From: Opitutaceae bacterium
Lineage (GTDB): Bacteria > Verrucomicrobiota > Verrucomicrobiia > Opitutales > Opitutaceae
DNA length: 61,263 nucleotides
Direction: 5' to 3'
NCBI GenBank assembly: GCA_024711005.1
Contig: JANJTQ010000342.1
Coordinates: 1-61,263, forward strand
Below, one piece after another: positions 1 to 61,263 of the stretch (the stretch's first letter is position 1; each line of letters opens with the position of its first letter). The translations under genes and the position numbers were made by a program. Under the pieces are notes generated by a model. That model did no database searches, was not told where the DNA came from, and saw nothing but the letters and a program-made list of their open reading frames with translations.

Positions 1-169
1 CGCGCTCAAGGCCGCCGCCGTTTGCGGTGGCGCGCACGCCGAACATCGCGGTCAGAAATACGAAGGCGAAGTAGCCGACCGCGATCATGCCGAGGACTGC
101 CAACACAAAGAGGACGACCAGGCGGGTCGTCCTCTTTTTCGCGCGGGCCTGCGCTTCGAAGAAATCCAT
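1..169 (-). CDS. M48-family metallopeptidase, N-terminal fragment
   Basis: Only the first 56 codons lie in the window; the gene runs off the left edge. The start is the ATG complementary to 167-169, giving MDFFEAQARAKKRTTRLVVL, followed by a hydrophobic transmembrane stretch (LFVLAVLGMIAVGYFAFVFL). This N-terminus matches that of membrane-anchored M48 (HtpX/Ste24-like) zinc peptidases that are often encoded just downstream of lemA, as here. The catalytic HEXXH motif would lie outside the window, so the family call rests on the N-terminus and on the lemA neighbour. Confidence 0.6.
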   Translation of the reverse strand, partial: MDFFEAQARAKKRTTRLVVLFVLAVLGMIAVGYFAFVFLTAMFGVRATANGGGLER

Positions 170-183
170 GTGGAGGAGAAAAG

Positions 184-281
184 CTGAAGGACTGAAAGGC
201 TGAAGGGCTGAAAAAGTCGGACCTCGGAGCGGCTGGCGGACAGGGATCGGGATTCAGCCCTTCAGCCTTTCAGTCCTTCAG
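184..281. repeat. Perfect 29-bp inverted repeat made of CTGAAGG-type units
   Basis: Arms at 184-212 and 253-281 are exact reverse complements across 29 bases and enclose a 40-base loop. Each arm is itself a tandem of degenerate 8-mers (CTGAAGGA, CTGAAAGG, CTGAAGGG). It lies between the end of lemA and the start of the M48 gene, both minus strand, so it would form a long hairpin in a shared transcript. It could act as an mRNA-processing or attenuation element, or be a copy of a dispersed intergenic repeat. Confidence 0.85.
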
Positions 282-287
282 TCTTTT

Positions 288-890
288 TTAGGAGAACTGG
301 ACCTTGGGCGCGTTGCGTTCGGTGGGGTCTTCGATCTTGAAGAGTTCGGCGGGTTGGAAGCCGAAGGCGCCGGCGATCACGACGGTGGGGAAGGTTTCGC
401 GCCGGGTATTATAAGTCATGACACTATCGTTGTAGGCCTGTCGGGCGAAGGAGATTTTGTTTTCGGTCGAAGTGAGCTCCTCGGTGAGCTGCATCATATT
501 CTGGTTGGCCTTGAGATCGGGGTATTGCTCGGAAACGACCATGAGCCGGGAGAGTGCGCCGCCGAGGCCGGCCTCGGCGGACATCAGACCGCGCACGGCG
601 TTTCCGTCGGCGGGATTGGCGGCGGCGGCTTGGGCGGCGGCCGCCGCGATATTGCGGGCCTTGATGACGGCTTCGAGGGTCTCGCGCTCGTGCTTGAGGT
701 AGCCCTTGGCGATCTCGACGAGGTTGGGGATGAGATCGTAGCGGCGCTTCAGTTGAACATCGATCTGGGCGAAGGCGTTTTTGAAGCGGTTGCGAAGCGT
801 GACCAAGCCGTTGTAGACGCCAACGACCCAGAGGCCGATGATCACCACAAAGAGAAACAGCACACCGAGGACGATAAGGACAGGGCTCAT
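288..890 (-). CDS. lemA: LemA family protein
   Basis: A 200-residue protein with an N-terminal transmembrane helix (residues about 4-28), then the signature LemA helical domain: NRFKNAFAQIDVQLKRRYDL followed by IPNLVEIAKGYLKHE. Length and architecture are typical of the family, which has a cytoplasm/periplasm-spanning helix and a coiled helical bundle. The biochemical role of LemA is not settled. The usual genomic partner is a membrane M48 peptidase, and a matching fragment follows on the same strand 118 bases downstream. The gene is divergent from the TPR gene, leaving a 123-base shared upstream region. Confidence 0.93.
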   Translation of the reverse strand: MSPVLIVLGVLFLFVVIIGLWVVGVYNGLVTLRNRFKNAFAQIDVQLKRRYDLIPNLVEIAKGYLKHERETLEAVIKARNIAAAAAQAAAANPADGNAVRGLMSAEAGLGGALSRLMVVSEQYPDLKANQNMMQLTEELTSTENKISFARQAYNDSVMTYNTRRETFPTVVIAGAFGFQPAELFKIEDPTERNAPKVQFS

Positions 891-1013
891 GGTTGGAGGT
901 ATAAGTGGTTGATGAACGGCGGAAGTATGCGCGGAGGGTGAGACCGCGCGAGTAGGAACTATTTACAACGCGGTTGATTGTTTCCAGCGCGGCGAACAAC
1001 GTGAAGTCTTCGC

Positions 1014-3677
1014 ATGTCGCTCCGAACCCTGTTTTTTTTGTTGTTGGTCGCCGCAGTTTTTTTGCCGGTGGCGCGCGCCGTGGAACCCTTGATCAAGCCG
1101 GCGCCATTGGTGTCTGATGCAGAGGCGTCCGTGTTGCCCGGTGGCGAGTTGCGAACATTCGTCGCGGCGCGACGTGCTCTTGAGTTGGGTTTCCCCTCGG
1201 TGGCGGCGGGACTCTACACCCAACTCCTCGGATCGTTGAGCGCGGAAGGTGCCGAGCACGATGTACTGGTGCTGGAGCTCGTGACGGCACGCCTGAATGA
1301 AGGGCGCTTCGATGAGGCCGGACGGGCGTTGTCGCTCTATAAGGGAACGCCAACGCCTGCGTTTCAATTGCGGGCGGGGTTGATCGCAGTGCGCGGCGGA
1401 CGGGTCGACGCGGCGAAAGCGGTGCTGGCGACGACCAAGGCCGAAGAAATCGCACAGGCGGACCGCGGCTGGTGGTATTTCCTGCAAGGGCAGGTATCGG
1501 ATGCGGTCGGGGATCTCACGAAGGCCCGCGATTTCTACCAAAGTGCGATAGATGTGGCGGCGTCCGATTTGCAGCGTGCACACTTCACGCTGGCGCGGGA
1601 ACGCGCGCGGCTGAACTTGGGCGATGCGACGGACTCGCAGCTGAATACGTTGCGTCATAACGCCAACCGGTTTCGGGGAAAGGCGGTTGGTCATGCCTAC
1701 GCCCGGCAATATGCGGTGCTGCTGGCCGCGCGGGGAGGTATTGACGAGGCGGTCGATTTCCTCGGCAAGCAGCTGCAGGCGCTCCCCCAAGGGGAACGTG
1801 CGGCGAGGGATGATTTTCGTCTGTTGCTCGGCCTGACGGCCGGTGCTCAACGCGCCGAGGGCCGGAGTGCGCTTGAGGCTTTGGTGACCGGAGCCGGCGA
1901 CCCGACGTTGCAACGGGTGGCGTTGCAGTTGCTCGCGCGCGACGCGGCGGACGCGGCGTTCTTTGCGAAGCTCAATGGGTGGATCACGGCTTCACCCGCG
2001 CATCCTATCCTGGCCGATTTGTTGTTGGTGCGGGCCCAGTTGGGGCTGACGGAAAAAAGCATTCTGATTTTGGAAAAGCCGGGCGCGCAGGAACTCGCTG
2101 CGCAGGCGAACCAAGCGCAGGCCGAGGTGGATGCGAAGGCCTTGCTGGCGAAGTTTCCCGGATCCGAACTCAAGCCGGCCGCGCTCGGCCTTTTGGCGGA
2201 TCTATCATGGGAGCAGCGTCGGTATCGCACGGCGGCGGATTATGCAGCTCAGGCCCGGGCGGAGCTGCCCCCGGGAGACGTCCGTGCATCACTGGGCGTG
2301 ATGGTGGCGGAGGCATATTTCCGAGCCGGCGACCCTGCCTCCGCGGACGGGGCGTATGCCATGGCCTTGAACGAAGTTCCGGCTGGGGTGTCGCCTGGCG
2401 CGTTGATGGAACAACGCGTGTTGTCAAAGGTTCTGGCGGGCCGGTTGGACGAGGCGGCGACACTCCTTGATCTGTTTGCGACCGACGAACGTCTGGGAGC
2501 TGTTCAGCGCTGGCAGGCCGAGTGGACGCTTGCCTCCGCCCTGCAAGTGGCCGGTCGAGAAATCGAAGCCTATGCGCGGGTGAATCGGTTGATGGCGGCC
2601 GCCAACGGTAGTGCCGCCGAAGGCGGACTGCCGCCTGCGTTGCGGGCGCGCATGGCGTGGTTGCAGGCGCGACTTTCGCTGGAGGCCGATGAGCCGCGGA
2701 AAACCTTGGAGCTGGCCGCGACCCTGCCGGCGCTCCTGGACGGACTGGACCCGAAACTGCGCGCCGAGGCTCAGGCGAGTGCGCGATTGTTGCAGGCGAA
2801 GGCGCGCTTCCGGCTCAACGAACCGGAGGAGGCGTTGAAGATTCTGGCAGTCCTGCGCGCCGACTTTCCGCAGGCGGACGCCGCGGTGTATTCCTACATC
2901 GACGAGGCCGATTATTACGCGGAGAACAATCGCTTCGTCGATGCGCAGGACCGGCTCACCAAGCTGGCCGAGGATTTCAAGCAGCACGCCTATGCGCCCT
3001 ATGCGCTGTATCGCGCGGCGCTCAACGCGGAGCAGCGTGGGGAGGATCGGTATTATGAAGAGGCCTACGGCATCCTTGAGAAGCTGGTTAACACCTATGA
3101 CAAGGACGAGATGGTGTTCTACGCGCGCCTCAAGCAAGGGGACCTTGCCCGTCGGCTGAACGACTTTCCCCGTGCCCGGCTGACCTACGAGTATTTAATT
3201 AACAACTACAACTCCGCGCAGCAACCAGGCGTGCTTTCGGCCGAACTCGCGCTGGCGGCCTGCCATCGGGCGCAAATCACCCCGACCGACGTGTCTCACT
3301 ATGAGAGCGCGCTTACGATCCTGGAGCGGCTGCAGGATCTGCCGATCGCCCCGGTCGACCTGCGGATCGAGGCGGGTTTCCAACTGGGCGATCTGTTGGC
3401 GACCAACGGAAAGCCCGCGGATCTTGTGCGTGCGGAGGCCGTATGGTGGACACTGGTCACGACCTATCTCCCGGACGACGCGCAGGCGGCAAATCTTGGG
3501 CCGAAGGGACGTTATTGGATTGCGCGCGCGCTGTTGCGGTTGGGTGACCTGCGTCGCGATCGCGGCGATCTGGAGGAGGCGCGCAACGCCTACGAGTTTG
3601 TTCTTCGCAAGAACCTGCCTTTCACCACGCTCGCGCGTGAGCTGTTCATGCGCGTGGGAGGGAAACCGCAACCCTGA
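1014..3677 (+). CDS. Exported TPR-repeat protein of an ExbB/ExbD cluster
   Basis: An 887-residue protein. Residues 1-22 form a signal peptide (hydrophobic TLFFLLLVAAVFLPVARA, cleavage probably after ARA). The rest is Ala/Leu-rich and helical with repeated A-x-x-Y-x-x-A patterns typical of tetratricopeptide repeats, for example around EEAYGILEKLVNTYDKDE and the C-terminal GDLEEARNAYEFVLRKN. It is probably a periplasmic scaffold. It leads a tight plus-strand set with exbB, exbD and a TonB-like gene (80-base gap to exbB), so a role in assembling or using that energy-transducing complex is likely but inferred. Confidence 0.8.
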   Translation: MSLRTLFFLLLVAAVFLPVARAVEPLIKPAPLVSDAEASVLPGGELRTFVAARRALELGFPSVAAGLYTQLLGSLSAEGAEHDVLVLELVTARLNEGRFDEAGRALSLYKGTPTPAFQLRAGLIAVRGGRVDAAKAVLATTKAEEIAQADRGWWYFLQGQVSDAVGDLTKARDFYQSAIDVAASDLQRAHFTLARERARLNLGDATDSQLNTLRHNANRFRGKAVGHAYARQYAVLLAARGGIDEAVDFLGKQLQALPQGERAARDDFRLLLGLTAGAQRAEGRSALEALVTGAGDPTLQRVALQLLARDAADAAFFAKLNGWITASPAHPILADLLLVRAQLGLTEKSILILEKPGAQELAAQANQAQAEVDAKALLAKFPGSELKPAALGLLADLSWEQRRYRTAADYAAQARAELPPGDVRASLGVMVAEAYFRAGDPASADGAYAMALNEVPAGVSPGALMEQRVLSKVLAGRLDEAATLLDLFATDERLGAVQRWQAEWTLASALQVAGREIEAYARVNRLMAAANGSAAEGGLPPALRARMAWLQARLSLEADEPRKTLELAATLPALLDGLDPKLRAEAQASARLLQAKARFRLNEPEEALKILAVLRADFPQADAAVYSYIDEADYYAENNRFVDAQDRLTKLAEDFKQHAYAPYALYRAALNAEQRGEDRYYEEAYGILEKLVNTYDKDEMVFYARLKQGDLARRLNDFPRARLTYEYLINNYNSAQQPGVLSAELALAACHRAQITPTDVSHYESALTILERLQDLPIAPVDLRIEAGFQLGDLLATNGKPADLVRAEAVWWTLVTTYLPDDAQAANLGPKGRYWIARALLRLGDLRRDRGDLEEARNAYEFVLRKNLPFTTLARELFMRVGGKPQP

Positions 3678-3757
3678 TGAGTCCTTGGAATTAACGAGTG
3701 AACTCACTCCCGAGCATTCCCTTGATCCCTTTCGACTGACACACACCTTTTTTGCCC

Positions 3758-4423
3758 ATGCCATCCGATCCCAGTATTCTGACCCGCGGCGGCCCCATGA
3801 TGTGGGTGCTGTTGTTTATGGCGGTCATCGCTCTTGTGCTTTTTATCGAACGCACATTTTACCTCCATCGCGGACAGATCAAATCCACGACTTTTGTGGA
3901 CGGAATCAAAAATACGCTGGCGAAGCGGCGCATCGTCGAGGCACTCACGCTATGCGAGGAGACGCCCGGACCCGTGGCGGCTGTGGTGAAGGCGGCGTTG
4001 ATTCACGCCCATGACGACGAGACGCGCATGCGTTACGCGGTACAGGAAGCCGCAGTGGTTGAGTTGCCCTCACTCGAGCGCCGACTTGGGTCGATCGCCG
4101 CCATCGCGCAGATTGCTCCGATGGTCGGTCTGCTTGGGACCGTGCTGGGTATGGCGACCACGTTTCACGAGTTCATGAAGGGCGGTCAATATGCGACCGC
4201 GCACGCGCTCTCTGGCGGAATGTGGGAGGCGTTGCTCGCCACGGCGGGAAGTCTGGTGCTCGCGATCCCGGCACACCTTGCCTACCATTTTCTTCATGGC
4301 CGGGTGCGTTCGCTCGTGCGTGACATCGAGTGGGCGGGCAACGAGATCATGCGCTATCTGCTGATCGACTATCGCAAAAACGAAGCCACCGCCGAGACGG
4401 GGATACCCGTCGTTGAATCATGA
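3758..4423 (+). CDS. exbB: MotA/TolQ/ExbB proton channel family protein
   Basis: A 221-residue inner-membrane protein. The first helix (MMWVLLFMAVIALVLFIERT) is followed by a cytoplasmic segment and the family core: GLLGTVLGMATTFHEF and ALLATAGSLVLAIPAHLAYH. The two pore threonines of ExbB/TolQ (GLLGT and ATAG) are retained. A TTG six bases upstream is also open, but the ATG at 3758 is preferred. Its stop overlaps the exbD start by 4 bases (ATGA), implying translational coupling. The expected function is a pentameric channel that uses the proton motive force to drive a TonB-type protein. Confidence 0.92.
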   Translation: MPSDPSILTRGGPMMWVLLFMAVIALVLFIERTFYLHRGQIKSTTFVDGIKNTLAKRRIVEALTLCEETPGPVAAVVKAALIHAHDDETRMRYAVQEAAVVELPSLERRLGSIAAIAQIAPMVGLLGTVLGMATTFHEFMKGGQYATAHALSGGMWEALLATAGSLVLAIPAHLAYHFLHGRVRSLVRDIEWAGNEIMRYLLIDYRKNEATAETGIPVVES

Positions 4424-4848
4424 TTACACGTCCGCTCGATCTTTCGTCGCGGCTCAAGCCGCCGCCTCGCGGCTTCGAAAGCCTGTTTTACGTGAATGGC
4501 GGGCTGATCGTGTTGTTTTTTGTTTTGTTTGGTTCGCGATTCGTACTGTCGCCCGGCTTGGGCGTGGACTTCGACGTGCCTGTGATGCCCGGCGCGCTGG
4601 AAGGGGCGATCGCCACGGATGTGGTGGTCGCGATCAAGGGGGCGGACATGGCGTTCGTGGAAGGAGCCAAAGTGAACTTTGCCGGCCTGCGCCAATACCT
4701 CGTCGAACGCACTCAAGGCCGTACCGGAATGCGGTTGCTGGTCCAAGCTGATGCCGCGCTTACGACCCGTGAGCTCATGGAGGTCTACGATATGGCTCGC
4801 GCCGCCGGATTTGCCTCGGTGCAGATTGCCGCGGAGCCCGCGCCCTGA
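4420..4848 (+). CDS. exbD: ExbD/TolR-like protein lacking the transmembrane Asp
   Basis: A 142-residue protein with a short cytoplasmic N-terminus, one transmembrane helix (residues about 22-40) and a periplasmic domain whose GVDFDVPVMP and RLLVQADAALTTRELMEVYD segments fit ExbD/TolR. In canonical ExbD an Asp at the cytoplasmic end of the helix (D25 of E. coli) is essential for proton coupling. Here the helix contains no acidic residue and Asn26 occupies about that place; Glu20 lies just before it. This may be a divergent ExbD or one coupled differently. Start chosen for the 4-base overlap with exbB. Confidence 0.8.
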   Translation: MITRPLDLSSRLKPPPRGFESLFYVNGGLIVLFFVLFGSRFVLSPGLGVDFDVPVMPGALEGAIATDVVVAIKGADMAFVEGAKVNFAGLRQYLVERTQGRTGMRLLVQADAALTTRELMEVYDMARAAGFASVQIAAEPAP

Positions 4849-4853
4849 TTCGC

Positions 4854-5573
4854 ATGGCCGTAAAACAGAGGTTTCCTTGGGTTCCCGTGAGCGCCGTCGT
4901 GGCGGTCGGGGTGGTTGCTGCGGTCGCATGGCTGCAAGTACCCGGGAACGAGGGGAGTCCGTCGACGTCGGCTACGTTGCCTTCGCTGGTGCTTAACCGC
5001 ATCGACTCGGTGTTGGCAAAGGAGCTGCTGGCCGAAAAATTGGCGGCCTACGACCCGGCGCCCCTGTTCATCCCCTCTCCGATGAACAGCAACGAGCCGC
5101 CGCTTCCCGACAGCGCTCGATCCGGTGCGGGCGGTCCCTTTGTGCCGGTGCCTCCGGAGCTGACGAAAACGGGGCCCGTTAAGTTCTTGCCGCCGGTACC
5201 GCTTCCTCAAGACCCGGTGGCCGGATTGCGACTGACCGAAGGGGAGCGCGATCCCCTGGCGCTAAGACGCAGCGACACCGTCGGGGAGCCGCTGAAAGCG
5301 CGTTTGGGCCAAGTTCAGGCCGTAAGAGCGGAGGATGGGCGAGTGGTGTTGACGCTGGAGCTCTCCTCTTCCGCGGGATTACCTCAAGGGGATTGGCAGC
5401 CGCTGGAACTGATGGGTGCCGTGACGCGCGCGGGACTCGCGGGGAGGCTTGTGGTTACGAGCAGCTCGGGCTCGGCCGAAATTGATGAATATTTTCGTTC
5501 CCATCTGGAGGAAAACGTGCGCATTGGTCGGCGTTTGTCGGAGGGATTCTACGCGTTTCGGGTGGGGCCGTAA
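4854..5573 (+). CDS. Membrane-anchored protein with a TonB-like C-terminus
   Basis: A 239-residue protein: residues 10-27 form an N-terminal anchor (VPVSAVVAVGVVAAVAWL), then comes a Pro-rich stretch (about 65-130) and a small C-terminal domain. The tail runs LVVTSSSGSAEIDEYF, about 20 residues, then GFYAFRVGP. This resembles the TonB/TolA C-terminal pattern (VxxSSGxxxLDxAA...WRFxP) in layout, though the identity is weak. Topology and position, 5 bases after exbD, are what a TonB-type energy transducer would show. No family is recognised with confidence; the TonB reading is inference. Confidence 0.55.
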   Translation: MAVKQRFPWVPVSAVVAVGVVAAVAWLQVPGNEGSPSTSATLPSLVLNRIDSVLAKELLAEKLAAYDPAPLFIPSPMNSNEPPLPDSARSGAGGPFVPVPPELTKTGPVKFLPPVPLPQDPVAGLRLTEGERDPLALRRSDTVGEPLKARLGQVQAVRAEDGRVVLTLELSSSAGLPQGDWQPLELMGAVTRAGLAGRLVVTSSSGSAEIDEYFRSHLEENVRIGRRLSEGFYAFRVGP

Positions 5574-5671
5574 TGCCTCGCTAAAAAAAGCCAAGATTGC
5601 AGTTGACGGCCTAAATACCGCTCGCCACGGTCACCGTTCCTTTTCTCGTTTTTTGACCATTTCCTAGTTAT

Positions 5672-5747
5672 GCCCAGATAGCTCAGTTGGCAGAGCACGT
5701 CCTTGGTAAGGACGAGGTCGTCGGTTCGAATCCGATTCTGGGCTCCA
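5672..5747 (+). tRNA. tRNA-Thr (anticodon GGT)
   Basis: Full cloverleaf of 76 bases. Acceptor GCCCAGA pairs with TCTGGGC, the D-loop reads AGCTCAGTTGG, the anticodon loop is TTGGTAA with anticodon GGT, and the T-arm contains GGTTCGAATCC. The 3' CCA is encoded. It lies 57 bases upstream of tuf and is probably transcribed with it, as in many bacterial tRNA-tuf units. Confidence 0.97.
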
Positions 5748-5804
5748 GGTCTCAAACGTTAGAAGTCATTTTCGACAGGACACTTAAATTCATCACATTT
5801 CACC

Positions 5805-6995
<1,191 letters not shown>

Positions 6996-7022
6996 GATTC
7001 TCGTAACTGTTTGGAAACGCCC

Positions 7023-7050
7023 GCCGAGGCCTCGTAAAAGGGGCCTCGGC
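7023..7050 (+). other. Hairpin between tuf and tRNA-Trp
   Basis: GCCGAGGCC (7023-7031) pairs perfectly with GGCCTCGGC (7042-7050) around a 10-base loop. No U-tract follows, so it is not a classical intrinsic terminator. It lies just before tRNA-Trp and could be an RNA-processing site or a weak terminator for tuf. Confidence 0.6.
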
Positions 7051-7074
7051 TGCGTCGTCTAAAAATCAACCCAC

Positions 7075-7150
7075 AGGCGTGTAGCTCAATTGGTAGAGTA
7101 GCGGTCTCCAAAACCGTTGGTTGGGGGTTCGATTCCCTCCGCGCCTGCCA
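7075..7150 (+). tRNA. tRNA-Trp (anticodon CCA)
   Basis: 76 bases including an encoded CCA. Acceptor AGGCGTG pairs with CGCGCCT (one G-T wobble), the D-loop reads AGCTCAATTGGTAGAG, the anticodon loop is CTCCAAA with anticodon CCA, and the T-arm contains GGTTCGATTCC. The tRNA-Trp/secE/nusG adjacency is a widespread bacterial arrangement. secE begins 9 bases after the 3' end. Confidence 0.97.
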
Positions 7151-7159
7151 CTTTTTCAA

Positions 7160-7363
7160 ATGAAGAACCCGTTTCGCAGCACCCGCATTTTCTTCGGTGA
7201 GATGGTCGATGAGCTCAAGAAAGCGACTTGGCCGACTAAAACCGAGCTGCGCGATTCAACCATCGTGGTCATCGTGGCCGTGGTGATTCTCGGCGTGTTC
7301 ACCAGCATCAGCGACTTCGCCCTGTATCAGGTCGTCGATCTTTTCACTTCTTGGGTTAGCTAA
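7160..7363 (+). CDS. secE: Preprotein translocase subunit SecE
   Basis: A 67-residue short-form SecE. The amphipathic segment EMVDELKKATWPTKTEL carries the conserved KKxxWP motif, followed by one transmembrane helix (TIVVIVAVVILGVFTSI). It is the clamp subunit of SecYEG in the inner membrane. The start is the ATG 9 bases after tRNA-Trp. An in-frame earlier start would lie inside the tRNA and is rejected. Confidence 0.97.
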   Translation: MKNPFRSTRIFFGEMVDELKKATWPTKTELRDSTIVVIVAVVILGVFTSISDFALYQVVDLFTSWVS

Positions 7364-7392
7364 CCCTGCTTTTTCCGCTTTTTTTGTCGCCC

Positions 7393-7968
7393 ATGTCCAC
7401 TGAAACGACCGTGCCTGCAGACGCCCAATGGTTTGCCCTCCACACCCTCTCCGGCCAGGAGAACAAGGTGAAGGCCTACATTGAGAAGTTCAAAAAGGCC
7501 GAGGAACTCGACGACTACATCTTCGATGTTCTCCTGCCGACCGAAGTCGTCTCCGAGGTGAAGGGTGGCAAAAAGACCACCAAGACCCGCAAACTCTATC
7601 CGGGTTATGTGTTCATTCAGATGCGTCTCTTCGAGAACGGGCATCTGATCAACAAGCCTTGGTACTTCGTGAAGGAAGTCGCTGGCGTCATCAGTTTCGT
7701 CGGCGGTGAAAAACCGGCCGCCCTCCGTCAGGCGGAAGTCGATGAAATCAAGGCTCGTATTGCCGAGGCCAATGGCAAGGAAGTGCCCAAGGTCTCTTAC
7801 GAACTCGGCGAGGAAGTCAAAATCACCGACGGAGCCTTCGCCAACCTCACCGGCCGGATCGACGAGATCGATCCTTCCCGGGGCAAGCTCAAGATTTCCG
7901 TCTCCATTTTCGGCCGGTTTACCCCGGTCGAGCTCGAATACTGGCAGGTGCAACGTCTCACCGAGTGA
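7393..7968 (+). CDS. nusG: Transcription termination/antitermination protein NusG
   Basis: A 191-residue protein with the NGN domain (WFALHTLSGQENKVKAYIEK at residues about 11-30, then LYPGYVFIQM) and a C-terminal KOW domain (GEEVKITDGAFANLTGRIDE). It binds RNA polymerase and links it to ribosomes and Rho. The ATG at 7393 is chosen over the TTG nine bases upstream because known NusG proteins begin with a short, poorly conserved segment. It lies in the usual secE-nusG-rplK order. Confidence 0.98.
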   Translation: MSTETTVPADAQWFALHTLSGQENKVKAYIEKFKKAEELDDYIFDVLLPTEVVSEVKGGKKTTKTRKLYPGYVFIQMRLFENGHLINKPWYFVKEVAGVISFVGGEKPAALRQAEVDEIKARIAEANGKEVPKVSYELGEEVKITDGAFANLTGRIDEIDPSRGKLKISVSIFGRFTPVELEYWQVQRLTE

Positions 7969-8043
7969 GCCGACGCCCTCTTTGACACCGCCGACGTTCA
8001 GCAAAACACACGTCACTAAACACCCGCCAACTCACTTACTCAC

Positions 8044-8469
8044 ATGGCCAAGAAGATCCAAGGTTACATCCGCCTCCAATTGCCTGCCGGTGCCGCCAAT
8101 CCCGCGCCCCCCGTCGGTCCCGCGCTCGGCGCCCAAGGCGTCAACATCATGGCGTTCTGCAAAGAATTCAACGCCAAGACCAAGGACCAGAACGGCATGA
8201 TTCTGCCGGTGGTTATCACGGTCTACTCCGACAAGAGCTTCACCTTCATCCTCAAGTCGCCCCCGGCGTCGGTCCTCCTCAAAAAGGCCGCCAATATCGC
8301 CTCCGGTTCCGCCAAGCCCAACCAAGACAAGGTTGGCAAGGTCACCACCAAGCAGCTCGCCGAAATCTGGAAGATCAAGAAGGCCGATATGAACGCCAAC
8401 GACGAGGCCGCTGGTATCAAGATCATCGCCGGCACCGCCCGTAACATGGGCATCGAGGTCGTCGACTAA
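8044..8469 (+). CDS. rplK: 50S ribosomal protein L11
   Basis: A 141-residue protein. The N-terminal domain ([20 protein letters not shown], then [20 protein letters not shown]) and the rRNA-binding C-terminal domain ending [12 protein letters not shown] are canonical. L11 forms the GTPase-associated centre stalk base with 23S rRNA. It is first in the rplK-rplA-rplJ-rplL set, 75 bases after nusG. Confidence 0.99.
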
Positions 8470-8540
8470 TTTCCGTCCGAGAACATCAACCACTCAACGC
8501 GGGAGTCCTTCCAAGGACGTTCGCACCGCAAGGAGTAACA

Positions 8541-9236
8541 ATGCCCGAAAAACAAAGCAAACGCTACATTAGCGCCGTCAAGAGCGCCGACCTCACTAAG
8601 GGTTATCCACTGGCTGAAGCCGTGGAAGTCCTTTCCAAATTCCCCAAGGCCAAGTTCGACGAAACCGTCGAACTCTCCGTCCGCCTTGGGGTGGATGCCA
8701 CGCAAGGCGACCAAATGGTGCGCGGCACGACCCCGCTGCCTAACGGCTCCGGTAAGAAGGTTCGCGTCATCGTCTTCACCGATGCCCCTGAGGTCGCCCT
8801 CAAGGCCGGTGCCGACGAAGCCGGCCTCGCCGAGCTGATGAAGAAGGTCAGCGAAGGCTGGTTGGACTTCGACGTCGCTGTTGCGACGACTGAAGCGATG
8901 AAACAGGTCCGCACGCTTGCCCGCGTCCTCGGCCCCAAGGGCCTCATGCCCAACCCGAAGTCTGGCACCGTGACCGACGACATTCCTTCCGCCATCAAGG
9001 CGGTAAAGGCCGGTCGCGTGGAGTTCAAGATGGACAAGGCCGCCAACATCGGTGTCGGCATCGGCAAGCGCTCCTTTACGAGCGCCCAGATCATCGAGAA
9101 CGCCCAAGCCGTCCTTGAGGCGATCAGCAAGGCTAAGCCGGCCTCCTTCAAGGGCAACTACATCAAGTCCGTCGGTCTCTCATCCTCGATGAGCCCTGGC
9201 GTGCGCGTTGCCTCCACCGAATACAGCAAATTCTAA
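8541..9236 (+). CDS. rplA: 50S ribosomal protein L1
   Basis: A 231-residue L1-stalk protein. VLGPKGLMPNPKSGTVT and the C-terminal NYIKSVGLSSSMSPGVRV are signature motifs. AAGGAG at 8529-8534, six bases before the ATG, is a good ribosome binding site. The 71-base gap after rplK holds a compact GTCCTT-CC-AAGGAC dyad (8505-8518), where L1 autoregulatory structures occur in other bacteria; that role is conjecture here. Confidence 0.99.
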   Translation: MPEKQSKRYISAVKSADLTKGYPLAEAVEVLSKFPKAKFDETVELSVRLGVDATQGDQMVRGTTPLPNGSGKKVRVIVFTDAPEVALKAGADEAGLAELMKKVSEGWLDFDVAVATTEAMKQVRTLARVLGPKGLMPNPKSGTVTDDIPSAIKAVKAGRVEFKMDKAANIGVGIGKRSFTSAQIIENAQAVLEAISKAKPASFKGNYIKSVGLSSSMSPGVRVASTEYSKF

Positions 9237-9249
9237 TCGGAACCCTACC

Positions 9250-9741
9250 ATGAGAGCCGAAAAACAATATTTGATCAGCGAAGTCGAGTCGCACCTCAAG
9301 AAGTCCGACTACGTCATTCTTGCTAATTTCTCGAAGGTGACCGTGTCCGATGTGGCTGAGCTTCGTGCCAGTCTCGCCGCCGAGAAGGCCGAATTCCACG
9401 TCGTGAAGAACAGCTCCCTCCGCGTGGCCGCCAAGGCCCTCGGCCTGCCCGAGTTCGATGCAGCCTCGCTGGCCGGTCCCACGGCCATCCTCGTCGGCGG
9501 AAAGAACCCGGCCGGTGTCGCGAAAATCCTCAAGACGTTCTTCGACAAGAAGCAGAAACTCGAAGTGAAGGTGGGTGTGTTGGAGAAAAAGATTTTCTCC
9601 GCGCAAGAGCTCGCCGTCATCGCCGATCTGCCTCCCTTCGACGTGCTTCGTTCGCAGTTCCTCAGCCTTCTCACGAGCAACGCCGCGGCCTTCGTTCGCG
9701 TCCTTGACGCCAAGGTTAAAAAAGAACAACCCGCCGCCTAA
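9250..9741 (+). CDS. rplJ: 50S ribosomal protein L10
   Basis: A 163-residue protein that anchors L7/L12 dimers on the ribosome. It begins MRAEKQYLISEVESHLKKSD and carries the L10 core FHVVKNSSLRVAAKALG, then GPTAILVGGKNPAGVAKILK. The ATG at 9250, 13 bases after rplA, is chosen because it aligns with the family N-terminus. There is no room upstream for the long L10 leader found in enterobacteria. Confidence 0.98.
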   Translation: MRAEKQYLISEVESHLKKSDYVILANFSKVTVSDVAELRASLAAEKAEFHVVKNSSLRVAAKALGLPEFDAASLAGPTAILVGGKNPAGVAKILKTFFDKKQKLEVKVGVLEKKIFSAQELAVIADLPPFDVLRSQFLSLLTSNAAAFVRVLDAKVKKEQPAA

Positions 9742-9761
9742 CCCATACTCCATCATTTTGA

Positions 9762-9789
9762 GAAGGCACCGGTTTCAATCGGTGCCTTC
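9762..9789 (+). promoter_or_regulatory. Hairpin between rplJ and rplL
   Basis: GAAGGCACCG (9762-9771) and CGGTGCCTTC (9780-9789) form a perfect 10-bp stem with an 8-base loop, 20 bases after the rplJ stop. No U-tract follows. The 143-base rplJ-rplL spacer is longer than usual, so this could be a processing or differential-expression element for the multicopy L7/L12. Confidence 0.65.
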
Positions 9790-9884
9790 GAAAAGCCCAA
9801 AAATCCACAGGAGCAGGCTAGGGGATACGTCTCTTAAACGCGTTTCATTCCCGAAACCGCTAGTTTCTCCAGGAAGTTAATATC

Positions 9885-10265
<381 letters not shown>

Positions 10266-10305
10266 CCACTTGGCGTTCAACGACGCATATTGTCTTCAGT
10301 TTTCG

Positions 10306-10348
10306 GGACAGGCCGTGCTTCGCCGCGGCCTGTCCTTTGCCTTTTTTT
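10306..10348 (+). terminator. Intrinsic terminator/attenuator between rplL and rpoB
   Basis: GGACAGGCCG (10306-10315) pairs with CGGCCTGTCC (10326-10335) around a 10-base loop, followed by a T-rich tract ending in seven Ts (10342-10348). It lies 40 bases after rplL and 118 bases before rpoB. A partial terminator in this place is known from other bacteria, where it lowers rpoBC expression relative to L7/L12. Confidence 0.85.
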
Positions 10349-10465
10349 CGTTACGTTCTTTGTTTCTGCTTCTTGCCACCCCCTTTCGGGCGGTGTGCGC
10401 CTGATATTATCGCGCCCCACTGCGCGATTTTTCCGTCTCTTCTTTCTATCTAACCGGGATCACCC

Positions 10466-13400
10466 ATGGCCGTTCGCAATCAATCCGACCGCATCAACTT
10501 CGGCAAACTCCGTGAAGTCATTGTTCCGCCGAACCTGATCGAAATCCAGATCACGTCTTATCTCGATTTCCTCCAAAAGGGCATCCCCGAGAAACAGCGC
10601 AAGCCCCAGGGCCTTGAAGCTGTTTTCCGCGAGGTCTTCCCGATCGAGTCCTATGACGGCCGCCTCGTCCTCGAATACGTTTCCTACACCCTCGGCGACT
10701 CCAAGAGCTCCGAAATCGAGTGTATTCGCGAGGGCATTACCTATTCGGTTCCCCTCTACGTGAAGCTCCGCCTTCGCGAGGAAGATTTCATCAAGGACGA
10801 GGAAATTTACATGGGAGAGATTCCCATGGTGACGGAGCGAGGCTCCTTCATCATCAACGGTGCCGAGCGCGTCGTGGTCTCCCAGTTGCACCGTTCCCCC
10901 GGCATCGCCTTCGAGGTCACGCCCCACGCCAACGGCAAGCCGCTTCACTCCTTCCGCATCATTCCCGACCGCGGTACATGGCTTGAGGTTCAGTTCGACA
11001 ACAACGATCTCCTCTACGTCTATCTCGACCGCCGTCGCCGCCGCCGCAAGTTCCTCATCACGACCTTGCTCCGCGCCATCGGTTACAGCTCCGACATCGA
11101 TATCCTGAATCTCTTCTACGAGATCAAGGACATCAAGATCGCCAAGGCTCTCGACCTCGAAAACGTCTCCACGCTGGTCCTCGTCGAGGACGCGATCGAT
11201 GCCCAGAAGGGCGTCGTTCTGGCCCGCGCCTTCGAGCCGCTCACCAAGCAGATCGTGCGCACCTTCGAGAAACACGACATTGCCAGTATCCGCGTTATCG
11301 ATACGGCGTCCGACGAGGGTGCGATCATCCGCGCCCTCAAGAAGGATCCGACCCGCAACGAGGAAGAAGCCCTGAAGGAAATTTACAAGCGCCTCCGTCC
11401 GGGCGAGCCCCCGACCACCGCCAACGCCAAGGCCCTGCTCAAGCGTTTGTTTTTCGATCCGAAGCGCTACGATCTCGGCCGCGTCGGTCGCTACAAGATC
11501 AACCAAAAGCTCGGCCTCAAGGTTGACCTTGATCAACGTATTCTCGAGTCCGGCGATGTGACCGCCGCCACCAAGTACCTCGTTCGCCTCAAGCGCGGCG
11601 AGGGTGTCGTCGACGATATTGATCACCTCGGTTCCCGCCGCGTCCGCACCGTCGGCGAACTCCTCGCCAACCAGTGCCGCGTCGGTCTTTCCCGCACGGA
11701 GCGTCTCGTTCGCGAGCGCATGACCATGTACGACCAGAGCGTCGATTCGATCACGCCCCAGAAGCTGATCAACCCGAAGGCGCTCACGACGGTCATTCGT
11801 GATTTCTTCGCCCGTTCGCAGCTGTCGCAGTTCATGGATCAGATCAACCCGCTCGCCGAGGTCACGCACAAGCGTCGTCTCTCCGCCCTCGGGCCTGGTG
11901 GTCTCAACCGCGAACGCGCCGGTTTCGAAGTGCGTGACGTTCATCCGTCCCACTACGGCCGCATCTGCCCGATCGAAACGCCCGAAGGTCCGAACATCGG
12001 TTTGATCAACTCGCTCTCGACATATGCTCGCGTAAACGAATTCGGTTTCATCGAGACGCCCTACCGCCAGGTCAAGGACGGCAAGGTAACCGATAAGATC
12101 GACTACCTCACCGCCGACCAGGAAGAAGCCAAGGTCATCGCGCAGGCCAACTCCGAGCTCGACGAGAAGAACCACTTCGTTGGCAAGGTCACCGTCCGTC
12201 AGGACGGCGAGTTCCTCGAAGTTGCCGCCGACGAGGTTCACTACATGGACGTCTCGCCGAAGCAGGTCATCTCGATCGCCGCCGGTATGATTCCGTTCCT
12301 TGAGCACGACGACGCCAATCGCGCGCTGATGGGTGCGAACATGCAACGTCAAGGCGTGCCTCTCCTCCAGGCCGAGTCGCCGTATGTCGGCACCGGTATC
12401 GAAGAGCGCGTTGCCCGTGACTCCAAGATCGTCGTTGTCGCCGAGGATTCCGGTATCGTCGCTTACGCCGATGCCAAGATGGTTGTCGTCACCAAGGACG
12501 GCGAACTTCCCCGTAACTTCGAGAAGAGCCCCAAGAGCGACCCGAAGAATGGCGTGGCTGTTTACGAGCTCCGCAAGTTCATGCGCTCGAACGCCGGCAC
12601 CTGCTTCAACCAGAAGCCGATCGTCGACAAGGGACAGAAGATCAAAGCCGGCGATATCATCGCCGACGGCCCTTCCACCGAGAAGGGAGAGATGGCCCTC
12701 GGCCGCAACGTGCTCGTCGCGTTCATGCCTTGGAACGGTTACAACTTCGAAGACGCGATTCTGATCTCCGAGAAGGTCCTCAAGGAGGACATCTTCACCT
12801 CGATCCACATTCAAGAATTCGAGGTCACCGCCCGTGATACCAAGCTCGGGCCGGAGGAAATTACCCGTGATATTCCGAACGTCGGTGAAGAGGCCCTCAA
12901 GAACCTCGACCACAACGGCGTCATCCGTGTCGGTGCCGAAGTGAAGCCCGGCGACATCCTCGTCGGCAAAATCACACCCAAGTCCGAAACCGAACTCGCT
13001 CCGGAAGAGAAACTCCTCCGCGCGATCTTCGGCGAAAAGGCCGCCGACGTGAAGGATACCTCCCTCGTCGTCCCCTCCGGCGTCGCCGGCATCATCATGG
13101 ACGTGAAGGTTTCCAGCCGCGTCGATTTCGAGAAGGAGAAACTCTCTCCCTCCGACCGCCGCCGCCAGACCAAGCAGATCCAGGAAGATTACAAGACGCA
13201 GATGGACAAGTTGCGCGAAGGCCTCACCGAGGCCCTCTCCAACATCCTCCTCGGCGAAAAGATCCCGCTCGACGTTATCAACGGCGAGACGAACGAGATC
13301 ATCATCCCCGCCAACCGGAAGATCACCAAGACGCTCCTTCGCAAGCTCGCCGCCGTCTCTAAACACGTCGAGATCGACCCGTCCCCGGTTCGCATCAAGA

Positions 13401-14260
13401 TCATGGAGATCATCGGCTCCTATCAGTCGAAGTTCGACGAGCTGGAAACCGATCGCGAACGCAAGATCAACAGCATCGAAGCCGGTGAAGACAACGGCAA
13501 CGGCGCGATCAAGCAGGTCAAAGTATACATCGCCACGAAGCACAAGCTCGAGGTCGGTGACAAGATGGCCGGTCGTCACGGTAACAAGGGTGTCGTCGCC
13601 AAGATCGTTCCCCAGGAAGACATGCCGTTCCTCCCGGACGGCACCCCGGTCGAAATCTGCTTGAACCCCCTCGGCGTGCCTTCGCGCATGAACGTCGGTC
13701 AGGTGCTTGAAACCCACCTCGGTTGGGCCTGCTCCAAACTCGGTATCAAGGTCGCCACCCCGGTGTTCGACGGTATCCCCGAAAAGAAGGTCCGCGAATA
13801 CCTCAAGGACGCCGGCCTGCCCACCACGGGCAAGAGTGTGCTCTTTGACGGTCGCACCGGCGAGAAGATCGATCAGCAGGTCGTGGTCGGCTACATCTAC
13901 ATGATGAAGCTGAACCATCTTGTGTCCCATAAGATCCACGCCCGTGCGGTCGGTCCTTACTCCCTCGTCACGCAGCAGCCCTTGGGCGGCAAAGCCCAAT
14001 ACGGCGGCCAGCGCTTCGGCGAAATGGAGGTTTGGGCGCTCGAAGCTTACGGCGCGGCGCACACGCTCCAGGAGCTCCTCACCGTCAAGTCCGACGACGT
14101 GCAGGGCCGCACCAAGATCTACGAGTCGCTCGTCAAGGGTGACAACACGCTGGTCGCGGGCACGCCCGAGTCCTTCAATGTGTTGATCAAGGAAATCCAG
14201 TCCCTCGGTCTGGATATCAAGCTCAACAAGCGCGACGCCCTCGGCGGTCTCACCGCCTGA
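10466..14260 (+). CDS. rpoB: DNA-directed RNA polymerase subunit beta
   Basis: A 1264-residue subunit. The region around 11825-12010 encodes the rifampicin-binding segment ([20 protein letters not shown], then [20 protein letters not shown] and [17 protein letters not shown]). The C-terminal [16 protein letters not shown] and [20 protein letters not shown] motifs are intact. It lies 47 bases upstream of rpoC. Long frames open on the opposite strand are a by-product of codon bias. Confidence 0.99.
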
Positions 14261-14307
14261 TCCGGTTCACGTCACCATTTAACGAATACACAGGGAATTA
14301 ACTCAAA

Positions 14308-18447
<4,140 letters not shown>

Positions 18448-18475
18448 CCGCGAGTCATTTCATCAAAACTCAAAG

Positions 18476-18505
18476 CCGTGAACGCCCGTCGTTCGCGGTT
18501 TTTTT
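18476..18505 (+). terminator. Intrinsic terminator after rpoC
   Basis: CCGTGAACG (18476-18484) pairs with CGTTCGCGG (18490-18498) around a 5-base loop, followed by seven Ts (18499-18505). It lies 28 bases after the rpoC stop and closes the secE-to-rpoC transcription unit. Confidence 0.92.
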
Positions 18506-18796
18506 GTGCCCTGCCATATCCTGACGGTGGACGGACAGTATTTCAGTGAGCATCATGGAGCGTTGATTGGATCCCGTGGAAACGCCGGCACGCCCCTGTC
18601 AAAGAAGGAAGCCGTTCCTTGGTGTACCGGCCATCGACCCGTCATGTCGGAACAACGTTGACGACGATCTTATTTGTGTCGGTCGAGTGGTGGTCGATAT
18701 ACGGCCGGTCAGCCGAGACGATCATTGAACTGTTGGAGGCACCTCGGCGGCGTGCATGATGTATGGCCAGTCTGTGTGGGCTCAATGCCTGGACGC

Positions 18797-18817
18797 TTGC
18801 TCATTAGGAATGAGCAA
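18797..18817. repeat. Perfect 9-bp palindromic hairpin
   Basis: TTGCTCATT and AATGAGCAA flank a 3-base AGG centre. The symmetry makes it usable on either strand. It could be a protein-binding operator or part of an RNA fold. No coding frame surrounds it. Confidence 0.6.
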
Positions 18818-19130
18818 AGGAAATCCCTTGCCGGACTCCTTATTGTCGCGGAACGCGGTGAGTGAGGCGAGAGGCACGTGGGCGAGTGGGGGGAGTCGAT
18901 GCGGGGGTGGATTGTATTTGAAAAATAGATACGACTCGACGGCGAAGCGTTCGGAGTTGGCCTCTCTGTTGTGATGACCGTGCGGTTTCGACGCCATGAA
19001 AAGGAAAGGTCGGGAGTTGTTCGGATCCAGGCCTGGTTGAATTGCTTCACTCGCCGTTTTTCAAAATAGCGCGCGATGGCGCGATGCTCGTGCTGCGTGG
19101 GGCGCTCAACGCAGCGAAATACGATCGGCA

Positions 19131-19197
19131 GATTTCGGTGTTTCATTCCCGGCGAAATACCCTCCGGGTATTTTTTGGTCATTCACCATCGAAATCC
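19131..19197. other. Nested hairpin element upstream of the str cluster
   Basis: An outer stem GATTTCG (19131-19137)/CGAAATC (19191-19197) encloses an inner 8-bp stem AAATACCC (19155-19162)/GGGTATTT (19166-19173) with a 3-base loop. The inner stem merges into a run of six Ts (19171-19176) on the plus strand, so it could terminate a short transcript made inside the gap. A structured RNA is the other reading. Confidence 0.5.
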
Positions 19198-19362
19198 GCT
19201 CGCTATTTTACCCCGCTACTCCGCCTTCAATTGAATTGTTACGGCTTGGGCGAACGACGGCTCGTTTTCCCTTTGTGGAGGCAGGGAGCGCGCACGAGAG
19301 CGGTTTGACGTTTTCCATTCGCGGGCGGGCGGCGGGCGCCTGCCGGGCCTCCCATTGTTTTG

Positions 19363-19493
19363 GGCGGGCGTCGCGGATTCCCGATCACGGGGTGTCGGGT
19401 TGATCCTTTCCTGCCTTGCGTCGTGGACGCCCGCCGAAAGACCGGCGATTTCTAGGCGGGGGGGAGTGGCCGGGCGGCCTTCTCCCGCTCCCC
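19363..19493. other. GC-rich structured segment
   Basis: GGCGGGCGTC (19363-19372) is the exact reverse complement of GACGCCCGCC (19426-19435), with an inner CCCGA/TCGGG pair between them. Next follows a hairpin with outer GGGGAG (19461-19466)/CTCCCC (19488-19493) and inner GGCCG (19468-19472)/CGGCC (19475-19479). Two adjacent nested folds in a non-coding stretch are compatible with a structured RNA, but GC-rich sequence gives such pairs by chance more readily. Confidence 0.4.
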
Positions 19494-19839
19494 TTGTTCG
19501 GCTTGCCGTCTGTATCCGTTATGCAGGCACTCTAACGGCTCATTGCGCGCGGCGTTCCGTATCGCAGCCCCCTATCTGAATAATGGCATGCCGATGTGCA
19601 TCCAGGGCATGGCTCGTCGAAGCCCTTTTCACTCGATCAGAAATGAAGGAGCAGGGCCTCTCCGTGCGAAGACCCATCCTGCCGGGCTGTCCAACCGAAG
19701 GAGGTATGCGCCTCTGTTTCGTGGTGCCCGATGACCGCCGGGCGCGGACTAATTTCGATTTTGGCTAAAATCTGCTTGCCGAGGTTTACCGCCTTGGTAG
19801 CTTCCGCCTCTTTTCGTCATTTCATAGCCACACTTCGAT

Positions 19840-20223
19840 ATGCCAACCATCAACCAACTCGTGCGCAAGGGACGTCGTCAGATCCGCGCGAAGTCCAAGT
19901 CCCCCGCGCTTTCCGGCAACCCCTTCCGTCGCGGCGTGTGCGTGCAGGTCATGACCCGCACCCCCAAGAAGCCGAACTCCGCTATCCGTAAAGTGGCGAA
20001 GGTTCGCCTCACCAACGGCAACGAAGTGATCTCCTACATCCCCGACGAGGGCCACAATCTCCAAGAGCACTCCATCGTGCTCGTGCGCGGCGGCCGCGTT
20101 AAGGATTTGCCCGGCGTTCGCTACCACATTGTTCGCGGAACCCTTGACGCCACCGGTGTCGAGAAACGCCGTCGCAGCCGCTCCAAATACGGTGTCAAGC
20201 GCCCCAAGGCCGCCAAGAAGTAA
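19840..20223 (+). CDS. rpsL: 30S ribosomal protein S12
   Basis: A 127-residue protein at the decoding centre. [33 protein letters not shown] and the [19 protein letters not shown] loop (with the Asp that is often methylthiolated) are canonical. The Lys of PKKPNSA, the usual streptomycin-resistance position, is wild type. First gene of the str cluster; 21 bases precede rpsG. Confidence 0.99.
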
Positions 20224-20244
20224 TCAAATCGAGGAACCAAGACC

Positions 20245-20718
20245 ATGTCACGCCGCCACAAAGCCGATAAGCGTCAAACGACGCCGGATATCCGTTATAA
20301 CAGCCCGCTCGTCGCCCACCTCGTCAATGTTGTGATGCAAGACGGCAAAAAGAACACCGCCGAGCGCATCGTCTACGGTGCGTTTGAGAAGGTCTCCGAG
20401 AAGCTCGAAAAAGGCGATCCGGTTGACCTGATGATCGGCGCACTCGAGAACGCCCGTCCTCGTCTTGAGGTGAAGAGCCGTCGTGTTGGCGGTGCAACCT
20501 ACCAGGTTCCCGTCGAGATTTCCTATGAACGTCAAGAAAGTCTTGCCCTCCGTTGGATCGTCAGCGCCGCCACCAAGCGCAAAGGTGTTCCGATGAAGGA
20601 TGCTCTCGCGACCGAAATCGTCGATGCCTACAACAATACGGGCAGCGTCGTTAAGAAGAAGGAAGACACTCACAAGATGGCTCAGGCAAATCGTGCCTTC
20701 GCCCACCTCCGCTGGTAA
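20245..20718 (+). CDS. rpsG: 30S ribosomal protein S7
   Basis: A 157-residue 16S rRNA-binding protein that nucleates the 30S head. [18 protein letters not shown] and the core [19 protein letters not shown], ending [20 protein letters not shown], are typical, and the length is normal. It lies between rpsL and fusA in the standard order, 14 bases before fusA. Confidence 0.99.
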
Positions 20719-20732
20719 GAAACTGCTGTTCC

Positions 20733-22916
20733 ATGTCCGACGCTCCCGTCATCTCCATCGTCACCGATAAGTCAAAGGTCTCTTCGGTTAACTCCAAGAA
20801 CCGTCCATTTCCTCTGGAGTGGACCCGTAACATCGGCATTGCCGCGCACATTGATGCGGGCAAGACGACCACCAGCGAACGCATCCTGTTCTACTCGGGC
20901 AGTGTTCATAAGATGGGCGAAGTGCATGAAGGCACCGCCGTGACGGACTGGATGGAGCAGGAGCGCGAGCGCGGCATCACCATCACCGCTGCCGCCATAT
21001 CTTGCGCTTGGAATGCCTCGTGCGGTCCGTGGAAGGGCATCAAACAGCGTATCAACATCATCGATACTCCCGGGCACGTGGATTTCACCGCCGAGGTCGA
21101 GCGCTCCATGCGCGTTCTTGACGGTGCCGTGGCCGTGTTCTGCGCCGTAGCCGGCGTGCAGCCCCAGTCCGAAACGGTTTGGCGCCAAGCTAACAAATAT
21201 GGCGTGCCGCGCGTTGCCTTCATCAACAAGATGGACCGCACGGGTGCCGATTTCTTCCGCGCTATCGACGAGATGCGTGAGAAGCTCGGTGCAAACGCAC
21301 ATGCGTTGTTCCTCCCGATCGGAAAAGAGGAAAACTTCACGGGCTTGGTGGACCTCGTCCAGAACTGCGCCTACATCTTCGAGGATCCTACTAATATGGA
21401 TCTTGATCCGAAGAGGCATCCGATCCCCGCCGATCTTGCCACGCAGGCCAAGGAATACCGTGAAAAGCTTATCGAGGCGGCCTCCGATTTCGATGACGTC
21501 CTTGCCGAGAAATATCTCGGTGGCGAGGAAATCACCCCTGAAGATCTTCTCATCGGGGTTCGCAAAGCGACCGTTTCGATGAAATTTACCGGCGTCATCC
21601 CCGGTTCCGCCTTCAAGAAAAAGGGCGTGCAGCGTCTTCTCGACTGCGTGGTTAACTACCTGCCTTGTCCGATCGACGTTCCTCCGATGAAGGGTCAGGA
21701 CAGCGATGGTACCGAGGTTCAGGTCGTTGTTGATGACAATGCAAAGCTGGCCGGGCTCGCTTTCAAGCTCTGGACGGACCCGTTCGTCGGCAAGCTAGTG
21801 TTCTACCGTGTCTACACCGGAACCCTTCAGAAGGGGACCTCTCTTTACAATCCCCGGACCCGCCGTTCCGAACGCGTTAGCCGTCTCGTGCTGATGCGCG
21901 CAATGGATCGTGAGGAAATCGACACTGCGTATTCCGGTGATATCTGCGCGCTCGTTGGAGTTAAGGACGTCATCACCGGCGACACCCTCTGCAACGAGGA
22001 CTACGATGTTCGTCTGGAGCCGCCGTCCTTCCCCGAGCCCGTTATCGCGATGTCGATCGAGCCGAATTCGAAGGCGGACCAGGAAAAACTCGGCAACGCC
22101 CTCCAGCGACTCGTGGCCGAGGATCCGACTCTCCGAGTGAAGACCGACACCGACACCGGTCAGACCATTCTCGCCGGCATGGGTGAGCTTCATCTCGAAA
22201 TCATCGTCGATCGTATGAAGCGCGAGTTCAAGGTCGAGGCGACGGTCGGCAAGCCTCAGATCGCCTATCGCGAAACCGTCACGGCTAACTCCGACGGCGA
22301 AGGAAAGTTTATCCGTCAGTCCGGCGGCAAAGGCCAATATGGCCATGTTGTCGTCAAGATGGAGCCCAACGAGAAGGGCAAGGGCGTCGAAGTCTTCAAC
22401 GAAACCGTTGGTGGCTCGATCCCGAAGGAATTCATCAAGCCTTCAACCGATGGCATCATGGAAGCCGCCAACAACGGTGTGGTCGCCGGGTATCCGGTGG
22501 TCGACGTGATCATTCGTATTGTGGATGGCTCCTTCCACGAAGTGGACTCGTCGGAAATGGCCTTTAAGATGGCCGGTATCTTCGCGTTCAAGGATGCCAT
22601 GCAGAAGGCTCAGCCCATCCTCCTTGAGCCGATCATGGGCGTCGAAGTGACCACTCCCGAAGAATATCAGGGCGACCTCATCGGCGACATCAACCGTCGT
22701 CGTGGCCGGATCAACGGCATGGAGTCCAAGAATGGTGCCTGCATCATCAACTCGCATGTACCCCTTGAGATGCTCTTCGGTTATGTCACCGACATCCGTT
22801 CGCTCTCGAAGGGTCGCGCCAGCGCCTCGATCACGCCCTCTCACTTCGAGCAGGTTCCGAACTCTCTCCTCACCAAGATCGTCGAGTCTTCCACCAAGGC
22901 TCCCGCTCGCACCTAA
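20733..22916 (+). CDS. fusA: Elongation factor G
   Basis: A 727-residue translocase GTPase. The G1 AHIDAGKTTTSERILFYSG, switch RGITITAAAIS, G3 DTPGHVDFTAEVERSM and G4 NKMDRTGADF are intact, as are domains II-V (SGGKGQYGHVVVKMEP; GYPVVDVIIRIVDGSFHEVD). It carries about 25 extra N-terminal residues before the G domain. Third gene of the str cluster, followed at 21 bases by rpsJ, not by tuf. Confidence 0.99.
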   Translation: MSDAPVISIVTDKSKVSSVNSKNRPFPLEWTRNIGIAAHIDAGKTTTSERILFYSGSVHKMGEVHEGTAVTDWMEQERERGITITAAAISCAWNASCGPWKGIKQRINIIDTPGHVDFTAEVERSMRVLDGAVAVFCAVAGVQPQSETVWRQANKYGVPRVAFINKMDRTGADFFRAIDEMREKLGANAHALFLPIGKEENFTGLVDLVQNCAYIFEDPTNMDLDPKRHPIPADLATQAKEYREKLIEAASDFDDVLAEKYLGGEEITPEDLLIGVRKATVSMKFTGVIPGSAFKKKGVQRLLDCVVNYLPCPIDVPPMKGQDSDGTEVQVVVDDNAKLAGLAFKLWTDPFVGKLVFYRVYTGTLQKGTSLYNPRTRRSERVSRLVLMRAMDREEIDTAYSGDICALVGVKDVITGDTLCNEDYDVRLEPPSFPEPVIAMSIEPNSKADQEKLGNALQRLVAEDPTLRVKTDTDTGQTILAGMGELHLEIIVDRMKREFKVEATVGKPQIAYRETVTANSDGEGKFIRQSGGKGQYGHVVVKMEPNEKGKGVEVFNETVGGSIPKEFIKPSTDGIMEAANNGVVAGYPVVDVIIRIVDGSFHEVDSSEMAFKMAGIFAFKDAMQKAQPILLEPIMGVEVTTPEEYQGDLIGDINRRRGRINGMESKNGACIINSHVPLEMLFGYVTDIRSLSKGRASASITPSHFEQVPNSLLTKIVESSTKAPART

Positions 22917-22937
22917 CCTTCCGTTCTTTTTATCGCC

Positions 22938-23246
22938 ATGAAAGGCCAACGCATTCGCATCAAACTCCAGGGCTTCGATTATCGCGTGATCGATCAGTCC
23001 GCTTCGGAAATCGTCGAGACCGCCAAGCGCTCCGGTGCCCGTGTCTCCGGTCCGATCCCGCTTCCGACCCGCATCGAAAAGCTCACGGTCAACCGTTCCC
23101 CGCACGTCGATAAAAAGTCGATGGAGCAGTTCGAGACGCGCACCCACAAGCGCCTCATCGATATCATCGAGCCGACCGCGCAGACGGTCGATGAGCTCAA
23201 AAAATTAAATCTCCCCTCGGGCGTTGACATCACCATCAACGTGTGA
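22938..23246 (+). CDS. rpsJ: 30S ribosomal protein S10
   Basis: A 102-residue protein of the 30S head, also NusE in transcription antitermination. [20 protein letters not shown] and [40 protein letters not shown] are diagnostic. It follows fusA closely (21 bases) but is separated from rplC by 122 bases, so here it looks like the last gene of the str unit as well as the head of the S10 cluster. Confidence 0.99.
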
Positions 23247-23290
23247 GTTAAGGACCGACCCAGAACACACAATTTACATTTTAGCAGCAT

Positions 23291-23317
23291 CCCATGTGCA
23301 CCCCGTGCACCTCTGGG
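23291..23317 (+). promoter_or_regulatory. Hairpin in the rpsJ-rplC leader
   Basis: CCCA-T-GTGCAC-CCC-GTGCAC-CTC-TGGG forms a two-part stem: six pairs at the tip, a small internal loop and four pairs at the base. It occupies the middle of the 122-base spacer before rplC. A mRNA leader that controls the L3-L4-L23 genes is a natural hypothesis, since L4 autoregulates the S10 operon in enterobacteria, but the fold differs from that leader. Confidence 0.5.
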
Positions 23318-23368
23318 TTTCTCTAATGTAGGTCGTCAAACGGAAATCTTTCCACCTACCACTTAGCC

Positions 23369-24019
23369 ATGTCCATCAGCACCCTACTCGGTAAAAAAAT
23401 CGGGATGACGCAGGTCTATGACGCTCAAAACGTCTTGGTTCCCGTCACCGTGGTCGAAGCCGGCCCATGCCCGATCGTCCAGATCAAGACCACCCAGGTC
23501 GACGGTTATAACGCCGTCCAGCTTGGCTTCTCCAAGCAGAAGTCTAAGAACGCCTCCAAGGCCGAAAAGAACCATGCCGCCAAGGCCGGTCTCGAGGACG
23601 CTCCTCGCGTTCTCAACGAAGTTCGCCTCGACGAGGTCGCTTCGCTCAAAATCGGTGACGTGGTCACCGTCGCCGCCTTCACCGAAGGTCAGCTCGTCGA
23701 CGTGATCGGCATCACCAAAGGTAAAGGTTTCCAAGGCGTCGTGAAGCGCTTCCGTGTCGGTGGTGGTCCCGCCTCGCACGGTTCCATGTTCCATCGTCGT
23801 ATCGGTTCGATCGGTATGCGCCAGACTCCTGGCCGTACTTGGAAGAACCAAGCGATGCCCGGCCATATGGGCCAGCTTCGTGTCACCACGCAGAACCTTA
23901 CTCTCGTGAAGATCCTTCCCGAGAAGAACCTGCTCCTCGTCAAAGGCGCCATCCCGGGCGCCAACGGTGACGACGTGATCGTTCGCACCGCCATCAAGGG
24001 TCAGCCCAAGAAAGCCTAA
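23369..24019 (+). CDS. rplC: 50S ribosomal protein L3
   Basis: A 216-residue early-assembly protein near the peptidyl transferase centre. STLLGKKIGMTQVYDAQNV, the loop FQGVVKRFRVGGGPASHGS with the Gln that is commonly methylated near RTWKNQAMPGHMG, and QNLTLVKILPEKNLLLVKGA are standard L3 features. 21 bases precede rplD. Confidence 0.99.
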   Translation: MSISTLLGKKIGMTQVYDAQNVLVPVTVVEAGPCPIVQIKTTQVDGYNAVQLGFSKQKSKNASKAEKNHAAKAGLEDAPRVLNEVRLDEVASLKIGDVVTVAAFTEGQLVDVIGITKGKGFQGVVKRFRVGGGPASHGSMFHRRIGSIGMRQTPGRTWKNQAMPGHMGQLRVTTQNLTLVKILPEKNLLLVKGAIPGANGDDVIVRTAIKGQPKKA

Positions 24020-24040
24020 CCCAAAGGGAAACACACTGAC

Positions 24041-24676
24041 ATGAAACTCAAAGTTTTCAGCTCCGACGGCAAGACCTCCCGCGAACAAGAGTTCGACGGT
24101 TTGCCCACCTTCGAAGGCGACAAAGGCCTTCAGGCCGTGAAAGAAGTCATCGTCGCCATCAACGCCAATAACCGTCTCGGCACCCACTCCACGAAAACCC
24201 GCGGCGAGGTGTCCGGCGGCGGCAAAAAACCTTGGCGTCAAAAGGGCACCGGTCGCGCCCGCGCCGGTTCCACCCGTTCCCCGATCTGGGTTGGCGGTGG
24301 TGTCGTATTCGGTCCGAAGCCCCGCGACTACTCCAAGAAAATCAATTCCAAGGTGAAGGCCCTCGCGTTCAGCCGTGCGCTGTTCGACCGCGCCTCCGCC
24401 GGCGAAATCGACGTCATCGATGCCTTTGAGGTCAACCCGGTCAAGACCAAGGTCCTCAACCAGATCATCGAGCGCATCGCCCCCGAAGGGAAGATTCTCA
24501 TCGTGGATGCCGAGTTCACCGCCGATACCGCTCGTGCCGCCTGCAATCTTGCGCGCATTTCGCTCCAGGAAGCCTGCACGCTCAACACGCTCGATCTCGC
24601 GCAATACAAGAAGATCATCGTCAGCTCCAAAGCCCTCGAGGCGATCATCGCCCGCGTCAACGGAGGTAAGAACTAA
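24041..24676 (+). CDS. rplD: 50S ribosomal protein L4
   Basis: A 211-residue protein lining the exit tunnel. The extended loop TKTRGEVSGGGKKPWRQKGT, GRARAGSTRSPIWVGGGVVF is intact, followed by the globular domain. Its stop overlaps the rplW start by one base (TAATG), and GGAGG at 24661-24665 inside its end serves as the rplW ribosome binding site. Confidence 0.99.
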   Translation: MKLKVFSSDGKTSREQEFDGLPTFEGDKGLQAVKEVIVAINANNRLGTHSTKTRGEVSGGGKKPWRQKGTGRARAGSTRSPIWVGGGVVFGPKPRDYSKKINSKVKALAFSRALFDRASAGEIDVIDAFEVNPVKTKVLNQIIERIAPEGKILIVDAEFTADTARAACNLARISLQEACTLNTLDLAQYKKIIVSSKALEAIIARVNGGKN

Positions 24677-24954
24677 TGAGCGCCAACGTCCTTAAACTCG
24701 TCCGCCTGACTGAAAAGTCCAACAAGCTCTCTTCCGAGCTGGGCCAATACACCTTCGAAGTCGCGATCGGCACCAATAAGCACCAGATCGCCGAAGCTGT
24801 TGAAAAGGCTTTCAAGGTCTCGGTCACCCGCGTCAACACCGCAGTCTATCGCGGTAAAAACAAAAAAGGCCGATCTGGCCGCCCGAGCATGACCTCCGAT
24901 TACAAAAAGGCCGTCGTGACTCTCAAGGCCGGCGACAAGATCGAGCTCGTCTAA
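24676..24954 (+). CDS. rplW: 50S ribosomal protein L23
   Basis: A 92-residue tunnel-exit protein that docks trigger factor and SRP. LVRLTEKSNKLSSELGQYTF and the KTKKxKGRxGR-type loop (YRGKNKKGRSGRPSMTSDYK) are present. The start is fixed by the one-base overlap with rplD and a good ribosome binding site about ten bases upstream. Confidence 0.98.
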   Translation: MSANVLKLVRLTEKSNKLSSELGQYTFEVAIGTNKHQIAEAVEKAFKVSVTRVNTAVYRGKNKKGRSGRPSMTSDYKKAVVTLKAGDKIELV

Positions 24955-24971
24955 CCTGGAGAACACCCAAC

Positions 24972-25838
24972 ATGGCTCTCAAACCTTTCCGTCCCCTTAC
25001 GCCCTCACAGCGATTCACCTCGCTGAACAAGCCCGAGGGTCTTTCCAAAGAACGCCCCGAACGCTCACTCACCGAGTCCAAGTCCAAGACCGGTGGTCGC
25101 AACGTTTATGGTCGCATCACCTCGCGTCGTCGCGGCGGTGGCCACAAGCAGCTCTATCGTATCATTGACTTTAAGCGCGATATCCTCGACATGCCCGCAA
25201 AGGTGCAGGCGATCGAGTATGATCCGAATCGCACCGCGCACATCGCCCTCATCGCTTATGCGAATGGTGAAAAACGCTACATCCTCGCGCCGAAAGGGCT
25301 CAAGGCTGGTGACTCGATCTTTACTTCGAACAAGGCGGCGCTGAACGACTTTAACGTCGGCAACAACTTCCCGCTGGCGATCATCCCGCCCTCGACCAAG
25401 TTGCACAACGTCGAGCTCGTCCCCGGTCGTGGCGCCCAGCTTGGACGCACCGCCGGCACCTCGATCGAACTCGTTAACGTCGAGAACGGCTCAGCCCAGA
25501 TCAAACTTCCTTCCGGCGAAGTGCGCTTGGTCAACCCGCTCTGCCGCGCCACCATCGGCGAAGTCGGCAACGGCGACCAAATCAACGCTTCCCTCGGTAA
25601 GGCCGGACGCAACCGCTGGCTCGGCAAACGTCCCCGCCAGCGCGGTGTGACCATGAACCCGGTCGATCACCCCAACGGTGGTGGTCAAGGCAAGTCCAAG
25701 GGTGGTGGCGGTCGCCAACACCTCGTTTCTCCTTGGGGCCAGCTCGCCAAGGGCTTCCCGACCCGCAAGCGTTCGAAACCCTCGAACAGCCAAATCCTCG
25801 TCCGCCATAACGGTCGCAAGCCGCGCGGTCAGAAGTAA
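24972..25838 (+). CDS. rplB: 50S ribosomal protein L2
   Basis: A 288-residue protein central to peptidyl transferase centre assembly. ALKPFRPLTPSQRFTSL, GRNVYGRITSRRRGGGHKQL, the AQLGRTAGTS segment and the essential C-terminal loop MNPVDHPNGGGQGKSKGGGG with the functionally critical His are present. The length is normal; rpsS follows after 18 bases. Confidence 0.99.
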   Translation: MALKPFRPLTPSQRFTSLNKPEGLSKERPERSLTESKSKTGGRNVYGRITSRRRGGGHKQLYRIIDFKRDILDMPAKVQAIEYDPNRTAHIALIAYANGEKRYILAPKGLKAGDSIFTSNKAALNDFNVGNNFPLAIIPPSTKLHNVELVPGRGAQLGRTAGTSIELVNVENGSAQIKLPSGEVRLVNPLCRATIGEVGNGDQINASLGKAGRNRWLGKRPRQRGVTMNPVDHPNGGGQGKSKGGGGRQHLVSPWGQLAKGFPTRKRSKPSNSQILVRHNGRKPRGQK

Positions 25839-25856
25839 TCCCTACACCTTACCAAC

Positions 25857-26135
25857 ATGGCACGTTCCATCAAAAAAGGTTTCTTCGTTGATTACCACCT
25901 CCTCGAGAAGATCGAGAAGGCCGTCAAGGCCGGTGGTTCCAAGAAGCCGATCCAAACCTGGTCCCGCCGCTCGACGATCACCCCCGATTTCATCGGCCAC
26001 ACGTTTAGCGTTCATAACGGCAAAGCCTTCATCTCCGTGCACGTCACCGAGAACATGGTTGGCCACAAGCTCGGCGAATTCGCGCTCACCCGCGTGTTCA
26101 AGGGCCACGGTGGCATGACCCGCAAGGACGTCTAA
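25857..26135 (+). CDS. rpsS: 30S ribosomal protein S19
   Basis: A 92-residue protein of the 30S head. [40 protein letters not shown] and [20 protein letters not shown] are diagnostic. In the usual S10 operon rplV follows directly; here an unrelated secreted-protein gene starts 14 bases downstream. Confidence 0.99.
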
Positions 26136-26149
26136 TCCGCTCTGTCGCC

Positions 26150-26488
26150 ATGCTTCGCCGCCTCGTCACCGCAGCCGTCTTGTTCGCCATCGTTTTCACG
26201 AGCGGCGTACAAGCCTCCGCGCTAATCGAGACCCGGTCGATCGAGGCGGCGCCGGTGGTCGCCGTACAAGCGACCCGTGTCGCGGATATCGTTCTGCTTG
26301 GCGCCGGCTTCGAAGCAGGTCTTCGCCAAGGCATGGTGTTCAGCGTTATCCGTCGTGGGGTGGAGGTCGCCGAGATCATTCTCGTCGAACTTCGTCCCCG
26401 TGCCGGTGCCGCTCTCATCCTGCAACTCGCCCCTGGTCAATCGATCCAGGTCGGCGACACCGCCACCGTCAAAACTCTCAAGGTATAA
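26150..26488 (+). CDS. Small exported protein inserted in the S10 operon
   Basis: A 112-residue protein. Residues 1-22 are a signal peptide (MLRR, then LVTAAVLFAIVFTSGVQA). The mature part reads ADIVLLGAGFEAGLRQGMVF, SVIRR, an alternating hydrophobic stretch and SIQVGDTATVKTLKV. The pattern of a Gly at a turn, LRxGMxFxVxR and a terminal VGD resembles the small beta-barrel of FlgT C-terminal-like envelope proteins. It lies 14 bases after rpsS and 67 before rplV, same strand, with host-like codon use, so co-expression with ribosomal proteins is likely. Function unknown. Confidence 0.75.
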   Translation: MLRRLVTAAVLFAIVFTSGVQASALIETRSIEAAPVVAVQATRVADIVLLGAGFEAGLRQGMVFSVIRRGVEVAEIILVELRPRAGAALILQLAPGQSIQVGDTATVKTLKV

Positions 26489-26555
26489 TCAATAAACTCA
26501 AAAGGGCAGGGGACTCACGGTCCTGCTGTCGCCCCAAAAGGGAATCTTAATCACA

Positions 26556-26897
26556 ATGGAAGTCCAAGCCCTCACCCGCTACGCGCGCATGTCACCCAAG
26601 AAGGTGCGCGAAGTTGTTCGAACCATCCAAGGTCGCAAAGCCAACGATGCCGTCGATCTCCTCACGCTCATTCCGCGCAAGTCCGCACGTCTGATCGTTA
26701 AGACGCTCAAGAGCGCCATCGCCAACGCCGAAAACAACAACAACCTCTCGTCCGATTCCCTCGTCGTGAAGAGCGCCCTTGTTGAGAACGGTCCGGTCCT
26801 CAAGCGCTTCAAAGCCGGTGCCCGCGGCACCGCGATGCCCCGCCGCAAGAAGATGTCCCACATCCGCATCGTCCTCTCCGACGGTAACTCCAACTAA
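26556..26897 (+). CDS. rplV: 50S ribosomal protein L22
   Basis: A 113-residue tunnel protein. MEVQALTRYARMSPKKVREV, SARLIVKTLKSAIANAENNN and the beta-hairpin tip ARGTAMPRRKKMSHIRIVLS are typical. The 67-base spacer upstream holds a GCAGG/CCTGC-based hairpin and precedes the ATG with little Shine-Dalgarno character. rpsC starts 9 bases downstream. Confidence 0.98.
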   Translation: MEVQALTRYARMSPKKVREVVRTIQGRKANDAVDLLTLIPRKSARLIVKTLKSAIANAENNNNLSSDSLVVKSALVENGPVLKRFKAGARGTAMPRRKKMSHIRIVLSDGNSN

Positions 26898-26906
26898 TTT
26901 ACTCCC

Positions 26907-27542
26907 ATGGGCCAAAAGACCAACCCGATCGGCTTCCGCCTCGCTGTCCGCCGTAACTGGCAGTCCCGCTGGTATGCCACCAAGAAGGACTTCGCCAAGC
27001 TCCTCCACGAGGATCAGATCATCCGTGAGAAGCTCATGGAGAAGCTGAAACAGGCTTCCGTTCCCCGCATCTTCATCGAGCGCGCCTCAAACCGTGTCCG
27101 CGTCAAGATCTACACCGCCCGTCCCGGTATCGTCATCGGCCGCAAAGGTGCCGAGATCGAGAACATCAAGGCGGAGCTCTCAAAGCTCACCGGCAAGGAC
27201 ATCCTTCTCGACATCCAAGAGGTCAAGAAGCCCGAAATCGAGGCACAGCTCGTCGCCGAGAACGTCTGTCTCCAGCTCGAACGCCGCATCGCTTTCCGTC
27301 GCGCCATGAAGAAGGCCGTCGAAATGGCCATGGCGCTCGGTGCCGAAGGTATTCGTATCCAGTCCTCCGGCCGCCTTGGTGGCGCCGATATCGCCCGCCG
27401 TGAATGGCAGCGCAAGGGCCGTGTGCCGTTGCACACCCTTCGTGAAAACATCGACTACGGTTTTGCCGAGGCGAAAACCGTATACGGCAAGATCGGCGTC
27501 AAATGCTGGATCTGCAAAAAGGAAGCCGACACCACGGTCTAA
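26907..27542 (+). CDS. rpsC: 30S ribosomal protein S3
   Basis: A 211-residue mRNA-entry protein. [20 protein letters not shown], the KH-domain GxxG ([19 protein letters not shown]) and the C-terminal domain ([33 protein letters not shown]) are intact. The C-terminus [12 protein letters not shown] carries a CxxC pair that is not general for S3. Confidence 0.98.
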
Positions 27543-27583
27543 TCCGTCGGTCGCCATAACCACTTAACAAAAGAGAAACCATC

Positions 27584-28006
27584 ATGGCTCTCGCTCCCGC
27601 ACGCACCAAATACCGCAAATCCCAGAAGGGTTCCCGCAAGGGCAACGCCAAGCGTGGCAACACGATTGCCTTCGGCGAATTCGCCCTTCAATCCCTCAGC
27701 CGTGGTCCGATGACCGGCCAGCAGATCGAGGCCGCTCGCGTCACCATCTCGCGCCATCTGAAACGCAAGGGTAAACTCTGGATTCGCGTTTTCCCCCACA
27801 AGCCGATCACCAAAAAGCCCGCCGAAGTGCGCATGGGCTCCGGTAAAGGCGCGGTGGAATACTACATCGCCCAGATCAAGCCCGGCGCCGTCCTCTTTGA
27901 GCTGGCCGGTGTTCCTCTCACAATCGCGAAGGAAGCCTTCCGGCTCGCCGACGCCAAACTGCCCTTCCGCTGCCGTTTCATCGTGCGCGAAGGCGCCGTC
28001 GCCTAA
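27584..28006 (+). CDS. rplP: 50S ribosomal protein L16
   Basis: A 140-residue protein near the A-site tRNA elbow. [20 protein letters not shown], the [20 protein letters not shown] segment and [34 protein letters not shown] are canonical. It lies between rpsC (41 bases) and rpmC (32 bases). Confidence 0.98.
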
Positions 28007-28038
28007 ACACATCCGGCCTACCGCTAGGAACCAACGCC

Positions 28039-28245
28039 ATGAGCAAGAAGACCAATCCCATTAACGAACTCGCCCCCGCCGAGATCGCTGTCAAGTTGAC
28101 CGAAACCCGCGAGAAACTGCTCCACCTCCGCCTGCGCAAGCAGACCGGACAGGTCGAGAAGACCCACGAGCTGCGCACCCTCCGCAAGGACATCGCCCGT
28201 CTCGAGACCGCGCGCAACGCCAAGAACAAGAAGGCCGCCGCTTAA
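28039..28245 (+). CDS. rpmC: 50S ribosomal protein L29
   Basis: A 68-residue, two-helix tunnel-exit protein. [20 protein letters not shown] followed by [19 protein letters not shown] is the L29 signature (RxxxARxxT-like C-terminal helix). Length normal. Lies in standard order between rplP and rpsQ. Confidence 0.95.
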
Positions 28246-28280
28246 TCCCGGCACGCGCCGTCTCCAACCCGTATACGAAC

Positions 28281-28613
28281 ATGTCCACCACGACCCGCAA
28301 TTCCCGCAAGGACCTCACCGGCTTCGTCACCAGCCGCTCTGGCGACAAGTCCATCAAGGTCACCGTCCCTTACAAGATCCCGCACCCCCGCTACCAGAAG
28401 ACCATCAATCGTAAGACCGTCGTGCACGTCCACGACGAGAAGAACGAAACGAAGGTCGGCGACAAGGTTGAGATCATGGAAACCCGTCCTCTTAGCCGCC
28501 TCAAGCGCTGGCGCATCGTGCGCGTGATTGAGGCCGCCGTCGCCGCCGATGGCCTCGCCATCACCGAAACGGATGTCGCCGATCTCGTCCCCACCAAGAC
28601 GACCAAGGCCTGA
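28281..28613 (+). CDS. rpsQ: 30S ribosomal protein S17 with a C-terminal extension
   Basis: A 110-residue protein; most bacterial S17 are about 85. The OB-fold core shows NSRKDLTGFVTSRSGDKSIK, YQKTINRKTVVHVHDEKNET and VGDKVEIMETRPLSRLKRWR. The last 25 or so residues (AAVAADGLAITETDVADLVP onward) extend beyond the core and are Ala/Asp/Val-rich. Binds 16S rRNA helix 11. Confidence 0.96.
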   Translation: MSTTTRNSRKDLTGFVTSRSGDKSIKVTVPYKIPHPRYQKTINRKTVVHVHDEKNETKVGDKVEIMETRPLSRLKRWRIVRVIEAAVAADGLAITETDVADLVPTKTTKA

Positions 28614-28645
28614 TCCGTCATAACCTTTAAAGAAAAAGATTCGTC

Positions 28646-29011
28646 ATGCTCCAACTCCGTTCATGGGTAGAAGTGGCCGATAACACAGGCGCCCGCCGCG
28701 CCATGTTCATCCGCAAAAAAGGCCAGAACACCAACACCGCCGGTGTCGGTGACGTCGTCACAGTCCACATCAAGGAAAGCTCCACCGATGCTTCTGTGAA
28801 GAAGGGTGAGGTGGCCAAGGCCGTCATCATTCGCACCAAGGCTCCGGTCCGCCGTGCCGATGGCAGCTACCTGCGTTTCGACAGCAACGCTGTCGTCATC
28901 CTCACTCCGGATGGCAATCCCAAGGGCACCCGTATCTTCGGCCCTGTCGCGCGCGAACTGCGCGCGAAGAATTTCATGAAGATCATCTCCCTCGCTCCGG
29001 AGGTTCTCTAA
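28646..29011 (+). CDS. rplN: 50S ribosomal protein L14
   Basis: A 121-residue intersubunit-bridge protein. [40 protein letters not shown] and [28 protein letters not shown] are canonical. It is followed after one base by rplX. Confidence 0.99.
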
Positions 29012-29012
29012 A

Positions 29013-29279
29013 ATGGCCACCAAATATCACGTTAAACGCGGCGACGAGGTCGTCGTCATCGCCGGTTCTCAAAAAGGCAAGTCAGGCAAGGTCCTTGAGA
29101 TCCTCCCTTCCAAAGACCGCGTGCGCGTCGAAGGCATTGCCATGCTGAAGCGCCACACCAAGAAGTCCCAGGAGAACCCCAACGGCGCAATCGTCGAGCG
29201 CGAAGGCTCCGTGCACGTTTCAAATCTCCAGAAAAAAGCTGTGTTCGACGCGTCCAAAAAACGCGCGGCCAAAGCCTGA
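29013..29279 (+). CDS. rplX: 50S ribosomal protein L24
   Basis: An 88-residue assembly initiator. The KOW motif GDEVVVIAGSQKGKSGKVLE and the HTKKSQENPNGAIVEREGSV segment identify it. It begins one base after the rplN stop and is followed by an unusually wide 125-base gap before rplE. Confidence 0.98.
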   Translation: MATKYHVKRGDEVVVIAGSQKGKSGKVLEILPSKDRVRVEGIAMLKRHTKKSQENPNGAIVEREGSVHVSNLQKKAVFDASKKRAAKA

Positions 29280-29312
29280 TTCATTCATAATTCAAAATAG
29301 CGCTTGCCAGGG

Positions 29313-29356
29313 TCGAAGCTACTCCATGTAACTTCGGCCCTTTTCGGCCTATAATA
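29313..29356 (+). promoter_or_regulatory. Hairpin plus candidate -10 box before rplE
   Basis: In the 125-base rplX-rplE gap, GTCGAAG (29313-29319) pairs with CTTCGGC (29333-29339), followed by CCTTTT and then a consensus TATAAT at 29351-29356. The hexamer 17 bases upstream of TATAAT is TGTAAC, a poor -35, so the promoter reading is tentative. A further GGGTC/GACCC dyad (29377-29397 region) lies between it and rplE. The layout suggests an internal break or extra entry point in the spc operon. Confidence 0.4.
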
Positions 29357-29404
29357 CACACTCAAATTGTCATCCGGGTCGGTAATCCGGTGACCCTTAC
29401 CATA

Positions 29405-30001
29405 ATGAGCAAAAGAACTCCCTTCCTTAAACAGCACTACACCGAGCAGGTCGTCCCCGCCTTGGTGAAGAGCCGCGGCTATAAGAACTCTCACGAGGTT
29501 CCGACGATCACGAAGATCTCCCTCAACACCGGCATTGATGCCGAGGCCGATAAGAACCAGATCGCCGATATCCAGCGCGATCTTGCTGCCATCGCCGGAC
29601 AAAAGCCCGTGCTTTCAAAGTCCAAGAAGGCTATTTCAAATTTCAAATTGCGCCAAGGCCAGATCGTCGGCGCGCACGTCACCCTTCGTGGCGAACGCAT
29701 GTGGGATTTCCTCTATCGCCTTCTGGCGATCGCGCTCCCCACCATTCGTGACTTCCGTGGTGTCGGTTCCCGACTTGACGGTCAGGGCAATTATAACCTC
29801 GGTGTCACGGACTTCACTATCTTCCCGGAAATCTCCGTGGAGAACGTCAAAAAAGCAATGGGCCTTGATGTTACCATCGTGACCACTGCCTCGACTGACG
29901 AAGAGGGCCGTGAGCTGCTCAAGCTCCTCGGCATGCCTTTCCGCCGCACCGAGCAGCAGGTCGCCGCTGACGCCGCCGCTGCCAAATCCAACGCCGCCTA
30001 A
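29405..30001 (+). CDS. rplE: 50S ribosomal protein L5
   Basis: A 198-residue 5S rRNA-binding protein. RTPFLKQHYTEQVVPALVKS, the L5 signature KKAISNFKLRQGQIVGAHVT, then LRGERMWDFLYRLLAIALPT and RDFRGVGSRLDGQGNYNLGV are present. The ATG at 29405 gives the family N-terminus; a further upstream start would add only five unrelated residues. A short Ala-rich tail ends the protein. Confidence 0.98.
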   Translation: MSKRTPFLKQHYTEQVVPALVKSRGYKNSHEVPTITKISLNTGIDAEADKNQIADIQRDLAAIAGQKPVLSKSKKAISNFKLRQGQIVGAHVTLRGERMWDFLYRLLAIALPTIRDFRGVGSRLDGQGNYNLGVTDFTIFPEISVENVKKAMGLDVTIVTTASTDEEGRELLKLLGMPFRRTEQQVAADAAAAKSNAA

Positions 30002-30013
30002 CCCTCTTTCGCC

Positions 30014-30319
30014 ATGCCGAAGACCTCCGCAATCAATCGTAACGAGAAGCGCAAGGCGCTTACCGCCAAGTTCGCCGCCAAGCGCGCCGAACTCAAGGCC
30101 ATCCTCGCCAACCCCGCTTCCAACGACGAAGAATTTTTCGCCGCGCAGAAGAAGCTTCAGAAACTCCCCCGCAACTCGTCGAAGACCCGCATTCGCAATC
30201 GCTGCGCCATGAGTGGCCGCCCGCGCGCCTTCATTCGCAAGTTCGGCGTTTCCCGTATCACCTTCCGCGAATTGGCCTTGTCCGGTAAAATTCCGGGCGT
30301 GACCAAGTCCTCCTGGTAA
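30014..30319 (+). CDS. rpsN: 30S ribosomal protein S14 (zinc-free form)
   Basis: A 101-residue S14 of the long, cysteine-poor type: it ends [41 protein letters not shown] and has a single Cys instead of the CxxC pairs of the short zinc form. It sits in the 30S head next to S19 and S3. 12 bases after rplE. Confidence 0.98.
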
Positions 30320-30378
30320 TCTTTCGGGGCCACGGGGGTCGGATATGACCCGCGCGCTCCAACAAAACAACATCCACC

Positions 30379-30771
30379 ATGACAGATCCCGTCAGCGACT
30401 TCCTGACCCGCCTCCGCAATGCGTCAAAGGCCGGTCTCGCCGAGTGCGTTTCGCCGCATTCCAAACTCAAGGAGAGCCTTGCCGCCATCCTTAATGCCGA
30501 AGGCTTCGTCTCCGGCGTCTCGCTGAGTGTTGACGACCGGGGCCACAAGACCCTCGTCGTCAAACTCAAGTATGTCGACAACGCACCGGCTATCACGAAC
30601 CTGTCGCGGGTTTCGACTCCCGGCCGTCGTCTCTATTACAGCTACACGGAAATCCCCCGCGTGCTGAACGGCCTAGGCATCAGCATTCTCTCGACCTCGA
30701 AGGGTTTGCTAAAGGACCAAGACGCCCGCCGCCAGAAGGTTGGCGGCGAATTGCTCTGCAACGTTTGGTAA
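30379..30771 (+). CDS. rpsH: 30S ribosomal protein S8
   Basis: A 130-residue 16S rRNA central-domain binder. It begins TDPVSDFLTRLRNASKAGLA and contains RVSTPGRRLYYSYTEIPRVL and the end GISILSTSKGLLKDQDARRQ, KVGGELLCNVW. In enterobacteria S8 represses the spc operon through an rplE leader; no matching site was recognised here. A small GGGTC/GACCC hairpin lies in the 59-base spacer before it. Confidence 0.98.
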   Translation: MTDPVSDFLTRLRNASKAGLAECVSPHSKLKESLAAILNAEGFVSGVSLSVDDRGHKTLVVKLKYVDNAPAITNLSRVSTPGRRLYYSYTEIPRVLNGLGISILSTSKGLLKDQDARRQKVGGELLCNVW

Positions 30772-30787
30772 CCAGGAGAACCATCAC

Positions 30788-31324
30788 ATGTCTCGTATCG
30801 GTAAAGTTCCCGTTCCCATTCCCGACAAGGTCAAGGTCGACATCAAAGGCCACACCGTTTCGGTCGAAGGCCCCAAGGGCAAGGTTTCCAAGACCTTCGC
30901 CCCGGTTGTCTCGATCACCCTCGCTGATAAGCAGGTCACTGTCGCCCCGTCCGAAGACAGCCGTTTTTCCCGCGCCATGTTCGGTACCGTCCGTTCGGTG
31001 ATCGCCGGCATGATCAAAGGTGCCTCCGAAGGCTTCGTGAAAGATCTCGAGATTCAGGGCGTCGGCTTCAAAGCCAACCTCAAGGGCAAGCAGCTTGATC
31101 TCGCGCTCGGTTACTCACACGCCATTCTTTTCGACATTCCCGAGGGCATCAAGATCACCGTCACCGACCAGACCAAGGTCAAGGTTGAGGGTGCTGACAA
31201 ACAGCTTGTTGGAGCAGTCACGGCGGAAATCCGCAGCTATTATCCGCCCGAGCCTTATAAAGGCAAAGGTGTCCGCATCGTTGGCGAACGCGTCCGCCGC
31301 AAGGAAGGCAAGACGGTCGCTTAA
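30788..31324 (+). CDS. rplF: 50S ribosomal protein L6
   Basis: A 178-residue protein with two L6 repeats. SRIGKVPVPIPDKVKVDIKG begins it, and the family signature near the C-terminus reads YYPPEPYKGKGVRIVGERVR, RKEGKTV. The ATG at 30788 is preferred over an in-frame upstream ATG at 30740 that lies inside rpsH. AGGAG at 30775-30779 provides the ribosome binding site. Confidence 0.98.
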   Translation: MSRIGKVPVPIPDKVKVDIKGHTVSVEGPKGKVSKTFAPVVSITLADKQVTVAPSEDSRFSRAMFGTVRSVIAGMIKGASEGFVKDLEIQGVGFKANLKGKQLDLALGYSHAILFDIPEGIKITVTDQTKVKVEGADKQLVGAVTAEIRSYYPPEPYKGKGVRIVGERVRRKEGKTVA

Positions 31325-31368
31325 CGTTTATCACAACCATTTATCTGCTCTCAAGGGCCGTATAACCC

Positions 31369-31731
31369 ATGAATACTATCCGCAAAGCCGACCTGCTCCA
31401 GAAGCGTCGTTGGCGTATCCGCAAGAAGGTGTTCGGCACTGCCGCACGTCCTCGTCTTGCCGTCCGCTTCACCAGCAAGCATATCTACGCTCAGGCGATC
31501 AACGACGAGGCCGGCACCACGCTCGCGTTTCTCTCCAGCCTGGATGCCGATCTGCGCAAGCAGAAGCTCGGTGCAAACCTCGCCGGTGCCAAGTCCCTTG
31601 GCGTCGCTTTTGCCGCCAAGGCCAAGGCCGCCGGTATCACCTCCGTTGTGTTCGACCGCTCGGGCGCTCTCTACCACGGTAAAGTCAAAGTCTTCGCCGA
31701 TGCCGCACGCGAAGGTGGTCTTGAATTCTAA
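31369..31731 (+). CDS. rplR: 50S ribosomal protein L18
   Basis: A 120-residue 5S rRNA-binding protein. The basic N-terminus (KADLLQKRRWRIRKKVFGTA) is followed by RPRLAVRFTSKHIYAQAIND and the end FDRSGALYHGKVKVFADAAR, EGGLEF. Only 3 bases separate it from rpsE, implying coupled translation. Confidence 0.98.
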   Translation: MNTIRKADLLQKRRWRIRKKVFGTAARPRLAVRFTSKHIYAQAINDEAGTTLAFLSSLDADLRKQKLGANLAGAKSLGVAFAAKAKAAGITSVVFDRSGALYHGKVKVFADAAREGGLEF

Positions 31732-31734
31732 ACT

Positions 31735-32295
31735 ATGAGCACTGGAATTATTCCCCCCGCTCCTTCAAACGAGCGCCCTCCCCGCCGTGAAAACCGTGGG
31801 CCTCGTGAAATCCCGAAGTCCTACGACGAGCACGGCAACGAACTCGTTGAGAAGATCGTGTTCATCAACCGCTGCGCCAAAGTGGTGAAAGGCGGCCGTC
31901 GCTTTAGCTTCTCCGCGCTCTCCGTCGTCGGAGATCGCAAGGGTCGCGTCGGCATCGGCTATGGCAAGGCGAACGAGGTTCCCGAGGCCATTCGGAAGAG
32001 CACCGAAAACGCCAAGAAGAACTTCGTGAGCGTGAAGCTTAAGGGCGACACCATCCCTCACGACGTCATGGGCATTGCCGATGGCGGCAAGGTTCTCCTT
32101 CGCCCCGCCTCGACCGGTACCGGCCTCATCGCCGGTGGCGCCGTTCGCGCGGTACTCGAAGCGGCAGGCATCAAGAACATCCTCACCAAGTCCAGCGGTT
32201 CCAGCAACCACATCGCCGTGGTGCATGCGACTCTCAACGGTCTCTTGCAGCTCCGTCCCGCCGAGGAGATCAAAGCCCTTCGCTCGGCTTCATAA
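31735..32295 (+). CDS. rpsE: 30S ribosomal protein S5
   Basis: A 186-residue accuracy protein. After a Pro/Arg-rich N-terminal extension of about 30 residues come the S5 core motifs [40 protein letters not shown], and [20 protein letters not shown]. In most bacteria rpmD (L30) follows; here the next gene, 63 bases on, is rplO. Confidence 0.98.
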
Positions 32296-32358
32296 AATTC
32301 ATCATCCGAGTCCCATCTTGCGCTCAAGCAGGGTGGGGCGCCCAATCCAGGAACACTC

Positions 32359-32805
32359 ATGAAACTTCACGAACTTAAGAACGTTAAAGGTGCCGTCCAT
32401 CGCAAGAAGCGCGTCGGCTGCGGCGAAGGCGGCGGCCACGGCAAGACCTCCGGTCGCGGTGGCAAGGGCCAGTCGGCTCGCTCCGGCAGCTCGATCCGCC
32501 CCGGCTTCGAAGGCGGCCAGATGCCTCTCTACCGCAAGTTGCCGCATCGCGGCTTCAACCAGGCCGCGTTCCGCAACGCACCCGAGGTTGTCAACATCGG
32601 CGACTTCGCCAAGCTCGACGCCAGCATCACGGAATTGAACTCCGAGGTGCTTGCCCAAGCCGGCCTCGTTCGCGGCGACAAGAAGTTGCTCAAGGTCCTT
32701 GGCGAAGGTGAACTGAACCGGGCCTTCAAGGTCACTGCCTCCAAGTTCTCGGAAACCGCCAAGGCCAAGATCGAGGCCGCCGGCGGCCAGGCCATCGTCG
32801 CCTGA
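32359..32805 (+). CDS. rplO: 50S ribosomal protein L15
   Basis: A 148-residue protein. MKLHELKNVKGAVHRKKRVG, the glycine-rich GEGGGHGKTSGRGGKGQSAR and FEGGQMPLYRKLPHRGFNQA are L15 signatures. It is directly followed by a strong intrinsic terminator, so it appears to end this part of the spc operon. Confidence 0.98.
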   Translation: MKLHELKNVKGAVHRKKRVGCGEGGGHGKTSGRGGKGQSARSGSSIRPGFEGGQMPLYRKLPHRGFNQAAFRNAPEVVNIGDFAKLDASITELNSEVLAQAGLVRGDKKLLKVLGEGELNRAFKVTASKFSETAKAKIEAAGGQAIVA

Positions 32806-32816
32806 TTACAGGTGCA

Positions 32817-32851
32817 GGCCGCGCGAAAATAAATCGCGCGGCCTTTTTTTT
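32817..32851 (+). terminator. Intrinsic terminator between rplO and secY
   Basis: GGCCGCGCG (32817-32825) pairs with CGCGCGGCC (32835-32843) around a 9-base loop, followed directly by eight Ts (32844-32851). It starts 11 bases after the rplO stop and ends 32 bases before secY, a place where most bacteria have none. secY must then rely on read-through or its own promoter. Confidence 0.92.
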
Positions 32852-32883
32852 CTCACGAATTTCATTCCTTCGTTTTCACCGCT

Positions 32884-34386
32884 GTGCTTTCCGCTTTCAC
32901 GAACTCCCTGAAGATCCCCGAGCTTCGCTCGCGCATTTTCTACACCCTCGCCCTCCTCTTTGTCGCGCGCGTTGGTGCGCACATTCCGCTTCCGGGACTC
33001 AATCCCGCGCCGCTGGCCGCCTTCTTTAAGGAACAGGCCGGCAGCACGGGCGGCGCCTTGGTGGGGCTCTACAATATGTTCACCGGCGGCGCCCTCGTGA
33101 AGGGCGCGGTCTTCGCGCTCGGCATCATGCCCTATATCAGCGCGTCGATCATCTTCCAATTGATGACCGCGGTGGTCCCTGCGCTCAGCCGGCTTCAGCA
33201 AGAGGGCGATGTGGGGCGGCAAAAGCTTACCCAGTATACCCGCTACGCCACTCTGATTATTTGTTTGGTGCAAGGCACGCTACTCATTCTGGCGTTGGAG
33301 AATCCGGCCCGTCTCTTCGGACCGAATTTCGATGTGAACCTTTACGGCTCCATCGTAATCGCGCCGAAGGCGTGGTTCTTGATTACCTCCGTCATCTTCA
33401 TGACCGCGGGCACGCTCCTCCTGATGTGGCTCGGTGAGCAGATTACCCAACGAGGTATTGGCAACGGTGTGTCCCTGTTGATCACCGTCGGTATTTTGGC
33501 GGACATCCCCGGTGCCGCGACGACTGCCTATCAACTCTTCTTCCCTGCGATCGGAGTCAAGGGACTCGGACTTCCTCAAGCGATTGTGATGGTCCTGCTT
33601 TTTGTGCTCGTGACGATGGGCATCATTCTCGTTGTTCAAGGGCAGCGTAAAATCCCCGTTCAATACGCGAAACGGGTGGTGGGTAATAAGGTCATGGGCG
33701 GACAAAGCTCATTCCTTCCACTCAAGGTAAACTACTCCGGCGTCATGCCGGTCATCTTCGCCAGCGCCATTTTGCTTTTTCCGCAGCAGATTTTTTCGCA
33801 GATTGGTGCCGCCTTTGATCTGAAGTTCTTAACCGATTTCGCTCAGAATCTCCTTCGCGGCCACTGGATCTATTACGCTTCGATGGGCACGCTCATTCTT
33901 TTCTTCAGCTATTTCTGGGTGTCTGTGATGTTCAAACCCATCCAGATCGCCGATGATCTGAAGAAATACGGCGGTTACATTCCGGGTGTTCGCCCGGGCG
34001 AACCGACCGCGAAGTTTTTGGACTTCATCATGACACGCATGACCCTCGCGGGTGCGATCTTCCTCACGATTATCGCGGTGATGCCGGACGTGTTTCTTTT
34101 CGAGCTCAACGTGCCCCAGCGTATCGCCATCTTCTTCGGCGGCACCGGCATGTTGATCACGGTCGGCGTCATCCTCGACACGATGAAGCAGATCGAAACG
34201 TTCTTGTTGCAGCGCCACTATGACGGATTCCTCAAGAAAGGCCGCATCCGGGCCCGGAGTACGAATGCCCCTGGCGCCACCGGCGACGCGCTCAGTCACG
34301 AGGCCGTGATGAAGATCGCGCTTCCGATGCTCGGTCTGCTGCTTCTTGGCGTCGGAATTTGGGCCTACAAGATTATTAACCAATAA
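32884..34386 (+). CDS. secY: Preprotein translocase subunit SecY
   Basis: A 500-residue, ten-helix protein forming the SecYEG channel. It starts at GTG (LSAFTNSLKIPELRSRIFYT), and contains RVGAHIPLPGLNP, the plug/TM2 segment GIMPYISASIIFQLM, GIGNGVSLLITVGILADIP and KYGGYIPGVRPGEPT. It is longer than the usual 430-450 residues, mainly from enlarged loops (for example after LIICLVQGTLLILALE). No clear Shine-Dalgarno sequence precedes the GTG. Confidence 0.97.
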   Translation: MLSAFTNSLKIPELRSRIFYTLALLFVARVGAHIPLPGLNPAPLAAFFKEQAGSTGGALVGLYNMFTGGALVKGAVFALGIMPYISASIIFQLMTAVVPALSRLQQEGDVGRQKLTQYTRYATLIICLVQGTLLILALENPARLFGPNFDVNLYGSIVIAPKAWFLITSVIFMTAGTLLLMWLGEQITQRGIGNGVSLLITVGILADIPGAATTAYQLFFPAIGVKGLGLPQAIVMVLLFVLVTMGIILVVQGQRKIPVQYAKRVVGNKVMGGQSSFLPLKVNYSGVMPVIFASAILLFPQQIFSQIGAAFDLKFLTDFAQNLLRGHWIYYASMGTLILFFSYFWVSVMFKPIQIADDLKKYGGYIPGVRPGEPTAKFLDFIMTRMTLAGAIFLTIIAVMPDVFLFELNVPQRIAIFFGGTGMLITVGVILDTMKQIETFLLQRHYDGFLKKGRIRARSTNAPGATGDALSHEAVMKIALPMLGLLLLGVGIWAYKIINQ

Positions 34387-34405
34387 GGGCTTTACTTCGG
34401 CTTCG

Positions 34406-34870
34406 GTGTCTGCACGCTCTGACCTCTTTTCTTCTTTCGGCGCTCCCGCCAAACAGAAGTTCTTACTGCTCGGTTCGTCCCCTTTTCTTTCGGAAAACGG
34501 GAAGAGTCAGCTTCGTTCTTTGAATATTGAGCACGTCTCTCCTGCCGAACTGATACGGCAGGAGATTTCGCGTGGCTCGCCTCTCGGCCAAACGGTCGAG
34601 CGGGCGATCCGTCAAGAATCACCCTTGGCGGACGAAACCATGATCGCACTCGTGCGACGCTGGTTTTGGGCACGCAAACCTGATGCGGGTTTCGCCCTGA
34701 CGGGATTCCCGGCTACGTTGCTCCAAGCCAAAGTATTCGATGAATGGCTCGATACTCGTGAAGAAACTCTTCACGGCGTCATCGCCGCCCCCGGTTCTGT
34801 CGGACCGGTTATCGAACACTATCGCACCCTCGGTCTTCTCTTGGAAGACGATGCTTTTGCCGCCGCATGA
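34406..34870 (+). CDS. Adenylate-kinase-like protein without LID and with a broken P-loop
   Basis: A 154-residue protein from a GTG 19 bases after secY. It keeps the Adk frame (VSPAELIRQEISRGSPLG, LADETMIALVRRWFWARKPD, GFALTGFPATLLQAKVFDEW and a tail GPVIEHYRTLGLLLEDD) and occupies the normal adk position between secY and map. Yet the P-loop is GSSPFLSENGKSQ instead of GPPGAGKGTQ, DGFPRT has become TGFPAT (catalytic Arg lost), and about 60 residues covering the LID are missing (usual length about 214). Probably catalytically dead. Its stop overlaps map (ATGA). Confidence 0.8.
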   Translation: MSARSDLFSSFGAPAKQKFLLLGSSPFLSENGKSQLRSLNIEHVSPAELIRQEISRGSPLGQTVERAIRQESPLADETMIALVRRWFWARKPDAGFALTGFPATLLQAKVFDEWLDTREETLHGVIAAPGSVGPVIEHYRTLGLLLEDDAFAAA

Positions 34871-35637
34871 TTCCTATTAAAAACAAAGAGGGGATCGCGC
34901 GGATGCGTGAATCCTGTGCGATTGCCGCCCTCGTGCTACAGCAGCTCAAAGAGCTCGTGCGCCCGGGGATCACGACCTATGACTTGGATCAGGCCGCGCG
35001 CGATTTTATCGCCCGGCAGGGAGCCCGCAGTGCATGTTATGGCTATAAGATCGGAAATCGGCGATTTCCTGCCTATACCTGCCTTTCGGTCAATGAAGAG
35101 GTTGTTCACGGCATCGGATCGCTGAAGCGCGTTCTTCGCGATGGCGATGTCGTCTCCCTTGATGTCGTCATAGAATATAACGGCTACATCGGCGATAACG
35201 CCACCACCGTGGCGCTGGGATCGGTTTCACCGCGTGTGGCCGAACTCCTCAAGATCTCCGAAGAGGCCCTTTATCTCGGCATCAAGCAGGCGACCGTCGG
35301 TAACCGCATTGGCGATATTTCGCATGCGATCCAAACCTACGTTGAAGCCCACGGCTTCGGTGTCGTCCGCGATCTTGTTGGACACGGCGTCGGTATCTCG
35401 ATGCACGAAGAACCGCAGATCCCGAACTTCGGTCGTCGCAACTCGGGCGAGAAGATCAAGCCCGGAATGACTCTCGCGATTGAACCGATGGTAAACCTCG
35501 GCACCTACCGAACGAAGACGCTTAGCGACGGTTGGACGATTGTCACTGCCGACAACATGCCCGCCGCCCACTTCGAACACACCGTGCTCACCACAGAAAA
35601 TGGCCCTGAAATCCTGACGATTCCAAAGCCCCTCTGA
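34867..35637 (+). CDS. map: Methionine aminopeptidase, type I
   Basis: A 256-residue dimetal peptidase removing the initiator Met. Metal ligands are visible in SLDVVIEYNGYIGDNATTVA (two Asp), VGHGVGISMHEEPQIPNFG (His), MTLAIEPMVNLG (Glu) and near the C-terminus. There is no N-terminal zinc or SH3 extension. Its start overlaps the preceding Adk-like gene by 4 bases. The usual infA-rpmJ pair does not follow; rpsM starts 93 bases on. Confidence 0.98.
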   Translation: MIPIKNKEGIARMRESCAIAALVLQQLKELVRPGITTYDLDQAARDFIARQGARSACYGYKIGNRRFPAYTCLSVNEEVVHGIGSLKRVLRDGDVVSLDVVIEYNGYIGDNATTVALGSVSPRVAELLKISEEALYLGIKQATVGNRIGDISHAIQTYVEAHGFGVVRDLVGHGVGISMHEEPQIPNFGRRNSGEKIKPGMTLAIEPMVNLGTYRTKTLSDGWTIVTADNMPAAHFEHTVLTTENGPEILTIPKPL

Positions 35638-35730
35638 TTCATCCTATTTTCCCGCTTTCCGGACCGACCGGCCACCGCCGCAGGTCCTGTTTCTCACACT
35701 TCCACGTTAAAGTTAAACTAAACCACATCC

Positions 35731-36108
35731 ATGCCACGTATCCTCGGTGTTGATATTCCCGCGAAGAAGAAAATCGCGTACTCCCTCCGTTACATCTACG
35801 GTATCGGTCCCGTCCGGGCCGACCTGATCGTCAAAGAAGTCGGTATCGATCCCGATTCCCGCGCTGAAGCCCTCACTGAGGAGCAGCTCAACAAGATCCT
35901 TCATGTCATCACCGAAAACAAATGGGTGGTGGAAGGCGATCTCCGCCGCGATATCACTGGCAATCTGAAACGCCTCCAGGCGATCAGCTGCTACCGTGGC
36001 ATTCGTCATCGCAAGAGCCTGCCCGTTCGCGGTCAGCGCACCAGCACCAACGCCCGCACCCGCAAGGGCCCGCGTCGCACCGTCGGCGTCACCAAGGCCA
36101 AAGCCTAA
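35731..36108 (+). CDS. rpsM: 30S ribosomal protein S13
   Basis: A 125-residue protein of the 30S head. [39 protein letters not shown] and the C-terminal [34 protein letters not shown] are canonical. First gene of the alpha cluster here. Confidence 0.99.
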
Positions 36109-36120
36109 TCATTTACTACC

Positions 36121-36732
36121 ATGGCTGAAGAAAAGTCCGCTCCCAAAAAAGAAAAGGCCCCGAAGGCCGCCGCTGCCGGCGCCGAGGTCAATGCTCCTGC
36201 TGCCGAGAAGCCTGCAAAGGCCCCCAAGGCCGCCAAGACCGAAGGTGCCGAAGGCGCAGCTCCCGCTCCTGCGGCTGAGAAGCCGGCCGAACTCGTCGGT
36301 GGTGTTGCCAAGCAGCCCACGGCCGAGGACCTCCTCAAGGAGGAGCTTGGCACGATCAAGATCCGCAAGGCAAAAGGCTCCAAGAACATCACTTCCGGTG
36401 TCGCCAACATTCTTGCCTCCTTCAACAACACGATCGTCTCGATCACCGACCAAAAGGGTGCGGTTATCTCCTGGTCCAGCGCCGGCAAATGCAACTTCCG
36501 TGGTTCGCGCAAGTCCACCGCCTACGCCGCCCAGGTCGTCGCCCAGGATGCCGCCCGCAATGCCATGTCTCATGGTCTCAAGGACGTCGTGATCAAGGTT
36601 TCCGGTCCCGGCCTCGGTCGTGACAGCGCCATCCGCGCCCTCCAGGCGATCGGCTTGGAAATCAATACCATCATCGACGTGACGCCGGTGCCGCACAACG
36701 GCTGCCGTCCCCGCAAGCGCCGCCGCGTCTAA
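36121..36732 (+). CDS. rpsK: 30S ribosomal protein S11 with a 74-residue N-terminal extension
   Basis: A 203-residue protein; bacterial S11 is normally about 129. The core starts near residue 85 and is standard ([58 protein letters not shown]). The N-terminal 75 residues are low-complexity Ala/Lys/Pro/Glu (for example [17 protein letters not shown]), disordered in appearance. An internal methionine start is not available close to the core, so the extension appears to be translated. S11 lines the mRNA path at the platform. Confidence 0.96.
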
Positions 36733-36782
36733 TCTGACGCGTATCCACCAAACGGATTCATTTTAAAACAAAGTAACCCACC

Positions 36783-37394
36783 ATGGCTCGTTACACAGGT
36801 CCCACCACCCGCATCAGCCGCCGTTTCGCCACGCCGATCTTCGGCTCCACGAAGGCGTTTGAAAAACGCAACTTCCCCCCCGGCCAGCACGGCCCCAAGC
36901 TCCGCCGCAAGCTCTCCGAGTATGCCGTCGGTCTGAACGAAAAGCAGAAACTCCGTTACACCTACGGTCTGCTTGAGCGTCAGTTCCGCCGCACCTTCGA
37001 GATCGCCAAGCGCGAGCGTGGCGTCACCGGCGAGCGCTTCCTGCAGCTCCTTGAGACCCGTCTCGATAGCGTCGTCTATCTCCTCGGTTTCGCCAAGAGC
37101 CGCGCCGCCGCCCGTCAGCTCGTCGGCCACGGCCACGTGCGCGTCAATGGTCGCAAGCTCGACATCGCCAGCGCCGTCGTGAAGGCCGGTGACGAGGTTG
37201 AGATCAAGAATCTCGCCTCCTCCCGCCAGCTCGCCCAGCGCAACTTGGAAGAAAACCGCGCCCGCCCCGTCCCGGGCTGGCTGACGCTTAACGCCGAGCA
37301 GTTCAAGGCCGTCGTCACCCGTCTGCCCAACCGCGACGAGATCGCCGCCAACATCAACGAGCAGCTCATCGTTGAATTCTACTCCCGCTTCTAA
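36783..37394 (+). CDS. rpsD: 30S ribosomal protein S4
   Basis: A 203-residue assembly-initiating protein. It has the zinc-free N-terminus (ARYTGPTTRISRRFATPIFG), the core KQKLRYTYGLLERQFRRTFE and the S4 RNA-binding domain LETRLDSVVYLLGFAKSRAA, RQLVGHGHVRVNGRKLDI. Standard order between rpsK and rpoA. Confidence 0.98.
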   Translation: MARYTGPTTRISRRFATPIFGSTKAFEKRNFPPGQHGPKLRRKLSEYAVGLNEKQKLRYTYGLLERQFRRTFEIAKRERGVTGERFLQLLETRLDSVVYLLGFAKSRAAARQLVGHGHVRVNGRKLDIASAVVKAGDEVEIKNLASSRQLAQRNLEENRARPVPGWLTLNAEQFKAVVTRLPNRDEIAANINEQLIVEFYSRF

Positions 37395-37433
37395 GCTGGA
37401 GTTTCCATCCAACCGCAGCAATCACTCGCCTCC

Positions 37434-38441
37434 ATGCCCAAACGCCTCGGAAAGTTCGAACTGCCCAATAAACTCACCAAGGTCGAGGAAGGTTCCACGC
37501 CTACCTACGCCAAGTTCATCGCCGAGCCCTTCGAAGCCGGCTATGGCCATACCATTGGCAACTCCCTGCGCCGCGTGCTCCTGAGCTCGATTGAAGGCTC
37601 CGCCATTTCCTCGATCAAGATCGAGGGCGTCCAGCACGAGTTCCAGAGCATCGACGGTGTTGTCGAAGATGTCACCGATATCGTCCTCAACCTGAAGAAG
37701 GTCCTCATTGTCTCCCAGAAACGCGAAGCTCTCACTTTGTCCATCAAGGTGAAGAATCGCGCCGGCGCCGTCACCGCCGCCGACATCCAGGCCGACGCCA
37801 ACATCACGATCATCAACCCCGACCAAGTGATTGCCACCTTGGAAAAGGGCGCCTCGTTCGAGGCAGAGGTCGAGATCAAGACCGGCCGCGGTTACTATCC
37901 CGGCGAGCAGAACAAGAAAGAAGAGCAGGCCATCGGCGTCATCCCGATCGACTCCCTTTTCTCGCCGGTTCGTCTCGTCAAGTATGCCGTCGAGAACACC
38001 CGCGTCGGCCAGATCACCGATTATGACAAGCTCATCCTCGAGATCTGGACGGACGGTCGTATCACCCCGGACGATTCCCTGAAGCAGGCCGGTTCGATTC
38101 TCAAGCACCACCTTGACGTGTTCGATCGCGTTAGCGACGAGGCCTATGAATTCGAAAACCAACAGTCCGAGGTCAGCGAGGAGCAGAACAAGCTCCGCAA
38201 GCTCCTCAACATGTCGGTCAACGAAATTGAGCTCTCCGTTCGCGCGGCGAACTGCTTGAACAACGCCAACATCACCACGGTCGGCGAACTCGCCATGAAG
38301 ACCGAGCAGGAGATGCTCAAGTATCGCAACTTCGGCAAGAAGTCGCTCAACGAAATCAAGGACAAGCTCGAGGCCCTCGGTCTTTCGCTTGGCATGAAGT
38401 TCGACGAGCGCCTCCTCGACGCTTCGAAGAAGGATGCCTGA
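37434..38441 (+). CDS. rpoA: DNA-directed RNA polymerase subunit alpha
   Basis: A 335-residue protein. The N-terminal assembly domain has AEPFEAGYGHTIGNSLRRVL, LSSIEGSAISSIKIEGVQHE, and the C-terminal domain with its UP-element/activator surface has SVNEIELSVRAANCLNNANI, TTVGELAMKTEQEMLKYRNF, GKKSLNEIKDKLEALGLSLG. Length typical. 39 bases after rpsD, 106 bases before rplQ. Confidence 0.99.
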   Translation: MPKRLGKFELPNKLTKVEEGSTPTYAKFIAEPFEAGYGHTIGNSLRRVLLSSIEGSAISSIKIEGVQHEFQSIDGVVEDVTDIVLNLKKVLIVSQKREALTLSIKVKNRAGAVTAADIQADANITIINPDQVIATLEKGASFEAEVEIKTGRGYYPGEQNKKEEQAIGVIPIDSLFSPVRLVKYAVENTRVGQITDYDKLILEIWTDGRITPDDSLKQAGSILKHHLDVFDRVSDEAYEFENQQSEVSEEQNKLRKLLNMSVNEIELSVRAANCLNNANITTVGELAMKTEQEMLKYRNFGKKSLNEIKDKLEALGLSLGMKFDERLLDASKKDA

Positions 38442-38547
38442 GTCGTATCCACTGATTAACTACTTCTTGCGGCGCTCGCGCCGTCCGTGCCGCCCAACGC
38501 TGCGGCGCGGATTGCCGATCGGGCGCCGCTCATAAACAAACAACACA

Positions 38548-39042
38548 ATGCGCCACAAAAAACACAGCCACTCTCTCGCCGGACGAAGCGCGTCCCATCG
38601 CGCCGCCATGCTTTCCAACATGGCCGCCTCCCTCATCGAGAACGACCGTATCGAGACCACCCTGGCCAAGGCCAAGGCCCTCCGTCCTTTCGTCGAAAAG
38701 ATCATCACGAAGGCCAAGCAGGCCGCCGCGAAGACCGAAAAGAAGGATGCCGTCCACCTCCGTCGCCTCGCCCTCAAGGACGTGCGTAACGAGGATGCCG
38801 TCACCCTCCTCTTCAACGAGAAGTACAAGGAGTTCGCCAACCGGAATGGTGGTTACACCCGCATCTACAAGCTCGCCCTCCCCCGTGTGGGTGATGCCGC
38901 CGAGATGGCCTTGATCGAGTTCGTCAAAGCCGACGACCAAGGTTACAAGAAGTCGAAGAAGCCCTCGAAGGCCAAGAAGGCCGCCGCTAAAACGGAAGCC
39001 GTCGCTCCCGCCGCGGAGGCTGCTCCCGAGGCTCAAGCCTAA
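38548..39042 (+). CDS. rplQ: 50S ribosomal protein L17 with a C-terminal tail
   Basis: A 164-residue protein; the core about 120 residues is standard (MRHKKHSHSLAGRSASHRAA, MLSNMAASLIENDRIETTLA, GGYTRIYKLALPRVGDAAEM). It ends in a Lys/Ala/Glu/Pro-rich tail (KKPSKAKKAAAKTEAVAPAA onward) like the S11 extension in composition. The 106-base spacer before it contains GC-rich dyads of unclear meaning. Confidence 0.98.
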   Translation: MRHKKHSHSLAGRSASHRAAMLSNMAASLIENDRIETTLAKAKALRPFVEKIITKAKQAAAKTEKKDAVHLRRLALKDVRNEDAVTLLFNEKYKEFANRNGGYTRIYKLALPRVGDAAEMALIEFVKADDQGYKKSKKPSKAKKAAAKTEAVAPAAEAAPEAQA

Positions 39043-39081
39043 ACCGGCGACGAGCGCCATCGGGCGCTTGCCTCTGTTCCG

Positions 39082-39116
39082 ACGCGCCGAAGAGCAATCT
39101 TCGGCGCGTTTTGTTT
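39082..39116 (+). terminator. Intrinsic terminator closing the ribosomal array
   Basis: A perfect 12-bp stem, ACGCGCCGAAGA (39082-39093) with TCTTCGGCGCGT (39098-39109), GCAA tetraloop, followed by a T-rich tract (TTTGTTTTTT). It lies 40 bases after rplQ. Confidence 0.93.
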
Positions 39117-39250
39117 TTTCCGCCGCGATCGCGAATGAATGGCGGTTTTCGCCTCCTTCGTACTCGTTCTTGTGGCTGACCAAGATCGCCAATCACTCGT
39201 TCTTCCCGCTGGCGCTCTTCCATCCGGCTTGCCGTACTGAATCCCATCCC

Positions 39251-39475
39251 ATGGGCCTGCAAATCGCCTCCGTTATTTACTGCCTGCTGGTGTCCGCTCT
39301 CTTTCTCGGACTCTGGTTGTACTATGACCATCGGGACCACGCTCGCTTTGAAGGCGAGCGTCGACGAACCACGTTTCGCTGCGTTCGTTGTAATCACCTG
39401 TATGTCGTGCGCGGTGAAGTTCAGGAGGGGCGTTGTCCCCGATGCGGACAGGAAAACAGCCGGCTCAAGTTCTAA
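39251..39475 (+). CDS. Small membrane protein with a zinc ribbon
   Basis: A 74-residue protein from the ATG at 39251. One transmembrane helix (ASVIYCLLVSALFLGLWLYY, residues 6-25) is followed by a charged linker (DHRDHARFEGERRRTTF) and a rubredoxin-like zinc ribbon: CVRCNHLYVV and CPRCGQENSRLKF, two CxxC pairs 18 residues apart. The ribbon would face the cytoplasm by the positive-inside rule. It lies alone between rplQ and guaA. Function unknown; an earlier in-frame start is possible but would cross the rplQ terminator. Confidence 0.8.
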   Translation: MGLQIASVIYCLLVSALFLGLWLYYDHRDHARFEGERRRTTFRCVRCNHLYVVRGEVQEGRCPRCGQENSRLKF

Positions 39476-39579
39476 CGTCTTCCTCAAACTCCCGCCGCAT
39501 TGACACCGTGCGCCCCGCTCGCGCACTTTTGCCGGCTTAATTCGCACAGCCATCACGCCCTTGGGCTCCCCCTTTCTTC

Positions 39580-41121
39580 ATGCCACAGACCATCGCCGTC
39601 ATTGATTTTGGATCGCAGTACACGCAGATCATCGCGCGTCGCATCCGCGAGTGCCAGGTTTACTCCAAGCTCTACCATTACACGGTCACCGCCGAGGAAC
39701 TCCGCAATGATGGTGTCATCGGGATCATTTTATCCGGTGGTCCAAGTTCCGTTTTTGCAAAGACGGCGCCCATTCCCGACAAGGGGATTTTCGAACTCGG
39801 TGTTCCGGTGCTGGGGATCTGCTACGGTATCCAGTTGATGGGGCATTTGCTCGGCGGTCAGGTCTCCAAAAGCGACCATCGCGAATACGGCCACGGCACG
39901 CTGACGATTCAGAAGCCGGGGCGTCTTTTCGCAAAGCTTCCCAAGAAACTCAAAGTTTGGAACTCTCACGGCGACCGCCTCATCAAGTTGCCCCCGGGAT
40001 TCACCGCCATTGGCACCACCGATAATTCAGAGTACGCGGTGATCGAGGACGCAAAGCGCGGTTTTTATGGCATTCAGTTTCACCCAGAGGTCTTTCACAG
40101 CGAGCGTGGCACCGATGTCGTCCGCAACTTCCTGATCGGCGTTTGCAAGGCGACGCAGGATTGGACCACCGATGATTTCATTGCCCAGTCGGTCGCCTCG
40201 ATTCGAAAAACGGTCGGTAAAAAGTCCCGTGTGCTTCTGGGGCTTTCCGGCGGCGTCGATTCGTCCGTGGCTGCCGCGCTCATCCACAAAGCCATTGGCA
40301 AGCAGCTTACCTGCGTGTTCGTCGACAACGGTCTTCTTCGCAAAGGCGAGCGCGAGGTCGTGGAGTCCCTTTACGCGCGGAACTTTAAGATCGACGTGCG
40401 TGTCGTGGACGCATCGGCCTTGTTCCTGCGCCGTCTGAAAGGGATCAGCGATCCCGAACAAAAGCGCAAAATCATTGGCCGCACCTTTGTCGAAGTGTTT
40501 GAAAAATCCCTCAAGTCCATCGGTGGCGCCGACTACCTCGCGCAAGGCACGCTTTATCCCGACGTGATCGAGAGTGTTGCGATCGGTAATAATCCGGCCG
40601 CGCTCATCAAGTCCCATCACAATGTCGGGGGGCTGCCCGAGCGCATGAAGCTCAAACTCCTCGAACCGCTTCGAGAACTCTTCAAAGATGAGGTTCGCGC
40701 CGTTGGCACCGCCTGCGGTCTTCCGCGTGAAGTGGTCTGGCGCCAGCCGTTCCCGGGCCCGGGCCTCGGTGTGCGTGTTGTCGGCGAGATCACCAAGGAC
40801 CGTCTTGAGATCCTTCGCAACGCCGACCACATCCTCCAGCACGAGATGATGGAAAGCGGGTGGTATTGGAAGGTCTGGCAGTCGTTCGCCGTGTTCCTCC
40901 CCGTCAAGTCGGTCGGCGTCGTCGGTGACGAGCGCAACTATTCTTACGTGATCGGCCTTCGTATCGTGGAGAGCATTGATGCGATGACCGCCGATTGGAC
41001 GCGCCTGCCTTACGACCTTCTTCAGAAAATCTCCTCCCGAATCACCAACGAGGTGCGCGGCGTCAGCCGTGTCGTTCTCGACATTAGTTCCAAGCCTCCA
41101 GCCACCATCGAGTGGGAGTGA
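39580..41121 (+). CDS. guaA: GMP synthase (glutamine-hydrolysing)
   Basis: A 513-residue enzyme converting XMP to GMP. Class I amidotransferase domain: nucleophile in [17 protein letters not shown] and His/Glu in [17 protein letters not shown]-pyrophosphatase domain: P-loop [17 protein letters not shown]. The C-terminal dimerisation domain ends [16 protein letters not shown]. All expected catalytic residues are present. 24 bases separate it from the next plus-strand gene. Confidence 0.99.
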
Positions 41122-41145
41122 TCTCCCGCCCGTCTTCATTACCCC

Positions 41146-41913
41146 ATGACAACACCGTTTCGTCTCCTTGCCGCCTTTACTATTTGTCTCTTGTCCGCAC
41201 TTGCGGTTCACGCTGCATCAGACGTCGACAAAGTGATCGCACGGGCGCGGGCCGGGGTGGGGAGTGAAGCGGCGCTCGCCGCCCTCAAGTCGCTGCATTA
41301 TACGGGGACGTTGACGACCACGGCGACCGATGACCAAGGGGTGTCCCGTCCGGTGAATGTGGCCATTGAAATCATCTTTCAGCGGCCTTATCGCCAGCGA
41401 ATCGTCGCGACCTCCGAGAACAAAATCGAGATCACCGCACTCGACGATTACGAGGGATGGCAGCGCGAACAGGATCCCGACGATTCGACCCGCTGGCGCA
41501 TGACCCTGCTTTCAAACGATCAAATCAAACGCCTTCGGGCGAACACGTGGGAAAACCTCTCCTTTTTCCGCGGGATTGAAAAACGCCGTGGCCATGTGGA
41601 GGACCTTGGCAAGGCGACCGTTGACGGGAAGAGCTGCCGGAAACTCGCTTTCAACCATGGCGACGGGATTGTGTTTACCCGCTATTTTAGTGATGCAACC
41701 GGCCGCCTCGTCCTGACTGAGACAGAGAATGGCGTCACGATTCGGGAAGAGGATGAAGTCGTGATCGAAGGGATTCGATTCCCTCGGAAGATTCTAAGCA
41801 CAAGCAAGTTGGATGATGGTAGTGAACGCAAGGTTACCATCGTTTTCGACAAGATTTCCGTCAACAAGACATTTGCGGACAGCTTGTTTACGGTGCCTGC
41901 GATGACTCGCTGA
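41146..41913 (+). CDS. Exported LolA/outer-membrane-lipoprotein-sorting-like protein
   Basis: A 255-residue protein with a signal peptide (PFRLLAAFTICLLSALAVHA, residues 4-23). The mature part is rich in beta strands: LKSLHYTGTLTTTATDDQG, RIVATSENKIEITALDDYEG, KLAFNHGDGIVFTRYFSDAT and PRKILSTSKLDDGSERKVTI. Strand pattern and the ending FADSLFTVPA resemble LolA/LolB-fold periplasmic proteins of the outer-membrane lipoprotein-sorting family. Specific function unknown. It follows guaA closely. Confidence 0.65.
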   Translation: MTTPFRLLAAFTICLLSALAVHAASDVDKVIARARAGVGSEAALAALKSLHYTGTLTTTATDDQGVSRPVNVAIEIIFQRPYRQRIVATSENKIEITALDDYEGWQREQDPDDSTRWRMTLLSNDQIKRLRANTWENLSFFRGIEKRRGHVEDLGKATVDGKSCRKLAFNHGDGIVFTRYFSDATGRLVLTETENGVTIREEDEVVIEGIRFPRKILSTSKLDDGSERKVTIVFDKISVNKTFADSLFTVPAMTR

Positions 41914-42069
41914 ACGCGGGTGGTGGATTGGCCGAACGGGGTGCTGCGATGGACGCCCGGATCAATCGTCGGCACCGCTCGCCCTCCCGAGCATCACGTT
42001 GGTACGCCGATTTCCGACTCGCGCCTGTAATGCAGGACGGGTAGTCCTTTCCGACTAATCCCATCACCC

Positions 42070-43365
42070 GTGCGCGTTCTTCAGTTTGCCTCCAAAACCT
42101 TCGATTCTGAACTGGCTGGATTTTGCCGCGGCGCCTCCGTGCCCAAGGACATCCAAGATACCGTGACGGCGATCTTGGCCGACATCCACCAACGTGGGGA
42201 CGAAGCGGTCTGCTACTATGCCGCCAAGTTCGATGGGGCTAAACTGCGCGCCCGTGATTTTCGTGTGAAACCTGCCGAGATCGCCGCAGCGGCGAAGCGG
42301 CTGCCTGCCGCGGAGCGCAAAGCCTTGGTTGCGGCGCACGAGAACGTCGTCGCCTTCAACAAGCAGAGCCTTCCGAAGGACTGGCTCGGCAAAAACAAAC
42401 ACGGCGCGCAGGTCGGTGAGATTAACCACCCGATTCGTCGCGTCGGTCTTTACGTGCCCGGTGGTGAAGTGCCGCTTGTTTCCACCGTGTTGATGACCGC
42501 CACGCTCGCGAAAATCGCCGGTTGTCCTGAGATCGCGGTGTTCACGCCGTCCAATTCGCAGGGCAAGATCGCCGATGGTCTGCTGGCCGCGCTGCACCTG
42601 GTTGGCATCGACGAGGTCTACCGTATCGGCGGCGTTCAAGCCATCGGCGCAGCCGCGTTCGGCACGCTGACCATTCCCGCCGTGGACAAGGTCTTCGGCC
42701 CCGGCAATGCGTACGTCTGCGAAGCCAAGCGCCAGGTCTTCGGCACGGTCGGAGTCGATTCGCTGCCGGGCCCGAGCGAAGTGATGATTATCGCCGATGA
42801 CACGGCTCGCGTCGACTTCGCCGCGGCAGATCTTCTTGCGCAAGCCGAGCATGGCTCGGGTCGAGAAAAGATCTACCTCGTCGCCACCTCCGCCAAGATC
42901 CTCAACGACATCGCCGAGGAGGTGCAGTCACAACTCAAGCTCATCTCTCGCTCAGAGAAAACCCAACGCGTGCTTTCGCAGGGCTTCCTTGCGATTGAGG
43001 TGAGGAAGCTCGCCGATGCGGTGAAGATCGCCAACTACGTCGCTCCGGAGCACCTCGAATTGCTCGTGAAGGAGTCCGACCACAAGATGCTCCTTCGAGA
43101 GATCACCACAGCCGGCGCGATTATGCTCGGCAATTATACTCCGACCGCGCTCGGCGACTTTACCGCCGGTCCCAGCCATGTGTTGCCGACGGCCCGCGCA
43201 GGTCGTTTCTTCAGCGGACTGCGAGTCGCCGACTTCATGCGCCGCACGAGTGTCATTCGCTACGACAAATCCACGGTGAAAAAAGGAGAGCCGGTTGTCT
43301 CCGCTTTCGCGACCATGGAAAGACTCGATGCCCATGGCCGTAGTGTAAAAATTCGCACTCTTTAA
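42070..43365 (+). CDS. hisD: Histidinol dehydrogenase
   Basis: A 431-residue zinc enzyme for the last two steps of histidine synthesis. It starts at GTG (RVLQFASKTFDSELAGFC). Motifs: VPGGEVPLVSTVLMTATLAK, the NAD-binding VFGPGNAYVCEAKRQVFGTV, LPGPSEVMIIADDTARVDFA, AEHGSGREKIYLVAT and GPSHVLPTARAGRFFSGLRV. First of a four-gene histidine group. The 156-base region upstream shows no clear promoter. Confidence 0.98.
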   Translation: MRVLQFASKTFDSELAGFCRGASVPKDIQDTVTAILADIHQRGDEAVCYYAAKFDGAKLRARDFRVKPAEIAAAAKRLPAAERKALVAAHENVVAFNKQSLPKDWLGKNKHGAQVGEINHPIRRVGLYVPGGEVPLVSTVLMTATLAKIAGCPEIAVFTPSNSQGKIADGLLAALHLVGIDEVYRIGGVQAIGAAAFGTLTIPAVDKVFGPGNAYVCEAKRQVFGTVGVDSLPGPSEVMIIADDTARVDFAAADLLAQAEHGSGREKIYLVATSAKILNDIAEEVQSQLKLISRSEKTQRVLSQGFLAIEVRKLADAVKIANYVAPEHLELLVKESDHKMLLREITTAGAIMLGNYTPTALGDFTAGPSHVLPTARAGRFFSGLRVADFMRRTSVIRYDKSTVKKGEPVVSAFATMERLDAHGRSVKIRTL

Positions 43366-43420
43366 CTCCCGCGACAAAAAGCCCGGAAGGCGCATAACCC
43401 GCCATTTCCGTTTCCGCGCT

Positions 43421-43444
43421 TTTTGTGCATTTTGTGGTCATTCT
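43421..43444. repeat. TTTGTGcaTTTTGTGG intergenic repeat, diverged copy
   Basis: The hisD-hisC gap contains TTTGTGCATTTTGTGGTCAT, which resembles the TTCGTG-TTTCGTGG unit seen at 48070-48249 and 49025-49110. It spans up to the hisC start. Weakest member of the set in this window. Confidence 0.45.
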
Positions 43445-43445
43445 T

Positions 43446-44543
43446 ATGTCCTCACTTGTTTCCCTTGCTCTCCCGCACATCGCGAAGCTTCACGCCTACA
43501 CGCCTGGCCAGCAACCCACCGAATCGGGTTGGGTGAAGCTCAACACCAACGAGTGTCCCTATGGCCCAAGCCCGTGCGCAGCGGATGCCATTCAACGGGA
43601 GCTCGCCGACGAGGGTGAGCTGCTTCGTCTTTATCCGAACCCGAAGAGCACGCCGCTGCGCCGGCTTGTCGCGAAGATCCACCACCTGCGCGAAGAGAAC
43701 GTCATCATTGGAAACGGCTCCGACGATGTCTTGAATCTCCTCGTGCGCGTCTTCGGCGGACCAGATGCCGCGACCGGTTTTACGTTGCCGAGCTATTCGC
43801 TCTATCCCGTGCTCGTAGCGATCCAGGACGGCTCGACCACCGCGATCGAATTCGACCGTTCGATGAAGCTACCGATCGAGAAGATCGCCAACTCCGGTGC
43901 CCGCGCCTTTTTTCTTACGTCCCCCAACGCGCCCACCGGGGTTGCCTTCGCCAACGCCGAAATCGAGGCCGTGCTCAAAACATTTCCCGGTGTGCTGGTC
44001 CTGGACGAAGCTTACGCGCCCTTCGCCAACGAAAACGCGGTCTCGCTGCTCGCGCGGTATCCAAATCTGGTGATCACCCGCACGCTTTCCAAGGCCCACG
44101 CACTTGCCGGCCTTCGTGTCGGCTATGCGCTCGCGAGTGCCGAGTTTATCGACCTGCTCGATCGCGTTCGCGACAGTTACAACGTCAACCGCCTCTCGCA
44201 GGTGGCCGCTTTCGCCGCGCTGAGCGACACGGGCTACTACGACGCGATCATCGGGAAGATCATCTTCACGCGTGATTATTGGGTGAACGATTGGTCGTCG
44301 CGTCTGGGCTGGTTCATTTATCCCACTCAGACCAACTTCATTTTCGCCGAGCCGAAAAACACCCGCGGCGAGACCGGGCCCGCGGTCGCAAAGTCGCTCT
44401 ATGAGTTTCTGCTTTCGCAGAAGATCCTCGTGCGCATCTTCCCGAGCCACGCCTTGACCGACTCATTCCTGCGTATCAGCGTCGGCAACGACGACGAAAT
44501 GTTCGCCGTCAATACAGCAATCGAAGCATGGCTCGCCAAGTAA
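43446..44543 (+). CDS. hisC: Histidinol-phosphate aminotransferase
   Basis: A 365-residue PLP-dependent fold-type I aminotransferase. [16 protein letters not shown] is the HisC N-terminal signature, [20 protein letters not shown] binds the cofactor phosphate, [12 protein letters not shown] and the Schiff-base Lys in [20 protein letters not shown] are intact, and the substrate Arg lies near FLRISVGND. The ATG at 43446 is preferred over one seven codons upstream inside the repeat. Overlaps hisB by 16 bases. Confidence 0.97.
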
Positions 44544-45118
44544 CTCTCTCCCGCAAAACCGCCGAAACCGACATCGTGCTTACGCTCGCCGTCGACGGCA
44601 CCGGTGTATCCAAGATCGACACCGGCGTGCCGTTCTTCGACCACATGCTCACGCTGTTTGCGAAGCACGGCCTCTTCGATCTCGATGTGAAATGCGTCGG
44701 CGACATCGCGGTCGATTATCACCACACCGTCGAAGACGTCGGACTGGTGCTCGGTGACGCGTTCAAGCAGGCGCTCGGGGACAAGCTCGGCATCAAGCGC
44801 TACGGTTTCTTCCTGTTGCCCATGGACGAATCGCTGGCTCGCGTCGCCGTGGACATCGGTGGACGTCCGCACCTTGTTTACCAAGTCGAGGCGCCCACGC
44901 AGTTCGTGCGCGATTTCAACATCATCCTCGTGAAGGAATTCGCGCGCGCGTTCAGCAATGCGCTCGGTTGCAACCTGCACATCACGCTCGAATACGGCGA
45001 GGAGCCGCACCATGTCGCCGAGGCGATCTTCAAGGGCCTTGCCCGCGCGCTCGACGTCGCCACGCAGATCGACCCACGCACGGCCGGGCAGCTGCCGTCC
45101 ACCAAAGGTAAAATATAA
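44528..45118 (+). CDS. hisB: Imidazoleglycerol-phosphate dehydratase (monofunctional)
   Basis: A 196-residue Mn-dependent dehydratase without the N-terminal phosphatase domain of enterobacterial His[39 protein letters not shown] and [20 protein letters not shown] carry the metal-binding His/Glu residues. A separate histidinol-phosphate phosphatase must be encoded elsewhere. It starts inside the end of hisC. Confidence 0.98.
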
Positions 45119-45121
45119 ATT

Positions 45122-45150
45122 CTATAGGTCTCATACGACCCATAGGATCT
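45122..45150. repeat. Triplicated CATAGGAYCT-like motif between hisB and hisH
   Basis: The 51-base gap holds three near-copies in a row: CTATAGGTCT, CATACGACC, CATAGGATCT. They also give a short dyad (ATAGGTC/GACCCAT). It may be a fragment of a dispersed intergenic repeat. Confidence 0.4.
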
Positions 45151-45169
45151 ATTTCCCGGCACCTGTATC

Positions 45170-45814
45170 ATGCCCATCATCGCCGTCATCGATAACGGTC
45201 TTTGCAACCTCGGCAGCGTCACCAAGGCCTTTGAGGCGGTCGGCGCCACTCCGAAGGTCGTGCGCACCCCCGCCGAGGTGGATGCTGCCGGCGCGGACGG
45301 TCTTGTGTTGCCGGGGGTCGGCGCCTTGCGGGATTGCGTGACCTCGCTGAAGACCAGCGGGCTCGCCGACACCGTGCGCGCGTGGATTGCCGCCGATCGC
45401 CCGTTTCTGGGTGTGTGTCTCGGTATGCAGGCTTTGTTCGATTCTTCCGAAGAGGGCGATACTGCTGGGCTGGGTATCTTTCCGGGGAAGGTTCTTCGCT
45501 TCCGGCTGCCGCCCGAGTTTAAGATCCCGCACATGGGATGGAACACCGTGCGGTTCGTTCAGCCGGATTCACCCTTGCAGTCGGGTCTTCGCACGGACGG
45601 GGAGTGGTTCTATTTTGTGCACAGCTTTCATTGCGTGCCGGACGATCCGTCTTTGGTGCTCGCCGAGTGCGATTATGGCGTTCCCTTTGCCGCGGCCATT
45701 GCGCGCGGTCGTTGTTTCGCCACGCAGTTCCACCCGGAGAAAAGTCAGACCAAGGGACTGCAAATCTACCGAAATTTTGCGGATGTCGTCGCAAGGGCGG
45801 CTGCGACCGTTTGA
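45170..45814 (+). CDS. hisH: Imidazole glycerol phosphate synthase subunit HisH
   Basis: A 214-residue class I glutamine amidotransferase feeding ammonia to HisF. The nucleophile lies in LGVCLGMQALFDSSEEGD, and the His/Glu pair in FATQFHPEKSQTKGLQIYRN. hisA and hisF, its usual followers, are not in the window. A 7-bp hairpin (45804-45820) has the stop codon in its loop. Confidence 0.97.
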   Translation: MPIIAVIDNGLCNLGSVTKAFEAVGATPKVVRTPAEVDAAGADGLVLPGVGALRDCVTSLKTSGLADTVRAWIAADRPFLGVCLGMQALFDSSEEGDTAGLGIFPGKVLRFRLPPEFKIPHMGWNTVRFVQPDSPLQSGLRTDGEWFYFVHSFHCVPDDPSLVLAECDYGVPFAAAIARGRCFATQFHPEKSQTKGLQIYRNFADVVARAAATV

Positions 45815-45965
45815 CGGTCGAACTCGGCGGGACCGTCTCCGCTTCTGTTAGGCCTCAATACTTCTGCTAACACCCGGCGCGGTCCTTGCTAATGCACGGC
45901 AAAGTTGTCGTTGGGTCGGCGACTTTGTTTTGCATACGGTGCATTTTTTGCTCTGTTCCCAGCAT

Positions 45966-47261
45966 ATGGCTAAATTTGCTACCCTTAAGCTCGATGAGAA
46001 AGAAGTTATCTTGCCGGTTGTGACCGGTTCCGAAGGCGAAAAAGCCATAGATATCTCCAAGCTTAGGGCCGACACCGGCCACATCACCTTTGACGATGGT
46101 TTCGGCAATACCGGTTCTTGCACCAGCAAGATCACCTATATTGATGGCGAGGTCGGGATCTTGCGTTACCGCGGTTATCCGATCGAGCAGCTCGCGGAGA
46201 AATCCAATTTTGTCGAATCGGCTTATCTGGTGATCCATGGCGAACTGCCGACTGGCGAGCAGCGCTCCAAGTTTTCCCGCTTGTTGACTGAAAATGCCCC
46301 GTTGCGCGAGGGCATGGTGCGTTTCATCCAAAGCTTCCCGCGTGATGCCCATCCGATGGCGGTGTTGTCGGCCACGCTTAACGCCCTCGGCGCCTACTAT
46401 CCGCACCTGGCGAGCAATAACCATCAGCGCGACCTTGAGCATTTCGACGAGGCGGCGGCGATCGCGATTTCCAAGGTCCGTACCATCGCGGCTCACACGT
46501 TTCGCGTGAACAATGGCAAGCCGCTCAACTACCCGCGTCCGAATATCGGCTACTGCGAGAACTTCCTGCACCTGATGTTCTCGGAGCCCTACAATGAGTT
46601 CGTCCCCACCGCCGAGGTGGCTTCCGCGCTCAATCTGTTCCTGCTCCTCCACGCCGACCACGAGCAGAACTGCTCCACCTCGACCGTTCGTATGGTGGCT
46701 TCCGCCGGAGCCAATCTTTTCGCCTCCGTATCCGCGGGCGTGAACGCGCTCTGGGGTCCGCTCCACGGCGGCGCCAACATGGCGGTGCTCGAGATGCTCC
46801 AGAACATCCACAATGAGGGGGACGACGGCACCAAGTTCATTGCCGCCGCCAAGTCCGGCAAGGGCGACCGCCTCATGGGTTTCGGTCACCGCGTTTATCG
46901 CAACTACGACCCGCGCGCCAAGATCATCAAGGCGTCGTTCTACAAGGCCCTCGCGTCGCTCAACATCAAGGACGACCCGCTTCTCGACATCGCCATGCGC
47001 CTCGAGGAAGCCGCGCTCAACGATGACTATTTTGTCTCCCGCAAACTCTACCCGAACGTCGATTTCTATTCGGGTCTTATCATGCGAGCCCTCGGTATTC
47101 CGCTGAACATGTTCACCGTGATGTTCGCCATCGGTCGCATGCCCGGTTGGATCGCCCAATGGCGTGAAGTCGCCGCCAACCCGAAGCTCAAGATTTACCG
47201 TCCGCGACAGATCTACACGGGCGAAACCCAACGCAATTTTGTTCCGATCAACCTGCGCTGA
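45966..47261 (+). CDS. gltA: Citrate synthase (type II)
   Basis: A 431-residue enzyme of the TCA cycle. It carries the first catalytic His ([20 protein letters not shown]), the second ([19 protein letters not shown]), [15 protein letters not shown], and catalytic Asp near [20 protein letters not shown]. Length and the N-terminal beta domain match hexameric-type GltA. The ATG at 45966 starts [17 protein letters not shown]; an earlier in-frame ATG adds 12 unconserved residues. It has a 151-base upstream spacer, so its own promoter is likely. Confidence 0.98.
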
Positions 47262-47288
47262 ACGCCAGCTTCCATTGTTTGAATATCC

Positions 47289-47322
47289 AAAAAAGACCCG
47301 GCCGATTGGCCGGGTCTTTTTT
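47289..47322. terminator. Bidirectional terminator after gltA
   Basis: A perfect 15-bp stem (AAAAAAGACCCGGCC at 47289-47303 with its complement at 47308-47322) and a GATT loop. The A-run and T-run make it work on both strands, serving gltA (+) and the convergent minus-strand membrane gene, whose stop is 2 bases away. Confidence 0.95.
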
Positions 47323-47324
47323 GT

Positions 47325-48041
47325 TCACCCTTTCGCTGGTTTCGCCGGTGGTGTTTTGAAAATCGATTCAAACTCCAACCCGGTGATTCGTTTAATTCCA
47401 CCTAACAACCGCCACAGCGCGAACATCATCATCGCCATGCTGGGGATCACGATGACGGGCCAACTCAGCAGGTGCATCTTACCCAGCTCCGCGTTGAACT
47501 CCGCCGTTCCCGGCGGGCTCTTCAGCAGGTAGAGTGCGAGGCCGAAGTTAAGCACGGCGCTGACGATGAACGAAAACGCCAGCAGGTAACTCGCCTGGAC
47601 CAACAAGCGATCGAAGTCCCTCCGATTACCTCGCTGGTCGAGGGCCGCATCCACTCGTTCCACATCGATCACCTGTTCGTTGTAGAGCATCGTACGCACG
47701 AGCGGCATTTTGGATTTTAGCGACAGCAGCACCGCCAGGCCAATCACGGTGGGCACCGCCGCCTCCTTGATCGCAAACCCGAGTCCGCCGACCTGCATCA
47801 GGCCGAGACCTCCGGTGAACAGAATGCTGGTGAATCCGATGATCGAAATGAAATTGGTTTTTCTGCGCTCCAGAAAATCCCAGACGCCATAGCCCACCGG
47901 AAATGCCAGCGCCACCACGAGTCCAACGACCGGACCGAGCAAACCCTCCTTGCTGAACTTGGACAAGACGAGGGTGGGAATGAGAAGGTTGAAAACCAGA
48001 TTGATCAGCAGGTTTTCCTTTTTGGCGGGAGCGGAAGACAT
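47325..48041 (-). CDS. VC0807-like integral membrane protein
   Basis: A 238-residue membrane protein with about six helices: LLINLVFNLLIPTLVLSKF, GPVVGLVVALAFPVGYGVWD, ISIIGFTSILFTGGLGLMQV, a helix near AVPTVIGLAVLLS, one near YLLAFSFIVSAVLNFGLALY and PVIVIPSMAMMMFALWRLLG. The first half, FNLLIPTLVL then FPxxYGVWDFLERRKTN, fits the VC0807 family of unknown function. The start at 48041 (SSAPAKKENLLINL) is preferred; an upstream in-frame Met at 48098 lies over an intergenic repeat. Confidence 0.65.
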   Translation of the reverse strand: MSSAPAKKENLLINLVFNLLIPTLVLSKFSKEGLLGPVVGLVVALAFPVGYGVWDFLERRKTNFISIIGFTSILFTGGLGLMQVGGLGFAIKEAAVPTVIGLAVLLSLKSKMPLVRTMLYNEQVIDVERVDAALDQRGNRRDFDRLLVQASYLLAFSFIVSAVLNFGLALYLLKSPPGTAEFNAELGKMHLLSWPVIVIPSMAMMMFALWRLLGGIKRITGLEFESIFKTPPAKPAKG

Positions 48042-48069
48042 GGGAATAAGAGAGAAGGGAACCACTAGA

Positions 48070-48249
48070 TACATGAAACACGCGAAAACAAAATCCACCC
48101 GAACAGGGGTTCAAAAAGAGGCGGCCAAGGACGATTGGATTCTTGATTCATGAGTGCTGGCCGTATGCAAAAAGCCCGCCCGGAGCTCGCGTTCGACTGC
48201 TGCATGCAGAAGTTTCTTTTTCGTGTATTCTGTGTCTTTCGTGGTTAAC
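48070..48249. repeat. Inverted pair of TTCGTG-type intergenic repeats
   Basis: 48070-48090 contains ATGAAACACGCGAAAAC, and 48217-48249 contains TTCGTGTATTCTGTGTCTTT then CGTGGTTAACC in the opposite orientation. They flank the space between the VC0807-like gene and pdxJ. The units match those around 49025-49110, so this is a recurring intergenic element. Confidence 0.6.
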
Positions 48250-48266
48250 CCTTTTCCTTCTTCATC

Positions 48267-49010
48267 ATGATTCTTCTCGGCGTTAACATCGATCACTGCG
48301 CCACCGTGCGTCAGGCCCGCTACCGCGGTTACAACCAGACCGCCCCCGGCCCGGTGGAACCGGATCCCGTGGCCCTAGCCGTGCTCGCCGAACGCGCCGG
48401 CGCCGACGGGATCACCATCCACTTGCGCGAAGATCGGCGGCACATCCAGGAACACGATGTCTGGCGGCTGAAGGAGGTCGCGAAGACTCGCATCAACCTC
48501 GAAATGGCCTGCACTTCGGCGATGGTCGAATTCGCGCTCAAGGTGAAGCCCAACTCCGTGTGCGTTGTGCCGGAGAGCCGCGAGGAAATCTCCACCGAGG
48601 GCGGTCTCGACGTCGTGGCCCGTCGTGGTCATGTCAAGGCATGCATCGATGCGATGAACGCGGCGGGCATCATCACCAGCCTCTTCATCGATCCTGACGC
48701 CGAGCAGATCGACCTCAGTGCCGAACTCGGTGCGCCATGGATCGAGTTGCACACCGGCGCCTGGGCCAATGCCTGGCACACGCCGCGCCGCGACGCCGAG
48801 TTCGTGCGCCTGCGCGAAGGTGCGTTGCGGGCACGGGCCGCCGGCCTGGTGGTCAACGCCGGCCATGGAATCAATTACGACAACGTGGCCGACATTCGCA
48901 CGTTGCCGCACGTGCACGAACTCAACATCGGCCACACGATCATCAGCCGTGCGCTTTCGACCGGCATTGAAGAAGCGGTGCGTGAGATGAAACGACGAAT
49001 GAACGCCTGA
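48267..49010 (+). CDS. pdxJ: Pyridoxine 5'-phosphate synthase
   Basis: A 247-residue TIM barrel that condenses 1-deoxyxylulose 5-phosphate with aminoacetone phosphate in vitamin B6 synthesis. LGVNIDHCATVRQARY, GITIHLREDRRHIQEHDVWR (catalytic His/Arg) and ELNIGHTIISRALSTGIEEA are diagnostic. It precedes acpS, a frequent bacterial neighbour. Confidence 0.98.
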   Translation: MILLGVNIDHCATVRQARYRGYNQTAPGPVEPDPVALAVLAERAGADGITIHLREDRRHIQEHDVWRLKEVAKTRINLEMACTSAMVEFALKVKPNSVCVVPESREEISTEGGLDVVARRGHVKACIDAMNAAGIITSLFIDPDAEQIDLSAELGAPWIELHTGAWANAWHTPRRDAEFVRLREGALRARAAGLVVNAGHGINYDNVADIRTLPHVHELNIGHTIISRALSTGIEEAVREMKRRMNA

Positions 49011-49024
49011 GACCCCGAATTTTT

Positions 49025-49110
49025 AGCCCATGAAACACACGAAATGACACGAAAAGAAGAGACTGAATTTCCGGGGCTTTTATTTCGTGTCGCTTCGTGT
49101 GTTCAGTGGG
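49025..49110. repeat. TTCGTG repeats forming a long inverted repeat
   Basis: 49025-49056 has CATGAAACACACGAAATGAC followed by ACGAAAAG; 49079-49110 has TTATTTCGTGTCGCTTCGTG followed by TGTTCAGTGGG. The two arms are near-perfect reverse complements over about 28 bases. They fill the pdxJ-acpS gap and could fold into one long hairpin. Confidence 0.75.
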
Positions 49111-49120
49111 CCCTCCTCCG

Positions 49121-49531
49121 ATGAATATCGAACTTCCTCCCGGCGGCATTCTTCTCGGCCTTGGCTCCGACATCATCGACGTGGACCGCATTCGCGGCGT
49201 GTTGGAGCGTCAGGGCGAACGGTTTCTCGATCGTGTGTTCACCGATGAAGAGCGCGCCTATTGCTTCGGCATGAAGTATCCGCACAAACACCTCGCCGCG
49301 CGGTTTGCGGCCAAGGAGGCGGTTTCGAAGGCGTTCACCACAGGCATCGGCGCGGAACTCGGCTGGAAGTCCGTTTCGGTCTATCACGGTAGCCGCCACG
49401 AACCCTTGGTGCGCCTGGACGAAAAAGGCACCGCGCTGCTGAACCAAGTCGGCGGCACCAACGTGCTGCTCACACTCTCGCACACCGATAACGCAGCGAT
49501 GGCCGTTGCCGCTGTGGTGAAGGCGGTCTGA
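49121..49531 (+). CDS. acpS: Holo-[acyl-carrier-protein] synthase
   Basis: A 136-residue phosphopantetheinyl transferase that activates ACP with CoA. GLGSDIIDVDRIRGVLERQG (Mg-binding Asp) and HLAARFAAKEAVSKAF (catalytic Glu/Lys) are canonical. The ATG at 49121 is used; an earlier start would lie in the repeat arm. 9 bases separate it from the NAD(P)HX-repair gene. Confidence 0.97.
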   Translation: MNIELPPGGILLGLGSDIIDVDRIRGVLERQGERFLDRVFTDEERAYCFGMKYPHKHLAARFAAKEAVSKAFTTGIGAELGWKSVSVYHGSRHEPLVRLDEKGTALLNQVGGTNVLLTLSHTDNAAMAVAAVVKAV

Positions 49532-49540
49532 GTTTTACGC

Positions 49541-51007
49541 ATGAACGCCGCGCATCCACTTCTGACCTGCGCCGAGGCGAAAGAATTCGAGGCGTCTTGG
49601 TTCAAGGATGAGGAGGCGCGCGAATGGGCGGCCATGCAACAAGCCGGCCGGGCCGTGGCCGAAGCCGTGCTGCGTGATTTTGAGGAAATCGGGGGCTTTC
49701 CCTCCGCGGGTCGCGTGCTGGTGCTCGCGGGCAAGGGGCACAACGCCGGCGATGCGCTTATTGCCGCACGCCGCGTTCTTGAGCTGCACCCGCAGAGTCG
49801 CGTTGAAGTGTGCTTCGTCATGGGTGAACGCACGCTGCGTCCGCTCGCGCAACGTGCCTGGCGCGATCTCGCTTCTGTGGCGACGAGCGTGAGCGAGTTG
49901 GCCTCGTCGGGCTACGATCTCGTGCTCGACGGAATCTTCGGTTTTCAGTTCCGTCCACCGCTGAAGCCTGCGGTGGCCGCGTTGTTAACCGAGGTGAATG
50001 CGTTGCCCGTGCGTCTGCGCGCCGCCGTTGATCTGCCGAGCGGACTCGACGACCCCTCAGCGTTTCGGGCCGATTTCACTTACGCGACCGGCATCGCAAA
50101 AACGCCAATCCTCGCGCTTCCCAACGCGGGACGCCTTCGCTACTTGGATCTCGGCTTTTTCGACCAGCCTCCTCTCGATCCAGTTTGTCACTTATTAAGT
50201 GACAAACCGGATCGGGTCCTTTCGTCGACGATGCTCGATCCGCTCCGCGTTTTGCGACCGTCGCAGTCTGATAAGCGCACGTACGGACATCTCTTTGTGG
50301 TGGGAGGATCGCGCAATTATCCCGGGGCGATCTTGATGAGTGTGCTCGCCGCGTTGCGCAGTGGCGTTGGGTTGGTCACCGCCTTTGTCCCGGAGACCTT
50401 GGCACCGGCGTTCGCGGCGCGCGCGCCCGAAGCCATGTGGGTTGGCTGGCCGGAAACACCCGAAGGCGGACTCGCTCTCGAAGGCTCTCATTTGCTCCGG
50501 GAAAAGCTCTCCCGCGCCACCGCGTTGCTCATCGGGCCGGGAATCGGGCGCGAAGCGGAAACGATCGCATTGGTCACGGACATCGTCGCGCAATCCGCCG
50601 TGCCCTTGGTGATCGATGCGGACGCGTTGCAGCCGGGAATCGTCGCCGTCGGTAAAGCGCCGCGTATTCTTACGCCTCATGCCGGTGAGTTTGCGCGCAT
50701 CGAACACGCGATTACGCCGCAGACCGTGACGATCAAGAAAGGTCCGCTCACGAGCGTGCAGGCCGAAGGGGTGGCCTATCACAGTTTCTTCGGGGGTCCC
50801 GTGCTGGCCCGCGGCGGCAGTGGAGATCTATTGGCGGGACTCACCGCCGGGTTGCTCGCGCAGGTGCCGAATGACCCGTTGAGCGCCGCCGCATGCAGCG
50901 TGGTTTGGCACGGCATGGCCGCCGATGAGCTTGCGCGGACGCATGGCCAGGTTGCGGTCAACACGACTCAGCTCCTGAATTTTTTACCGATCGTTTTGCG
51001 GAAGTGA
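49541..51007 (+). CDS. nnr: Bifunctional NAD(P)HX epimerase/dehydratase
   Basis: A 488-residue metabolite-repair enzyme. The N-terminal NnrE/YjeF_N domain (residues about 1-210: LAGKGHNAGDALIAARRVLE) is followed by the NnrD/YjeF_C kinase-like domain (GHLFVVGGSRNYPGAILMS, GPGIGREAETIALVTDI, LTPHAGEFARIEHAI, ARGGSGDLLAGLTAGLLAQ). It restores hydrated NAD(P)H. The linker near residues 212-225 is encoded by a large palindrome that keeps the frame. Confidence 0.97.
   Translation: MNAAHPLLTCAEAKEFEASWFKDEEAREWAAMQQAGRAVAEAVLRDFEEIGGFPSAGRVLVLAGKGHNAGDALIAARRVLELHPQSRVEVCFVMGERTLRPLAQRAWRDLASVATSVSELASSGYDLVLDGIFGFQFRPPLKPAVAALLTEVNALPVRLRAAVDLPSGLDDPSAFRADFTYATGIAKTPILALPNAGRLRYLDLGFFDQPPLDPVCHLLSDKPDRVLSSTMLDPLRVLRPSQSDKRTYGHLFVVGGSRNYPGAILMSVLAALRSGVGLVTAFVPETLAPAFAARAPEAMWVGWPETPEGGLALEGSHLLREKLSRATALLIGPGIGREAETIALVTDIVAQSAVPLVIDADALQPGIVAVGKAPRILTPHAGEFARIEHAITPQTVTIKKGPLTSVQAEGVAYHSFFGGPVLARGGSGDLLAGLTAGLLAQVPNDPLSAAACSVVWHGMAADELARTHGQVAVNTTQLLNFLPIVLRK
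50176..50214. repeat. 39-base palindrome in the inter-domain linker of nnr
   Basis: Two stem blocks, CGATCC...GGATCG and GTTTGTCACTT...AAGTGACAAAC, pair around an ATT centre with one mismatch (17 of 18 pairs). Local AT content is much higher than in the rest of the gene. It encodes about 13 residues (around VCHLLSDKPD) exactly between the two enzyme domains. It looks like a small palindromic element inserted in frame. Confidence 0.75.
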
Positions 51008-51043
51008 GACGTTGCATTGAGACGCCAAGGCCGATGGCGTGGG

Positions 51044-51062
51044 GTTGCAGTTAAACTGCGAC
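51044..51062. promoter_or_regulatory. Near-perfect palindrome just before the ligA start
   Basis: GTTGCAGTT-A-AACTGCGAC is symmetric at eight of nine pairs (one T-G in RNA). It ends 3 bases before the chosen ATG of the ligase gene, overlapping the expected ribosome binding region. It could be an operator or a translation-control hairpin. Confidence 0.4.
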
Positions 51063-51065
51063 TAT

Positions 51066-53165
51066 ATGCTTTTTCTCAAACGTTGCTCTGGCTGGCTCAC
51101 GGTTGCGGTTTGTTTCGGTTCGCTGGCGGCCGCCTTGATGCCGACCGTCGCTCTTGCCGCTGTGGAGGCGGAGGCGTCAAGCGTCACGTCGACCGATGCA
51201 CGGAATTCCGTCGAACGCCTGCGCTGGCTTCGGGCGGAAATCTCCCGACACGACGAACTCTATTTCAAAAAAGCGGCTCCCGAGATCAGCGATGCCGAAT
51301 ACGACCGGCTCAAGCGGGAGATGCTGGCCTTGGAAAAAGCATTCCCCGACGAGCCCCGCGCGCCGACGGGCGCAACGACGTCGTTCGGCGACGATCGCAA
51401 CGGGCGTTTTTCGAATTACCGGCATCGCGAACCGATGCTCGGTCTGGAGAAGGCCTATTCGAGGGCGGAGCTGCGGGCGTTTCACTCGCGTCTGGAAGGC
51501 GCGTTGGGGCGGACGGATTTGATTTTCGTCGTTGAGCCGAAGTTCGACGGGATTGCCATCAGCGTGACCTACGAAGGCGGACGGTTGGTGCGCGCAGTCA
51601 CGCGCGGCAATGGGCAGGAAGGCGATGACGTGACCGCCAATGTGTCAACGATCGCGGAGCTCCCACGAGAGCTGCGAGCGTTGTCTTTGGAGGGTGTTCG
51701 TAATCCTATTCCGGATACGGTGGAACTGCGCGGGGAGGTTTACCTCGATTATGCGGAGTTTGACCGGATCAACAGGGAACGCATCGAGGCCGGTGACGAA
51801 CCGTTCGGGCATCCGCGTAATCTGGCCGCAGGCACGCTCAAACAGAAGGATCCGGATGACGTGGCGAAACGCGGGTTGAGGGTGGTGTTTTTTGGAATCG
51901 GTGCATGGCAGGGCGCGACGAAAGATCGTCCGGATTCACAACAGGCGTTGCACGCGCTGGTGCGTGCATGGGGATTGCCTGGAATCGGGGCATTCGAAAT
52001 GGCGGCGAATGCGGATGACGCATGGGCGGCGGTGGAGCGGCTCGGTGCACGGCGGACGGCGCTGGGGTTTCCGACGGATGGTGCGGTGGTGAAACTCGAC
52101 GCGTTTGCCGGGCAACGCCGGTTGGGAACGAGTGAAGACGCGCCGCGTTGGGCGATCGCCTATAAGTTTCAGCCTGAGCGAGTGACCACGCGGTTGCGTT
52201 CGATCACGTTACAGGTGGGCCGCACCGGCGTGATTACGCCGGTGGCCGAACTCGATCCGGTGAGGATCGGCGGCGCGTCCATCTCACGGGCAACGTTGCA
52301 CAACGCTGCGGAGATCGCGCGGCGTGACCTGCGCATCGGAGACTTCGTTTTTGTGGAGAAGGCCGGCGAGATCATTCCGGCAATCACGGGAGTGGATCTG
52401 AGCCGGCGTACGCCGGATGCGGCGCCCTTTGCGTTTCCGGTGGGATGTCCGTCGTGTGGCACGACTCTTCTGCGTGCGGAGGATGAAGCGGCGACGCGTT
52501 GCCCGAATGGGCGGTGTGTTGCGCAGGTTCGTCGGCGGATTGAGCATTTCGCCGCGCCGGCGGGTGTGGGTATCAACGGGCTGGGACCGGTGCAGATCGA
52601 AGCGCTGGTGAACGCGAACAAGGTTTCAAGCGTGACGGATCTGTATCGGTTGCGACGCGAAGATGCGGTTTCGGAGCGGATACTGACGGAGATTGAACGC
52701 AGCAAGCGGGCGGACTTGGGCCGGTTTATTTTTGGGCTGGGCATCCCTGGCATAGGACGGAAAACAGCCGAAGCGTTGGCGACTCGTCACGGGAGCCTGG
52801 CGATTCTGGCGAAGGCACGGGATGCAGAGTTGACCGATGCGACCCGCGGGCTGATGGCGGAATTGGTTGCGCTTGGGGTGAATCCGCAGGCCGGGGTGAA
52901 GATGACAAGGAGTGGGCCGGGGCCGCTCGCGGGGAAGACGGTCGTATTGACTGGTTCTCTGAAAGGTTGGTCTCGTGCGGAGGCCGCAAAACGCATCACA
53001 GCCGTCGGCGGGCGCACCACGACCAGCGTGAGCCGTCGAACCGATTGGGTCGTGGCGGGTGAAGGTGCCGGCGCGAAGTTGGACGAGGCGCGTGTGCTGG
53101 GCGTTCCGGTGATTGATGAGGCTGAGTTGCTGCGGCTGCTGCAAGAATCGCAGGCCGGTGAGTGA
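51066..53165 (+). CDS. ligA: NAD-dependent DNA ligase with an N-terminal signal peptide
   Basis: A 699-residue protein. Residues 1-31 look like a signal peptide: basic FLKR, hydrophobic core WLTVAVCFGSLAAAL, then PTVALA with an A-x-A site. A full LigA follows: the Ia domain (DELYFKKAAPEISDAEYDRL), adenylated Lys159 in VEPKFDGIAIS, OB fold, four-Cys zinc finger (GCPSCGTTLL; RCPNGRCVAQ), helix-hairpin-helix (GLGIPGIGRKTAEAL) and C-terminal BRCT (AGKTVVLTGSLKGWSRAEAA). Met25 at 51138 could start a cytoplasmic form. E. coli LigB also begins with a signal-like sequence. Confidence 0.92.
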   Translation: MLFLKRCSGWLTVAVCFGSLAAALMPTVALAAVEAEASSVTSTDARNSVERLRWLRAEISRHDELYFKKAAPEISDAEYDRLKREMLALEKAFPDEPRAPTGATTSFGDDRNGRFSNYRHREPMLGLEKAYSRAELRAFHSRLEGALGRTDLIFVVEPKFDGIAISVTYEGGRLVRAVTRGNGQEGDDVTANVSTIAELPRELRALSLEGVRNPIPDTVELRGEVYLDYAEFDRINRERIEAGDEPFGHPRNLAAGTLKQKDPDDVAKRGLRVVFFGIGAWQGATKDRPDSQQALHALVRAWGLPGIGAFEMAANADDAWAAVERLGARRTALGFPTDGAVVKLDAFAGQRRLGTSEDAPRWAIAYKFQPERVTTRLRSITLQVGRTGVITPVAELDPVRIGGASISRATLHNAAEIARRDLRIGDFVFVEKAGEIIPAITGVDLSRRTPDAAPFAFPVGCPSCGTTLLRAEDEAATRCPNGRCVAQVRRRIEHFAAPAGVGINGLGPVQIEALVNANKVSSVTDLYRLRREDAVSERILTEIERSKRADLGRFIFGLGIPGIGRKTAEALATRHGSLAILAKARDAELTDATRGLMAELVALGVNPQAGVKMTRSGPGPLAGKTVVLTGSLKGWSRAEAAKRITAVGGRTTTSVSRRTDWVVAGEGAGAKLDEARVLGVPVIDEAELLRLLQESQAGE

Positions 53166-53213
53166 TGAGACCTTTACGCCGGCCCGGGTCGGCGCACGCT
53201 GTTTGCAATTTAC

Positions 53214-54341
53214 ATGGACTCCCCGGAACTCACCGAACAGCAGGCTTTCTTGGTGCTAAATGCGCTGCCGAACATCGGTCCGATCACACTGAACCGACTG
53301 TTGGTCGAACTCGGTGACGATCCGCGCGCCGTGTTCACGGCCGGTGCCCGTCGCTTGGAGGAGGTGCGCGGTGTGGGGCCGGCCATCAGCGGAACCATCG
53401 CGCGTTGGCGTGAGTATTTTGACCTCCCGCGGGAGGAGGAGCGCATGGCGACGGCGGCGACGACGTTTATCACATCGCGTGATGCCGCGTATCCGAAGTT
53501 GCTGCGCGAAATCGACAGTCCTCCGATCGGGATGTATCGAAAAGGTAACTACGATTTTTCGCGGCCGAGCGTCGCGATTGTCGGCAGCCGGCGCACGACG
53601 CTCTATGGACAGAGCGTGGCGAAGAAGCTGGGCGCCGATCTGGCGCGCCTGGGTTTTTGCGTGGTGAGCGGGCTTGCACGCGGCATCGACACGGCGGCGC
53701 ATGAAGGAGCGTTGTCGGTGGGCGGAAAAACCGTCGCGGTGTTGGGCAACGGCATAGATATCATTTACCCGGCGGAGAACCTTGGACTGTATCGGCAGAT
53801 CGGGGAGACGGGTGCGATCCTCTCGGAGTTTCCCTTTACGCGTCGCGCCGACAAACAGTCCTTCGCGATGCGCAATCGGATTGTTGCGGGCATTTGCGAG
53901 GCGGTCGTGGTGGTGGAAAGCGACGTGAGCGGCGGTTCAATGATCACGGCGCGCTTTGCGGGAGAGCAGGGGAGGCTGATCTTTGCCGTGCCGGGGCGTA
54001 TCGACCAACCATCGAGCGCGGGCTGTCACCAACTTATCCGCGACGGGGCCACGTTGCTTACGAGCATTGACGATATTTTGAGCGAGTTGAACTACCTTGA
54101 TGGTCTGCGTCCGTCGCCGATTCCGGAGAAGACGGCCGGCGGCACCGCGCTGGCGGCATCGAATCTCACGCCGGAGGAACAACAGGTCTATGCCTGCTTT
54201 GCGGGCGGCGCGCTCGTGTCGATCGACCAGATTAGCGCGCAAACCAATCTGCCGACGTCGCAGCTGTCGGCCACGCTGATGATGCTGGAGCTGAAGCGGC
54301 TCATCGTAAAACGCGCCGACGGCACCTTTGAGGCGCGGTGA
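53214..54341 (+). CDS. dprA: DNA-processing protein DprA
   Basis: A 375-residue protein that loads RecA on incoming single-stranded DNA in natural transformation. An N-terminal helix-hairpin-helix region (LNALPNIGPITLNRLLVELG; VRGVGPAISGTIAR) precedes the Rossmann-like DprA core (VAIVGSRRTTLYGQSVAKKL, VSGLARGIDTAAHEGALSVG, VVVVESDVSGGSMITARFAG, AVPGRIDQPSSAGCHQLIRD) and a C-terminal winged helix (QISAQTNLPTSQLSATLMML). 48 bases after ligA. Confidence 0.97.
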   Translation: MDSPELTEQQAFLVLNALPNIGPITLNRLLVELGDDPRAVFTAGARRLEEVRGVGPAISGTIARWREYFDLPREEERMATAATTFITSRDAAYPKLLREIDSPPIGMYRKGNYDFSRPSVAIVGSRRTTLYGQSVAKKLGADLARLGFCVVSGLARGIDTAAHEGALSVGGKTVAVLGNGIDIIYPAENLGLYRQIGETGAILSEFPFTRRADKQSFAMRNRIVAGICEAVVVVESDVSGGSMITARFAGEQGRLIFAVPGRIDQPSSAGCHQLIRDGATLLTSIDDILSELNYLDGLRPSPIPEKTAGGTALAASNLTPEEQQVYACFAGGALVSIDQISAQTNLPTSQLSATLMMLELKRLIVKRADGTFEAR

Positions 54342-54445
54342 TGGTCATGAGCGCCGCTGATCACAATCTATCGAAATCATTCAAAATCTATCATTGGTCA
54401 CGGCTGACGTCGCCGGTAATCCGATTTGGTCGGTAGAACGTGAGG

Positions 54446-55603
54446 ATGTCCCATCGTGTTATTCTTAACGAAACATCCTATTTTGGTCCGGGGTCGCGCG
54501 CGGTGCTTCCGGGCGAGATCAAGCGCCGCGGCTTCAAGAAAGCCTTCTTCGTAACCGACAAGGAACTCCTTAGGTTCGGTGTGGCGCAGAAGGTGATCGC
54601 CGTGCTCGACGAGGCCGGGATCGCCTATGCGATTTACGACGACATCAAGCAGAACCCGACCATTGCGAACGTCACGAACGGCATCGCCGCCTTCAAACAA
54701 TCCGGTGCCGACTTCATTGTGGCGGTGGGTGGAGGTTCATCCATCGACACGGCCAAAGCCATCGGGATCGTTGTCACCAACCCGGAGTTCGCCGACATCA
54801 CCTCGCTCGAGGGCGTCGCCCCGACGAAGAACCGGAGCATCCCGATTATCGCGCTGCCCACCACCGCCGGAACAGCCGCAGAGGTCACCATCAACTATGT
54901 CATCACCGACGAAGCCGCGGTGAAGAAGATGGTGTGCGTGGATCCCAACGACATCCCCGTACTATCCATCGTTGATGCCGAGCTCATGTATTCGATGCCG
55001 AAGGGACTGACCGCCGCGACGGGCATGGACGCGCTCACCCATGCGATCGAGTGCTACATCACCAAAGCCGCCTGGACGCTGACCGACATGTTCGCGTTGC
55101 AGGCGATTTCGATGATCTCGACCCACCTCGCCGAGGCGGTGAACAACCCGACGTCGTCCGAGGCGCGCGATGGCATGGCCGTGGCGCAATACATCGCGGG
55201 CATGGGTTTCTCCAACGTCGGCCTTGGCATTGTGCATTCGATGGCTCATCCGCTGGGGGCGTTTTACGATACGCCTCACGGGATCGCCAACGCCGTGCTG
55301 CTGCCTTACGTGCTCGAATATAATGCGCCCGCCGCCGCACCCAAATATCGCGAGATCGCCCGCGCGATGGGGGTGTCCGGCGTGGAGACGCTCGCCGAGA
55401 CGGCCGCCGTGCGTGCGGCGATCGACGCGGTGAAAGCGCTTTCCAAAATCGTGGGGATTCCGGAGCGACTGCGTGAGATTGGAGTCAAAGAGGAAGACCT
55501 GCCGCGTCTGGCTGTCGCCGCCTTCGGCGATGTATGCACCGGCGGTAATCCGCGCACGACCTCCGTTGCCGAAATTTTGGAAATTTACCGCAGGGCCTTC
55601 TGA
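54446..55603 (+). CDS. fucO: Iron-containing alcohol dehydrogenase, FucO-type
   Basis: A 385-residue group III alcohol dehydrogenase, very close to lactaldehyde reductase (propanediol oxidoreductase) along its length: SHRVILNETSYFGPGSR, VAVGGGSSIDTAKAIGIV, LPTTAGTAAEVTINYVITDE, and the Fe ligands in DALTHAIECYITKAAW and VHSMAHPLGAFYDTPHGIAN. The ATG at 54446 aligns with the E. coli FucO start; a GTG six bases upstream is also open. It probably reduces lactaldehyde from fucose or rhamnose breakdown, but no sugar genes are adjacent. Confidence 0.92.
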   Translation: MSHRVILNETSYFGPGSRAVLPGEIKRRGFKKAFFVTDKELLRFGVAQKVIAVLDEAGIAYAIYDDIKQNPTIANVTNGIAAFKQSGADFIVAVGGGSSIDTAKAIGIVVTNPEFADITSLEGVAPTKNRSIPIIALPTTAGTAAEVTINYVITDEAAVKKMVCVDPNDIPVLSIVDAELMYSMPKGLTAATGMDALTHAIECYITKAAWTLTDMFALQAISMISTHLAEAVNNPTSSEARDGMAVAQYIAGMGFSNVGLGIVHSMAHPLGAFYDTPHGIANAVLLPYVLEYNAPAAAPKYREIARAMGVSGVETLAETAAVRAAIDAVKALSKIVGIPERLREIGVKEEDLPRLAVAAFGDVCTGGNPRTTSVAEILEIYRRAF

Positions 55604-55624
55604 GCAGCCGGTACCGATGGTTGA

Positions 55625-55654
55625 TCGCCCGCTTCACCTCTGGGGAGCGGGCGA
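55625..55654. terminator. Hairpin between fucO and the convergent SHD1 gene
   Basis: TCGCCCGCT (55625-55633) and AGCGGGCGA (55646-55654) form a 9-bp stem with a 12-base loop between convergent genes. No U-tract follows on either strand, so termination would have to be Rho-assisted or weak. Confidence 0.5.
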
Positions 55655-55692
55655 ATGTGTCGGAAGGTCGGCGCATCGCGGCCGAATTCGGT

Positions 55693-56556
55693 TCAGGGCC
55701 ACGCAAGGGTGGCGCCGTCGCGGAGCGTGCGGCGGATCTCACCTGTGGCCGAGCGCCACACGACGAGCAGTTCCCAAGCGGCGGGGGCGTGGGACGACAG
55801 CCCAAACAGCTCAGGTTTGATATCCACGGGCAGGTCGCCACGTGAAGCCATGCTCATGAGTTTGTGGGTGACGTTGATCCCCTGTGCATGGGGGCCATAT
55901 TGTGCTTCGACGAGCGTCAGCTGTGGACGAGGCCAGGGAAGTCGTTCGAAGCCTCCTTTCCCGCCGTTCGATGATCCGGACAAGTGGTTTTCGCTGATCA
56001 GACCGCCTTCATTGTGGGTGCGAAACGTTTTCTCGTCCACGGGTACCCAGAGCGATCCGGAATCGACGCCGTGCACCTGGGTTGAAAGCAAGAAAAAGTA
56101 TTTCGGATCGATGCGCTCCTGTTGCCACCCTCCGGCCAATTCGGAAGCCGGCACGCGCATGAGATATCCCTTGATCTCCAGCTTGCGGCTGAGGGTGTAA
56201 TGGTCGGGGATTTGCTCGACGAAACCGCCGTTTTGTTGGGCCAGATTTATCTGATCCTGGATGAACGTTTGGTCATCGGGGGCCAGGGTAGTTGTTGGGA
56301 TTTGAAAGTAAGCGGAGTCACTCGCCCTGCGAATGATGACCTGGCCGTCCCGGGCGGAGACCAATGAGCCTTCAAACGAGCGTCCATTTTGATCGACCCA
56401 AGTGCGCGGCGAAAGATTCGGTCCGTTGAGCACGGCATCGGTCGGCGCCGTGACGGTGGGAGCGGGGAGCGCCGGGGCGGAACGGTATTTCCGCAGAACC
56501 GGGATTGAGGCTGAGACGATCAGCACAAAAACCACGAGACGTACAAAGATCTTCAT
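55693..56556 (-). CDS. Periplasmic SHD1-domain protein
   Basis: A 287-residue protein with an N-terminal signal/anchor (IFVRLVVFVLIVSASIPVL). Residues about 50-97 form an SLA1-homology (SHD1)-type domain: RTWVDQNGRSFEGSLVSARD, GQVIIRRASDSAYFQIPTTT and LAPDDQTFI, a pattern frequent in planctomycetes and verrucomicrobia. The C-terminal half (PWPRPQLTLVEAQYGP onward) is not recognised. It lies 102 bases downstream of the ccsBA fusion on the same strand and may be co-transcribed. Function unknown. Confidence 0.75.
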   Translation of the reverse strand: MKIFVRLVVFVLIVSASIPVLRKYRSAPALPAPTVTAPTDAVLNGPNLSPRTWVDQNGRSFEGSLVSARDGQVIIRRASDSAYFQIPTTTLAPDDQTFIQDQINLAQQNGGFVEQIPDHYTLSRKLEIKGYLMRVPASELAGGWQQERIDPKYFFLLSTQVHGVDSGSLWVPVDEKTFRTHNEGGLISENHLSGSSNGGKGGFERLPWPRPQLTLVEAQYGPHAQGINVTHKLMSMASRGDLPVDIKPELFGLSSHAPAAWELLVVWRSATGEIRRTLRDGATLAWP

Positions 56557-56658
56557 TGGCAGAGGGTTTTGTGCGACAGAATGCCGGATTCAAGCCGGTA
56601 GCAACGTTGGCTCCGAAATTTGTGTCTCGGCGATGTTGAGGGACGCGCAGGCGTTGGC

Positions 56659-59600
56659 TCAGGCCGCCACCCAGGTGGTGCGCGCGGTTTTGGGAGGAAG
56701 CGTGAGCATGAGCATCACGACGACCTGACTGAGAACAAACGCGACAAGCCACCAGAAAGCCGAGTCCATGAAGCCGTAGCTGTGCAGACCGACGCCGAGC
56801 ATGTTCACGCCAAACCAGCTCCAAGCGGTGACAATGTTGCCGAAGATCGCGAGGGCCATGAGGCCGCGTTGCTTGACGAGTCCGCCCCACCGCGCGTGGA
56901 GGATGAGGGAAGTCCACAGCACGAGAATGAGCGCACCGTTTTCCTTGGGATCCCATCCCCAGAAGCGACCCCAGGATTGGTCGGCCCAGATGCCGCCGAG
57001 TACGGTGCCGACGAAGCTGAACAGCGTGGCGAAACACACGACACCGTAGACCATGTTGGTGAGCGAATCGGCGGTCTTGGAGTCGAGCGAGCGGGTGAAC
57101 CGGCCGCGGAAAACATAGATGATTGCGAGGAAGCCGGCGAGAAACGCGGCGGAGTAGCCAACGACCATCGTGACGACATGGGTCGCCAGCCAGAAGTTGG
57201 AATCAAGCACGGCGCGCATCATCTCCAGCGTATCGCCGCTGAGCGCGAGGTGGTGGGCCACCAATAGCGTGGCGAAGCCGATGAGCGCGGCGGCGACGCT
57301 GCCGATGGCGTTTTTGTAAGCGACCTCGAGCACGAGGCAGAGCGAGACGGCTCCCCAGCCGACGAACAGGGCCGAAGAATAGAGGTTCGTCACGGGTGGG
57401 CGACCTTCGAGCCACATACGAATGGCGATGCCGGCGGTCGTGAGCGTCCAGGCGAGTCCCACGATCCACAGAGCCGAGCGGCCCAGCGAGTCGGGCCATT
57501 TAAGCCAGGAGAAGATCGCGAGGAGGAAGGCGACCACGTAGAGGACGGCGCTGGTATAGAAGGGCTGGGCAGAATTGAAGCGGGCCTCGACATCGCACCG
57601 GTTGAGCAACGAAGGAATATCGCGATCACGCCGGGCGCGGTAGGCGCCAACGGCTTGGTTAAAGGCTTCGGGGCGTTCGCCCCGCCAGGCGAGGCCGAGG
57701 TCGATGTAGGTTTTCATCGCCGGGTTGAGACGGCCGCCGGGGATGCTCTCGCGAAGGGAGGCGCCGGCGTTTCTCCAGCCGGTTGGATCGCCAGGGTTGG
57801 CGGTCGGGGGAATCGGAAGGAGATAGCCGAAGGCCTCCATCGCGGCGAACCCGGAGGAGAGTTCGGTCATGGCCTTGGCGGCGGCTTCATCGTGGGGTTG
57901 GCCGGCCCGTTTGGCGGTGATGGCGGCAAGACCCGCGGGAACCGTTTGCTCGAAGGCGGCGAGTTGTTCGAGGTAACCCTGCGTGGTGGAGGCAACCAGG
58001 CTGTCTTGCAGGCGCTGGCAGAGGACAATCGCGTTCCTCAGTTTGATGACGGCGCGTTGAAACGGAGTGCGGACGGCGGTTTCAACTTCGTCGGCGAGCC
58101 TGGACTGACGATCGAGTTCGCCGAGCCCTTTGGATAGTTGAGCGAGGGAAAAGCGTTTGTTGCCGGCGCCGTCCTCGGGGGCGAGTTTGAAGAGCGCGAG
58201 CACGTCGGGGTGGACGATCTCGAAGGTCTGATACGTGTTGGCCAGCTCGGGGCGGTAAAGCGTATCGAGGAGCCATTCGGATGGGGAGAGGGTGCGGCCG
58301 TCGGGCGTGGTTACGCGCTGGCGTCCCTGGGTGACGAGCAGGGTGGTGCGGGCGACGGTATCCAACGGCTTGATACGACCGTTTACGAGTGTGGGCAGGC
58401 GACCGAATGCAATGGTGTCGTAGTCTCCGGAGCTGCGCGGGGGCAGGAGCGTGGCGATCACGGCGGCGACCATGGCCGAGAGGACAAGCGCAGGCGCGAG
58501 CCGCGGGCGCCGACGGACGGGGGCACCGGTGTGTGCCGGGCCGTCGCGATGGTGGCGGCGTTTGTTGACAAAGCCGACGAGGTGGATGCCGAACTGGATG
58601 ACGAACCCCAGCGTCATGATTGCGCAGGCGATGTAGGGAATGAGCCAGCTGGGGTTGCGCACGACCTGGAGGATCGTGGTGGTGTCGTTGTTTTCGTAAC
58701 CGGACTGGTAGAAGGCGAGCCCGGCGTAACGCAGCGGGTTGTTCATGTAGATGAGCACCTCGCGGTCGTCGCGGCCATCGGGCGTGGTCAGACGGATGCG
58801 GCTGGAGAAGTTTTTCGGGATCTCGGTGCCGGCGTAGCGATCATGGCTGAACTTCAGGAGCGTGAGCGAAAAGGGCTTGTAGTGGCGGGCGAAGCGGAGG
58901 GCGATTTGCCACGAGCGACCGGCATGCTCGAAGCGTTGCGGCTCCATGAGGTGGACGGAGGTGAGCCAGGTGCCGACCGGGCCGTCGGAGCCCAGCAGTT
59001 CGACGTAGGCGGTGGGCACGTTGCGCTCGTCTTGTTTATAGGTGAGCGGAAGAGCGGTGGCGACAATCTGGTCGCCCAAATCGCGGATCGCGGGCGCTCC
59101 GGTGTTGTGTGCAGAGGGACGGGACTGAAGAGACGAGTTGGGGAAATAGGATTTCACCTTCACTTGGAAGGGCAGCTTGGGGTGCTGGACGGTGTCCTGC
59201 CTGGCGAGGACTGCCTCGGGAATGGCGATGACCTCGTCGAAGTCGGGATTGGTGACATCGGTGATGACCAGTTCGACGGCGCGGTAGCTTTCGGAGTAGT
59301 TTTTGGTCTCTCCTTGATCGAGGCGCATTTGATACTCGTCCTGCATGATACCGGAGAAGAGTTCGCCCAGGAGGAGGAGGATCAGTCCGGCGTGCACGAG
59401 ATGAATGCCGGTCTTCCGCGCGCTGAGTTTGAAGCGATAGATATGCGCGCCGATGAGATTGACGAGGAGCAGCCCGCCGATCGTGTAGCCACCGGGAAAA
59501 ATCGCGAGGGAGAGGTCGCCGAAGTGCGCGAATACGGCGAAGGAATGAAACCATTTTTCCTGCACGGCCCAGATGCCAATGTGCACCTGGTCGAGCGTGG

Positions 59601-59694
59601 CGCCGAGGACCAGGATGATCGAAAAACCGATCAGGATGACCGTGAACTTGAGGGAAACGAGGGCGTCGCGGAGGTCGCGTAAGAAAGTGATCAT
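56659..59694 (-). CDS. ccsBA: Cytochrome c biogenesis protein, ResB-CcsA fusion
   Basis: A 1011-residue System II haem-handling protein. The N-terminal part is ResB/CcsB-like (helices at FTVILIGFSIILVLGATLD and GIHLVHAGLILLLLGELFSG, then a large periplasmic domain; YAGLAFYQSGYENNDTT). The middle is a soluble segment (FGRLPTLVNGRIKPLDTVAR). The C-terminal CcsA domain has about eight helices and the tryptophan-rich haem motif (IWADQSWGRFWGWDPKENGA) with flanking His residues. It attaches haem to exported apocytochromes c, in keeping with the divergent cytochrome genes next to it. Confidence 0.95.
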   Translation of the reverse strand: MITFLRDLRDALVSLKFTVILIGFSIILVLGATLDQVHIGIWAVQEKWFHSFAVFAHFGDLSLAIFPGGYTIGGLLLVNLIGAHIYRFKLSARKTGIHLVHAGLILLLLGELFSGIMQDEYQMRLDQGETKNYSESYRAVELVITDVTNPDFDEVIAIPEAVLARQDTVQHPKLPFQVKVKSYFPNSSLQSRPSAHNTGAPAIRDLGDQIVATALPLTYKQDERNVPTAYVELLGSDGPVGTWLTSVHLMEPQRFEHAGRSWQIALRFARHYKPFSLTLLKFSHDRYAGTEIPKNFSSRIRLTTPDGRDDREVLIYMNNPLRYAGLAFYQSGYENNDTTTILQVVRNPSWLIPYIACAIMTLGFVIQFGIHLVGFVNKRRHHRDGPAHTGAPVRRRPRLAPALVLSAMVAAVIATLLPPRSSGDYDTIAFGRLPTLVNGRIKPLDTVARTTLLVTQGRQRVTTPDGRTLSPSEWLLDTLYRPELANTYQTFEIVHPDVLALFKLAPEDGAGNKRFSLAQLSKGLGELDRQSRLADEVETAVRTPFQRAVIKLRNAIVLCQRLQDSLVASTTQGYLEQLAAFEQTVPAGLAAITAKRAGQPHDEAAAKAMTELSSGFAAMEAFGYLLPIPPTANPGDPTGWRNAGASLRESIPGGRLNPAMKTYIDLGLAWRGERPEAFNQAVGAYRARRDRDIPSLLNRCDVEARFNSAQPFYTSAVLYVVAFLLAIFSWLKWPDSLGRSALWIVGLAWTLTTAGIAIRMWLEGRPPVTNLYSSALFVGWGAVSLCLVLEVAYKNAIGSVAAALIGFATLLVAHHLALSGDTLEMMRAVLDSNFWLATHVVTMVVGYSAAFLAGFLAIIYVFRGRFTRSLDSKTADSLTNMVYGVVCFATLFSFVGTVLGGIWADQSWGRFWGWDPKENGALILVLWTSLILHARWGGLVKQRGLMALAIFGNIVTAWSWFGVNMLGVGLHSYGFMDSAFWWLVAFVLSQVVVMLMLTLPPKTARTTWVAA

Positions 59695-60004
59695 GGCGGG
59701 TCGGCGGGCGGAGCAGGACGTGCGGCAAGCTGGGACGAAGCGGTCTTATGAGAGCAGATGAGGGGGCGTTATCCTCAAGGCGCGTGACTATGGCAGAGGC
59801 GGGGTCCTGGCGGCTGCGCATTTCTTGCCCTGTCGTAGGCGGGGGTTGGCCGGAATCGAGGACAATTGCCTGCATTTTGGGCTGTGTCGTGGACGGGCCA
59901 GACAACGGTTGCGCATATGATCACAACCCATGCGCAGCCCCGCCGAGGGCGATAAGATACCCTGATGGGGCAATCGACCACTTGAGCTAACCCTATATCC
60001 TCCT
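59695..60004. promoter_or_regulatory. Divergent intergenic region between ccsBA and the cytochrome c gene
   Basis: 310 bases separating divergent genes; no protein-coding gene is supported. It must carry promoters for both directions, but no clear -35/-10 pair stands out. It contains one strong hairpin: GGTTGCGCAT (59907-59916) with ATGCGCAGCC (59930-59939), ten pairs including one G-T, 13-base loop. CCTCCT lies right before the cytochrome ATG, which is not a Shine-Dalgarno sequence. Confidence 0.6.
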
Positions 60005-60346
60005 ATGAACACTCGATCCAAAATTACCCTGACTGGTCTGGCCCTGCTGCTCACCTCGCTCGTATCCCAAGGCGCTCCGGTAGCGGAGAACTGGGAAAAT
60101 CACTGCGCCAAGTGCCACGGCGCCGACGGCAAAGGTCAGACCAAGATCGGGAAGAAACTCAAGGTTAAGGACTACACCGACGCCACGGTTCAGGCCGAGT
60201 TGAAGGACGACGAGATGATCAAGGCGACCGCCGAGGGCGTTGTTGACGCCGCCTCCGGTAAGGAACGGATGAAGGCTTTTAAGGATGAGCTCTCCGCGGA
60301 CGAGATTAAGGAACTCGTCGCCTACATCCGTAAGTTCAAAGGTTGA
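60005..60346 (+). CDS. Exported mono-haem cytochrome c
   Basis: A 113-residue class I cytochrome c. Signal peptide residues 1-24 (SKITLTGLALLLTSLVSQGA), one haem-binding motif in NHCAKCHGADGKGQTKIGKK, and a likely Met axial ligand in GKERMKAFKDELSADEIKEL. The short size fits a soluble or small periplasmic electron carrier. It lies divergent from ccsBA and upstream of a multihaem membrane cytochrome on the same strand, with a terminator in between. Confidence 0.93.
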   Translation: MNTRSKITLTGLALLLTSLVSQGAPVAENWENHCAKCHGADGKGQTKIGKKLKVKDYTDATVQAELKDDEMIKATAEGVVDAASGKERMKAFKDELSADEIKELVAYIRKFKG

Positions 60347-60364
60347 ATCGATTTTGATTCATTC

Positions 60365-60408
60365 GCTCAGTTCGTACCCATCACACGGATACGAACTGGG
60401 CTTTTTTT
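60365..60408 (+). terminator. Intrinsic terminator after the cytochrome c gene
   Basis: GCTCAGTTCGTA (60365-60376) pairs with TACGAACTGGGC (60390-60401) over 12 pairs (one T-G), followed by seven Ts (60402-60408). It lies 18 bases after the stop and 42 bases before the next gene, so the following gene may depend on read-through or its own promoter. Confidence 0.9.
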
Positions 60409-60450
60409 CGCCGCGCTTTCCACCCTGTCCCCCGGTTCCATTTTCATCCC

Positions 60451-61263
60451 ATGTCTGCAACCGATCCCGTTCCGGCATCCGCAGCCTCCAAGGCGCCTTC
60501 TCACTTTAACAACTGGATCAGTGCGATTGGCGCCGTGTTGACCGCCGGAGCGCTCTTCTCGTTTGCGCTGCTTGTATGGATGGACTTCACGGAGGGTGAC
60601 AAGAATCCCTACCTTGGGATCTTCACCTACATTGTTGCGCCGGGATTCTTAATCGCGGGTATCGCGACGGTTTTTTTTGGGGCGTGGGCGCAACGACGTT
60701 GGGCGATCAAGCACGCCGCCGCACCCGGCAAGTGGCGCTTGAATTTTTCAAACCCGGCCCATCGCCGGTATATTTATACCTTCGGCGCCGCGGCGGTGGC
60801 GTTCCTGGTGCTCAGCGCGTTTGGCAGCTATCAGACCTACCATTATTCGGAGTCCACCCAGTTTTGCGGAGAAGTCTGTCATGAGGCGATGAACCCCGAG
60901 TTCGTCACCTACAAACGAGGATCGCACGCCCGGGTCGACTGCGTGGAGTGTCACATCGGTTCCGGCGCCGAGTGGTTCATCAAGGCCAAGATCAATGGCA
61001 CTCACCAATTGATCGCGTATGTTACCGACAACTACAACCGACCGATCGAGACTCCGCTGAAGAACCTGCGCCCCGCACAGGATATCTGCGAGAAATGTCA
61101 TTGGCCCGAGAAATTTCACGGCAACATTGACGTGAATTACACGCACTTTTTATCCGACAAAGAGAACACCCCCTACAACGTTCGCATGCTCATGCGCGTC
61201 AACCAAGGCCAGCCCGGCAGCCCTCCCGGAGGCATCCACTGGCACGTCAACAAAGACGAACGC
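60451..61263 (+). CDS. NapC/NrfH-type membrane multihaem cytochrome c, partial
   Basis: 271 codons are open to the window end without a stop. Three hydrophobic helices (ISAIGAVLTAGALFSFALLV; GIFTYIVAPGFLIAGIATVF; IYTFGAAAVAFLVLSAFGSY) precede a NapC/NirT-type haem domain with three motifs visible so far: FCGEVCHEAMNPEFVTYKRG, DCVECHIGSG and ICEKCHWPEKFHG. NrfH and NapC usually have one helix, so the two extra ones are unusual. Probably a quinol oxidase module passing electrons to a periplasmic partner beyond the window. Confidence 0.85.
   Translation, partial: MSATDPVPASAASKAPSHFNNWISAIGAVLTAGALFSFALLVWMDFTEGDKNPYLGIFTYIVAPGFLIAGIATVFFGAWAQRRWAIKHAAAPGKWRLNFSNPAHRRYIYTFGAAAVAFLVLSAFGSYQTYHYSESTQFCGEVCHEAMNPEFVTYKRGSHARVDCVECHIGSGAEWFIKAKINGTHQLIAYVTDNYNRPIETPLKNLRPAQDICEKCHWPEKFHGNIDVNYTHFLSDKENTPYNVRMLMRVNQGQPGSPPGGIHWHVNKDER

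Follow-up and report, generated by a model that had tools for sequence, protein, structure and literature searches.

A signal-bearing LigA paralogue, probably exported, in an Opitutaceae genome

The ligase gene and its locus

In the window, by which we mean the whole stretch of 61,263 nucleotides that was analysed (contig JANJTQ010000342.1 of an Opitutaceae bacterium), a gene for an NAD+-dependent DNA ligase lies between an nnr/yjeF-type gene and dprA (Table 1). That dprA is the next gene, as an earlier note on this DNA had stated, is supported by the match to TIGR00732.

Table 1. Features of the ligase locus, in positions of the window.
Feature	Position	Strand	Basis or remark
acpS-like gene, upstream, kept in the genus	49097..49531	+	name by eye
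nnr/yjeF-type NAD(P)H-hydrate dehydratase/epimerase gene, upstream, 58 bp gap	49541..51007	+	
Signal-bearing NAD+-dependent DNA ligase (exported-type LigA paralogue), ATG 51066 to stop 53165, 699 aa plus stop	51066..53165	+	Pfam, NCBIfam
Predicted signal peptide, residues 1-31, cut after 31 or 32	51066..51158	+	fixed rule
Domain Ia, NAD+-binding (Nlig-Ia), residues 49-96	51210..51353	+	Pfam
Adenylation domain, residues 114-371	51405..52178	+	Pfam
Catalytic Lys159	51540-51542	+	within the adenylation domain; alignment
OB fold, residues 374-450	52185..52415	+	Pfam
C4 zinc finger, residues 461-486	52446..52523	+	Pfam, alignment
Helix-hairpin-helix (HhH), residues 553-590	52722..52835	+	Pfam
BRCT domain, residues 618-691	52917..53138	+	Pfam
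dprA, downstream, starting 48 bp past the ligase stop	53214..54341	+	Pfam, NCBIfam TIGR00732

Pfam finds in the protein every domain of LigA and in the LigA order (Nlig-Ia, adenylation, OB, C4 zinc finger, HhH and BRCT), which bears out the earlier claim that the set is intact, zinc finger and BRCT included, and two LigA models of NCBIfam are matched above their cut-offs (NF005932, 641.7 bits against 369; TIGR00575, 610.2 bits against 444.45). When aligned with E. coli LigA, the protein keeps Y22, D32, Y35, D36, K115, D117, E173, R200, R277, D285, K290, K314 and the four zinc cysteines, positions which we take to be functional sites, and carries the substitutions H23 to F and R208 to K. By this alignment, the active site is retained, and homology to LigAs of solved structure is evident. 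The position of His23 is Phe in many of the putatively exported copies described below (as DELYF), and in the aligned canonical copies it is nearly always Tyr or His.

Ahead of domain Ia, the protein begins with MLFLKRCSGWLTVAVCFGSLAAALMPTVALA, with an A directly behind the cut. This stretch combines a basic n-region, a hydrophobic core (mean Kyte-Doolittle value 2.27) and a small-x-small cleavage site, a classical pattern that agrees with the textbook signal peptide described in the earlier note. It also passes a fixed, home-made signal rule (best cut after residue 32), which does not tell whether such a signal is cleaved or serves as an anchor.

Relatives, leaders and origin of the paralogue

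The same genome (G000, 96.6% complete) holds, on a separate contig, a second LigA of 682 aa (C219:15635-17680) without a hydrophobic N-terminus, and the window's gene is therefore an accessory copy. A search for such a gene had been proposed in the earlier note, along with a look at the N-termini of relatives. Neither of the outcomes named there as refuting turned up: the window's ligase is not the sole ligase gene, and a leader of the same type recurs in relatives, as described below. Other ligase genes were also seen in this genome. A third NAD+ ligase (L036, G000:C342:13404-15414) is broken and read in two overlapping frames; its closest counterparts among the sequences compared are LigAs of Myxococcota and Atribacterota (~46%), so its contig may be foreign or a contaminant. 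At C337:14687-15280 and C11:13803-14309 there are two ligase genes of the ATP type (PF01068), whose frames have 927 and 390 aa; the longer could be LigD-like.

At least one ligase match was present in 54 of the 56 genomes surveyed (36 of the family and 20 at order level). Canonical LigAs mostly begin with a Met ~113 residues before the KxDG motif and have nothing hydrophobic there, whereas the other copies have a hydrophobic leader. When any start codon could be chosen, in either group, the signal rule was passed by 22 of 23 exported-side frames and by 1 of 32 canonical LigA frames; this one passes by way of a TTG lying upstream, in an extended frame where the usual Met is present too. The two groups had already been defined, by leader and tree, when the rule was applied, so that the counts describe their contrast and are not a discovery of it. 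L052 fails the rule despite MTVLIAAIAIFAAVESRG, and two frames were left out of the count (L033 and L062, the latter with a hydrophobic N-terminus seen by eye). Among the N-termini read, at least 18 of the 36 genomes of the family have an exported-side copy, as does one (G055) of the 20 order-level genomes. The G055 locus (L054, G055:C24:5259-9996) is the sole order-level carrier seen outside the family, and its exported-type ligase has a comEC match ~1.7 kb away, on the other strand. In two genomes, G012 (93% complete) and G001 (77%), the signal-bearing copy was the only one found; it might serve replication there, gaps in the assemblies being likelier.

A search of 150 family genomes gave 30 loci, 21 of them new, several being near-copies. 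The rule was passed by 17 of these 21, and in the four that failed an ATG stands at the canonical position. Of the 17, seven likewise have some start codon near that position, and internal initiation is conceivable at those loci. Among 80 named loci, 78 were read and 8 were flagged, namely the Opitutaceae-type L077-L081, together with L112, L115 and L125, in which, by eye, an ordinary Met follows the hydrophobic stretch. The named carriers L077-L081 include Opitutaceae and Opitutus sp. MAGs, and the named records nest in the exported clade. Throughout this clade, the leaders keep their type and diverge in sequence, so that conservation of the N-terminus, suggested earlier as a check, holds in kind but not in sequence.

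In a tree of 53 rows, built with care and with eight LigAs from other phyla as its root, 26 of the 27 exported rows form one clade (100/99) inside the LigAs of the family. Two enclosing forks have support of 99/96 and 97/98, and the fork that lies between these has 86/90. L062 is outside the clade in this tree, and a single clade of all 27 exported rows is not rejected (p-AU 0.144). Because the clade nests within the family LigAs, the window's copy appears to have arisen by duplication of LigA and gain of an export signal. In a quick earlier tree that included E. coli LigB, the exported rows formed a grade on the side of LigB. The LigB branch is very long, shifts with sampling and pulls long exported rows, joining L071 in one tree and L054/L068 in another, and we therefore draw no conclusion on kinship with LigB.

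In the four pairs having both genes, dN of the exported copy is ~2.7-5 times that of LigA; for G000 and G004, the exported copy has dN 0.315 and dS 1.06, and LigA has dN 0.063 and dS 0.82. The NG86 dN/dS of five exported pairs is ~0.14-0.30, a rough value since dS is near or above 1, and as judged from these ratios the exported ligase is evolving fast yet under purifying selection. Within the genus, identity to the copies of the window's genome is 53-59% for the exported ligase, 65-75% for nnr (also variable), 79.5-90% for LigA and 80-94% for dprA, and between that genome and G004 it is 59% for the ligase, 90% for LigA and 94% for dprA. Replacement of the allele by a divergent ligase is not needed to account for these differences, dS being alike in the exported ligase and LigA (1.06 and 0.82) and mainly dN differing (0.31 and 0.06).

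The mature region of the exported copies has a mean pI of 7.66 (n=22) against 5.87 in canonical copies (n=32; p 0.0002, an optimistic value with related rows) and 6.1 cysteines against 7.0 (p 0.02, a contrast inflated by relatedness). The four zinc cysteines are the only ones in the mature region of the window's protein. A BRCT domain was matched in 12 of 24 aligned members, 10 ending before it and 2 being cut by contig ends; L066 is without the Y22/H23 part of domain Ia, and in L068 one zinc cysteine is replaced.

Neighbourhood, membrane fate and start site

The order acpS-nnr-ligase-dprA is found in six genomes of the genus (G000, G002, G004, G009, G010 and G012), and in G001 the locus is cut by a contig end. 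In G003, G005, G006 and G007, nnr is directly followed by dprA with no ligase, and in G008 dprA was not found. A different ORF lies between nnr and dprA in G011, where the search for a ligase remnant gave just a 12-residue match (E 0.89); this ORF (L165) is hydrophobic and resembles a membrane protein. Since members of the genus show nnr-dprA both with and without the ligase, the latter is gained or lost as a unit.

The earlier note had read the proximity of dprA as a hint at a link with incoming DNA. A dedicated competence factor acting with DprA on such DNA would be compatible with export, and is favoured by the same-strand nnr-ligase-dprA arrangement in the six genomes, the window's included, and by the presence of comEC in the window's genome; moreover, the authors of a study of the accessory ligase Lig E discuss its action on transforming DNA in the available part of their text (PMC10799422). 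However, in the roughly 5-kb flanks examined, adjacency of ligase and dprA was seen only in the window's genus, and outside it dprA was absent from those flanks and the neighbours varied, including phosphomethylpyrimidine kinase, polyphosphate kinase and GH43. No Pfam family recurred beside the ligase outside the genus among 20 flanking ORFs from 13 loci (9 without a family), these ORFs having been called mechanically and L039, L066, L079 and L080 lying outside the Pfam scan. One ORF cluster (c4, sigma-70-type in L040) flanks the ligase at three exported loci and at one canonical locus. In addition, comEC is present in 49 of the 56 genomes, with or without the ligase, and so offers no contrast, and the members of the genus that lack the ligase keep both nnr-dprA and comEC. 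DprA itself works in the cytoplasm, on single strands. The hint from dprA is thus a weak one; a competence role for the window's ligase is possible but not indicated, and a factor dedicated to work with DprA seems to us unlikely.

A second possibility is that the leader stays uncleaved and anchors the ligase in the membrane, either unreleased on the periplasmic face or on the cytoplasmic face. The blindness of the signal rule to this distinction leaves room for such an anchor, but a small-x-small site follows the core in 22 of the 23 frames, by the rule's terms, and we consider an anchored enzyme improbable. With regard to the route, a Tat signal was considered, and a single RRxFL stretch was noted (L041, by eye), which makes Sec likelier than Tat.

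Finally, the start site could have been misread, and translation from Met25 (the alternative offered in the earlier note) or from another internal start would then give a second cytoplasmic LigA. The window's frame does hold a TTG, an ATG (Met25) and a GTG inside or just past the signal, 133, 132 and 124 residues ahead of KxDG, respectively, but it has no start codon ~113 residues before this motif, where canonical LigAs mostly begin. No clear Shine-Dalgarno sequence precedes either ATG (51066 or Met25), which leaves ribosome binding neutral as evidence, and the signal stretch has a GC3 of 0.65 (the other frames have 0.60 and 0.57), a value from 31 codons, too few to inform. Among the 22 rule-passing frames, the span that begins 12 residues ahead of the predicted cut and ends at domain Ia contains some internal start (ATG, GTG or TTG) in 17 and none in 5 (L037, L038, L060, L066 and L068), so that the leader could not be skipped in those five; the span is ATG-free in 16 of the 22, the window's frame being among the six with an ATG. 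Because of these relatives, and despite the ATG in the window's own frame, translation from Met25 is judged unlikely, and with a hydrophobic leader recurring across the clade, a cytoplasmic product of a misread start is very improbable.

Known accessory ligases and the proposed function

The window's protein resembles LigA in its full set of domains, KxDG motif, zinc ligands and BRCT, and nests among the LigAs of its own family. It differs from LigA in its signal peptide, its coexistence with a normal LigA, its faster evolution, the F at H23 and the frequent absence of BRCT among its relatives; its predicted signal pattern sets it apart from the signal-less cytoplasmic replicative ligase. Its nearest known parallels are LigB and Lig E. 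LigB (yicF in E. coli, also in other Pseudomonadota) is likewise an accessory ligase of the NAD+ type with a signal-like N-terminus, but the window's protein reaches 158 bits against the LigB model, whose cut-off is 498, and E. coli LigB has 560 aa and is without three of the four zinc cysteines. E. coli LigB (L075) passes the signal rule, as do 11 of the 13 further LigBs read (L201-L214), the other two having hydrophobic N-termini by eye; this set comes from 200 genomes of the phylum to which a Proteus genome belongs, of which 14 are carriers, one frame not being found.

LigB of E. coli has been described as an accessory NAD+ ligase, and in the available text of that study of its function a word search gave no occurrence of signal, periplasm, export, localiz or secret (PMC5507437). 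A review of ligases, in the part available, names LigB only as an ATP-type class (PMC5052709), and one transcriptome table gives ligB, beside endA, as 3.6-fold up in a cpxR deletion mutant, an effect which may be indirect (PMC2731931). Lig E is described, in the available parts of two papers (PMC10799422; PMC4220977), as an exported ATP-dependent accessory ligase of Proteobacteria with a predicted periplasmic leader. The window's protein is like it in its accessory nature and its leader. Unlike the window's protein, Lig E is a minimal ATP-dependent enzyme of a separate family, and the ATP-ligase domain PF01068 is absent from the Pfam matches of the window's protein. In the same available texts, deletion of Lig E in gonococcus lowers biofilm formation (PMC10799422), and roles in extracellular DNA, biofilm and possibly transformation are discussed (PMC10799422; PMC4220977).

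The window's gene is a real, conserved and probably exported LigA paralogue, and the known kind to which it belongs is the accessory exported ligase. As an explanation of the locus, we consider it likely that this is an accessory NAD+-dependent ligase, a duplicate of the family LigA that an N-terminal signal peptide, probably of the Sec type, has retargeted. The exported ligase proposed in the earlier note is to that extent supported, by the signal peptides of the paralogue group and by the separate signal-less LigA, whereas the compartment is inferred, as are export itself, activity outside the cytoplasm, the supply of NAD+ there and the biological role. The pre-protein would cross the inner membrane, the signal being cut near residue 31-32, and the mature ligase would fold in the periplasm or be released. 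There, Lys159 would accept AMP from NAD+, and the enzyme would close nicks in double-stranded DNA, candidate substrates being DNA captured for uptake, environmental DNA and matrix DNA, while replication would be left to the cytoplasmic LigA.

DNA ligase is a textbook cytoplasmic enzyme, and among the matches listed from the open-licence literature there was no report of an exported NAD+ ligase in Verrucomicrobiota. Whether the family keeps, in the periplasm, a DNA-repair activity that relies on a complete LigA paralogue using NAD+ is, in our estimate, an even call. If it does, NAD+ would be reachable by enzymes outside the cytoplasm, nicked double-stranded DNA worth sealing would occur there, and the export of an NAD+ ligase would be a recurrent invention, like LigB in kind and Lig E in function. 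A clade of full-length LigAs with export signals also turns attention to the N-termini of LigB, and offers a tractable system in which to ask which DNA is joined outside the cytoplasm and from where the NAD+ is drawn.
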